This document shows, in pieces, positions 1 to 40,990 of a stretch of DNA of 40,990 bases. Each line of letters starts with the position of its first letter. The first letter of the stretch is position 1. The stretch comes from Pseudomonadota bacterium (GTDB taxonomy: Bacteria; Pseudomonadota; Gammaproteobacteria; Steroidobacterales; Steroidobacteraceae): assembly GCA_021815925.1 (NCBI GenBank), contig JAKAZL010000005.1, positions 32,751 to 73,740 on the forward strand. The letters run 5' to 3'. The position numbers and the translations under genes are program-made. The notes beneath the pieces are model-generated. The model worked only from the letters and a program-made list of their open reading frames with translations, searched no databases and was not told the DNA's origin.

Positions 1-42
1 GCTCCGCGCCCGCCCGCCGCTGCCCCGCGGTAAGCGGTCGAC

Positions 43-360
43 TCAGTGGCCGACCACCACTTCGCTCATCTGGATGACTGGCGTCAGATCCGTGTAGTTG
101 GCAATATCGGCGAGGATCTCCTGGGCGTGCGGCCCGAATCCCGCGGCGAACGCCTCGGGCGAGTCGCAGAAGATGTGGCACATGGCGATGTAGGTCGCCG
201 GCGTCCGGGCGTCGCCACCCGCGAGCCCCTTGTCCACCGTGTAGTAGCGGCACGTCTCGCCCATCCGCTGCTTAACGAGCGGCATGTGCCGGTCACGGTA
301 ATAGTTGTGGTCGAATCGCGCTCCCGGCGTGTTCGGGTACATCACGCTCACTTTGATCAC
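43..360 (-). CDS. EthD family protein
   Basis: A 105-residue protein of the EthD / dimeric alpha-beta barrel type. The N-terminal strand is followed by a YYRDRHMPL stretch at about residues 20-28, which is the usual family signature (N-Y-Y-x-x-x-H-x-P). These proteins are small cytoplasmic dimers; the founding member is needed for ethyl tert-butyl ether degradation, but most members have no known substrate. I chose the GTG at 358-360 because GGAGAG lies 4 nt upstream on the minus strand and the predicted product then starts directly with the first beta strand; the open frame continues upstream to 495 but that extension is arginine-rich and unlike the family. The gene downstream lies outside the window, so its operon context is unknown. 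Confidence 0.85.
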   Translation of the reverse strand: MIKVSVMYPNTPGARFDHNYYRDRHMPLVKQRMGETCRYYTVDKGLAGGDARTPATYIAMCHIFCDSPEAFAAGFGPHAQEILADIANYTDLTPVIQMSEVVVGH

Positions 361-817
361 GGGTCTCTCCTCGGGCAGTCGTGCGACAAAGGTGCCGCGG
401 CATAGTGCGGCAGCGCGGACCCGGCGACAACTCGCTGCCGGCGCGCACGCCCCGCTCCGGCGCGACCTGCCGTCTTTGTGCCGGTTCCAGAACACAGCCG
501 GGTGTCTCGCCGGCGGCTGCCCGCCGCGGCTGACGGGCAGCGCTCGCCCGTCCCGTCGCTCGCTTCATCGCTCAAATGCGTCCGATCGTCGATGCCGGCG
601 GCAGGCCTCCTCGGCGAGCGCTCGACGCAACCCTCCTCACCGCGGCAGCGGCATACCGCGGGCCGCGACGCACCGGTCTGCAAGCAGGCTTTTCAGCGGC
701 ATTCGACCCAATTCGCAGCACACCGGGGTTCATTGCGGGCCCCGGTCGAGTTCGTTAAGCTGGCTTGATTACATGCGTCGGCGCTCCGTGCGCCCCGTCA
801 TCACAAGGGGAACTTGA
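361..817. other. Intergenic region, no gene recognised
   Basis: These 457 bases separate the divergent EthD gene and the propeller gene. Frames crossing it on both strands give arginine/alanine-rich translations without recognisable domains. It must hold the promoters of both flanking genes, but I could not pick a convincing -35/-10 pair. The only clear signal is AAGGGGA at 805-811, the ribosome binding site of the gene starting at 818. Confidence 0.5.
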
Positions 818-3800
818 ATGATCCATGTCGATGCACGCCTCGTCCGCGGCAGATCCTTGATCCTGGCGCTGGCGGCGCTCGTGGGCGCGCCGCTCGTCGC
901 GCACGCCGCGCCCCTGCAGACATTTCTCGGCGGCAAGCTGACCTGGCGCAACATCGGACCGGACATCGGCGGACGCGTCGTCGCAGTGACCGGCGTGCCG
1001 GGCGAGCAGAACCTGTTCTACATGGGCTCGGTGGACGGCGGCGTCTGGAAGAGCACCGATTACGGCATCCGCTGGCATAACATCACCGACGGCAAGTGGA
1101 CCTCGGCGAGCGGCAGCGTCGGGGCCATCGCCGTCGCTCCCTCGAACGCCAATATCATCTACGTCGGCACCGGCGAGGCGGACATCCGCAACGACATGGT
1201 CACCGGCGACGGCATGTTCAAGTCGGTCGACGGCGGCAAGACCTGGAAGTACACCGGGCTCGCCGACACCCGCACGACCAGCGCGATCGTCGTCGATCCG
1301 CACAACCCCGACATCGTGTACGTCGCCTCCATGGGTCACGTGTTCAAGCCCGACCCGAACCGCGGCGTATTCAAGTCCACCGACGGCGGCAAGACCTGGC
1401 ACAAGGTGCTGTTCGTCAATGACAAGACGGGCGCCATCGACGTGGTGATGGATCCGCGCAATCCGCAGGTGCTGTATGCGGCCATGTGGCAGGCGCAGCG
1501 CCTGCCCTGGAAGCTGATCGACGGCGGCCCGGGCAGCGGCCTGTACAAGAGCACCGACGGCGGGGCGCACTGGACGAACATCTCGCGCAGCCCGGGACTG
1601 CCGCACGGCCTGCTCGGGCGCATCGGCGTGTCGGTCGCGGCCAGCAACCCGAACGTCGTCTACGCGATCATCCAGTCGAAGCACGGCGGCGTGTTCCGCT
1701 CGAGCGACGCGGGCAAGACCTGGAAGCACGTCAACGACAACTGGAGCCTGCGCCAGCGCGGCTTCTACTACACCTCGGTATTCGTCGATCCGACCGATCC
1801 GAATACACTGTACGTGCCCAACGTCGACGGCACGTGGGTGTCGCACGACGGCGGCAAGGCGTTCGCGCTGCTGCACATGCGCCACGGCGACAACCACATC
1901 GTGTGGATCAACCCGCAGCACCCGCACATCCTGCTGGTCGGCGATGACGGCGGCGCGACGGTATCCACCGATGGCGGCAAGACCTGGAGCACCGAGCACA
2001 ACCAGCCGACCGGCCAGTTCTACCACGTCGCCATCGACCAGGCGTTCCCGTTCAACGTCTACGGCGCGCAGCAGGACGAGGGCTCGTACGAGGGCCCGAG
2101 CGCGATGCCGGGCGGCGCCATTCCCGTCTCCGCGTGGCATTCGGTGGCGCTCGGGGAAAGCACGTTCGTCGCGCCCAAGCCATCCAGCCGTTACGTGACC
2201 TACGGTGCCGACTATTACACGGTGATGCAGAGCTACAACCGGCTCACCGGAATGCGCCGTGACGTGAGCCCCTCGCCGATGTACATGGACGGCGGCGATG
2301 CGGCGCGGATGCAGTACCGCTTCGGGTGGACGCATCCGATCTTCTTCTCACCGGACGATCCGAAGGACCTGTTCCTCGCTTCCCAGTATGTGATGGTCAG
2401 CAAGGACCACGGCCGCACCTGGAAGGTGATCAGCCCTGACCTGACGCGCAACGACCCGGCGACCGAGGGTCCCACGGGCGGCCCGATCGACCTGGATCAG
2501 ACCGGTGCGGAAGTGTTCCCGGACATCTCGGCACTCGCGGTCTCACGGGTGAACGCGAAGGTGATCTGGGCGGGCTCACAGGACGGACTGGTGCACGTGA
2601 CGGCCGACGGCGGCAAGCACTGGCGTCTGGTCACACCGCCGCAGCTGAAGGAGTGGGCGGAGATCACCTCGATCGAGCCGTCGCATGTCGATGCAGGCAC
2701 CGCCTACCTGACGGCCTCGCGCTACATGTGGGACGACTACCACCCCTACGTGTTCAAGACCACCGACTACGGCCGGCACTGGTCGGTTCTGACGACCGGT
2801 CTGCCCGACGACCAGTACGCGTTCGTGGTCAAGCAGGACCCGGATGACGCCTCACTGCTGTTCCTCGGCACCGGGAACACCGTCTATGCCAGTCTCGACG
2901 GCGGTGCGCATTGGACGCCGCTCGGGATCAACCTGCCGCACGTCCAGGTGCGCGATCTGGCCATCGACACCCGCGAGGGCGAGGTGGTGGCGGCCACGCA
3001 CGGCCGCTCGTTCTGGATCCTCGGCAACCTGGCTCTGCTCGAGCAGCTGTCGCATGCGGCACAGCCGGCCGCCGACGCCGCCTACCTGTATGCGCCTCAG
3101 ACGGCGTGGCTGACGCACGCGTACGGCCAGGATCCCGAGGCCGAGAGGCACGAGTCCGTCGGCACCAACCCGCCGTTCGGCGCGACGGTGTTCTTCCACC
3201 TGCCCGCCAACTACGACGGCAAGACGCCCGCCAGCCTGACGTTCCTCGACGCCCAGGGCAACGTCATCCAGCACTACAGCCTGCACCTGAAGGTCAAGCA
3301 GAAGAAGCAGCCGGCCACGGTGCGCGACAACCTGCTGCCCTCCCAGGCGAAGCAGATCGCCGATCTGAAGAGAACGGCGATGTCCCCGGGGATGAACACG
3401 CTGCAGTGGAACCTGCGTTACGCCGATGCCACCGAGGCGATCGGCTGGGAGAACCCGGAGGTCACCGACGGCCTCGGGGCGAGCGCACAGGGCCCGCTGG
3501 TCAATCCGGGGCTGTACACGGTCGTGCTGCGCTACGCCGGGCACTCCTACCGGCAGACGTTGCGGGTGAAGCTCGATCCGCGGATACACACGACCGCGGC
3601 GATCCTGAAGCAGCACCTGGCGCTGCAGCTTGCGCTGCACCGCTCGGTGGACGTCCTCGACCGTGACATCAACGCCGCGATCCTGCTGCGCCGTCGCCTC
3701 GTCAAGGCGGTTGCGGCGCACAAGGTCGATGCGACCGCGGCCGCACCGGTGCTCAAGGAAATCCACGACGCCCTGCACGCCGTGGTGCAGCGCCGCCTGC

Positions 3801-3994
3801 GCTCAAGCGAGGGCGACACGGAGAACAACATGAGGCTGCGCAGCTTCCTGGCGTTCCTGCAGTCGAGCATCGGCCTGGATTACCGTGCACCGGATCCGGC
3901 ACAGATCGCCGCGTTCAATACGCTGGAAAGCCGGGCGCGCCAGGGAGAAGCGCGACTGCGTGCCGCTACCGCGGCCGGCGAGCGCCTGCTCTGA
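818..3994 (+). CDS. Secreted VPS10/sortilin-type Asp-box beta-propeller protein
   Basis: A 1058-residue exported protein. Residues 1 to about 30 form a signal peptide ending AHA-AP. Residues 40-750 carry at least ten Asp-box (BNR-like) repeats of the form S-x-D-G-G-x-x-W, for example KSTDGGKTW, KSTDGGAHW, STDGGKTW and SLDGGAHW, which build one or two large beta-propellers as in VPS10/sortilin and sialidase-fold proteins. The last 300 residues lack these repeats and end in a charged helical segment. Homologues are often labelled glycosyl hydrolase, but I see no set of catalytic residues that would prove this; binding or scaffolding of peptides or glycans outside the cytoplasm is equally possible. 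The ATG at 818 follows a good Shine-Dalgarno (AAGGGGA). The gene is monocistronic and ends at a strong hairpin. Confidence 0.88.
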   Translation: MIHVDARLVRGRSLILALAALVGAPLVAHAAPLQTFLGGKLTWRNIGPDIGGRVVAVTGVPGEQNLFYMGSVDGGVWKSTDYGIRWHNITDGKWTSASGSVGAIAVAPSNANIIYVGTGEADIRNDMVTGDGMFKSVDGGKTWKYTGLADTRTTSAIVVDPHNPDIVYVASMGHVFKPDPNRGVFKSTDGGKTWHKVLFVNDKTGAIDVVMDPRNPQVLYAAMWQAQRLPWKLIDGGPGSGLYKSTDGGAHWTNISRSPGLPHGLLGRIGVSVAASNPNVVYAIIQSKHGGVFRSSDAGKTWKHVNDNWSLRQRGFYYTSVFVDPTDPNTLYVPNVDGTWVSHDGGKAFALLHMRHGDNHIVWINPQHPHILLVGDDGGATVSTDGGKTWSTEHNQPTGQFYHVAIDQAFPFNVYGAQQDEGSYEGPSAMPGGAIPVSAWHSVALGESTFVAPKPSSRYVTYGADYYTVMQSYNRLTGMRRDVSPSPMYMDGGDAARMQYRFGWTHPIFFSPDDPKDLFLASQYVMVSKDHGRTWKVISPDLTRNDPATEGPTGGPIDLDQTGAEVFPDISALAVSRVNAKVIWAGSQDGLVHVTADGGKHWRLVTPPQLKEWAEITSIEPSHVDAGTAYLTASRYMWDDYHPYVFKTTDYGRHWSVLTTGLPDDQYAFVVKQDPDDASLLFLGTGNTVYASLDGGAHWTPLGINLPHVQVRDLAIDTREGEVVAATHGRSFWILGNLALLEQLSHAAQPAADAAYLYAPQTAWLTHAYGQDPEAERHESVGTNPPFGATVFFHLPANYDGKTPASLTFLDAQGNVIQHYSLHLKVKQKKQPATVRDNLLPSQAKQIADLKRTAMSPGMNTLQWNLRYADATEAIGWENPEVTDGLGASAQGPLVNPGLYTVVLRYAGHSYRQTLRVKLDPRIHTTAAILKQHLALQLALHRSVDVLDRDINAAILLRRRLVKAVAAHKVDATAAAPVLKEIHDALHAVVQRRLRSSEGDTENNMRLRSFLAFLQSSIGLDYRAPDPAQIAAFNTLESRARQGEARLRAATAAGERLL

Positions 3995-4001
3995 GGCACT
4001 G

Positions 4002-4029
4002 GGCCGCCGCCTCCCGGGAGGCGGCGGCC
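4002..4029 (+). terminator. Strong GC hairpin between convergent genes
   Basis: A perfect 13-bp inverted repeat (GGCCGCCGCCTCC and its complement, only CG between the arms) starts 7 nt after the stop of the propeller gene and is followed by GCTTTCG. It lies between two convergent genes. The U-tract is short, so it may act as an intrinsic terminator or mainly as an RNA-stabilising end. Confidence 0.65.
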
Positions 4030-4060
4030 GCTTTCGCAGCCGCTCCGCCTCGCGCGGGCG

Positions 4061-4900
4061 CTACTGGCGCAGCACCCGCCAGCACACCACCAGACCGTAG
4101 ACCAGGATCAGGGCGGCGAGCGCCGCCATGGCGAGCTGGATTGCCTCGCGTCCGATGCCGCCGCTCGGGGCGGACAGGTAGATCCAGGCGGTAAAGACGA
4201 TGAGCCCGTCGAACGTCAGGTGCGTCGCGACGCTCCAGCGCAGGCCGAAGGCGACACGGATGTAGGCCAGGCCTACCCCCACCAGGAACTGCGGCAGCGC
4301 CAGCACGAGCGTCCACCAGGCCGGGGTGTTGGAATAAACCGCCGCATGCGCCGCGCCGAAGAGAATGCACGACGCCCAGAACACCCCGGCACCGTTGCGC
4401 CGCAAGAACCCCAGTACGCCCGCGCGCGCATAGCGGTAGAGCAGCAGGCTGATCAGCGCCGCCGGCAGCAACGCCCAGAACGCGTAGAAGTAATGCTGGA
4501 TGGTGCTGATAACGGACGGGTGCTCGAAGTTCAGGCGCAGAGCGAGGAAGGTGTAGCAGATGAAGAACGCCAGTCCGACGAAGACCGGCCGCGGGGCGGT
4601 GGAGAGGAACGCCCGGTAGCCGAGTTCCTCCAGCACCGGCGCGACCAGCACGATCGCCGCCGCCGGCACCGAGGGATGCGTGACCAGGTACGTCTGGAAG
4701 GTATCCGGCGCGACCTGCCAGCCGAACCAGTGAGCGAGCAGCCCGTCGCACTGTCCGGCCGCAAAGCCGAGCAGCAGCAGCAGGCTCACCCAGCCGAACC
4801 ATTGCCAGGCGGTGAGTTGCCGCGACGGGCGCTCGGCGAGCACCGGGTGGGCCAGAAAGTGCAGCAGTGGTTCGTGTGATCTCGGCGATGCGTCAGTCAT
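4061..4900 (-). CDS. CPBP family intramembrane metalloprotease
   Basis: A 279-residue polytopic membrane protein with about seven hydrophobic segments. It carries the CPBP (Abi/Rce1-like) motifs: EELGYRAFL at residues 91-99 (E91, E92, R96), FGAAHA with H185, and THLTFDG with H227 and D231, which together form the glutamate/histidine zinc or catalytic site inside the membrane. Family members cleave prenylated proteins in eukaryotes and small peptides or anti-sigma factors in some bacteria; the substrate here is unknown. The ATG at 4898-4900 has GGAAG about 8 nt upstream. It is convergent with the propeller gene and shares the strand of the LysR gene 160 bp upstream. Confidence 0.88.
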   Translation of the reverse strand: MTDASPRSHEPLLHFLAHPVLAERPSRQLTAWQWFGWVSLLLLLGFAAGQCDGLLAHWFGWQVAPDTFQTYLVTHPSVPAAAIVLVAPVLEELGYRAFLSTAPRPVFVGLAFFICYTFLALRLNFEHPSVISTIQHYFYAFWALLPAALISLLLYRYARAGVLGFLRRNGAGVFWASCILFGAAHAAVYSNTPAWWTLVLALPQFLVGVGLAYIRVAFGLRWSVATHLTFDGLIVFTAWIYLSAPSGGIGREAIQLAMAALAALILVYGLVVCWRVLRQ

Positions 4901-5059
4901 GGTCTGCTTCCGTCGACCCGTCCTTCCCGCGCAAAAAACGCCGTCCCGATCTTAGCGATCCGCCGCCAGTCCATTCCGCGACGCCCGTCATGTATCACGG
5001 CATCGCTGACGGCACAACCGCGAGCGCCCGGACTCCACGCCGCAGGCGGCGGTGCGAGT

Positions 5060-5965
5060 TCAGCGGGGGACGCCACCCCCCGCCCCGGTACGCAGCCGCT
5101 CATGTAGAAAGTCGATCAACGCCCTGACCCGGAAGGGGATGTGGCGGTTACCGGGCAGCACGGCGTAAATGCCGATCTCCGGCAGGGTAAAGCCCGTGAG
5201 AATCGCTCGCAGCGAGCCGCTCTCGAGCGCCTCCTCGGCGAGAAAGCGTGGCTGACAGGTGATGCCCAGGCCCTCGACGGCTGCCTGCAGCAGCACGCTG
5301 CCGCTGCTTGCTTGGATGCGCCCGTGCACGGGAACCGGGATCGGCTTGCCGTTCACGATGAACGTCCAGGACGCACTTGCTGCCAGCGTGTAGGCGAGGC
5401 ACTCGTGCCGCGTCAGCTCCTCGGGGTGCGCCGGCTCGCCGTGCCGCTCTAGATAGTCCGGGGAGGCGACCACTACGAGTTGCGCGGTGCCGAGGCGACG
5501 GGCCACATCCTGTTGGCCGAGGCGCTCGGTGATGCGGATGGCCAGATCCATGCCCTCCTCGACGAGGCGGCTGCGCCGGTCCGTGAAATCCAGGTTCAGC
5601 GCGATCTCGGGGTACTGCTTGCTGAAGGCGAGCAACGCCGGCGCGAGGTGGCGCTGGCCGAAGCCCACCGGCAGGCTGAGACGGATCAGCCCCCGCGGTC
5701 GCTGCTGCTGGGCATCGAGGCCCGTCTCGGCCGACTCGACCAGCGCAAGGATCTCGCGGCACTTGTCCCGGTACACCGCGCCGGCGGAGGTGAGGCTGAG
5801 CCGCCGGGTGCTGCGCGCGAGGAGCTTCGCGCCGAGACGGCCCTCGAGCGCGCTGATCCGCCGGGTGACCACCGAGCGCGCCAGGCCCATTTGCTGGGCG
5901 ACTAGGGAGAAACTCCCCTGGTCGGCGACGCGGACGAACAGGCGCATGGCATCGAGCTGGTCCAT
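5060..5965 (-). CDS. LysR family transcriptional regulator
   Basis: A 301-residue regulator. Residues 1-60 form the winged helix-turn-helix (FVRVADQGSFSLVAQQMGLA, then VTRRISALEGRLGAKLL, RSTRRLSLTSAG), and residues 90-290 the two-lobed effector domain. The STRRLSLT motif and the GLIRLSLPVGFG start of the effector domain are those of the subgroup typified by AaeR/DsdC-unrelated 'CrgA-like' regulators. LysR proteins are usually tetramers that control a divergent neighbour and themselves. The divergent neighbour here is the CDGSH iron-sulfur gene at 6190, which makes it the first candidate target. An interrupted dyad overlaps the start codon of this gene, consistent with autoregulation. The effector is not predictable from sequence. 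Confidence 0.92.
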   Translation of the reverse strand: MDQLDAMRLFVRVADQGSFSLVAQQMGLARSVVTRRISALEGRLGAKLLARSTRRLSLTSAGAVYRDKCREILALVESAETGLDAQQQRPRGLIRLSLPVGFGQRHLAPALLAFSKQYPEIALNLDFTDRRSRLVEEGMDLAIRITERLGQQDVARRLGTAQLVVVASPDYLERHGEPAHPEELTRHECLAYTLAASASWTFIVNGKPIPVPVHGRIQASSGSVLLQAAVEGLGITCQPRFLAEEALESGSLRAILTGFTLPEIGIYAVLPGNRHIPFRVRALIDFLHERLRTGAGGGVPR

Positions 5966-5985
5966 TGTTGTCGTTAACGCAACAA
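5965..5985. promoter_or_regulatory. Candidate LysR operator (TTGTTG-N9-CAACAA)
   Basis: An inverted repeat with 6-bp arms and a 9-nt spacer containing GTTAAC lies at the 5' end of the LysR gene and just upstream of it, in the region divergent from the CDGSH gene. It fits the size and T-N11-A character of LysR binding sites. Binding is inferred only from location and symmetry. Confidence 0.4.
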
Positions 5986-6189
5986 AGAATTACGCATTGT
6001 CGCCTATTTCACACAAGTGCGCTGCGATACAGTCTGGCGGCGCTGGCCCAAGTGGGCCCAGACTGCAGATAAAACATAGGGTTATGTGTCCCAGCCGCCA
6101 CCGGTGCGGGCACGCCGCCGGACGGTCCGGCGGCGATCGATTTCACCGCGGCGCGACCGCCGTCCAGAAAGCCAACGAGGAATAAGACC

Positions 6190-6429
6190 ATGAGCGAAGC
6201 GACGATTGCCCAGAAGGCCCCCTACGCCGTCGAGGTCGAGGCGGGCAAGAGCTACTGGTGGTGTGCGTGCGGGCGCAGCAAGAATCAGCCGTTCTGCGAC
6301 GGTTCCCACAAGGGCACGGGTCTGGGGCCCCTCGAGCACAAACCGCAGAAGAGCGGCACCGCGTACTTCTGTGGCTGCAAGCACACGGCGCACGCGCCGC
6401 TGTGCGACGGCGCGCACCAGAAGTTATAA
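6190..6429 (+). CDS. Tandem CDGSH iron-sulfur domain protein
   Basis: A 79-residue protein with two CDGSH-type 2Fe-2S motifs. The first uses C25, C27, C36 and H40 ([17 protein letters not shown]) and the second C61, C63, C72 and H76 ([17 protein letters not shown]). Each would bind a 2Fe-2S cluster through three cysteines and one histidine, as in mitoNEET/MiNT proteins; the two-motif bacterial form is thought to work as a soluble redox or cluster-transfer protein. The ATG is preceded by GAGGA at a good distance. It is divergent from the LysR gene and followed after 135 bp by a GFA-family gene on the same strand. No other domain is present, so the partner is unknown. Confidence 0.93.
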
Positions 6430-6456
6430 CGCCGCCGGACAGCATTCTGCCGCACG

Positions 6457-6502
6457 CACCCGCCGCGAGACTCGCGTCCCGGCGCGGTGCGCGCGGCGGG
6501 TG
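6457..6502. terminator. 11-bp inverted repeat after the CDGSH gene
   Basis: CACCCGCCGCG (6457-6467) and its exact complement (6492-6502) flank a 24-nt GC-rich loop and are followed by TAATT. It begins 28 nt after the CDGSH stop and ends about 60 nt before the next start. It could end the CDGSH transcript or be an mRNA structure; there is no clean U-tract. Confidence 0.4.
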
Positions 6503-6564
6503 TAATTGACGCCTGCCGGTGCCAGACCTATGCTGAAACAGGTCCGAATGCACGGAGAGTGCAC

Positions 6565-6996
6565 GTGAACGCAACGGTACATCAGGGGCAGTGCTTCTGC
6601 GGGCGGGTCCGCTTCCAGGTCACCGGCGAGCCGGTGGCGATGGGTTACTGCCACTGCGAGTCGTGCCGGCACTGGTCCGCTGGTCCCGTCAACGCCTTCA
6701 CACTCTGGAAGCCCGAGGCGTTCAAGGTCACCGCCGGCGCCGAGGCGATCGGCAGTTACCACAAGACCGCGCAGAGTCACCGCAAGTGGTGCAAGGACTG
6801 CGGCGGCCACCTGTTCACGGATCATCCCGGCTTCGGCCTGATCGACGTCTACGCCGCTGTGCTGCCGACGCTGGCATTCCGTCCGGCCGTTCACGTCCAT
6901 TATCAGGAAACGGTGCTGCACATCCACGATGGCCAGCCGAAGATGAGGGATCTGCCGGCCGAGATGGGCGGCTCGGGCGTCACGCTGCCCGAATAA
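6565..6996 (+). CDS. GFA/CENP-V family zinc-binding protein
   Basis: A 143-residue protein of the glutathione-dependent formaldehyde-activating enzyme (Gfa)/CENP-V fold. The zinc ligands are visible: C10 and C12 (GQCFCG), C29, C31 and C34 (YCHCESCR), and C76 and C79 (WCKDCGG). Gfa itself was described as speeding S-hydroxymethylglutathione formation, a role since questioned, and most homologues are uncharacterised. The GTG at 6565 was chosen because GGAGAG sits 5 nt upstream and the product then starts a few residues before the first motif; the open frame extends back to 6487 without a Shine-Dalgarno. No formaldehyde dehydrogenase gene lies nearby, so a formaldehyde role is not supported by context. 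Confidence 0.85.
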   Translation: MNATVHQGQCFCGRVRFQVTGEPVAMGYCHCESCRHWSAGPVNAFTLWKPEAFKVTAGAEAIGSYHKTAQSHRKWCKDCGGHLFTDHPGFGLIDVYAAVLPTLAFRPAVHVHYQETVLHIHDGQPKMRDLPAEMGGSGVTLPE

Positions 6997-7204
6997 CCTG
7001 CCGCCCGCCCGTTCTCGCTCGATGCTGCTCGGCTGCGCTCCTGCGGCGGAGCGTGCGCACCAGGTCTCGCCCAACAGCCCAACGGTCCTCGCCGCGCGCG
7101 TTACAACATGCGGCGCCGACTGCCCGCCAATCCCGATGCGCTGCGCCGCTCATGCGCCACTCCGGTGGCGTGCGTGTCGACTCGGGAGCGCATCGGAGCG
7201 TACG

Positions 7205-7420
7205 TCAGACCCGGGCACGCGAACCCGTGTCCCGACGCGAGTCGGCCACGGCGGCGCGCGGAGCCTGCGCATGCGGCACGTGGGACACGCGTGCAAATCC
7301 GGTGCTGGAAGCGATCGGCGCCGGATGGGCCAGCGCGGCGGGGGCGAAGGCCAGCGCCGTTCCGGCGGCAGTCATGACCACGGCAAGTGCACCAGCAATC
7401 AGTCTCGGCATCGTATTCAT
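7205..7420 (-). CDS. Small secreted protein, unknown function
   Basis: A 71-residue product starting MNTMPRLIAGAL, with a clear signal peptide to about residue 27 (hydrophobic core, then APAALA-HP). The mature part is about 44 residues, rich in Ala, Arg, His and Ser, with no cysteine and no recognised domain. The start is supported by AGGAG (7429-7433) 8 nt upstream of the ATG. It is divergent from the ABC transporter operon. Function is unknown; it may be a periplasmic stress peptide or an expressed relic. Confidence 0.5.
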   Translation of the reverse strand: MNTMPRLIAGALAVVMTAAGTALAFAPAALAHPAPIASSTGFARVSHVPHAQAPRAAVADSRRDTGSRARV

Positions 7421-7553
7421 GGCGAATTCTCCTGTGTGATGCCCGAAGAACACGCGAGGTCCGGGAAAGTTGCACACGCGCGTCACGGCGAGCCCGTGCG
7501 CGCGCAGCGCCCTGCCTTCCCGCCCGACGCCTGGTGCTGATATCGTGCCGGCG

Positions 7554-8369
7554 ATGCACGCCCCGCCCGACCATCACCGCGCGCCCGAGTTCCGTGCCGA
7601 ATCCGCTCCGTCCGGCCCGGATGTCGTGCTCAGCGTCGCCGAGCTGTACAAGCGATACGGCGAGATCGCCGCGGTCGATCGAATCTCGTTCCAGGTACGC
7701 CGGCGCGAGGTGGTCGGCCTGCTCGGCCCGAACGGCGCCGGCAAGACCACCACGATCAACATGATCCTCGGGGTGCTGAGCCCGACCACCGGCCGCATCC
7801 ACATCGCGGGCATCGACCTGCAGCGCCATCGCGCTGCCGCGCTGGCGCAGGCGAACTTCTCGGCCGTCTACGCCGCGCTGCCGGGCAACCTCACCGTCGA
7901 GCAGAACCTGAGATTCTTCGGCCTGGTGTACAGCGTGGCCGGCCTCGGGGAGCGCGTCGAAACGCTGCTCGAGAACTTCGATCTGCTGCGCCTGAGAAAC
8001 ACCAAGTGCGGCCTGCTCTCCTCGGGCGAGCAGACGCGAGTCGCGCTCGCCAAGGCAGTGCTCAACAGACCGCGCCTGCTGCTGCTCGATGAGCCGACGG
8101 CGTCGCTCGATCCCTCCGCGGCGCAGACGATCCGCACGCGCATCCGCGAGCTCGCCGTCGACGGCGACTGCGGCATACTCTGGACCTCGCACAACATGTA
8201 CGAAGTCGAAGCAGTCTGCGACCGCGTGCTGTTTCTCTCCCGGGGAAAGATCCTCCTCGAGGGCGACCCGCGGCGGCTGCCCGCGCAACACGGCGCGGCC
8301 ACGCTGGAGGAGTTGTTCATCCGCCTGGCGCGCGAGCCGCTCGGCGATCCGGTGCAGGGCGTCCCTTGA
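7554..8369 (+). CDS. ABC transporter ATP-binding protein (ABC-2 type exporter)
   Basis: A 271-residue ATPase. It shows Walker A GPNGAGKTT at residues 58-66, an LSSGEQ signature in place of the consensus LSGGQ, Walker B LLLLDEP, and the H-loop TSHN. Its overall arrangement matches the DrrA/NatA/CcmA-like subfamily that pairs with ABC-2 permeases, and the next gene is one. It would sit on the inner face of the cytoplasmic membrane and power export. I chose the ATG at 7554; a GTG at 7545 is also possible, and the frame opens further upstream to 7470. The 3' end overlaps the permease start by 4 nt. The exported substrate is unknown. Confidence 0.9.
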   Translation: MHAPPDHHRAPEFRAESAPSGPDVVLSVAELYKRYGEIAAVDRISFQVRRREVVGLLGPNGAGKTTTINMILGVLSPTTGRIHIAGIDLQRHRAAALAQANFSAVYAALPGNLTVEQNLRFFGLVYSVAGLGERVETLLENFDLLRLRNTKCGLLSSGEQTRVALAKAVLNRPRLLLLDEPTASLDPSAAQTIRTRIRELAVDGDCGILWTSHNMYEVEAVCDRVLFLSRGKILLEGDPRRLPAQHGAATLEELFIRLAREPLGDPVQGVP

Positions 8370-9169
8370 AAGCCCGTCCCGTCGCCGGCATCCTGCTGCG
8401 TCAGTTCTACCTGATCCGCGGCAGTCCGGTCCGCGCGCTGCCGATGTTCGCCTGGGTGGCGATCGACATCGTCGTGTGGGGCTTCATCACCCGCTATCTG
8501 AACTCGATGAGCGATGGGCGGTTCAACTACGTGCCGAGCCTGCTCGGCGCGGTGCTCCTGTGGGACTTCTTCACCCGCATCATGCAGGGCGTGAGCACGG
8601 CGTTCCTCGAAGACGTGTGGTCGAAAAACTTCCTCAACCTGTTCGCCACGCCGCTGACGACGCCGCAGTACATCACCGGTCTGGTGATCACCAGCATCGG
8701 CACCAGCGCGGTCGGGCTCGCCGTGATGCTGGTGCTGGCCTCGAGCGTGTTCGGCCTGTCGTTCTTCTCGCTCGGAGTGATGCTGATTCCCTTCCTGCTC
8801 GTGCTGTTCAGCTTCGGCATCGCACTCGGCATCCTCGCCAGTGCACTGGTCCTACGGTTGGGGCCGGCCTCGGAGTGGCTGATCTGGCCGATGCCGGCGC
8901 TGCTCTCGCCGTTCGTCGGAGTGTTCTACCCGTTGTCCACCCTGCCGCAGTGGATGCAGGCGGTGGCCCGGGTGCTGCCACCCTCGTACGTGTTCCAGGG
9001 CATGCGCACGCTGCTCGCCGGCCAGACGCTCCCGCCGGGCGATCTACTTTTTGGCGCAGCGCTTGCCGCCCTGGACATCGTGCTGGCGAGTTATTTCTTC
9101 ACGCGGGTGTTCCGCTACGCGCTGCGTACGGGACTGCTCGCACGCTACAGCGCGGAAAGCGTGTCCTGA
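8366..9169 (+). CDS. ABC-2 type transporter permease
   Basis: A 267-residue integral membrane protein with about six hydrophobic segments, in the arrangement of ABC-2 permeases (DrrB/NodJ-like). Conserved-looking features include a cytoplasmic helix after TM2 with NLFATPLTTPQYI and the C-terminal stretch LPQWMQAVARVLPPSYVFQGMR split over a loop, which resembles the family's LPxWLQ...PxxY..EG element. Translation appears to start at TTG 8366-8368, overlapping the TGA of the ATPase gene (TTGA), so the two are almost certainly translated together. With the upstream ATPase it would form a dimer-of-dimers exporter for a drug, lipid or polysaccharide; the sequence does not say which. Confidence 0.9.
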   Translation: MKARPVAGILLRQFYLIRGSPVRALPMFAWVAIDIVVWGFITRYLNSMSDGRFNYVPSLLGAVLLWDFFTRIMQGVSTAFLEDVWSKNFLNLFATPLTTPQYITGLVITSIGTSAVGLAVMLVLASSVFGLSFFSLGVMLIPFLLVLFSFGIALGILASALVLRLGPASEWLIWPMPALLSPFVGVFYPLSTLPQWMQAVARVLPPSYVFQGMRTLLAGQTLPPGDLLFGAALAALDIVLASYFFTRVFRYALRTGLLARYSAESVS

Positions 9170-9180
9170 GTCCATTGCGC

Positions 9181-9196
9181 GGCGGCTCAGGCCGCC
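9181..9196. terminator. Small hairpin between convergent genes
   Basis: GGCGGC-TCAG-GCCGCC lies 12 nt after the permease stop and 28 nt from the thioredoxin stop. The stem is 6 bp and no U-tract follows, so termination is only a suggestion. Confidence 0.3.
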
Positions 9197-9223
9197 ACGG
9201 CCCCTCGCCCCGCTGCGCGGCGC

Positions 9224-9679
9224 TCAGGCCAGAGCGCGGTCCAGCCAGCGACCGAGCGTAGTGGCATCCACCGCCCCGGAATGACGGGCGATCTCGCGCC
9301 CGCCGCGGAACAGGATGAGCGTCGGGATGCTGCGGATGCCGAACTGTCCGGCGAGCTGTTGCTGCTCGTCGGTGTTGATCTTCGCCACGCGCAGCGCGGT
9401 GGCCCGCTCGGCCGCGGTCCGCTCGAGCACCGGGGCCATCATGCGGCACGGTCCGCACCACGGCGCCCAGAAGTCCACCAGCACCGGCAGCGTCGCACGC
9501 TGGACGTGCGCGGCGAACCCGGCGGCATCGAGCGCGACCGGCTGGCCGGCCAGCAGGGGCGCCTTGCAGCGCGGGCATTTGGGATGCTCACCGGCGCGCC
9601 CCTCGGGCACGCGGACCAGCGAGTGACATTGCGGGCAGGCGACCAGCAGGCCGCCGGCGGCTTCGGTTTCGGCGTTCAT
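9224..9679 (-). CDS. trxC: Thioredoxin 2 (TrxC-like) with N-terminal zinc finger
   Basis: A 151-residue thioredoxin. The N-terminal 45 residues hold two CxxC pairs, C15/C18 (CPQC) and C35/C38 (CPRC), the zinc finger that distinguishes TrxC from TrxA. The thioredoxin fold follows with the active site WCGPC at 74-78 and the cis-proline in RSIPT. TrxC reduces cytoplasmic protein disulfides and in Escherichia coli belongs to the OxyR response; the zinc finger tunes redox potential. It is divergent from the cbpA-cbpM operon with about 120 bp between starts, so both promoters lie close together and shared stress control is possible. Confidence 0.93.
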
Positions 9680-9798
9680 GCCGGATGTATGGGGCGCAAG
9701 CGGCGCGATTCAAGCGGCTGGGGCTTGGCTTCGCGCCCCCCGCCCCCACTGTGCAGAGCAGGGTATCCTCAATGTTTTCCGAGAGGGCCGGATCGCTC

Positions 9799-10764
9799 AT
9801 GGAATACCGGGATTACTACAAGATTCTGGGCGTGGCGCGGACGGCCACGGCCGAAGAGATCAAGAAGTCGTACCGCCGGCTGGCGCGCAAGTACCACCCT
9901 GACGTCAGCAAGGAAAAGGATGCCGAGAGCAAGTTCAAGGAGCTCCAGGAAGCCTACGAGGTTCTGAAGGACCCCGAGAAGCGCGCGGCCTACGATCAAC
10001 TGGGCAGCGAGTGGAAGTCCGGCCAGCAGTTTCGTCCGCCGCCGGACTGGGCGAGCGGCTTCGAGTTCAGCGGCGGCGCCGGGGCACGCGGCGCAGGCGG
10101 CGGCCACGCCTTCGACGAGCAGGGCTTCAGCGAGTTCTTCTCGCAACTGTTCGGCGGCCACAGCCCCTTCGGCGGGGCCGGCCGACGGCAGAGCGCGGGC
10201 GGACGCGATCACCATGCGCGGATCGATGTCGAGCTCGAGGAAGTCTTCGGGGGTGGCACCCGCACTCTCGAGTTGAAACGACCCGAGGTGAAGGCGGACG
10301 GAAGCGTGGAGCTGCGCACCCACACGGTGCGCGTCACCCTCCCCGCCGGCGTCACCGACGGTCAGCTCATCCGGCTGGCCGGCCAGGGCGAAGCCGCCCC
10401 CGGCGGCGGCCGGGCGGGCGACCTGTACCTCGAGGTGCACGTGCGGCCGCACCGCCTCTATCAGCTGGATGGGCGGAACGTGACGCTCACACTGCCCGTG
10501 GCGCCCTGGGAGGCTGCCTTGGGCGCAAGCGTGACTGTTCCGACCCTCGGCGGTGCGGTCGAGATGCAGATACCGGCTGGCGCACAGTCCGGTCAGAAAC
10601 TGCGGCTGCGCGGTCGCGGCCTGCCGGGACAGCCCCCGGGCGACGCCTACGTGCAGCTGAAAGTCGTCCTGCCGCCCGCCGATTCGCCCGAAGCGCGCAC
10701 GCTGTACGAGAGCATGCGCACGCAGCTCGCGGGATTCGATCCGCGCGCCGACCTCAGGAGGTAA
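9799..10764 (+). CDS. cbpA: Curved DNA-binding protein CbpA (DnaJ-like co-chaperone)
   Basis: A 321-residue type II J-protein. The J domain spans residues 1-66 with HPD at 33-35 (YHPDVSK); a Gly/Phe-rich linker covers about 70-125, and two C-terminal substrate-binding domains follow ([26 protein letters not shown]). There is no cysteine-rich zinc domain, which separates CbpA from DnaJ. It would stimulate DnaK and bind curved DNA in stationary phase. The start [12 protein letters not shown] matches the usual CbpA N-terminus; an upstream in-frame ATG at 9772 would add nine residues. A full AGGAGG overlaps the end of the gene and serves the following cbpM. Confidence 0.94.
10756..10761 (+). promoter_or_regulatory. 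Ribosome binding site of cbpM inside cbpA
   Basis: A perfect AGGAGG lies within the last codons of cbpA, 7 nt before the GTG start of cbpM. It fixes the GTG as the start and suggests translational coupling of the chaperone with its inhibitor. Confidence 0.8.
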
Positions 10765-10768
10765 CGTC

Positions 10769-11092
10769 GTGAGCGAATTCGTCGAGGTGTACCCGGTGCG
10801 CGTGCTCGCCGAGGGCGACTGGATCGGCGCGGCCGAGGCCTGCCGGCTCTGCCGGATCGAGCTCGAGGTCGTGATGGAACTCGCCGACCTCGGACTGCTC
10901 AGCCCGCGCGGCGACGCTCCGCTGGACTGGCAGGTGCCTGCCGGCGCACTGCCCCGCCTGGCCCTGGCGGGACGGCTGATCCAGGATCTCGGCGTGAACG
11001 TCAGTGGAGCGGTACTTGCGATCGAACTGTTGGAGCGGCAGCGCTCGCTGCAGCGACAGATCGAGCTGCTGCAGCGACTGACCCAGGACTGA
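10769..11092 (+). CDS. cbpM: Chaperone modulator CbpM
   Basis: A 107-residue MerR-like protein beginning at GTG. The sequence has the CbpM layout: a short N-terminal strand region, a helix-turn-helix-like part (AAEACRLCRIELEVVMELADLG) shown here in two pieces by residues 21-30 and 31-43, and a C-terminal helix rich in Leu, Glu, Gln and Arg (ELLERQRSLQRQIELLQRL). CbpM binds the J domain of CbpA and blocks its action on DnaK. The gene starts 4 nt after the cbpA stop, with its Shine-Dalgarno inside cbpA. The pairing with cbpA makes the call secure even though MerR-like helices alone would be ambiguous. Confidence 0.9.
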   Translation: MSEFVEVYPVRVLAEGDWIGAAEACRLCRIELEVVMELADLGLLSPRGDAPLDWQVPAGALPRLALAGRLIQDLGVNVSGAVLAIELLERQRSLQRQIELLQRLTQD

Positions 11093-11113
11093 CCAGCGGC
11101 GTGCGCACGTACC

Positions 11114-11416
11114 TCAGCCGAAGTGCAGCAGCTGGCGACAGACCGTATTGACCTGACTTCCGGCCACCACGCAGCGCTCGGCCGCCTGACGCCAGGCGGC
11201 GAAGTGCGGCGAGGCGCGATGCGCCGCCAGCGCCGCCTCGTCGTCGTACAGCTCGTAGAAGACGAAGTGAGTCGGCCGCGCCGCGTCCTGGGTGACATCG
11301 AAGTAGCGGCAGCCCCGCTCATCGTTCACCGTCCGTTGCGCATTTTCCCCGATCGCCGCGAGAAAGGTCTCCAGCTGATCAGCGTGAACCTCGAGACTGA
11401 CGATAAGCGCGATCAT
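11114..11416 (-). CDS. Antibiotic biosynthesis monooxygenase (ABM) family protein
   Basis: A 100-residue dimeric alpha-beta barrel protein of the ABM/YgiN type. It shows the N-terminal strand MIALIVSLEV, the ERGCRYFDV strand, and the FVFYELYDDEAALAAHRAS block that is standard in this family. YgiN-type members oxidise quinols without metal or flavin; others are only dimeric binding proteins. The ATG overlaps the stop of the upstream Ldh-family gene (ATGA, 11413-11416), so it is translationally coupled to it. The coupling suggests that it handles the product of that dehydrogenase, but no substrate can be named. Confidence 0.87.
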   Translation of the reverse strand: MIALIVSLEVHADQLETFLAAIGENAQRTVNDERGCRYFDVTQDAARPTHFVFYELYDDEAALAAHRASPHFAAWRQAAERCVVAGSQVNTVCRQLLHFG

Positions 11417-12489
11417 GGGACCGACGATCCCATGCGGCCGGCCGCGAGCGTCGCGCCGGTTTCGGCCGCCAGTTGCCTCAGGCTGTCCCACGTGGTCTCC
11501 GGCAGACCGATGCCGTGCCGCTCAGCGCGCGCGCCGTGACGCGCTTCCAGCTCGCCGGGAAAGAAAATCTCATCGACCCCCGGTGCTCGCGGTACCGCCT
11601 TGGTCGCCTCGATCAGCTGCTCGAGCCGGCGTTCAAACTCGGCGCGCGGCATCATGAACCCGACGTCGATCGTGATCAGCAGGTGCCCGCAGCCGCTGCG
11701 CCGGTCCGGCTCGTAGGGACCGCCCACGTCGGCACCGAAGCGGCTGCCCGTCAGGACGCCGGCGAGCACGTCCATCATGAACGAGATCACGTAGCCCTTG
11801 TGCCCGGCCATGGGCAGGATCAGCCCCTGGATGGCGGCCTGAGCATTCGAGGTCGGCACGCCATGCGCGTCCGCAGCCCAGGTGGCCGGAATGGCCTCGT
11901 TGCGCTCGGCCGCCGCATAGATCTTCCCGCGCGCCACCGCGGTGTTGGCCATGTCCATGACCGCGACGCCGTGCCGGCCCGCGGGCGCGGCGATGGACCA
12001 GGGGTTCGTGCCGAGGGCCTTCACGCGTCCGCCCCAGGGCGCCATCGCCGGACTCGCATTCGTCGCGAGCAGCGCAACGCAGCCCTGCTCGGCGGACCAT
12101 CGGGTGAAGTAGGCGGCCGTACCGAAGTGATTGGAGTTGCGCACCGCCACGGCACTCACGCCGTGAGCGCGCGCTCGCTCGACGCCGAGCCGCGTCGCCT
12201 CGCGGGCGAGGACCTGGCCGATCCCCTCGTGACCGTCGAGCACCGCGATCGCACCCTGATCCACCACCCGCTCGCAGCGCGTGACCGGCGTCATCGCGCC
12301 ACTGCGCAACCGGGCCACGTACCAGGGCAGCCGCAGCATGCCGTGCGAGGCGTGCCCCCAGCGCTCCGCGGTCACCAGACTGTCCGCCAGCAGGAGCGCA
12401 TCGTCCGGCGGCACGCCCACGCTCGTCAGCACCTCGCCGGTGAACCGCAGGAGGCTCTCGACCTCGACCCGATGACGCGCCGATGACAT
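11413..12489 (-). CDS. Ldh family NAD(P)-dependent oxidoreductase (malate/L-lactate/ureidoglycolate type)
   Basis: A 358-residue member of the Ldh/YlbC/YiaK family, which is unrelated to classical Rossmann malate dehydrogenases. Typical motifs are the N-terminal HASHGMLRLP (around residues 46-55), AVRNSNHFG with the catalytic histidine, the LGTNPWSIAAP segment, and the GHKGYVISFMMDVLAGVLTG helix. Members reduce 2-oxo acids or oxidise 2-hydroxy acids with NAD(P). The start ATG at 12487-12489 gives a product in register with the family; the upstream extension to 12756 is arginine-rich and antisense to the divergent SDR gene. Its end overlaps the ABM gene by 4 nt. Substrate unknown. Confidence 0.9.
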   Translation of the reverse strand: MSSARHRVEVESLLRFTGEVLTSVGVPPDDALLLADSLVTAERWGHASHGMLRLPWYVARLRSGAMTPVTRCERVVDQGAIAVLDGHEGIGQVLAREATRLGVERARAHGVSAVAVRNSNHFGTAAYFTRWSAEQGCVALLATNASPAMAPWGGRVKALGTNPWSIAAPAGRHGVAVMDMANTAVARGKIYAAAERNEAIPATWAADAHGVPTSNAQAAIQGLILPMAGHKGYVISFMMDVLAGVLTGSRFGADVGGPYEPDRRSGCGHLLITIDVGFMMPRAEFERRLEQLIEATKAVPRAPGVDEIFFPGELEARHGARAERHGIGLPETTWDSLRQLAAETGATLAAGRMGSSVP

Positions 12490-12653
12490 GCACTGATTTC
12501 CGTACGTGGGGCCGTTGCCTGCGCGCGAGACACAGGAAGGACGGCGCGCCTGCCGCGCGCTCGTCGCGCCAGGCGCAGAATACCAGCTCTTGCCTGTCGC
12601 GGCAGAGCGTGTAGGTTTGGGTGCCTGGCCAGGACCCACGGGAAGCGCACGTA

Positions 12654-13358
12654 ATGAAAACGGCCCTTGTGACCGGAGCGAGCCGAGGTCTCGGCGAGGC
12701 CCTCGTGGTCTGCCTGGCGAAGCGGGGTTACCGGGTGCATGGACTGGTGCGCACACCGCAAGCGGCTGAGGTATTGCACGCGCGCTGCGCCGCGGCGATG
12801 CCGATCATTGGCGACGTCGCCCGTCCCGAGGTAATCACCGCCATCCACGAGGCGTTGAGTCGCCGCACGGACGGTGTGCATCTTCTGATCAACAACGCGG
12901 GGAGCGGCGCATCGATCCGCGCGATGCACGACGGTATCGAGGAGGAGATCGCCGCACACGTTAACGTGCACTGTCTGGGTGCGCTCAGAGTGAGCCGGGC
13001 AGCGTTGCCGTTCCTCCGTCGGGCCGAGCCGGCGCTGATCGTGAACGTGAGCTCGCGGTTCGGATCGACCGCCCGCGCGGCCGCCGGATTGTTTCAGGGG
13101 CACGCACTCTCGTATGCCTATCCCATCGCCAAGGCCGCGCAGAACATGTTGACGCTGCGCATGGCCGAGGAGCTGCGCTCGAGCCAAGTGCGCGTCTGCG
13201 CCGTGCATCCCGGTCAGGTGCAGACCGCCTCGGGCTCGCCGGATGCCATCACCACCCCGACCGAAGCCGCGGTGCGACTGCTCGACTGGCTCGAATCTCC
13301 ACCCGCCGACCTGCACGGCTGTTACGTCGACCTCGATACCGGCCGGCAGGGCTGGTAG
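12654..13358 (+). CDS. Short-chain dehydrogenase/reductase (SDR)
   Basis: A 234-residue classical SDR. The nucleotide-binding motif GASRGLG is at 8-14, NNAG at 80-83, the catalytic serine in NVSS at 133-134 and the YxxxK pair at Y156 and K160 (YPIAK). The HPGQVQT segment after the catalytic lysine is also typical. The arginines R33 and R42 after beta2 hint at NADP(H), but this is weak. The ATG has GGGAAG upstream. It is divergent from the Ldh-ABM pair with 164 bp between starts. All three are small-molecule redox genes, but a shared pathway is only suggested. The substrate cannot be named. Confidence 0.9.
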   Translation: MKTALVTGASRGLGEALVVCLAKRGYRVHGLVRTPQAAEVLHARCAAAMPIIGDVARPEVITAIHEALSRRTDGVHLLINNAGSGASIRAMHDGIEEEIAAHVNVHCLGALRVSRAALPFLRRAEPALIVNVSSRFGSTARAAAGLFQGHALSYAYPIAKAAQNMLTLRMAEELRSSQVRVCAVHPGQVQTASGSPDAITTPTEAAVRLLDWLESPPADLHGCYVDLDTGRQGW

Positions 13359-13521
13359 CGCCGCCGGCCGCTGCGCCGAGAGGGGATGCGCACCTGAGAT
13401 CGCGGGCACGGTACGCGCGACGAACCGAGCGTCGTGCCGCGCGCATCCAGTGTAAAGTATGGCCCCTGTCGGCGGCCGGCGGGAACGGCTGCCCGACCGC
13501 CCATCACCCAAGCGGGGTCCC

Positions 13522-15084
13522 ATGATGAAGAATGCCATTCTGGTCGCCGTCGCCCTCAGCTGCTGCATCGGCACGGTTCGCGCCGCCGACAAGACGACCG
13601 CCCCCGATTTCAAACCGACCGCGGTGAGCACGATCGGATCGGTCACCGTCAACGGCACGCGCATCGCCTACCGGGCCGTCGCCGGCACACTCGTCGTGCA
13701 TGCCAAGGGCTGGAACCCCAACGCCGTGCCGACGGACAAAGCCAACCCGACCGCCGAAGCGTCGATGTTCTATGTCGCGTACTTCAAGCGGGGCACGCCC
13801 GCCGCCGACCGACCCATCACCTTTGTCTTCAACGGCGGCCCCGGCTCCTCGACGGTCTGGCTGCACATGGGTGCATTCGGGCCGGTCAGAGTGCTCACCG
13901 CCGATCACACCCACACGCCGCCGGCGCCCTACCAGGTGGTGAACAACGACTACAGTCTGCTCAGCGTCAGCGACCTGGTCTTCGTGGACGCGCCCGGCAC
14001 CGGCTTCGGCCGCATCGCCGGGCCGAACGCCGCGCAGTCGTTCTACGGCGTGGACCAGGACATCCACGCCTTCGCAGTCTTCATCCGCCAGTTCCTCTCC
14101 CGGTACAACCGGTGGAACTCGCCGAAGTACCTGCTCGGCGAGAGCTACGGCACGATGCGAGCGGCCGGCCTACCGCTCGCGCTGGAACGCGAGAGCATCG
14201 ATCTGAACGGAGTCATGCTGTTGTCCGACATCCTCGATTGGGACCTGATGCCGGACAACCCGAAGCTCAACCCGTCGGTCGATCTGCCCTACATCGTTGC
14301 CCTACCGAGCTACGCGGCGACCGCCTGGTACCACCACCGGCTGCCCGGCCCGCCGCAGCACCTGCTGCCGTTCCTGAAGAAGGTCGAGCACTTCGCCACC
14401 ACGACCTACACGCTGGCGCTGATGCAAGGCGACACCCTCCCGGCAGCACAGCGGCAGGCCATCGCCGAGAAGCTGCACGAGTACACCGGACTGCCGGTCG
14501 ACTACCTGTTGAAGTCGGACCTGCGCATCCAGTACGGCGCGTTCCAGAAGGAGCTGCTGGCCGGGGATGAGCTCACGACCGGCACGCTCGACACACGCTT
14601 CACCGGCCCAACCCTCGATCCGCTCAGCGAGGTCAGCGAGTACGATCCGCAGAGCGCGGCGATCAGCTCAGCGTATGCCGCGGCATTCAACACCTACGTG
14701 CGCCAGACGCTGCACTACGGCCTCGACCAGAATTACAAAGTCGAGATCCCGGTGTACAGCAGCTGGGACTACCGCCACCAGCCGCCCGGCGCCGCCCGGC
14801 CGTTGATCCAGCTGCCGAACGTGCTGCCGGACCTCGCCATCGCGATGAAGCGTAACCCGGACCTGAAAGTGCTGGTCAACGGCGGGTATTTCGACATCTC
14901 CACCCCGTTCTACGAGGGCTGGTTCGAGATGCACCACCTGCAGATACCGCCGAGCCTGCAAGGCAACATCCAGTACGACTACTACCGCTCGGGGCACATG
15001 ATCTACGTCCATCTGCCCACGCTGAAGCAGCTCTACGGCAACCTGGTTGGCTTCATCCGCAGCACCGACAACCTGAAGCCGTAG
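13522..15084 (+). CDS. Secreted S10 family serine carboxypeptidase-like peptidase
   Basis: A 520-residue exported alpha/beta hydrolase of peptidase family S10. The signal peptide covers residues 1-21 (GTVRA-AD). The oxyanion-hole motif FNGGPGSS is at 103-110, the nucleophile S208 lies in GESYG, the acid D458 in NGGYFDISTP and the histidine H492 in SGHMIY, which is the full carboxypeptidase Y-like triad. S10 enzymes cut C-terminal residues, most actively at acid pH. I chose the first of two adjacent ATGs (13522 and 13525); the frame extends back to 13459 without a signal sequence. The gene is convergent with the large secreted protein at 15119-17887. Confidence 0.92.
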   Translation: MMKNAILVAVALSCCIGTVRAADKTTAPDFKPTAVSTIGSVTVNGTRIAYRAVAGTLVVHAKGWNPNAVPTDKANPTAEASMFYVAYFKRGTPAADRPITFVFNGGPGSSTVWLHMGAFGPVRVLTADHTHTPPAPYQVVNNDYSLLSVSDLVFVDAPGTGFGRIAGPNAAQSFYGVDQDIHAFAVFIRQFLSRYNRWNSPKYLLGESYGTMRAAGLPLALERESIDLNGVMLLSDILDWDLMPDNPKLNPSVDLPYIVALPSYAATAWYHHRLPGPPQHLLPFLKKVEHFATTTYTLALMQGDTLPAAQRQAIAEKLHEYTGLPVDYLLKSDLRIQYGAFQKELLAGDELTTGTLDTRFTGPTLDPLSEVSEYDPQSAAISSAYAAAFNTYVRQTLHYGLDQNYKVEIPVYSSWDYRHQPPGAARPLIQLPNVLPDLAIAMKRNPDLKVLVNGGYFDISTPFYEGWFEMHHLQIPPSLQGNIQYDYYRSGHMIYVHLPTLKQLYGNLVGFIRSTDNLKP

Positions 15085-15093
15085 CGCGCGACG

Positions 15094-15114
15094 CGCCGGC
15101 GCGGATCGCCGGCG
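15094..15114. terminator. 8-bp hairpin between convergent genes
   Basis: CGCCGGCG-CGGAT-CGCCGGCG forms a perfect 8-bp stem with a 5-nt loop, 9 nt after the peptidase stop and 4 nt after the stop of the opposing gene. It can act in both directions; no U-tract is present. Confidence 0.45.
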
Positions 15115-15118
15115 ATCG

Positions 15119-17887
15119 TCAGCCGCCGTGTGCCGGCGGCGCAGCCGGCACCGGCGCGGAAGCCGGCGACGCAGCGCGCCTGGCAGAAACCGGCACGCTC
15201 CCAGGCGGCGCACCCGATGAGGTCGGCGCCGTGCCGGCGGCATCTGCCGCAGGAGACTTCACCGCCGCGGGCCTCGCCGTGTGGTCGGCTGGCACGGCCG
15301 CCCCCGCAGCCGGTGCACCGGCCTGAGTCGCTGCAGGCGCCGCCTGGGATGCCGGGGTTGCGCTCGGGGCGCCCGGCGATGTCCCAGTCGGGGTCTCGAC
15401 ACTCGTCTTTGCGGCCTGCGGGCGCGCACCGGCACTCGCCGGCGGAGTCGGCGGTGGCGGCAGCTGCCGCTCGGCCACCGAGGCGATATTGATGACCGCC
15501 GGATCGTCCCGCAGCTTCACGTAAAGCCTGCCGTCCTTCGGGTGAGGCACCGGAAGCGCGTACCCCGGGAAACCGTCGGGGACCTGCACCGCGTGCCGGA
15601 AGGCCGGATCCTCCGCAATGGCTTCGAGCAGGAACAGGTCCGCGCCGGAGAGTTTGCAGGCGAGCTTCGCTGTCGCCGGACACACCAGCGTGCGCAGCTG
15701 CGGCAGGCGCACCAGCGTTGCGAGCGGCTGCCAGGCACCCGAGACGCCGTTATCGATCACCCGGAACTGTAGCGGCCCGAAAGCGGACGGTCCGAACGCG
15801 CGAGCCGGGTCCAGTGTCGCGATGGCGACCGACTGGTTCTCGAGCGTGATGCCACCGTTGGTCTGGGTGAGGGTGGTGGAGTAAGCGCCATCCGCGGTGG
15901 CGACCTCGATCGATTCGCTGCGATCGAAGAGTGAGGGAGTCTTGGCGCGGACCGAGAACGTGAGCTGCGCGTCCTGCGGCACCTCGTTGTTCCCGGCGAG
16001 CTGGATGTGGGTCGGCGTGTGCGTACCAGGGAGGTACACGCCCTTGGCGATCAGCGTCACGCCCGGCCGGGGCGCGGCGATCACGCTCTGCAGCGTGAGG
16101 ACACGCCCATCCTTCAGCGTCACCCGGGCAAGTCCACTCTGACCGGCCGTCAGTTTCGCCGCGGCCGCAGGATCCTCGGCCGTGACGGTGAGCCGATCCA
16201 CGCCCTGTTGTGTCGAGAGCGCGCCGGGGCGGAACGTCACCCCGTCGATCGCCAAACCGGCCACCTCGTCGAGGCGGCTGCCGGTCACGACGCCCTGGGT
16301 GTCACCGGCATGCAGCGTGAAGCCGTCGAGACCCGCCGGCTCCGAATAGCCCTCGAGCGGCACCGAAGGGGCGGCGAACGAGCCGTACTGCTTGACGATG
16401 ACCGTCAGCGGACCGGGCGGGGTGTCCTCGAGCGGCAGCTTCACCCGCACTTGATTCGGCTGCACTGTCTTCCAGTCGGTCGCAAGGACGGTGCCGACCG
16501 CATCGCGCACCGTGATGTCTGCGACGCAATTGACGCTCGGGGCGGTCAGGTGAATCGTGTCCTGCCGCCCGACGATGACGGCCGCCTCCCCGGGCGTCGC
16601 CACCGACCACCCCTCGGTGCGCGCATCCTGCAGCTCGAACGTCGGACCCGCGTACGGGACGAAGCCCCAATCGCCGTGCAGCGTCGCGTGCACGCGGCTG
16701 CCGAGATCGGCCTGGCCGATCGGGCGGGTGTCGATGAGGAAACCGCCCTGCGGAGCATCCGCCGTGGCGGGCAGCTCGACCGTCCGGCCGTCGCTGCCGA
16801 CCAGCCGCAGGCGCATGCCATGCGCGTACTCGGTGGAAAACACGAGCGGCGCCCCTTCGACGGGCAGCACCAAAGGCGTCTTGCGGATGCACAGGCTCTG
16901 CTGCGGATCGACGGCGTGCAGCGGTGGCAGCTGCGGCGGCTCGACGGCCGGCAGCGCCGTCACCAGGACCGATTTCGGATCATGGAACGACGGCGGGGTG
17001 TTCAGTGTCAGCGCCAGCACCTTGCCGCGCTGGGTGGCGAGCGCCGGGATGTACTGGTACTGGGCAGTGGTGAAGGAGCTGAAGATGCGCGCGATATCGA
17101 TGATCGAAGCAATGTACGGACTGTAGTAACCGTAGCTCAGCTGCGGAGTGTAGCTGGCCTCCATGGCGAGTGCCGTGGCCGGCCCGGAGGTGAGCGCCTC
17201 GACGATCGAGGTACTGTGTCCGTCGTTGAGGATCAGCGACTCACCGCCCTGCATCAGGCAGGGAGCCTGCAGCTGCGTCATCCGCTGCAGGCACTTCGTC
17301 TTCACCTTGATCGCGAGGCTGCGGGCGAGCTTCGGCGCCACCTGCTTGAGGTTCCCGGAGCCGCTCTCGTCCACGGACTCGATCGCACGCAGGTAGACGT
17401 TGAGTCGGGAGATGTCGAGCGTCGCCTGGTTCAGATCCTGCGAGGTGCGCACGAAGGCGCCGGGGCGACCACGCACCGCACCGACCAGCGTCTTGAAGTC
17501 CCCGTCGGTCTGCGGTGCGAGAAACACCAACACCTGCTCCGCGCCCACGGGCACCGGGAGCGTCAGACCCTTGCGGCCGCAGTCCTTCTTCCAGATCTCA
17601 CAACGGGCGAACCAGCGCCGGGGTGGAGGGTTGGTGGCGCCACGCAGGAACGCCACGATCAGCAGGTAGTGCTCCGACTGCGTCGCGGGCAGGTCGGCGC
17701 GAATCCACAGCCGGTCGCCGACCGCGAGGTTCGGGACTTCGGCGATGGGCAGCGTCTCGTGTCCACGCGTGACGGTGACCTCGAGGTCGGGTCCTGCCAG
17801 GTCGAAGGGCGCCACGCCGGCGCGCACGAGCGGGCACAGGCAGAAGCAGAGCACGGCGCCGAGCGCCAGCAGTCGGGGGAATCGCAT
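15119..17887 (-). CDS. Large secreted protein of unknown function with Pro/Ala-rich tail
   Basis: A 922-residue exported protein that I do not recognise. The signal peptide is residues 1-23 (MRFPRLLALG...LVRA). Residues 24-180 contain a beta-rich domain with VGDRLWIRADLP and a CEIWKKDCG cysteine pair; 330-800 look like several immunoglobulin-like or carbohydrate-binding beta-sandwich units (DGRTVELPA, GPLTVIVKQYG, LTFSVRAKTP). The final 115 residues, from about 808, are almost only Pro, Ala, Ser, Thr and Gly and are likely disordered, as in cell-wall spacers or linkers. No enzyme motif is apparent. A surface or periplasmic binding or structural role is plausible. The ATG has no Shine-Dalgarno and sits right after a TACAAT box. 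Confidence 0.8.
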   Translation of the reverse strand: MRFPRLLALGAVLCFCLCPLVRAGVAPFDLAGPDLEVTVTRGHETLPIAEVPNLAVGDRLWIRADLPATQSEHYLLIVAFLRGATNPPPRRWFARCEIWKKDCGRKGLTLPVPVGAEQVLVFLAPQTDGDFKTLVGAVRGRPGAFVRTSQDLNQATLDISRLNVYLRAIESVDESGSGNLKQVAPKLARSLAIKVKTKCLQRMTQLQAPCLMQGGESLILNDGHSTSIVEALTSGPATALAMEASYTPQLSYGYYSPYIASIIDIARIFSSFTTAQYQYIPALATQRGKVLALTLNTPPSFHDPKSVLVTALPAVEPPQLPPLHAVDPQQSLCIRKTPLVLPVEGAPLVFSTEYAHGMRLRLVGSDGRTVELPATADAPQGGFLIDTRPIGQADLGSRVHATLHGDWGFVPYAGPTFELQDARTEGWSVATPGEAAVIVGRQDTIHLTAPSVNCVADITVRDAVGTVLATDWKTVQPNQVRVKLPLEDTPPGPLTVIVKQYGSFAAPSVPLEGYSEPAGLDGFTLHAGDTQGVVTGSRLDEVAGLAIDGVTFRPGALSTQQGVDRLTVTAEDPAAAAKLTAGQSGLARVTLKDGRVLTLQSVIAAPRPGVTLIAKGVYLPGTHTPTHIQLAGNNEVPQDAQLTFSVRAKTPSLFDRSESIEVATADGAYSTTLTQTNGGITLENQSVAIATLDPARAFGPSAFGPLQFRVIDNGVSGAWQPLATLVRLPQLRTLVCPATAKLACKLSGADLFLLEAIAEDPAFRHAVQVPDGFPGYALPVPHPKDGRLYVKLRDDPAVINIASVAERQLPPPPTPPASAGARPQAAKTSVETPTGTSPGAPSATPASQAAPAATQAGAPAAGAAVPADHTARPAAVKSPAADAAGTAPTSSGAPPGSVPVSARRAASPASAPVPAAPPAHGG

Positions 17888-17893
17888 GCGGCC

Positions 17894-17899
17894 ATTGTA
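17894..17899 (-). promoter_or_regulatory. TACAAT -10 box close to the start of the large secreted gene
   Basis: On the minus strand TACAAT ends 6 nt before the ATG at 17887. If this is the -10 element, transcription would start at or next to the ATG and the mRNA would be leaderless, which fits the lack of a Shine-Dalgarno. No good -35 is seen 17 bp upstream, so this is tentative. Confidence 0.3.
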
Positions 17900-18030
17900 C
17901 GACCGGCGCACCCGTCGGTCGCTCCCGATGGCGCTCACCGCGAACCGCTGCGCCGCGCGCGGCGGGATTCGGGCGCAATCATCCGCGAACCCGCGGCGCC
18001 GCGCGGGGATCCGGTGCGCAATTGCGCAGC

Positions 18031-18726
18031 TCAACCGTGCGCCGCGATGAACGCCCGCAAATGGAAGGTTGCCTGCGCCGCCGTGTAGCGATGTGTCGCC
18101 GCTACGGGACAGGCGTATCGGGCGAGACAGCCCTGCATGCGGCAAGCAGCGCCACGCTCGAGCGCGACGTGATCACGGCAGACCTCGGGTGCGTATCGGC
18201 CGCCGGCCAGGGCGCCGGCCGGACAGACCGCAAGGCACGGCTGCTCGCGGCACGCTGCACACGGATTCGGCCAATCCTGCTGTACCGGCAGATCGAGCGC
18301 ATGCGGCAGCAGCAGCGCGCCGCGATACGCGTGCCACAGACCGTACTCGGCATGCATGAGCACACCGAGGGGCGAGGCATAGAGACGCTCGGCGCGCTGC
18401 GCCCACCGTTGGAACGGCCACCAGGGCGGCCCGGTGAACGGATAGACCGCTCCCGCGCCGAACCGGCTCGCGAGCCCGCCCACCACGCGCCGCGACCAGC
18501 GGTCAAGCGCATGCGGCGCCCCGTCGCCGAACTCGGGCGACGCGGCGAACACCGGCCACTGCGCACGTCCCGTGAATCCGAGCAGAACGACGCTGCGGGC
18601 GGGATGCCCCTGCACCTCGGGCAGCGCATCGCCGTCCTCAGGATGAAAGCCTCCGCGGCAAGCCAGTCCCACCGCCGCGGCCTGTGCGCACAGCTGCGCG
18701 TAGGTCGCGGGACCCGACTCGCTCAC
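18031..18726 (-). CDS. Two-cluster 4Fe-4S ferredoxin-like protein
   Basis: A 231-residue protein starting at GTG 18724-18726, overlapping the stop of the upstream gene by 4 nt (GTGA). The first 150 residues have no cysteine-rich motif and resemble the N-terminal part of epoxyqueuosine reductase-like proteins only loosely (SVVLLGFTGR; EYGLWHAYRGALLLP). The C-terminal 80 residues carry CAACREQPCLAVCP and, later, CRMQGCLARYACP, enough for two 4Fe-4S clusters. The cysteine spacing is not that of QueG, and no cobalamin-binding part is visible. Coupling to the degenerate aldehyde-dehydrogenase-like gene suggests the two act as a pair. Function unknown. Confidence 0.83.
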   Translation of the reverse strand: MSESGPATYAQLCAQAAAVGLACRGGFHPEDGDALPEVQGHPARSVVLLGFTGRAQWPVFAASPEFGDGAPHALDRWSRRVVGGLASRFGAGAVYPFTGPPWWPFQRWAQRAERLYASPLGVLMHAEYGLWHAYRGALLLPHALDLPVQQDWPNPCAACREQPCLAVCPAGALAGGRYAPEVCRDHVALERGAACRMQGCLARYACPVAATHRYTAAQATFHLRAFIAAHG

Positions 18727-19949
18727 CGGCGTGTGCTCCGCGCGTGATAGGGAAACCAGTCCGCGCCGCGTGTCACGACCGACTCGATCCGCACACGGTC
18801 CGGCTCGGCGCCCACCCCGGCCAGCGCGCGCGGCACGTCGCTGGCGAAAAGGCTCACCCGCACCGGGGCGGCCGCCGGCCGATCGGCGATCGCCGCGGCG
18901 AGATCGCGCGCCGGCGAGAGGACGATCACTGGGCCGCGGATGCGGTCGTGCGGCGCGCGCTCCTCGCCCGTACCCTCGATCATCAGCGTCGGCTGGAAGA
19001 AATACCCGGTCAGACCCCAGGGCTGGTAGCGCCGGCCGCCGAGCTTGATCAATGCGCCGCGCCGCAGTACCGCGGCGACCTGTGCTTCGACTTCCTGCAG
19101 CCGCGCAGCACTGGCGAGCGGCCCGAGGTCGCTCCCCGGCTTGACCGCATCGCCGACCTCGAGAAACGCCAGTGACTCGTGCAGCCGGTCCGCGAAGGCG
19201 TAGATCCGTGACCGCTCGACATAGACGCGCACGCTCTGCCCGGCGCGCTGGCCGCAGTGATACAGCCGCCGGGCGCTCACCCCGGCCACCGCCAGGTCGA
19301 GGTCGGCATCCGGACTGACATAGACGATATCGGTCGCCACGGGCGCATCGGCGGGCCGCACATGCTCCACGCCAGCGTCCTGCACCAGGATCGGCTCGCC
19401 CACCAACACGCTCAATACCCCGCGCGGGAGCACCGCGCAGCATCGTGCCGCCCCGAGGACGGTCAAAGGCGTCTCGACGGGCAACGCGACGACGCAGGTC
19501 CCGCCACGCGCCAGCCGCTCCGCGACAGTCTGCGACCAATCGAGGAGTGCCCCGTCGGATCGAGGCCGCACCACGCTCACGGTCGGCGCCGGAGCCGACG
19601 CCGCAGCCGGATCGATGCGCCAGCATGCCGCGGCATCACGCACCCGGTCGAGGGCTTCGGTGATGACCTGGCCGCTCTCGCGCGCGTGGATGAGCGCGAG
19701 CTCCTCCCGGATGGCGAGCAGCCGCTCGCCCACACCGGCGAGCAGCGCAGCCCGCTCCTCGGGGCGGCGCTGCCGCCACGCGTCCGCGGCCGCACCGGCG
19801 GCTCGCAGGGCCTCCCCCCACTGCGACGCCTCGGCGAGGCCGACCGCACCGAGCGGCTGCAGCGTCGATGGATTGATAACGACCCGCTCCTCGCGGGCAG
19901 CCGGCGACACCCACTCGCCGGCGATCAGGACTTCTTCGATTTCAGGCAC
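18723..19949 (-). CDS. Aldehyde dehydrogenase-like protein, catalytic residues missing
   Basis: A 408-residue protein with recognisable ALDH architecture: NPSTLQPLG near the N-terminus, ESGQVITEA, ETPLTVLGAA, DADLDLAV, FFQPTLM and GPVIVL. The residues needed for catalysis are absent. The GQxC cysteine is replaced (YHCGQRAGQSVRVYV reads GQRA), the ELGGK glutamate segment before DADLDLAV is RPADAPVA, the KP lysine before ETP is missing, and there is no PWN asparagine. The protein is also 70-90 residues shorter than a normal ALDH, the loss lying in the NAD domain. The GTG at 19949 is preferred because GGAGAGG lies 4 nt upstream; in-frame starts up to 19970 exist. It overlaps the 4Fe-4S gene by 4 nt. 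Confidence 0.8.
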   Translation of the reverse strand: MPEIEEVLIAGEWVSPAAREERVVINPSTLQPLGAVGLAEASQWGEALRAAGAAADAWRQRRPEERAALLAGVGERLLAIREELALIHARESGQVITEALDRVRDAAACWRIDPAAASAPAPTVSVVRPRSDGALLDWSQTVAERLARGGTCVVALPVETPLTVLGAARCCAVLPRGVLSVLVGEPILVQDAGVEHVRPADAPVATDIVYVSPDADLDLAVAGVSARRLYHCGQRAGQSVRVYVERSRIYAFADRLHESLAFLEVGDAVKPGSDLGPLASAARLQEVEAQVAAVLRRGALIKLGGRRYQPWGLTGYFFQPTLMIEGTGEERAPHDRIRGPVIVLSPARDLAAAIADRPAAAPVRVSLFASDVPRALAGVGAEPDRVRIESVVTRGADWFPYHARSTRR

Positions 19950-20157
19950 GCATCCTCTCCGCCTCATCACCGTCGGTACGCGACCCGGTGCTCCCGGCTC
20001 AGCGCGACGGCGCCATTAGTGTAGGGCACCGGCCAAGGCCACCCGGCACGGTCACGACCGGTCCCTGTTCAAAAGCGACGAGGCGTCCTCGGCGCGGTTC
20101 CCCGAGGCGATCGGTCCGGGGCACGGGATGGGCAGAGCGAAGAGTGCCGGATCACCC

Positions 20158-20178
20158 AAAAAATCATTGCGCTCAATG
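20158..20178 (-). terminator. Intrinsic terminator of the D-amino-acid peptide operon
   Basis: Read on the minus strand, CATTG-AGCG-CAATG is followed by ATTTTTT. The stem is short (5 bp, with an outer ACCC/GGGT that could wrap the U-tract), but the U-tract is the cleanest in the window. It lies 49 nt after the permease stop and before the next minus-strand gene, so it probably ends the five-gene operon. Confidence 0.55.
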
Positions 20179-20226
20179 GGTTGCGGCGAAACTGGCGTCA
20201 CAGTCCGGGCTCACCGCCGCGCCGGG

Positions 20227-21603
20227 CTACTCGCCAGGCGGTCGCGGAGGCACGAATTTGCGCGCAAGGACGATGAGCACGCCGACCGCGATCCAGGTGA
20301 GGCCGAGACGTTGGGCATTGGCGCTCATGTTGAACATGACGAAGCCGATGATCACGAAGCCGATCACCGGGGCGAGCAGGTGGCGAAGCCAGTCGCGGCT
20401 CGCCTTGCGCCAGAGGAAGTGCCGGACCACCGAGACGTGCACGAACAGGAATCCCGTCATCGCGCCGAAGCTGACGACGGTCAGCAGCAGCTCGAGGCGA
20501 TGCGCGAAGAACAGGATCAGTCCGACCGAGACCGCCGCGACCAGCAGCGTCGCGCGGTCCGGCACCTGTCGCTGCGGATCGACGTGCGCGAACGACCTCG
20601 GCAGCCGCCCGTCGCGCGCCATGCTGAAGAGCAGCCGGGCGATCGCGGCCTGCGAGGTGAGCGCCGAGGCGATCCCGGCGAGGAACACCCCGGCAATGGA
20701 CAGCACGCCCTTCAGCCACGGACCGCCGATGACGCCGGCGATCGTATAGAAGGCGGCGTAACTCGGCTTGCCCGGACCGAACGCGCCCTGGTGCAGGACG
20801 AACAGCGATGCGAGGTAGCTTTGCCCGATGAACAGCACCGCGGTCACCACCAGCGTCAGCAGCGTCGCCCTGCCGACCAGGGTCACGCCGCCGCGAGTCT
20901 CCTCGGCGAGCGTGGAGATCGCATCGAAGCCCAGATAGTTGAGCACACCGATCGAGACCGCACCGAGCACCACCGCCGGAGCGATGCGGCTACCGTCGTA
21001 AAACGGCTGGACGGTCAGGTGCGCCCCGGCGGTGCCCCGGGCAAGCGCCACGAGCGCGCAGACGATGAACAACCCCAACGCCGCGAGCTGCAGCAGCAGC
21101 AACCCCTTGTTGGCCCGGGTGACCCAATCGATGCCGCGCAGGTTGACCACGGTGTTGAAGACCAGCAGGCCAATTGCCCAGACCTCGAGCGGAATCCCCG
21201 GCAGGACCGCGTCGATCGCGACGGCGGCTGCGATGTAGATGAGCGCCGGGGTGAGCAGGTAGTCGAGCACGACGGCCCAGCCGGCGATGAACCCGGCGGT
21301 CTCCCCGAGCGTGCCGCGGGCATAGGCGTATGCGGAGCCGGCGAGCGGGAACTCCCGCGACATCGCCATGTAACTCAGGGCCGTGAAGAACATGGCCACG
21401 AGCCCGATGACATAGACCAGCGGCACCATGCCCGCGCTGGCGTCGTACATGATGCCGAACGAGGGGAACGGCGCCGTCGGCGCGATGAGCACCAGGCCGT
21501 AGACGAGCAGATCCGTCAGGGTGAGCGCACGCTTCAGCTCTTGCCGATAGCCGAAGTCCGCGACGGTGACGGCGGCGGCGCCCTCGCCTTCTGCGCTGTT
21601 CAC
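20227..21603 (-). CDS. APC family amino acid permease
   Basis: A 458-residue protein with about 12 hydrophobic segments. The APC superfamily signature is seen in TM1 (LVYGLVLIAPTAPFPSFG, the unwound glycine-rich helix that binds the amino group), in the LAGSAYAYARGTLGE stretch of TM3, and in NYLGFDAISTLAEETR of TM6. It should import amino acids or small amines across the cytoplasmic membrane with protons. The start is GTG 21601-21603, only 1 nt after the stop of the upstream serine hydrolase gene, so translation is probably coupled. It is the last gene of the operon that begins with the TonB-dependent receptor. A D-amino acid or dipeptide substrate is inferred from context only. Confidence 0.9.
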   Translation of the reverse strand: MNSAEGEGAAAVTVADFGYRQELKRALTLTDLLVYGLVLIAPTAPFPSFGIMYDASAGMVPLVYVIGLVAMFFTALSYMAMSREFPLAGSAYAYARGTLGETAGFIAGWAVVLDYLLTPALIYIAAAVAIDAVLPGIPLEVWAIGLLVFNTVVNLRGIDWVTRANKGLLLLQLAALGLFIVCALVALARGTAGAHLTVQPFYDGSRIAPAVVLGAVSIGVLNYLGFDAISTLAEETRGGVTLVGRATLLTLVVTAVLFIGQSYLASLFVLHQGAFGPGKPSYAAFYTIAGVIGGPWLKGVLSIAGVFLAGIASALTSQAAIARLLFSMARDGRLPRSFAHVDPQRQVPDRATLLVAAVSVGLILFFAHRLELLLTVVSFGAMTGFLFVHVSVVRHFLWRKASRDWLRHLLAPVIGFVIIGFVMFNMSANAQRLGLTWIAVGVLIVLARKFVPPRPPGE

Positions 21604-21604
21604 G

Positions 21605-23203
21605 TCAGTGCCCAGGCACGAAGCGAAGGTCGCGGTAGTCGTAGCTGAAATCGGTCCACGGAAACACCGGCTTCAGGGTGACGCGCACGATACGGCCCTG
21701 GCGGACCTTGAAGGTGACGTAGGCATTGGGAATGCCGCGCTGGCTCCAGTGCGTCTCGAAGACATCGTTGGCCACGTGCTCGAGGGCGCCATCCATGCCC
21801 GGCGTCTCATCGAGACGGATCGACAATCTCCCCGCCTCGGCCGACGTGATGGTCATCTGTCCGTACCAGGGATCCCTATACGTCCCGGCATACGCCCCGA
21901 GGGGCAGGGACAGGTGTCCGTTCGGCCGGTACGCCCGCGGCAGGTGGCGCAGGGCGGACCGCTCCTGGCGCACCTGCCGCTCGTGCTGCTGCATCAGGAC
22001 CGAGACCCAGTCATGGGGCGGACGATCGAGGTAATAGTCGAGCAGCGCGTACACCAGCGCCTCGAGGGTCGCGACATCCTCGGAGTTGATACAGATCGAG
22101 AACGCGACGTGCCGGCCCGGAATGAAATACAGGGCCGACAGCGCGCCCAGGACCCCGCCGTCGTGCTCAATGACCTTGTGCCCGTCATCGACCTCCACGA
22201 ACCAGCCGAGTGCGTAGTCCTGTAGCGTCGGATTGGGAAGCGTGCGCGACGGCGGTCCGAATGCATCCGCCGGCACGACCATGACCGGACTCCACAGCGC
22301 CTGGACCGACCGGGCGCTGAGCAGCCGCCGACCGTCGCTCAGCCGTCCGCCGTTCTCCCACATCGTCATCCACTTCGCCATGTCCCGGGCGCTGGCGTTA
22401 ATGCCCCCGGCGGGAGCCGCTGCCGGTGAATCCAGCCAGTGATGCAGGACGCTCAGCGGCCCGACGCCGCGCAGCGGACCGTCGATGCGCGCGTGCAGCG
22501 CGACCCCGTTCGGCGCATGCGGATCATATTGTGTCGTCGCGTCGGACATGCCGAGCGGATCGAGCAGGCGCTCGCGCACGAACGTGCTCCAGCGCTGACC
22601 GGACACCGCGTGCACCAGCGAGCCGGCCGCCATGTACAGCACGTTGTCGTAGGCGAATACCTCGCGAAAGCCCGTTCGGGGCTTCAGGTAGCGCAGCGCG
22701 TGCACGACGTTCGCCCGGCTGCGCGTCGAGGCCGGCACGACCAGCAGATCGCCCTCGCCGAGCCCGAGCCCGCTGCGGTGCGTGAGCAGGTCCCGGACTG
22801 TCATGTGCGCCGTCGCGTACGGATCGTACATGCGAAACCCCGGCAGGTGTCGCTCGATGCGGCTGCTCCACTTGAGCTTGTGCTCCTGGACCAGGATGGC
22901 GAGCGCCGCAGACGTGAAGGCCTTGGTCTCCGAGCCGATCGGGAAGAGCGTGCGGGCGGTAACCGGTGCGCGCGTCTGGATGCTGCGCACGCCGTAACCT
23001 TTCGCGACGACCGTCCGGCCGTCGACCACGATGGCGAGCGAGAGCCCCGGTGTGCCGAAGGCACGCATCGCCGTGTGCACCAGCCGGTCCAGATCCGGCG
23101 GCACCGTCGCGCGCGTCATCGCCATCGCCGGCGCCGCGGCCGCCAGGGCGAGAGCGGCCGTGGCGGCCGGCCCGAAACGAAGACGCCGCCTGCCGCCCAC
23201 CAT
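21605..23203 (-). CDS. Secreted beta-lactamase-family serine hydrolase (class C type)
   Basis: A 532-residue exported penicillin-binding-protein-fold hydrolase. A signal peptide covers residues 1-28. The active-site motifs are S91-x-x-K94 (GSETK), Y185-D-N187 (the YxN element) and H347-D-G (in place of KTG), as in class C beta-lactamase-like D-aminopeptidases, esterases and DD-peptidases. The C-terminal 150 residues form a separate beta-rich domain (LPLGAYAGTYRDPWYGQ) like the DUF3471 domain found behind many such enzymes. Within the operon it most likely cleaves D-amino-acid-containing peptides in the periplasm. It is the second of two tandem hydrolases, 6 nt after the first, and the two differ strongly in sequence. 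Confidence 0.9.
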   Translation of the reverse strand: MVGGRRRLRFGPAATAALALAAAAPAMAMTRATVPPDLDRLVHTAMRAFGTPGLSLAIVVDGRTVVAKGYGVRSIQTRAPVTARTLFPIGSETKAFTSAALAILVQEHKLKWSSRIERHLPGFRMYDPYATAHMTVRDLLTHRSGLGLGEGDLLVVPASTRSRANVVHALRYLKPRTGFREVFAYDNVLYMAAGSLVHAVSGQRWSTFVRERLLDPLGMSDATTQYDPHAPNGVALHARIDGPLRGVGPLSVLHHWLDSPAAAPAGGINASARDMAKWMTMWENGGRLSDGRRLLSARSVQALWSPVMVVPADAFGPPSRTLPNPTLQDYALGWFVEVDDGHKVIEHDGGVLGALSALYFIPGRHVAFSICINSEDVATLEALVYALLDYYLDRPPHDWVSVLMQQHERQVRQERSALRHLPRAYRPNGHLSLPLGAYAGTYRDPWYGQMTITSAEAGRLSIRLDETPGMDGALEHVANDVFETHWSQRGIPNAYVTFKVRQGRIVRVTLKPVFPWTDFSYDYRDLRFVPGH

Positions 23204-23209
23204 GGGTGC

Positions 23210-25222
23210 TCAGTACCGCAGGCTGAAGTTGACCAGGTGGAACGCGAAGATCAGCCACAGGCCATACAGGCCGCACAGCCCGAGCAGCAGCTCTCCGCCA
23301 CGCACCAGCCAGCCGCCCGGACCGCGCCAGAGACGCAGCGCCGCCTCGGCCACGATCGCGAGCGCAGCGGCAATACCGAGCACGGACAGCGCGTAGGCAC
23401 CGAGCATCGGTCCGTTGAGGTTCCAGTGGTTGCCGAGCAGCAGCATGACGACGCCGGTCCAGCCGCCCAGGACGCCGAGCAGCACGAGCGCACCGAGCCG
23501 CGAGGCGAGACGCAGCCGCCGCTGCAACGCCGGGAGCACCAGTACCGTGCCGAAGTGGCGCCGCGCGATCCATCCGCCGAGCCAGATCGCCAGCGTCAGC
23601 AGCAGCACCAGGCAGAATCCACCGAGCATCACCTTCAGATCCGCGAGCTTCTTCCAGCCGTGGACGCGCTGGAAGACGAACACCGGCGGATAGGCATCCG
23701 TGACCCAGTAGCGGATGTGTCCGGCCCGGTCGGTCACGAACTTCAGATGCGACTGGCCGCCGACTGCGCGGTACGACAGCGGGCCGACCTCCCGCCACTT
23801 CATGGGTGCGCCGCTCAGGTGCGTCAGCATGCCGACTTCGATGCGGCCGTCCGGCAAGGCGGTGACGGGCGTCTCAGTGATCGCGCTCAACATGCTCAGC
23901 GCCGAGGCGATCCGCCGCGACGAGGTGTACCAGCCGGCGACGCGCGCCGCATCCTTCTGTGCCGCGGCGCGGGGAACCGCAGGCTCCTTCGGCGGCTGGT
24001 AGGGGAAGTAGCGGTTCAGGAAGGCGTGGAAGATCGCCACCCGCACGTTGTCCGCCGCGCCGTCGTTGCCGACGCTGTTCAGCGCGATGAAGAAGCCCAC
24101 GTCCTTGCCGGGCAGCAGGTGCAGGTCGGCGTGGAACCAGTTGGTGTCGCCAGCGTGCCCGATGATGGTAAGGCCGTTGCGGTTCTCCTGGTAGAACCCG
24201 AGATCGAATCCGTTCATGCCCGGAGCCATGCGCGACTGGGGCGAGTGCATCAGGGCGAGCGTCTGGGGATCGAGGATGGGCGCGCCGCCGTCCGAGCCGT
24301 CACCGAGCTGCGCGATCATGAAGCGCGCCATGTCGGTGGCCGTCGCCGCGACGGACCCGGCGGGCCACACTTCGATGTACTCGAAATGCTTGGCCTTGCC
24401 CGAGGCAGTGTCGTACCCCTGCGAGACGTCCGCCATCAGCGCCGGCGGCGGGGGCTGGCGGAAGGTGATGTGATTCATGCCGAGCGGCTGGAAGATGTGC
24501 TGCTCGATGTACCGGTCGAAGGGCTCGCCCGAGAGCCGCTGCACGATGTAGCCGGCGAGCGTCGCACCGTAGTTGGAATACGCGACGATCTCGCCCGGCG
24601 GGAAGATCCGCGCCGGCCGGTGCCGGATGAGATAGGTGCGCAGCGGTATCAGCTGGTCCGCTGACTTCATCATCAGCTGCGAGATGGTGTCCTCGAACCC
24701 CGGGGTGTGGGTCATGAGGTCGCGCATGGTGATGGGCCGGCCGAACTTCGGCGGAATCCGGAAATCGAGGTAGCGGTTGACGTTCTGGTTCAGGTCGAGC
24801 CGTCCCGCCTGCACCTGCTGCATCACCGCCGTCCAGGTGAACAGCTTGGAGATGGAGCCGATACGGAACAGGGTCCGGTTCGGGATGACGGGCGCGCGGG
24901 TCTTGACGTTCGAGAAGCCGTAGCCGTGAACGAACAACAGCTTGCCGCCGGAGACGACCGCTACGACGGCGCCGGCGATGTTGGCGCGGCGGATCGCATA
25001 GGGGACGATGCCGTCGAAGAAGGCAGCGGCATCCGCCTGCGTGAGCGGGTGACCCGGCGCGGTGGCACTCGCCGGCGCGGCCGGGGCCGCGACGACAGGT
25101 TGCGCCGCGCCGGCGCGAGGAGCGGTGGGGTTCGCAGCGCCCATCGCCGAGCCGGCCAAAAGGAGGCAGGCCAGCGCGAGCGGCGCCCCGCGGCCGCCGC
25201 GGACACGGAAGGACAGGGTCAT
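23210..25222 (-). CDS. Membrane-anchored beta-lactamase-family serine hydrolase
   Basis: A 670-residue protein. After a signal peptide (1-29) and an Ala/Pro linker, the catalytic domain shows S123-x-x-K126 (GSISK), Y215-S-N217 and H356-A-G, the full class C/DD-peptidase set. From about residue 540 there are four hydrophobic segments (starting VMLGGFCLVLLLTLAIWL and ending LYGLWLIFAFHLVNF), so the enzyme is probably held in the inner membrane with its active site in the periplasm. Some homologues with this tail are annotated as flp or peptidase of unknown substrate. Its ATG overlaps the epimerase stop (ATGA), giving a tight operon order: epimerase, this hydrolase, second hydrolase, permease. 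Confidence 0.9.
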   Translation of the reverse strand: MTLSFRVRGGRGAPLALACLLLAGSAMGAANPTAPRAGAAQPVVAAPAAPASATAPGHPLTQADAAAFFDGIVPYAIRRANIAGAVVAVVSGGKLLFVHGYGFSNVKTRAPVIPNRTLFRIGSISKLFTWTAVMQQVQAGRLDLNQNVNRYLDFRIPPKFGRPITMRDLMTHTPGFEDTISQLMMKSADQLIPLRTYLIRHRPARIFPPGEIVAYSNYGATLAGYIVQRLSGEPFDRYIEQHIFQPLGMNHITFRQPPPPALMADVSQGYDTASGKAKHFEYIEVWPAGSVAATATDMARFMIAQLGDGSDGGAPILDPQTLALMHSPQSRMAPGMNGFDLGFYQENRNGLTIIGHAGDTNWFHADLHLLPGKDVGFFIALNSVGNDGAADNVRVAIFHAFLNRYFPYQPPKEPAVPRAAAQKDAARVAGWYTSSRRIASALSMLSAITETPVTALPDGRIEVGMLTHLSGAPMKWREVGPLSYRAVGGQSHLKFVTDRAGHIRYWVTDAYPPVFVFQRVHGWKKLADLKVMLGGFCLVLLLTLAIWLGGWIARRHFGTVLVLPALQRRLRLASRLGALVLLGVLGGWTGVVMLLLGNHWNLNGPMLGAYALSVLGIAAALAIVAEAALRLWRGPGGWLVRGGELLLGLCGLYGLWLIFAFHLVNFSLRY

Positions 25223-26229
25223 GCGGTCACCTTTTTGGATTGGCTCGGGAGGGGGAAGCCCCAGTCGGGCGGACAGGCAACAGTGCCGTCACGGTACACG
25301 GCCGGGGGCTCCCGGTCGTGGGTCAGAAACGTCGGCGCATCGAGATCCACGATCTCACACAGCGCCCCGACCACACAGGCCGGCGCAATGGCGAGCGCCG
25401 TGCCCTGCATGCAGCCCACCATGGGCCGCATCCCCAGGCGGCGGACCTCACGCGCCATGTCCAGGGCCTCGGTCAGGCCGCCGCATTTGTCGAGCTTGAT
25501 GTTGATGACCTGATAGATCCCCTGCAGCCGGGCGATATCGGGCAGCGACTGGACGCTCTCGTCCGCGGCCAGCGGCAGCGGTGAGTCGAGCCCGCGCAGA
25601 TCCTCGTCGCGCCCAACCGGAAGCGGCTGCTCGATGAGCTGCACGTCGAGCTCGACCAGCACCGGCAGCAGCGCCTCGAGGCTGCGGCGCGTCAGTCCCT
25701 GGTTCGCGTCGATTCCGATCCACGCATCCGGTTTGGCGGCCCGCACCGCCCGCAGGCGCGCCGCATCGTCCTGGCCGGTCAGCTTGATCTTCAGCCGCCG
25801 TGCCGTCGTGTAGGAGGCGGCCGTCGCGGCCATCTCCTGCGGGCTGCCCGCGCCCACCGTATAGGTCGTCTCGAGCGGCCGCAGCGTCTCCAGACCCGCG
25901 GACCGGAACGCCGGCACACCGGTCAGCTTCGCCTCGAGATCCCACAGCGCGCAGTCGAGCGCACAACGCGCCCCACCCGGGGGCAGCAGCGCGCGCAGCC
26001 CCTGGCGCGTCGGGCCGGATTCGATTGCCGGGCGCACTTGCTCGATCTGTTCCGTCATGCTCGAGACCGTCTCGCCGTGATAGTACACGCCGGCCGCCTC
26101 GCCGCGACCGCGGACGCCTTCGCGCGACAGCTCCACGACGATGACCTCGCAGTCCGTGAAGGTGTAGCCGGAGATCCGGAACGGGCTGCGGGTCGGCCAG
26201 CGCTCGCCGGTGATCTTCATCGTCAGCAT
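25219..26229 (-). CDS. Dipeptide epimerase (L-Ala-D/L-Glu epimerase-like, enolase superfamily)
   Basis: A 336-residue enolase-superfamily enzyme. The catalytic K147-x-K149 (LKIKL) and the second lysine in NIKLDKCGG (K245/K248) flank the metal ligands D174 (IDANQG), E200 (IEQPLP) and D223 (ADES). This is the muconate lactonising/dipeptide epimerase subgroup, which includes YcjG and YkfB, cytoplasmic enzymes that convert L-Ala-D-Glu from murein into L-Ala-L-Glu. The C-terminal DLDAP segment also fits, being near the substrate carboxylate or amino-group site of dipeptide epimerases. The start is ATG 26227-26229 (or 26220). It sits 14 nt after the TonB receptor stop and overlaps the next gene, so it belongs to the peptide-uptake operon. 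Confidence 0.9.
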   Translation of the reverse strand: MLTMKITGERWPTRSPFRISGYTFTDCEVIVVELSREGVRGRGEAAGVYYHGETVSSMTEQIEQVRPAIESGPTRQGLRALLPPGGARCALDCALWDLEAKLTGVPAFRSAGLETLRPLETTYTVGAGSPQEMAATAASYTTARRLKIKLTGQDDAARLRAVRAAKPDAWIGIDANQGLTRRSLEALLPVLVELDVQLIEQPLPVGRDEDLRGLDSPLPLAADESVQSLPDIARLQGIYQVINIKLDKCGGLTEALDMAREVRRLGMRPMVGCMQGTALAIAPACVVGALCEIVDLDAPTFLTHDREPPAVYRDGTVACPPDWGFPLPSQSKKVTA

Positions 26230-26243
26230 GGCGTCCGTCCTGC

Positions 26244-28394
26244 TCAGAGCTTACCGGTGATGGTCAGGCCGATCATCCGCGGCGGGGTCACATCGCCCAC
26301 CGGCGCGGCCTGCGTGATCGCAGCCCCGCCCTGGTCGATCTCGATGATCGAGCGCCGGTTGGTCAGGTTGCGGGCATAGATCTCGAGCGTCCATCGACCG
26401 CGCGTCACACCCGTCTGCAGGTCGAACTCGCTGTCGCTCGGCAGGTTGGCCTGGCCGAGCGCGGGATTGAATCCCGATTCCCGGCGACCCGTGTAACGCC
26501 AGTCGGCGCCGAAGGTTGCCGACAGGTCCCCCCGCCGGAAGTACGTGTAGTTTGCTGACGCCGAGCCGCTCCAGCGCGGGATGTACGGCAGCTGCGCCCC
26601 GGCGCGCGCGCCGACCAGAATCGGGTCGGTGCTCGAGGTGAGCTGCGCATCCGTATAGGCCCCGCCCACCCGAACGGTCAGTCGCTCGAGCGGTATCCAC
26701 GCCGCCTGCCATTCGAAGCCCTTGCTGCGGGCGGTGCCACCGTTGCCGTTGACACCGAAGTTGTCGACGACCGTCTCGAGCTGAATGCCCTTCCAGTCGA
26801 TGTCGAACAGGTCCGCATCGATCGACAGCCGACCCTCGAGCAGCCGCGACTTCACCCCGAGCTCGTAGTTGACCAGCGTGTCGGAACGGAACGTCGCCGG
26901 CACGTTGGGCGGGGGGTTCGGGGGCAGCACGTTCGGGCCGCCGGGCTGGTACCCCTTCGCCACGCGCGCGTAGAGCATGGTATTGGCAGTGGGGTGCCAG
27001 TGCGGTGCCACCGAGTAGGTGAACACCCCCTCCGAGGAGCGGCCCTGTGCCGAGGCCAGGCCGAACTCGAGGGCATCCTGGCGGTTGTGCGCCCAGCGCC
27101 CCCCCACGCTCAGATCGAACGCCTTGGAGAAGTGATAAGTGACGTTGCCGAAGCCGGCCACCTCGAGGTAACTGGAGTTCAGCTGCACGAATCCCAGCGG
27201 GGCGCTGGTCAGCGTCGGGATGAGCGCTTGGTGGAGGTTCGCGGTCTCGTGCGTGTAGAAGAACCCGGCCAGCCAGTCGAGCCGATGCTCGCCGACCGAG
27301 GCCAGGCGCAGCTCCTCGGTGAGCTTGTGCTCGCCGAGCGCGGCGCGCTCGAGCGTGCCGAACAACGCCGTGGCATCCTCGATCTGGTCACCCGAGTACG
27401 TCCCGTAGCTCGTCGCCGAGGTGAGCGCGCCCCAACCGAGGTTCCAGTCGACCGTGGCGTTGTACAGCCGGTTGCGCACCGTCGAGGTCTCCGCGACCGC
27501 CCGACCCTGGGCCAGAGGACCGTAGAGCGGCGTCAGGCTGATCCGCATGCCCGAAGCGGTGGCGGTGGAGGGAACCGTCGTCAGATCGACGCCGTTGGTC
27601 CCGCCGAGATTCATATCCTGCAGGTACGCCGTCAGGCGAACCGTCACCGCATCCGGATGGCCCCAGAGCAGCGAGGCGCGTCCGCCCTTCTCGCCTGAGC
27701 CGTTGACGTGGCGCGCGTTGCGGGTGGGATCGTTGATGAACCCGGCGTGCTTCCAGCGGTAGCCATCGACGCGCAGCGCCAGGTCCGAACTCAGAGGGAG
27801 GTTGACCATGCCGCGGGTGGACCAGCCGAACCCGCCGCCGGCGGTCTCGTCCATCCCCGCCTGGACCTCGTCGTCGAACGCCTTGGGATTGGGCGGATTG
27901 GTGACGAAGCGGATCAGTCCGCCGAGGGTATTGGCGCCATAGAGCGTGCCCTGCGGTCCGCGCAGCACCTCGATCCGCTTCATGTCGAAGGTATCGATGT
28001 TCGGCGTCATGATCAGGCCGTCGGCGAGCGCGCTCGAGGAGCCGTACGGACTCTCATCAAGGTAGGTGCCGATCGTGGCGCCGGTGCCCTCGGTGTTGAT
28101 GCCGCGCAGCACCAGGGTGGTGTGCGCCGGGTCGGAGGCCACCATGACCATGCCGGGAACGGTCTGCACGTAGTCGGCGAAATTGACCTCGTGCATGCGC
28201 GCGAGCTGCGCCCCGCTGACGACCGTGATGCTCATGGGCACATTGCGCAGCGGCTCCGGGCGCTTGGTGGCCGTCACCACGATGGGTGCCAGACGAACGG
28301 CCGATGCCGTGTCCGCCCGCGCCACCGCACCGCCCAGGCCGATTCCGCACGCCAACAGGCCGGCCATCCCGTCTCGCCAACTCATCGTTCTCAT
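26244..28394 (-). CDS. TonB-dependent outer membrane receptor
   Basis: A 716-residue outer membrane protein: signal peptide to about residue 27, a plug domain starting at IVVTATKRPEPLRNVPMS (about 35-150) with the RGINTEGTGATIG and RGPQGTLYG elements, and a 22-strand barrel to the C-terminus, which ends ITGKL rather than in the more usual aromatic residue. It would bring a ligand across the outer membrane using TonB energy. I chose the ATG at 28394 because CGGGGAG lies 6 nt upstream; another ATG at 28400 sits directly on that Shine-Dalgarno. As first gene of the operon with a dipeptide epimerase and two periplasmic hydrolases, a peptide ligand is more likely than iron. A 7-bp palindrome lies upstream. 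Confidence 0.93.
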   Translation of the reverse strand: MRTMSWRDGMAGLLACGIGLGGAVARADTASAVRLAPIVVTATKRPEPLRNVPMSITVVSGAQLARMHEVNFADYVQTVPGMVMVASDPAHTTLVLRGINTEGTGATIGTYLDESPYGSSSALADGLIMTPNIDTFDMKRIEVLRGPQGTLYGANTLGGLIRFVTNPPNPKAFDDEVQAGMDETAGGGFGWSTRGMVNLPLSSDLALRVDGYRWKHAGFINDPTRNARHVNGSGEKGGRASLLWGHPDAVTVRLTAYLQDMNLGGTNGVDLTTVPSTATASGMRISLTPLYGPLAQGRAVAETSTVRNRLYNATVDWNLGWGALTSATSYGTYSGDQIEDATALFGTLERAALGEHKLTEELRLASVGEHRLDWLAGFFYTHETANLHQALIPTLTSAPLGFVQLNSSYLEVAGFGNVTYHFSKAFDLSVGGRWAHNRQDALEFGLASAQGRSSEGVFTYSVAPHWHPTANTMLYARVAKGYQPGGPNVLPPNPPPNVPATFRSDTLVNYELGVKSRLLEGRLSIDADLFDIDWKGIQLETVVDNFGVNGNGGTARSKGFEWQAAWIPLERLTVRVGGAYTDAQLTSSTDPILVGARAGAQLPYIPRWSGSASANYTYFRRGDLSATFGADWRYTGRRESGFNPALGQANLPSDSEFDLQTGVTRGRWTLEIYARNLTNRRSIIEIDQGGAAITQAAPVGDVTPPRMIGLTITGKL

Positions 28395-28427
28395 GATCAT
28401 CTCCCCGAGGAGAGCCCCCCGGCGCGA

Positions 28428-28456
28428 ATGGTAGATAGATCGCATAGAAAATACAA
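28428..28456 (-). promoter_or_regulatory. Candidate promoter of the receptor operon
   Basis: On the minus strand TTGTAT (28451-28456) and TACCAT (28428-28433) are 17 bp apart, 34 nt before the receptor ATG. Matches to consensus are 3/6 and 4/6, so it is weak. The -35 lies inside the 28452-28471 palindrome, so a protein bound there would block it. Confidence 0.35.
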
Positions 28457-28471
28457 ATTGATATATTTGTA
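28452..28471. promoter_or_regulatory. Candidate operator, perfect 7-bp palindrome TACAAAT-N6-ATTTGTA
   Basis: The 20-bp site has perfect 7-bp arms around TGATAT and is strikingly AT-rich compared with its surroundings. It is placed between the divergent TonB receptor gene (58 nt upstream of its ATG) and the RpiR-type regulator gene (125 nt upstream of its ATG), where a regulator of both would bind. Assignment to the RpiR protein is inferred from location. Confidence 0.55.
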
Positions 28472-28595
28472 CCATTGGGCATCCCCGCGCGCCGGCGGCG
28501 CACGCCGCAGGACGGCACGCCGATCAGGGGCTATGCTGCTCGTCGGGCGTGAGGGCGAGCGCGGCTTGAACCACGGGCTGGGGGTTACTGAGGTC

Positions 28596-29447
28596 ATGCT
28601 TTCTTTAGAGACCGTCATCAAGAAGAGCTGGAAGCAGCTCACGATCTCCGAGCGCCGGCTCGCCACCTTCGTGCTGCAACACCTCGAGGAGCTGCCGTTC
28701 GAGACGGCCGCCTCGATCGCCGCGCGCGTTGGGGTCAGCCCCATGACCGTGGGGCGATTCATCCGCAAGATCGGCTACCGGGACCTGCGGGGGATCAAGA
28801 CCGCGCTGCGGACCGGCTCGGCCGAGAGCGGCCTGCTCTCGCGCCAGATCACCCGCAAGTTGTTCGACAACGCGCCGCTTGAAAGCAAGGTCAAGGCGCT
28901 GAGCGGCGTGCACCGCCTGCCCTCGTGCGCGGAGTGGCCCGGCATCGTCGCACTGCTCTCGAGCGCCCGCCACGTGCATGTGGCCAGCTTCCAACTGGGC
29001 CGCTTCATCGGTCTCGGGTTCGCCTCCGCCCTGCAGACCATCCGCCCCCACTGTCACTTCGCCGACGGCAGCGACGGGGGCTATATCGACGCACTGCTGG
29101 ATTCGGATTCGAAGTCCTGCATCGTGCTGATCGACTTCAGGCGCTACTCCAGCCACTTCCGCCTGCTCGCCGAGGAGGCGGCGGCCCGCAAGATTCCTGT
29201 GGTCATCATCACAGACGTCTACTGTCACTGGGCGCGCGAGATCACCGATCACGTGCTGCTGCTCGAGACCGATTTCGACGCATCCTGGGAGCGCCTGGGC
29301 ATCGCCCAGTCCCTGCTCGAACTGCTACTGGTCGACGTCGCGAAGCAATGCAAGGGCCGCGCGCAGCGCTACGAGGCCATCCATCAGCTGCGCGAGAAGT
29401 TCGTCGGCTTCGAAAAGGTCAATGAGAGTGATGCCGAGGAGGCCTGA
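28596..29447 (+). CDS. RpiR/MurR family transcriptional regulator (HTH plus SIS domain)
   Basis: A 283-residue regulator. Residues 1-77 form the RpiR helix-turn-helix domain (TISERRLATFVLQHLEELPF, then AASIAARVGVSPMTVGRFIRK) and residues 110-250 a SIS-type sugar isomerase-like domain (VASFQLGRFIGLGFASALQ; CIVLIDFRRYSSHFRLLAEE). Family members sense phosphosugars; MurR senses MurNAc-6-phosphate. I chose ATG 28596, which starts the product just before the first helix; the frame runs far upstream, antisense to the receptor gene, but that part is not like any regulator. It is divergent from the receptor operon and followed by the D-amino-acid dehydrogenase gene. A serine or threonine pair typical for phosphate binding is not obvious in the SIS part, so its ligand may not be a phosphosugar. 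Confidence 0.9.
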   Translation: MLSLETVIKKSWKQLTISERRLATFVLQHLEELPFETAASIAARVGVSPMTVGRFIRKIGYRDLRGIKTALRTGSAESGLLSRQITRKLFDNAPLESKVKALSGVHRLPSCAEWPGIVALLSSARHVHVASFQLGRFIGLGFASALQTIRPHCHFADGSDGGYIDALLDSDSKSCIVLIDFRRYSSHFRLLAEEAAARKIPVVIITDVYCHWAREITDHVLLLETDFDASWERLGIAQSLLELLLVDVAKQCKGRAQRYEAIHQLREKFVGFEKVNESDAEEA

Positions 29448-29564
29448 GCTGGCGTCGAGGCGCGCGGCCGAGACCGCGGCGCCCCGCGCTGCGCGCTCGG
29501 GACGCCAATCGTGCACGCCGGGCTCGACACACATGACACCGAATCCCTCCTGGGAGTCCCTCCC

Positions 29565-30707
29565 GTGAGCGTTGAGACCGCGGACATCGTCATCGTGGGC
29601 GCGGGCATTGCCGGGACATCGGCGGCTGCCAAGCTGGCACGCACGCATCGGGTCGTGTTGCTGGAAGGCGAAGACGCCGTCGGCTATCACTCGACGGGCC
29701 GCTCCGCGGCCCTCTTTTCGGAGACCTACGGCAACGTGCCGGTGCGCGCCTTGTCACGGGCGAGCCGCCCGTTCCTCGCCGGACCGCCCGCGGGCTTCAG
29801 CGCCTCCCCGCTCATCCAACCGCGCGGCGTACTGCACGCGGCGGGCGCGGGACAGGCATCGACGGTGGATGCGTTTCTCCGCCAGAACGACGTGCGCGAG
29901 AAGGTCCGTCGCGTCGGCCCCGAGGAAGCCCTCGCCCTCTGTCCTGCCCTGCGGCCGCAAAGTGCAGCCGCCGGAGGTCTGTACGAGGCCGAAGCGGCCG
30001 ACATCGATGTTCACGGATTGCACCAGGGCTTCCTCAGGCAGTTCCGCGAGCACAACGGCCGCCTGGTCAGGAGCGCGAAAGTGACGGCGCTGCGGCACGA
30101 CGGCTCCGCGTGGCAGGTGACAAGCACCGCGGGCGACTTCCAGGCTCGCATCCTCGTGAACGCGGCCGGCGCCTGGGCCGACCCCGTTGCCCAGCTGGCC
30201 GGTCTTGCCCCGCTCGGCATTCAGCCGTACCGCCGGACGATCGCGCTCGCGGAAGTCGCCGGTCCGGCGATCGAGCGGCAATGGCCCATGGCGCTCGACG
30301 TGCACGAATCGTATTACTTCAAGCCGGATGCCGGCCTGCTGCTGCTGTCACCTGCCGATGAGACGCCGGTCGACCCCTGTGATGCCCAGCCGCTCGACCT
30401 GGACGTCGCGATTGCGGTGGACCGGGTCGAGGCGGCCACCCGGTGGACGATCCAGAGAATCCGCCGCGCCTGGGCCGGGCTGCGCTCCTTCGCTCCCGAT
30501 CGCACGCTGGTCATCGGCTTCGACCCCGAGGCGCCGGGATTCTTCTGGCTTGCCGGCCAGGGCGGGTACGGCATCCAGACCTCGCCGGCCGCTGCCATGC
30601 TCGCGGCAGCCCTGGTCTGCAACGAGGCGTTGCCGCCCGAACTCGCAGGATTCGATCCGGGCTGGGTATCCCCCGCGAGATTCGCAGGACGCCCGGCGGC
30701 AACCTGA
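29565..30707 (+). CDS. FAD-dependent D-amino acid dehydrogenase, DauA (D-arginine dehydrogenase) family
   Basis: A 380-residue DAO-type flavoprotein. The FAD-binding VGAGIAG is at 11-17, YHSTGRSAA at 41-49, LVNAAGAW at 198-204, and PLGIQPYRR, HESYYFKPDAG, AWAGLRSF and FFWLAGQGGYGIQTS follow in the order known from Pseudomonas D-arginine dehydrogenase. From memory of that enzyme, the substrate-carboxylate arginines (R222, R305) and Y53 and Y249 are kept here as R223/R224, R307, Y55 and Y250/Y251, while H48 and E87, which contact the basic side chain, are replaced (L50, V89). It would deaminate a D-amino acid to a 2-oxo acid and pass electrons to the respiratory chain, but probably not prefer D-Arg. 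The GTG at 29565 has GGGAG 8 nt upstream; an ATG at 29511 is possible. Confidence 0.87.
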   Translation: MSVETADIVIVGAGIAGTSAAAKLARTHRVVLLEGEDAVGYHSTGRSAALFSETYGNVPVRALSRASRPFLAGPPAGFSASPLIQPRGVLHAAGAGQASTVDAFLRQNDVREKVRRVGPEEALALCPALRPQSAAAGGLYEAEAADIDVHGLHQGFLRQFREHNGRLVRSAKVTALRHDGSAWQVTSTAGDFQARILVNAAGAWADPVAQLAGLAPLGIQPYRRTIALAEVAGPAIERQWPMALDVHESYYFKPDAGLLLLSPADETPVDPCDAQPLDLDVAIAVDRVEAATRWTIQRIRRAWAGLRSFAPDRTLVIGFDPEAPGFFWLAGQGGYGIQTSPAAAMLAAALVCNEALPPELAGFDPGWVSPARFAGRPAAT

Positions 30708-30769
30708 CCGCCGGGGTGAGCGGCACCCGCGGGGGCGCGTCAGGCGGAAGCGTCGTCCCGTGGAGGCGC

Positions 30770-31825
30770 TCAGGACTCGCCGTGCGTCGGGCGCCGCCGT
30801 GACGGACGGCGCTGCACCGCGCCCGGCGCGGCGCCAGCCTGACGATCCATCTCCCCGCGCAGCTGCGCCGTGGCGCCCGCCGACAGGGCCCCGAGCCGCG
30901 CCTCGATCATCTCGGTCGAGGGCTTCGGTCCGCGCACGTGCGTCTCGAGCGCCTGGCGCATCGCGCGCAGGTGCTCCGGCGTCGTCCCGCAGCACCCGCC
31001 GATGATCCGCGCACCCGCATCGAGCGCGAGGCGGGCGTACTCGGCCATCAGCTCGGGCGTCCCGTTGAACCGGATCGCCCCGTCGACGTACTGGGGGATT
31101 CCGCAGTTCGCCTTCGCGACGAGGACGGCCGAGGGGTCTGCCGCCGCGGCGAGATTGATGATCGAGGCGACCATCTCCGCCGCGCCCACGCCGCAATTGC
31201 TGCCGCAGGCGGCCAGATGATTCTTGCGGGCAAGACCGGCCAGCTCGGCGGGCGTGATACCCATCATCGTTCGGCCGTTGGTGTCGAAGCTCAGCGTCGT
31301 GACGACCGGCAGGCCCGTGCGGCGCGCCCCTTCGATCGCCGCCTCGGCTTCCTCCGCCGAGGACATGGTCTCGATCCACAGGATGTCCGCACCGCCCCGG
31401 GCGAGCGCGGCCGCCTGCTCCGCGAAGGCCTCCCGGGCTTCGGCCACCGACAGCGGCCCGAGCGGCTCGAGGATCTCCCCGGTGGGCCCCATGCTGCCGC
31501 CGACGAGCACCACCCGTCCCGCCCGGTCCGCCTCGGTGCGCGCGAGCCGCGCCGCCGCTTCGTTCAGCTCCGCAACCCGGCCCTCGGCCTTGTGCAGCTT
31601 CAGGCGATGACGGGTGCCCCCGAAGCTGTTGGTCAGGATGATGTCGGCACCGGCCTCGACGAAACTACGCTGCAGCTCGCTGATCCGCTCCGGGTGCTCG
31701 GTGTTCCAGAGCTCAGGGGCCTCTCCGCTCGTCAACCCGCGCGCGAACAGATTGCTGCCCATCGCCCCGTCGGCGAGCAGCCAGGGCCGTTGCGCAAGCA
31801 GCGGTGTCAATCGGTCGGTGGTCAT
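30770..31825 (-). CDS. Betaine-homocysteine S-methyltransferase-like (homocysteine methyltransferase family)
   Basis: A 351-residue (beta/alpha)8 methyltransferase. LLADGAMGSNLFARG starts the barrel, the zinc ligands are C211 (GSNCG) and C278/C279 (GGCCGTTPEH), and TNSFGGTRHRL and GSMGPTGEILEPLG match bacterial BMT-type enzymes, which transfer a methyl group from glycine betaine (or dimethylsulfoniopropionate or S-methylmethionine) to homocysteine to give methionine. The last 50 residues are Arg/Pro-rich and outside the fold. It is convergent with the D-amino-acid dehydrogenase and stands alone on its strand. The single-domain length excludes cobalamin-dependent MetH. The methyl donor is not provable by sequence. 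Confidence 0.88.
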   Translation of the reverse strand: MTTDRLTPLLAQRPWLLADGAMGSNLFARGLTSGEAPELWNTEHPERISELQRSFVEAGADIILTNSFGGTRHRLKLHKAEGRVAELNEAAARLARTEADRAGRVVLVGGSMGPTGEILEPLGPLSVAEAREAFAEQAAALARGGADILWIETMSSAEEAEAAIEGARRTGLPVVTTLSFDTNGRTMMGITPAELAGLARKNHLAACGSNCGVGAAEMVASIINLAAAADPSAVLVAKANCGIPQYVDGAIRFNGTPELMAEYARLALDAGARIIGGCCGTTPEHLRAMRQALETHVRGPKPSTEMIEARLGALSAGATAQLRGEMDRQAGAAPGAVQRRPSRRRPTHGES

Positions 31826-32123
31826 CTTCGGTCCTGAGTCTTCTGATGCGAACCAAGCTTAGCACGCCATCCCCGCTGCTTCTCCCTCGGCGGCCAGGGC
31901 CGCGCGGCACCCGATCCGCACGCGAATAACCGCAGCGCCTGCCAGCCCGGGGAGGCGGCAGGGACGTCGAATCAACGCACGAGGGCCGCGATTCCGATCG
32001 CGCTTCGCCGCCCTCAGGGTCCGGTCTGCCCGCCGCGTGATCCGGTTCGCAGACGTCGCCGGGTCAGGCTTGCGCACCCACTCACCGCCCCCATCCGCGG
32101 TGCATCTACGTGTGCCGTTGGCC
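31826..32123. other. Intergenic region, no gene recognised
   Basis: About 298 bases upstream of the methyltransferase and downstream of the TauE-type gene. It is GC-rich with an A/T patch at 31848-31863 next to the methyltransferase start. I looked for SAM, SAH and cobalamin riboswitch signatures and found none. No small gene with a Shine-Dalgarno was seen. Confidence 0.4.
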
Positions 32124-33110
32124 TCAAGCCGGCCGTGGTGCGCTGCCTGCGGAGGCCCGAACGGCTCGCGCCGAGCGCAGCATGACCGCGGCCGCGTAGG
32201 TGACCACCGCGGCCACCAGCCACCGCAGCGCATGCAGGGGCAGACTCTTCACGATGAGCACCGCGATCAGGACCCCGACTACTCCACCGAGGCTGAGCCC
32301 GAGCGCCGGCCCCCAGGCGAACCTTCCGGAGCGCAGGAAGCGGATCCCCGCCACCGGCACCAGGATGCTGCCGGAGGCCATCATGATCGGAAAGGCCGTG
32401 ATGGGATTCATCCCAAGCAGGGAAAGCACCACCATGCTCGGGGCATACCAGCCGATGCCGATGGTACCGAGGGCCCCGAAGACGAAGTTCGCGACGACCG
32501 CCGCCATGAAACGCCAACCCGTGAGGCTGCGTGCGATGCCACCGAGCGGGAAGGCACCGAGATTGCTCACGACGAAGAATGCCGCAGCGATCAACAGTGC
32601 GGCACCCATGAAAAGCTGAATCGAGCGTCGCTCCATGCGGCTCACCACTCCCGCGCCGATCCAGGCGCCGGCGGTGGCGCTCGCCACCATGGCGAGCAAC
32701 AGCTTCGGGTCGACCGTGATCGCTGTCACGAAGAAAATCGTCTCGGGGATGCCAGCCGCGACGCCGCCGACAGTGAGCGTCCCGGGGATGAGCTCGTCGC
32801 TCGGTCGGCCGCGGAATTTATAAAGCGCAGTGGTGGTCGCGTAACAACCGATGCCGAGGGCGTCGCCAAACAAGGTCAGAAGCCCGATGCCCACATCCGC
32901 CAGCGTCGGTCGCTCGCGCCGGGCCGAATCGCGTGCCAGCAGCAGCCATTGCGCGGCAAACACCGCGCAGGTGACACCCAGCACCGCAAACAGGGCGATC
33001 TTCAAGTTCAAGTACGGCAGCCCTGCGTGTCCAGAGGAAATCCCTTTCGGATCCGCGGATCCGTCAGGGTACTTACGGCTGATCGTCTCTCGCCCTTCGG
33101 TGGCGGTCAA
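32124..33110 (-). CDS. TauE/SafE family membrane permease (sulfite/anion exporter type)
   Basis: A 328-residue protein with eight or nine hydrophobic segments in two related halves, as in the TauE/SafE (DUF81) family. The first half has GIGLLTLFGDALGIG with TLTVGGVAAGIPETIFF, the second GALGTIGIGWYAPSMV and MMASGSILVPVAG; these glycine-rich re-entrant parts are typical. Family members move sulfite, sulfoacetate or other organosulfur anions; the substrate here is unknown and no sulfur gene is adjacent, though the methyltransferase next door is a sulfur-amino-acid enzyme. The start is uncertain: TTG at 33110 gives the full frame, but TTG at 33011, just before the first membrane segment and with AGGG upstream, is a good alternative. 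No ATG precedes TM1. Confidence 0.83.
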   Translation of the reverse strand: MTATEGRETISRKYPDGSADPKGISSGHAGLPYLNLKIALFAVLGVTCAVFAAQWLLLARDSARRERPTLADVGIGLLTLFGDALGIGCYATTTALYKFRGRPSDELIPGTLTVGGVAAGIPETIFFVTAITVDPKLLLAMVASATAGAWIGAGVVSRMERRSIQLFMGAALLIAAAFFVVSNLGAFPLGGIARSLTGWRFMAAVVANFVFGALGTIGIGWYAPSMVVLSLLGMNPITAFPIMMASGSILVPVAGIRFLRSGRFAWGPALGLSLGGVVGVLIAVLIVKSLPLHALRWLVAAVVTYAAAVMLRSARAVRASAGSAPRPA

Positions 33111-33535
33111 TCGCCGTTCACGGCCGGCCGCTCATCGAGCCGCGTGCTCGACTGACCGCCGGTGGGCGCGGCGCGCGGACACTCGATGGATGAAGCCGAT
33201 CGGCTCGCACTGCGGCGGCTTTGCCGGGGGCGAACTGCCGCTGTGCCGCCTGGAGCCGATCCGCAACGGGCTTCAGCCGATGCTCGAAGTGCCTGCCCCT
33301 GACAGGACGGCTCGGGACCGTGCGCGCAGAGCCCCGGCCAGGTGCGAGCGTGCGGCCCGGGGGTTGGCTCCTGCGGTATCGATCGGGCACCGCAACGGGA
33401 ATGGACCGCTGGACCGACGCACAAAACGCTCGCCCGCGATCGTTGAGACCATGAAGCGGCACCGACCGGAACGAAACGTCCGGTCGGTGCAGCAGGCCCA
33501 TCGCGCCAGACGCCGCTCCCGCGGAGCCGCCGTCC
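33111..33535. other. Intergenic region with a 12-bp hairpin, no gene recognised
   Basis: These 425 bases separate fusA from the TauE-type gene on the same strand. Frames in it lack domain signatures and Shine-Dalgarno sites. The only clear structure is the 33459-33490 hairpin described separately. It probably also holds the promoter of the TauE-type gene. Confidence 0.5.
33459..33490 (-). terminator. Perfect 12-bp hairpin downstream of fusA
   Basis: GCACCGACCGGA and its exact complement flank an 8-nt loop (ACGAAACG), 45 nt after the fusA stop. On the minus strand it is followed by CGCTTCATGG, with no U-tract. A stem this long is unlikely by chance. Termination, or 3'-end protection of fusA mRNA, is the simplest reading. 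Confidence 0.55.
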
Positions 33536-35692
33536 TCAGGCGCTGGCGGCCGCCTTCGCCTCGGCCACCGCGGCGATCACCTCGTCCGCCACGTTCTTCG
33601 GCACCGGCTCGTAGTGCGAGAACTCCATCGTGTACGAGGCGCGACCGCTGGTCATCGAGCGCAGCTGGCCGATGTATCCGAACATCTCCGACAGCGGCAC
33701 AATGGCCACGACGGCGATGTTGGCGCCGCGCTCGAGCTGATCCTGGATCATGCCGCGGCGGCGGTTCATGTCGCCGATGACATCACCCAGATAGTCCCCC
33801 GGCGTCACGGTCTCGACCTTCATGACCGGCTCGAGCAGGATGGGGCCCGCCTTGCGCATGGCTTCGCGGAAGCAGGCCTTGGCCGCGATCTCGAACGTCA
33901 GTGCGTTCGAGTCGACGTCGTGGTAGCTGCCGTCCGTCAGCGTGGCGCGGAAGTCCACGGTCGGGAAGTGCGCCAGCACGCCATCTTCCTTCTGGATCTT
34001 GAGACCCTTCTCCACCGACGGAACGTATTCGCGCGGCACGGATCCGCCCGAGGTCGCATCGACGAACTCGAAACCCTTGCTGCGCTCGAGCGGCTCGAAC
34101 GTGATCCACACTTCAGCGAACTGACCGGAACCGCCGGTCTGCTTCTTGTGCACGTACTGCTCGTCGACCTTGCGCGTGATGGTCTCGCGATAGGCGACCT
34201 GCGGCTCGCCCATGATGCCTTCGACATTGAATTCCGTGCGCATGCGATCGAGCGTCACTTCCAGGTGCAGCTCGCCCATGCCACGCAGAATCGTCTGACC
34301 CGTTTCCCGGTCCGTCTCGAGGTGCAGCGAAGGGTCGGCACGAACCATCTTCGCGAGCGCAGCGCTGAACTTCTCCTGGTCGCCCTTGACCTTCGGCTGC
34401 ACGGACACGCTAATCACAGGGTCCGGGAAGCGCATGCGCTCCAGGATCACCGGGTTGGCGGAATCGCACAGCGTATCGCCGGTTTCCGTTTCCTGCATCG
34501 AGACGAGCGCGATGATGTCGCCGGCGCGCGCCTCCTCGATCGCATTCGCTTCCTTGGCGAACATCTCGACCATACGGCCGATCTTCTCGCGCTTGCCGCG
34601 CGTGGTGTTCTGGACGGAGGCGCCCCGCGTGAGCACGCCCGAGTACACGCGCACGAAGGTCAGTGCGCCGTACGCATCGTTGATCACCTTGAAGGCGAGG
34701 CCACTGAACGGCTCATCATCCGAGCACTTGCGCTCGCCAACGACGTTGCCGTCCTCGTCCAGTGTCTTGATCGCCGGAACGTCAGTCGGCGCCGGCATGT
34801 AATCAACAACGGCATCCAGCACCTGCTGGACACCCTTGTTCTTATAGGAGGAGCCGCACAGCACCGGAGTGAACGCACCGGTCACGGTGCCTTTGCGCAG
34901 GCAGGCGCGCAGCACGTCCGCCGATGGCGCGTGTCCGTCCTCGAGGTACTTGTGCATCGCCTCGTCGTCCATCTCGAGACAGGTATCGACGAGCTCCGTA
35001 CGGTATTTCTCGACGTCCGCGAGGATCTTGCGATCCGTCGGCACGTGGATTTCGAGCTTGTCGGCGAGATCGGGCGTCACCTCGAGCGTCTTCCACTCGG
35101 CATCCTTGTCATCCGATTCCCACACCAGCGCCTTCATCTCGACGAGATCGATCATGCCCTTGAAGTTATCTTCCGAGCCGATCGGGATCTGTACCGGCAG
35201 CGGACGCGCGCCGAGGCGCTTCTTGATCATGTCCACGCAGCGCGTGAAGCTCGCGCCGCTGCGATCCATCTTGTTGACGTAGCAGACGCGCGGCACGCCA
35301 TAGTTGTCGGCCAGGCGCCAGTTGGTTTCGGACTGGGGCTCCACGCCGGCAACGCCGTCGAACACCACGACGGCACCGTCCAGCACGCGCAGCGAGCGAT
35401 TGACCTCGATGGTGAAGTCGACGTGCCCCGGGGTGTCGATCAGGTTGATCTTCTTGCCACGCCAGAAGCAGGAGACCGCGGCGCTCTGAATAGTAATGCC
35501 GCGCTTCTGCTCCTGCTCCAGGTAGTCCGTCGTCGTCGAGGTCTTCAGATCCTTGGTGTCATGGATGTCGATGATCGTGTGCTTGCGCCCGGTGTAATAC
35601 AGGATGCGCTCCGTCGTCGTCGTTTTACCGGCATCGACGTGCGCGATGATGCCGATGTTGCGAATATCAGAAAGAGCGGTTGTACGGGGCAT
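33536..35692 (-). CDS. fusA: Elongation factor G (translocation GTPase), stand-alone copy
   Basis: A 718-residue EF-G. GTPase motifs are G1 [10 protein letters not shown]2 in [10 protein letters not shown]3 DTPGHVDF, G4 NKMD and G5 near CGSSYKNKG; domains II-V follow ([65 protein letters not shown]). It drives tRNA-mRNA translocation and, with RRF, ribosome recycling. Unlike the usual fusA it is not next to rpsL, rpsG or tuf. The switch I region reads [19 protein letters not shown] where typical proteobacterial EF-G has EVHDGAATMDWMEQE, and domain IV looks closer to alphaproteobacterial/organelle types. It may be a second EF-G specialised for one of the two functions, or the only copy in a rearranged genome. 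Confidence 0.92.
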
Positions 35693-36136
35693 GGCAAGTT
35701 TCCGGTTCCAAAGTTCGGTTCACACTGTCGGGCAGCCGGGCGGGCCGGCCCAGCTCATGTATCCAAAATGATCTGCGCTGGAGAAAGCAGCGCCCTCCTC
35801 GAGCCCGTGCCTGGTGCGGATAACTCCGGGTCTCGAGGGCAGAAGGGGCCGGCATCCTATAGAAATCGCAGCTGAAATTCAATTGGGACATGCCGGCCAG
35901 GTGAAGGTCTCTTGACCGAAATGTGACGACACGTTGTACCGGACCGCCCGCAGCGGGCCGGCCGCCGACCACACACAAAATAATAATAGAACCAATGGCT
36001 TATGAGGATGCCGCCGCGGGCCATGCCGGATCGGGTCGGACGGCGCTCACCCCAGGGCGGGTGGCGTAGCGCAAGCGCAGCAACTGCCGTCACCTGCGCG
36101 ACACGGCTGATGCCTCGCAGGGGCGGCGGCGGCCTC
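35693..36136. other. Intergenic region upstream of fusA
   Basis: These 444 bases lie between fusA and arfB, both on the minus strand. The part near fusA holds a candidate promoter (next entry) and implies a leader of about 160 nt. Further left to right there is a marked A/T patch at 35975-36004 (ACACAAAATAATAATAGAAC) that stands out from the GC-rich surroundings. No gene was recognised. Confidence 0.5.
35856..35882 (-). promoter_or_regulatory. Candidate fusA promoter
   Basis: On the minus strand TTGAAT (35877-35882) and TATAGG (35856-35861) are 15 bp apart. Each matches consensus at 4 positions; the spacer is 2 bp short. It lies in the most A/T-rich part of the region upstream of fusA. Confidence 0.35.
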
Positions 36137-36568
36137 CTACTCGGCGGTGCTTCGACGCAGGGCCTTGATCGTGCCGCGCCTGCCCTTGGCCTCGAGGCGC
36201 CGCCGCCGGGCGCCTGCCGTCGGCTTGGTCGCGATGCGCTTTTTCGGCACAACCGCGACGGCTCGAACGAGTGCCTGCAATCGCAGCAGAGCGGCGGCAC
36301 GATTTCGCTCCTGCGTGCGGTGCTCCTGCGCCTTGATGATGAGCACGCCTTCCCGGGTGATCCGTTGATCGGACCGGCCCAGCAGGCGCTCCTTGTACTG
36401 ACTGGGCAGCGACGAGGCGGGGATGTCGAAGCGCAGGTGAATGGCACTGGAGTTCTTGTTGACGGACTGGCCGCCGGCGCTCTGGGCGCGCACGGCAGTC
36501 AGCTCGATCTGCTCCATCGGGATTACCACGTGGGCAGAGATCTCAAGGACACTGCTGGTGCGGTGCAT
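36137..36568 (-). CDS. arfB: Ribosome rescue hydrolase ArfB (YaeJ)
   Basis: A 143-residue peptidyl-tRNA hydrolase. The catalytic GGQ is at 32-34 in RAQSAGGQSVNK, followed by SAIHLRFDIPASSLPSQYKE and IKAQEHRTQERNRAAAL, the ArfB domain. The C-terminal 40 residues are strongly basic (KPTAGARRRRLEAKGRRG, KALRR), the tail that enters the empty mRNA channel of stalled ribosomes. It releases peptides from non-stop ribosomes without needing a stop codon. The length excludes RF1/RF2, which have anticodon-like domains. The ATG at 36566-36568 gives the family N-terminus (ISAHVVIP); an upstream ATG at 36604 is in frame. It sits upstream of and on the same strand as fusA, 444 bp away. Confidence 0.93.
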   Translation of the reverse strand: MHRTSSVLEISAHVVIPMEQIELTAVRAQSAGGQSVNKNSSAIHLRFDIPASSLPSQYKERLLGRSDQRITREGVLIIKAQEHRTQERNRAAALLRLQALVRAVAVVPKKRIATKPTAGARRRRLEAKGRRGTIKALRRSTAE

Positions 36569-36937
36569 GCGCGGAATTCTACGACCGTGAGGCGATGGCT
36601 GCACTTTGCGTCGGTGTCCGGGCGGTGAGGCAGTCCCCTGAACCGCCCGGCCGTCCCAGCGCTCCGGCGCCCAGAGGTGCCCGGGTATCGAGCTCGAGCC
36701 CGATCATGCGCACAATGTGTTGCAATCGCCTCGTCCGAATGAATCTGCAGGCCCGCGCGCGGCCAGTGGCCGATTCGGGATTACAATCCAGACGTATATC
36801 GGCCGGACCGGGCAACCGAACAGATCTGGTGCATCAAGGGATCCCGGCGCGCTCGCGGTGGTTCGAGGGCCCACCGAGTGCATGCTGGGGATTTACCCGA
36901 CGGTCTCGTCACGATTCGTTCCGGGGAGAAGAACAGG
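36569..36937. other. Intergenic region between divergent arfB and acylase genes
   Basis: These 369 bases hold the start regions of two divergent genes. On the plus strand TTACAAT at 36781-36787 resembles a -10 element but lacks a convincing -35 at 17 bp. GGGGAG at 36923-36928 and AGG at 36935 are the ribosome binding site region of the acylase gene. No small gene was recognised. Confidence 0.4.
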
Positions 36938-39229
36938 ATGACAATCCAGAATCGCCGCGGTCTGACCGGTTTGGCCTTTGCGCTAGCCGCCGCCGCTCTG
37001 ACCCCGGGGCTGTCCGCCGCCACCGCCGCCACCGTCGCGCCAGCGCCGACACGCACCGCAGCGCCGTGGGAGATTCCGATCGTCCCGCACAGCCGCGAAT
37101 ACTCTCGCCTCGAACGCGAGGCGCAGCAGGTCACGATCACCCGGGACAATTGGGGCATTGCGCACGTCCACGGCAGGACCAACGCCGATGCGGTGTTCGG
37201 AATGGTTTATGCGCAGTGCCAGGACGATTTCAGCCGCGTCAGGCGCAACTACCTGCTGGCGCTCGGCTGGAACGCGCAGGCGATGGGCCGCTCGAGGGTC
37301 TGGCAGGATCTGCGCGAGCAGTTGTTCATCAACCCTGCAGTCCTGAAACAGGACTACCTGAAGAGCCCCGCCTGGCTGCGACGGCTCATGGACGCCTGGG
37401 CCGACGGTATGAACTGGTATCTGGCCACTCACCCGCCAGCCCAAGACGAGGTCATCAAGCGCTACCTGCCGTGGATGGCGCTGTCGTTCACCGAGGGCAG
37501 CATCGGGGGCGACATCACCCGCGTGAAGCTATCTGCCCTGGCGGCATTCTACGGCGGCAGCGCAGCCACTGTGACCGCGCTCGCAGCAAGGCATCCGCCG
37601 AGCTGGCACGAACAGCTCGGTTCCAACGGCATCGCAATCGCACCGAAACTGACTGTCGATCACCACGCCCTGCTGCTGATCAACCCGCACGTCACGTTCA
37701 ATTTCCGCGACGAGCTGCAGATGTCGAGCGATCAGGGTCTTGATGCATATGGCGCTGCGACCTGGGGTCAGTTCTTCATCTACCAGGGATTCAACAAGCA
37801 CATCGGCTGGATGCACACCTCGACGGGCGTCGATGCGGTCGATCAGTTCGCCGAAGTCATCCTCAAGAAGCGGGGGCGATATTTCTACCGCTTCGGCAAG
37901 GCGCTACTGCCCGTGAAGACGCGAACGATCACGGTCCGCTACCGCAGCAGGGACGGTGCCATGCGCTCGCGCACGTTCACGGCATATTTTACGCTGCACG
38001 GTCCCATCGTTGCGCAGGCACATGGCAAATGGATCGCCGAGGCGCTGATGAACCGGCCGATTCCCGCGCTCGAGCAGAGCTGGCTGCGCACCACGGCGTC
38101 GGATCTCGCCGACTACATGAACATTGCGCGCCTGAAGGCGAACTCCTCCAACAACACGATTTTTGCCGACGATAAGGGGGAGATCGCATTCCTGGTGCCA
38201 CAGTTCATCCCCAAGCGGAACAACCGCTTCGACTACATCCGGCCCGTCGATGGCAGCAACCCAGCCACGGCCTGGCAGGGTCTGACGCCGCTGAGAGACA
38301 TGCCGAACGTGATCAACCCGCCAAACGGGTGGGTCTTCAACACCAATGACTGGCCGTGGACGGCCGCCGGAAAATACAGCCCGAGGGCGGCTGATTATCC
38401 GCAGTACATGGACACGTTTGGCCCAAATCCGCGCAGCGAGCATGCGCTAAGGATGCTGCGCGGCGCCCGGAACTTCACTTCCGCGAAGCTTATTACCGAT
38501 GCCTTCGATTCGTACCTGCCGGCGTTCGCGCGGCTGATCCCGATCCTGGTGAAGGACTACGACAATCTGCCCGGGAACGACCCGCTGAAGCGCAAGCTGG
38601 CCGGCCCCATCGGCGTGTTGCGGTCATGGGACTACCGCTGGGGCATCGCCTCGATCCCGACGTCTATCGCCGTATTCTGGGGCGACACGTTGTGGGACGA
38701 GCTCGATGCGAAGGCCCGCGCCAGCGGCATCGACGCGCACGAGACGAACATGCGCACGTACGATTACATCGCCGAGCGGGCAACGCCGAAGGTCCGCTTG
38801 GAAGCGCTCGTCACTGCCGTCGATCGGCTGCAGAAGGATTTCGGCAACTGGGGTGTTCCCTGGGGCGAGATCAACCGCTACCAGCGCCTCGATGATTCGA
38901 TTCATCCGCACTTCAGCGATACCAGGCCGAGCATTGCGATCCCTTTCACCTCCTCCCGCTGGGGATCGCTGGCCTCCTTCGGAGCACATCGCTGGCCGGG
39001 AACCCGCCGGTATTACGGCAACGACGGCAACAGCTTCGTCGCTGTGGTCGATTTCGGGCCCCGGGTGAGCGCCCGTGCGATCCACGTCGGCGGTACCAGC
39101 GGCAACCCCCGATCAACGCATTTCACGGACCAGGCATCGCGCTACGCCACTGGGGATCTGCGCACCGTGTACTTCTGGCCGGATCAGCTGAAGCGCCACA
39201 CGGTGCGCGTGTACCACCCGGGCAATTAG
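36938..39229 (+). CDS. Secreted penicillin acylase family Ntn-hydrolase (acylase)
   Basis: A 763-residue precursor of the penicillin amidase family. A signal peptide covers about residues 1-31, the alpha-subunit region includes VTITRDNWGIAHVHGRTNADAVFGMVY split by family-typical residues, and the autoprocessing site is G228-S229, where S229 (LGSNGIAIAP) becomes the N-terminal nucleophile of the beta subunit. LLINPHVTFNF and SSNNTIFADDKGEIAFL are further conserved pieces. Family members hydrolyse amide bonds with acyl chains: penicillins, cyclic lipopeptides or acyl-homoserine lactones. Length and the GSN site with no following W-A-V are closer to aculeacin/AHL acylase-like than to penicillin G acylase, but the substrate is not provable. 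Periplasmic. No partner genes adjoin. Confidence 0.9.
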   Translation: MTIQNRRGLTGLAFALAAAALTPGLSAATAATVAPAPTRTAAPWEIPIVPHSREYSRLEREAQQVTITRDNWGIAHVHGRTNADAVFGMVYAQCQDDFSRVRRNYLLALGWNAQAMGRSRVWQDLREQLFINPAVLKQDYLKSPAWLRRLMDAWADGMNWYLATHPPAQDEVIKRYLPWMALSFTEGSIGGDITRVKLSALAAFYGGSAATVTALAARHPPSWHEQLGSNGIAIAPKLTVDHHALLLINPHVTFNFRDELQMSSDQGLDAYGAATWGQFFIYQGFNKHIGWMHTSTGVDAVDQFAEVILKKRGRYFYRFGKALLPVKTRTITVRYRSRDGAMRSRTFTAYFTLHGPIVAQAHGKWIAEALMNRPIPALEQSWLRTTASDLADYMNIARLKANSSNNTIFADDKGEIAFLVPQFIPKRNNRFDYIRPVDGSNPATAWQGLTPLRDMPNVINPPNGWVFNTNDWPWTAAGKYSPRAADYPQYMDTFGPNPRSEHALRMLRGARNFTSAKLITDAFDSYLPAFARLIPILVKDYDNLPGNDPLKRKLAGPIGVLRSWDYRWGIASIPTSIAVFWGDTLWDELDAKARASGIDAHETNMRTYDYIAERATPKVRLEALVTAVDRLQKDFGNWGVPWGEINRYQRLDDSIHPHFSDTRPSIAIPFTSSRWGSLASFGAHRWPGTRRYYGNDGNSFVAVVDFGPRVSARAIHVGGTSGNPRSTHFTDQASRYATGDLRTVYFWPDQLKRHTVRVYHPGN

Positions 39230-39771
39230 GCATGCCCCAGCACGCGTGACGGCGCCCGGCCGAACCGCTGCCTTAACGCACCACGGCACGAGGCTGGAAG
39301 CGCTCCGCTCACGTCAACACCTTGTCGCATTGCTTCGGCAGCGCCCCCGCTTCAGCGGCCGGGCCCGCTCGTGACGTTGCGATGGCGGATGCGGTGCACG
39401 CGTTCGATGCCCGCTCCGTGGCGCGACAGAACTTGAAACCGGAACGGGTGCGAGCCGGCGCGCGGGAGCGGGGCGCGCAAACCGTTGCTAGCGCAGTCCA
39501 GATCAGCGGCGGCCTGCGGCGCACAAGCCGCGCGGATGCGATGGGTTCCCCGCCCTGGTCTGAGCGACCGTGTCAGATCAAGAGCGCCGTAGGCATTAAA
39601 TTCGACTGCCGATCGCGTAGGGCACTCAATCGATCAGACGATAGCACCAGCCGCAGGACGATCGACTCTCGATGCTGCGCATCACCGGGTCGGGACGCTC
39701 ACCGACTGCTATTCGGTCCGACCGGAGCCCACTTGAGTTGAGCGCGGAACATCTCGGCAGCATCGGCACCT
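39230..39771. other. Non-coding stretch, no gene recognised
   Basis: These 542 bases follow the acylase gene and precede the arsenic cluster, both ends being 3' ends of convergent genes. Translations of all frames lack domains and Shine-Dalgarno signals. Composition is less G/C-biased than the rest (for example ATTAAATTCGAC at 39596-39607), which may mark a decayed gene or acquired DNA. No tRNA or repeat was found by eye. Confidence 0.45.
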
Positions 39772-40248
39772 TCAGACGCGCTGGCCACGCTCGTCGACAA
39801 CCCGCTCACCATCTTCCTTGGTGAAGGGTCCCTTTTGCGGCAGCGGTAGAATTTCCAGGACGGCCTCGGAGGGCCGGCACAGCTTCACGCCCCACGGTGT
39901 CACGACGATCGGACGGTTGATCAGGATCGGGTGCGCCAGCATCGCATCGATGAGTTCGTCATCGCTCAGGGTGAGCGAGTCCAACCCGAGTTGCGCGTAA
40001 GGTGTTCCCTTTTCCCGCAGAACGTCCCGCGGACCGGCCTTCATCCGCTCGAGCAACTCGAGCAGGACGGAGCGGGTCGGCGGCGTGCTCAGGTATTCGA
40101 TGATCGTCGGTTCGATGCCGGCATTACGGATCAGCGCCAGCGTGTTACGCGACGTGCCGCAGGCGGGGTTGTGGTAGATCGTGACGTCCACGGTCTGCTC
40201 CGTCGCCGACTGGGCGCTCGATTCGGTCAGGTCTGGATCATGAGTCAT
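39772..40248 (-). CDS. arsC: Arsenate reductase ArsC, glutaredoxin-dependent class
   Basis: A 158-residue ArsC of the Spx/ArsC thioredoxin-fold family. The active cysteine C30 lies in YHNPACGTSRNTL, and HPILINRPIVVT and LCRPSEAVLE carry the arginines that hold arsenate. It reduces arsenate to arsenite with glutathione and glutaredoxin. The N-terminus has about 20 extra residues before the fold. The ATG at 40246-40248 follows AAGAGCGGAT. It lies 23 nt after the stop of the second arsenate reductase gene, so the two form one transcription unit with arsR. Confidence 0.92.
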   Translation of the reverse strand: MTHDPDLTESSAQSATEQTVDVTIYHNPACGTSRNTLALIRNAGIEPTIIEYLSTPPTRSVLLELLERMKAGPRDVLREKGTPYAQLGLDSLTLSDDELIDAMLAHPILINRPIVVTPWGVKLCRPSEAVLEILPLPQKGPFTKEDGERVVDERGQRV

Positions 40249-40271
40249 ATCCGCTCTTCCCCGCTCCGCCC

Positions 40272-40763
40272 TCAACGCTCGCCGATCTCCCGGACGCGCT
40301 CCCGCAGTGACATCCGGTCGAGGCTGCCGATCGGAAGGCACATAAACAGATCGATGCGACGCTCGAGAATCCTGAACGCCTCCTCGACGGCGCGCTCCTT
40401 CTCGCGCCCGTCGCCGATGGCCGCCGGGTCTGGCACCCCCCAGTGTCCGGTCACCGGCTGGCCCGGCCAGACCGGGCACACTTCGCCCGCGGCACGATCG
40501 CAGACCGTGAAGACGAAATCGAGCGGCGGTGCCGCCGGCCCGGTGAATTCGTCCCAGCTCTTGCTGCGCAGACCACTCACCGATATTCCGCAGTGCCGAA
40601 GCAGCTCGAGGACTTTTGGATCGACCGTTCCGGTGGGATGGCTGCCGGCGCTGTACGCGCGAAATCGGCCCCGGCCGCGGTAATTCAGATACGCCTCGGC
40701 AAGGATACTGCGAGCGGAATTCCCGGTGCACAGAAACAGTACGTTGTACGCGTGGTCGGACAT
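40272..40763 (-). CDS. arsC: Arsenate reductase ArsC, low-molecular-weight phosphatase class
   Basis: A 163-residue protein of the LMW protein tyrosine phosphatase fold. The P-loop is LCTGNSARS with C12 and R18, followed by the TVCDRAAGEVCP pair (C88, C96) and the general-acid region VPDP (D112). These cysteines allow the disulfide cascade of Staphylococcus-type ArsC, although a glutathione/mycothiol-linked variant is possible. The ATG at 40761-40763 was chosen because it starts just before the first strand; the frame extends to 40868 into the gap after arsR. It is 41 nt after the arsR stop. Having this class beside the glutaredoxin class is unusual in one operon. Confidence 0.9.
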   Translation of the reverse strand: MSDHAYNVLFLCTGNSARSILAEAYLNYRGRGRFRAYSAGSHPTGTVDPKVLELLRHCGISVSGLRSKSWDEFTGPAAPPLDFVFTVCDRAAGEVCPVWPGQPVTGHWGVPDPAAIGDGREKERAVEEAFRILERRIDLFMCLPIGSLDRMSLRERVREIGER

Positions 40764-40804
40764 GACGGCTGATGGACCCGGCGAGGCTGAACGCACCCTG
40801 TGCT

Positions 40805-40990
40805 CTATGCGCGCTTCCTGTGCTTCGTCGCATCCGCCACCCGGGCGGCGGCCCCAAGCGGTCGGCAATCCGGGCCGCAGGCCTCGTCGGCGAGCGAGCA
40901 GCAGTTCTCGGTCAGAAATTCCACGACGGACTGCATGCGCTCGAGCCGCGCGCCGTAGTGCAGATTGCGCCCCTCGCGGCGGCTCGTGAC
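40805..40990 (-). CDS. arsR: ArsR family arsenic-responsive repressor, C-terminal part
   Basis: Only the last 61 residues are in the window; the 5' end is beyond base 40990. The visible sequence begins SRREGRNLHYGARLERMQ, the end of the winged helix and the last helix of ArsR/SmtB regulators, then VVEFLTENCC with cysteines at visible residues 30, 31, 38 and 42 (ENCC...EACGPDC). This C-terminal cysteine cluster is like the arsenite site of Acidithiobacillus-type ArsR rather than the alpha3 site of plasmid R773 ArsR. It would repress the downstream arsC genes until arsenite binds. The identification rests on this tail and on the neighbours. Confidence 0.8.
   Translation of the reverse strand, partial: VTSRREGRNLHYGARLERMQSVVEFLTENCCSLADEACGPDCRPLGAAARVADATKHRKRA

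What the first reader, a model, noticed from the sequence alone, without database searches (positions are those of the whole stretch)
20158..30707. Complete candidate system for scavenging D-amino-acid (murein-like) peptides
Seven genes form a logical chain. A TonB receptor (outer membrane entry), two different periplasmic serine hydrolases of the DD-peptidase/D-aminopeptidase fold, an APC permease (inner membrane entry), an L-Ala-D/L-Glu-type dipeptide epimerase and a DauA-family D-amino acid dehydrogenase are under a MurR-like divergent regulator. Seen directly: order, 4-nt overlap, 1-14 nt gaps, and a terminator after the permease. Known: the enzyme families. Inferred: the substrate. There are no MurNAc or anhydro-sugar genes and no Opp-type transporter, so this would be a route for free stem peptides or other D-residue peptides that differs from the E. 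coli mpl/ampG recycling pathway.
Basis: partly seen in the sequence, partly recalled or inferred. Interest (0 to 1): 0.8.

Follow-up and report, generated by a model that had tools for sequence, protein, structure and literature searches.

The report
Gene cluster for eating D-peptides
Seven neighbouring bacterial genes look like one branch of a widespread, apparently undescribed system for taking up and breaking down peptides that contain mirror-image (D-) amino acids; the signs point away from the cell-wall peptides first proposed and towards other D-residue peptides.

Summary
The seven genes, their order, the 4-nt overlap and the 1-, 6- and 14-nt gaps are as described. The terminator is not established, and the regulator is RpiR/SIS-type, not specifically MurR. 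The core (TonB receptor, S12 hydrolase with four C-terminal membrane helices, enolase-superfamily epimerase) is conserved well beyond the window: across the host family, in a Micropepsaceae MAG and on plasmids of Sphingomonadales. Relatives mostly add a DgcN-like acetyltransferase, another permease, and often an M19 dipeptidase. The window belongs to a supported six-sequence branch whose clusters lack DgcN; three of the six, window included, have a DauA-like dehydrogenase in view. The murein reading is weakened: the epimerase lacks the basic loop residues seen in E. coli L-Ala-D/L-Glu epimerase and most DgcA-type enzymes (R21 is G, K/R24 is F, R50 is Y), the dehydrogenase lacks DauA's H48 and E87, and the host has Mpl, AmpG-model and LdcA-family genes elsewhere. 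Best reading: uptake and catabolism of D-residue peptides with neutral or hydrophobic side chains, the epimerase acting on dipeptides and the dehydrogenase on freed D-amino acids. Substrate and activities are inferred. New variant of a known kind.

The parts
20227..21603 (-). APC-superfamily amino-acid permease (458 aa, 12 hydrophobic segments)
   Evidence: PF13520 107 bits and PF00324 102 bits; hydropathy; no NCBIfam cut-off reached
21605..23203 (-). Hydrolase A: S12 (beta-lactamase fold) serine hydrolase with DUF3471, no C-terminal membrane helix; N-terminus looks like a signal peptide by eye only
   Evidence: PF00144 216 bits, PF11954 74 bits; best solved chain IS11 7spn (119 bits), then among others ClbP (73 bits) and alkaline D-peptidase 4y7p (63 bits); one SxxK, at residue 91; no segment over the hydropathy threshold
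23210..25222 (-). Hydrolase B: S12 serine hydrolase with four C-terminal hydrophobic segments (membrane helices); start overlaps the epimerase stop by 4 nt
   Evidence: PF00144 212 bits; an SxxK at residue 123 among four; four C-terminal segments here and in 25 of 25 relatives of at least 300 bits beside G21-type epimerases; best solved chain 2qmi (105 bits), alkaline D-peptidase 4y7p ninth (72 bits)
25219..26229 (-). Enolase-superfamily epimerase, G21-type (LADLE/DgcA superfamily branch); no signal peptide by eye
   Evidence: PF13378 and PF02746; DgcA model 370 bits, below its 400 cut-off; AF2 model pLDDT 83.7, best PDB matches 4gfi and 1jpd; loop signature
26244..28394 (-). TonB-dependent receptor (ORF continues to 28475; start at 28394 or 28400 chosen by eye)
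   Evidence: PF00593 113 bits, PF07715 65 bits
28395..28595 (.). Intergenic region between receptor and regulator; presumed divergent promoter and operator
   Evidence: sequence; 14-nt imperfect inverted repeat 28427-28440/28463-28476, 79% complementary, no more than suggestive; no sigma-70-like site found by the scan
28596..29447 (+). RpiR-family regulator (HTH_6 + SIS), SapR-like
   Evidence: a 73% identical relative in G145 beside the same cluster (L046); distant relatives beside DgcN in L120 and L126
29565..30707 (+). FAD-dependent D-amino-acid dehydrogenase, DauA-like
   Evidence: PF01266 177 bits; DauA 3nyc 298 bits; catalytic positions kept, H48 and E87 changed

Best explanation
The locus is a DgcN-less branch of a conserved D-peptide utilisation cluster. 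Proposed path: the TonB receptor takes a D-residue oligopeptide into the periplasm; hydrolase A (soluble) and hydrolase B (anchored by four membrane helices, catalytic domain in the periplasm) cut it D-stereospecifically; the APC permease, and perhaps the POT transporters encoded elsewhere, bring amino acids and dipeptides in; the cytoplasmic G21-type epimerase converts the D-residue of a dipeptide (or N-acyl amino acid) to L, so that ordinary peptidases finish the job; the DauA-like dehydrogenase oxidises D-amino acids already set free; the RpiR regulator controls both arms. The side chains handled are more likely neutral or hydrophobic than D-Glu, so murein stem peptides are not the preferred substrate. 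Shown: gene content, conservation of the core, loop and pocket substitutions, absence of a DgcN match. Inferred: localisation, catalytic activities, direction of flow, substrate, regulation.
For: Neighbourhood: of 37 loci with a G21-type epimerase, within 9 kb 25 have a HydB relative of at least 300 bits, 25 a TBDR, 25 DgcN, 22 a YkvI-like permease, 23 an XRE-cupin regulator and 14 HydA; HydB lies within 400 nt on the same strand in 22. Of 42 R21-type loci: 0, 1, 22, 0, 0 and 1. Within the host family alone HydB is beside 22 of 30 G21-type against 0 of 7 R21-type loci (p 6e-4). Named replicons: Sphingobium yanoikuyae pKN1 and Croceicoccus marinus pCME4A9I carry XRE | serine hydrolase - dipeptide epimerase - (peptide MFS in the second) - TonB receptor - DUF1611 - hypothetical - serine hydrolase; Novosphingobium EMRT-2 has the same up to the hypothetical gene, then HydA matches in two frames. 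D-chemistry: DgcN-like gene (NF041892, 439 bits, cut-off 480), M19 dipeptidase and POT in relatives; alkaline D-peptidase among the solved relatives of both hydrolases. Side chain: the two kinds are defined by position 21 (R or G); independently of that, position 24 is K/R in 35 of 44 and F in 33 of 38, position 50 is R in 34 of 44 and Y in 38 of 38, and D295 and D297 are kept in all 82; the position-21 letter needs only 3 changes on the tree. Branch: DgcN is missing from 6 of 27 genomes, and these are the genomes behind the window's branch; the seventh genome (G145) has DgcN beside an R21-type paralogue. Dehydrogenase: H48->L and E87->V with Y53, R222, Y249, R305, G332 kept.
Against: No activity, expression or ligand data. 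R18, three residues before G21, is present in 30 of 38 G21-type rows and might bind an acidic side chain instead; the Bacteroides epimerase 3iji/3ijq, solved with L-Ala-D-Glu, lacks R21 too (it keeps R24 in my alignment). The loop is among the less certain parts of the model (pLDDT means 64 and 74). That R21/R24 bind Glu is recalled; papers opened for it gave nothing. S12 hydrolases include esterases. 12 of 37 G21-type loci show no HydB of 300 bits (some on short contigs). The dehydrogenase is not a constant part: it is near the epimerase in 2 of 86 loci, and six other dehydrogenase loci that I fetched show no epimerase. The RpiR relative was not found in G201, the genome of the near relative L040. 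No M19 dipeptidase was found in the own genome. The contrast groups differ in taxonomy, the loci were picked by hand, and the profiles were built from the window or from the loci.
Confidence: 0.55

Rival explanations
1. Murein stem-peptide scavenging: the epimerase converts L-Ala-D-Glu, the hydrolases are DD-peptidases or D-aminopeptidases acting on muropeptide stems.
For: Fold and nearest solved relatives are dipeptide-epimerase-like (4gfi 249 bits, E. coli 1jpd 220 bits); DxD motif kept; the AmpH DD-peptidase model matches both hydrolases weakly (66 and 78 bits, cut-off 266).
Against: Basic loop residues missing in the whole group; LADLE model 256 bits against a 343 cut-off; host has matches to Mpl (693 bits), TIGR00901 (458 bits; AmpG by recall) and the S66/LdcA family elsewhere; no NlpC/P60-type or amidase domain among the seven genes.
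Confidence: 0.15
2. Degradation of non-ribosomal peptides (antibiotics or toxins) as resistance or as food: hydrolase B is a membrane-anchored D-stereospecific peptidase and the rest recycles the pieces.
For: Hydrolase B has a C-terminal membrane bundle; ClbP, with a membrane domain, is in the same fold (start of abstract of PMC9889268); the mlr microcystin pathway uses a periplasmic S12 MlrB, a POT-type MlrD and an M81 MlrC (PMC12474180 passages), and L044 has POT and M81 genes near its cluster. L129, a dehydrogenase locus without epimerase in view, also has POT and M81.
Against: No MlrA-, MlrC- or MlrD-type gene among the seven; comparison with the resistance peptidases BogQ and TriF (names recalled) was not possible; a permease plus catabolic enzymes suit feeding better than resistance alone.
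Confidence: 0.15
3. A DgcA-like route: the epimerase is an N-acyl-D-amino-acid racemase whose acetyltransferase is supplied by another gene, and the cluster serves free D-amino acids rather than peptides.
For: The closest NCBI model is DgcA; 25 of 37 G21-type loci have a DgcN-like neighbour.
Against: No DgcN match in the own genome or in five others of the branch; DUF1611 only 19.2 bits against a 25-bit cut-off in the own genome; TonB receptor and two peptidases point to peptides.
Confidence: 0.1

Closest known systems
[quoted passage not shown] numbers from PMC11747546 passages)
   Same: Epimerase is in the DgcA/LADLE branch of the superfamily; 25 of 37 G21-type loci carry a DgcN-like gene; an RpiR relative sits beside DgcN in L120 and L126
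   Different: The four G21-type enzymes scored give 349-372 bits, under the DgcA cut-off of 400; the six R21-type enzymes scored give 405-508. Loop residues differ; the window's genome has no DgcN match; TonB receptor and S12 hydrolases are added
L-Ala-D/L-Glu epimerase (E. coli YcjG, B. subtilis YkfB)
   Same: Fold, catalytic lysines, metal ligands, DxD motif
   Different: R21, R24 and R50 of the E. coli enzyme are G, F and Y (window numbering); score below the family cut-off; other gene neighbourhood
mlr microcystin-degradation cluster (MlrA-D)
   Same: Periplasmic S12 hydrolase, inner-membrane transporter and cytoplasmic processing of a D-residue peptide as a scheme (PMC12474180 passages)
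   Different: No MlrA, MlrC or MlrD type in the window; epimerase, dehydrogenase and TonB receptor instead; relation of hydrolase A to MlrB not tested
DauA, FAD-dependent D-arginine dehydrogenase (P. aeruginosa)
   Same: 161 of 366 aligned residues identical; Y53, R222, Y249, R305, G332 kept
   Different: H48->L and E87->V, so D-Arg specificity is unlikely (roles of these residues recalled)
ClbP and D-stereospecific peptidases
   Same: S12 catalytic domain followed by C-terminal membrane helices in hydrolase B; alkaline D-peptidase among its solved relatives
   Different: Four helices here, three in ClbP (start of abstract of PMC9889268); ClbP matches hydrolase A but is not among the 60 chains shown, of 136 matched, for hydrolase B

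Membership tests
L-Ala-D/L-Glu epimerase (LADLE) | Curated model NF011708 cut-off (343 bits) | tested here: not met
   256 bits
L-Ala-D/L-Glu epimerase (LADLE) | Basic 20s-loop residues as in E. coli (R21, R24) | tested here: not met
   G21, F24; their role in binding Glu is recalled, and 3iji lacks R21 too
L-Ala-D/L-Glu epimerase (LADLE) | Catalytic lysines K-x-K and K, metal ligands D, E, D, DxD motif | tested here: met
   K147/K149, D174, E200, D223, K245, D295/D297
L-Ala-D/L-Glu epimerase (LADLE) | Epimerises L-Ala-D-Glu | not testable with these tools
   needs an enzyme assay
DgcA N-acetyl-D-Glu racemase | Curated model NF042940 cut-off (400 bits) | tested here: not met
   370 bits
DgcA N-acetyl-D-Glu racemase | Partner acetyltransferase DgcN in the genome | tested here: not met
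   no match in G000, 93.8% complete; DUF1611 below cut-off
DauA-type D-amino-acid dehydrogenase | DAO fold and catalytic/carboxylate-binding residues | tested here: met
   (roles recalled)
DauA-type D-amino-acid dehydrogenase | D-Arg side-chain contacts H48, E87 (roles recalled) | tested here: not met
   L and V at these positions
MurR (MurNAc-6-P regulator) | RpiR HTH plus SIS domain | tested here: met
   PF01418 32.9 bits, PF01380 30.7 bits, both over cut-off
MurR (MurNAc-6-P regulator) | MurR-specific match or MurNAc genes beside it | tested here: not met
   only a general MurR/RpiR model at 30 of 355 bits; no MurNAc gene family among the seven
mlr microcystin cluster | mlrA, mlrC and mlrD beside mlrB | tested here: not met
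   no CAAX-protease-, M81- or POT-family match among the seven genes
D-stereospecific peptidase (DRP/ClbP-like) | S12 domain, SxxK, C-terminal membrane helices | tested here: met
   hydropathy only, the AF2 model failed (pLDDT 41)
D-stereospecific peptidase (DRP/ClbP-like) | Cleaves at D-residues | not testable with these tools
   needs an enzyme assay
Cluster type described here | Four-helix HydB, G21-type epimerase and TBDR together | tested here: met
   window; relatives

The most novel reading that the evidence does not exclude
The G21-type epimerases are an undescribed functional class that inverts neutral or hydrophobic D-residues. With DgcN-like partners they form a general N-acetylation/racemisation route for non-acidic D-amino acids, coupled to TonB-dependent uptake and membrane-anchored D-peptidases; in the window's branch the acetylation step is gone and the enzyme works directly on dipeptides, with a re-tuned D-amino-acid dehydrogenase taking the free residues.
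Probability: 0.3. Interest if true: 0.75.

Novelty: new variant of a known kind. Interest (0 to 1): 0.55.

Why it matters
D-amino acids are counted among recalcitrant organic matter (PMC10845958 passages), and D-residue peptides include non-ribosomal antibiotics. A gene set found also on plasmids of cultured Sphingomonadales, with a three-residue epimerase signature, would let one predict who can use such peptides and gives a direct test of how the enolase superfamily changes side-chain specificity.

Tried and rejected
Terminator after the permease: not established. Operator for the regulator: repeats of the window and L046 intergenic regions were listed; I saw no shared site by eye. Fold of hydrolase B: AF2 with 3 rows gave pLDDT 41, not used. 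The host's own PG recycling as the role: set aside, because matches to Mpl, TIGR00901 and S66 lie elsewhere. DgcN missed only through assembly gaps: unlikely, since six genomes of one branch lack it, though they are draft genomes or MAGs and the completeness of three (G200-G202) is not told. VGCM/VGNM as a mark of DgcN dependence: rejected, R21-type enzymes beside DgcN have C. Specificity residues of LADLE from papers: nothing found. Not in print: the ten searches listed no paper whose title or abstract start describes this cluster; this covers the held open-licence library only, and the primary DgcN/DgcA paper that I looked for is not held.

Full report
WHAT IS THERE. The window lies in a 2.73-Mb, 93.8% complete assembly of 143 contigs. 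All seven genes are present with the stated order and spacing, and Pfam supports each family: AA_permease_2; Beta-lactamase + DUF3471; Beta-lactamase; MR_MLE_N/C; Plug + TonB barrel; HTH_6 + SIS; DAO. The regulator's best curated model is SapR, far under its cut-off (135 of 500 bits).

CONSERVATION. The epimerase has a match at E <= 0.001 in 107 of 200 genomes of the family, weak superfamily matches included. I took 40 of these places with up to 10 kb on either side, 6 loci from GTDB contigs and 40 places from a phylum search that matched 127 of 398 genomes at E <= 1e-40, and scanned all six frames with profiles of the cluster genes. L040 repeats TBDR-EPI-HydB-HydA-APC; its contig ends at the receptor. 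L046 (G145, same genus) has the whole set: DAO and RpiR divergent from HydA-TBDR-EPI-HydB-APC. L044, a Rhizomicrobium (Micropepsaceae) MAG, has DAO, TBDR, EPI, HydB, HydA and POT, with an XRE-cupin match instead of RpiR. In many other loci the core is joined by DUF1611/DgcN, M19 dipeptidase, POT, an S15 peptidase and an XRE-cupin regulator, and by a 366-aa membrane protein without Pfam match, which I call YkvI-like from recall.

TWO KINDS OF EPIMERASE. In an alignment of 84 rows (331 columns), 44 have Arg at window position 21, 38 Gly, one Asn (L077) and one Thr (the Bacteroides PDB row). I define the two kinds by this letter. It needs 3 changes on the tree, the least possible, against a mean of 29.3 in shuffles (0 of 200 as low). 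R21-type rows, including E. coli 1jpd and Agrobacterium 4gfi, form one side of a branch (SH-aLRT 87); 37 of the 38 G21-type rows form another (85), L088 standing apart. The tree is a quick one with SH-aLRT only, and 3iji is a long branch. Independent of the definition: position 24 is K/R in 35 of 44 R21-type and F in 33 of 38 G21-type rows; position 50 is R in 34 of 44 and Y in 38 of 38; D295 and D297 are kept in all 82; R18 is kept in 30 of 38 G21-type rows. Of ten enzymes scored against NCBI's DgcA model (cut-off 400), the six R21-type give 405-508 (L081 435, L094 441, L104 508, L113 421, L083 409, L120 405; the E. coli-like L113 scores higher, 610, on the LADLE model) and the four G21-type give 349-372 (window, L046, L044, L066).

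THE NEIGHBOURHOOD FOLLOWS THE KIND. Counts are in the For line. HydB of at least 300 bits: 25 of 37 against 0 of 42 (Fisher 7e-12; the loci are related, so this is descriptive). At weaker scores three R21-type loci (L080, L081, L110) show a HydB-profile match of 69-98 bits. Inside the host family alone: 22 of 30 against 0 of 7 (p 6e-4). All 25 HydB proteins have four hydrophobic C-terminal segments, all 14 HydA none. On plasmids, tblastn found 218 records with an epimerase match; I opened six. Sphingobium yanoikuyae pKN1 and Croceicoccus marinus pCME4A9I have the full core with DUF1611 and a second serine hydrolase; Novosphingobium EMRT-2 has the core with DUF1611, its HydA matches falling in two frames. 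Novosphingobium RL4 has epimerase, HydB, POT and XRE, Sphingobium V4 TBDR, a weak S12 match and epimerase, and Bradyrhizobium p155_2 only epimerase + DUF1611. All six epimerases have G21; F24 is kept in four.

THE WINDOW'S BRANCH. The six-row set window, L046, L041, L042, L043, L044 is supported (99). DgcN was sought in 27 whole genomes: 21 have a match; the 6 without are G000, G166, G119, G200, G201 and G202, which are genomes of this branch (L041 and L040 lie in the same record set, G201; L042 is a contig of the length of G119:C76; L045, a near copy of L041, corresponds to G166:C98). G145, the seventh, has DgcN beside an R21-type paralogue (L081), not at the G21 locus. This fits an enzyme that no longer needs N-acetylation, i.e. 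one acting on dipeptides, but other losses are not excluded.

DEHYDROGENASE AND REGULATOR. The DAO protein aligns with DauA with 161 of 366 identities; H48 and E87 are L and V in the window, V and W in L046, L and S in L044, while Y53, R222, Y249 (F in the PDB variant used), R305 and G332 agree. The roles of these residues are recalled. A DAO relative (E <= 1e-50) exists in 48 of 200 family genomes. Near the epimerase it was seen in 2 of 86 loci, L044 and L046, and six other DAO loci that I fetched (L128-L133) show no epimerase, so the gene is an addition, not part of the core. One of them, L129 (53% identical), lies with a TonB receptor, an amidohydrolase, XRE-cupin, POT, M81 and a YkvI-like permease. 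RpiR relatives were found in 6 of 16 genomes; apart from the own genome only G145 has a close one (73% identical). Two distant ones sit beside DgcN (L120, L126).

HOST CONTEXT. The own genome has an Mpl-model match of 693 bits, a TIGR00901 match of 458 bits (named 2A0125 by the tool; AmpG is my recall), one S66 match and two full-length POT matches, but no M19. So murein recycling seems provided for elsewhere, and import of dipeptides is plausible. An Opp-type transporter was not sought genome-wide.

STRUCTURE. The epimerase model (6 rows, pLDDT 83.7) matches 4gfi (TM 0.90) and 1jpd (0.87) best. Residues 11-30 have mean pLDDT 64 and 74; residues 301-310 are lower (53). Coordinates could not be inspected, so the pocket is judged from sequence. 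Hydrolase B could not be modelled.

LITERATURE. Passages of PMC12363236 describe dgcN as the key gene of a racemisation pathway for acidic D-amino acids and their amides; PMC10845958 passages name DgcN-DgcA as a D-Glu route; PMC11747546 passages give the EC numbers; PMC5808125 passages summarise LADLE; PMC12474180 passages describe MlrB, C and D; PMC12516957 passages only mention D-stereospecific peptidases; PMC8142540 passages gave nothing on specificity, and PMC3605383 held none of the terms. PMC9889268 was seen as a listing with the start of its abstract.

VERDICT. A real operon with a conserved core; D-peptide scavenging is the best general reading, murein is not favoured. The most original points are the G21 signature, its tight link to four-helix S12 hydrolases, and the DgcN-less branch.

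Noticed in passing
L046 and L081 (G145): One genome holds both epimerase kinds: a G21-type in the full cluster and an R21-type directly after an above-cut-off DgcN.
   Followed up: yes
L120 8629-9531; L126 8796-9698: RpiR proteins distantly related to the window regulator lie directly beside DgcN genes, hinting at a regulator type shared with DgcN loci.
   Followed up: partly
L066 10640-11740 and relatives (22 of 37 G21-type loci): A conserved membrane protein (366 aa in L066) without Pfam match, probably a permease, where the window has APC.
   Followed up: partly
L041, L042 (and near copies L045, L047, L048): A sub-branch in which a FecR-type gene precedes the receptor and hydrolase B is replaced by a 527-aa protein that matches the HydB profile only weakly (61-66 bits).
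   Followed up: no
window 36878-39229 (+): Penicillin-amidase-family hydrolase about 6 kb from the cluster; might also act on acylated peptides.
   Followed up: no
L044 5539-7008; L129 3757-5262: M81 (MlrC-type) metallopeptidase genes near the D-peptide genes.
   Followed up: no
L083, L084, L085: A third epimerase type (IARG/IARA loop with GVDYHG) in large-genome relatives, with none of the profiled cluster genes near it.
   Followed up: no
L135 16305-18430 (Novosphingobium EMRT-2 plasmid): HydA matches in two overlapping frames, so this copy may be broken; no gene is listed there in the table.
   Followed up: no
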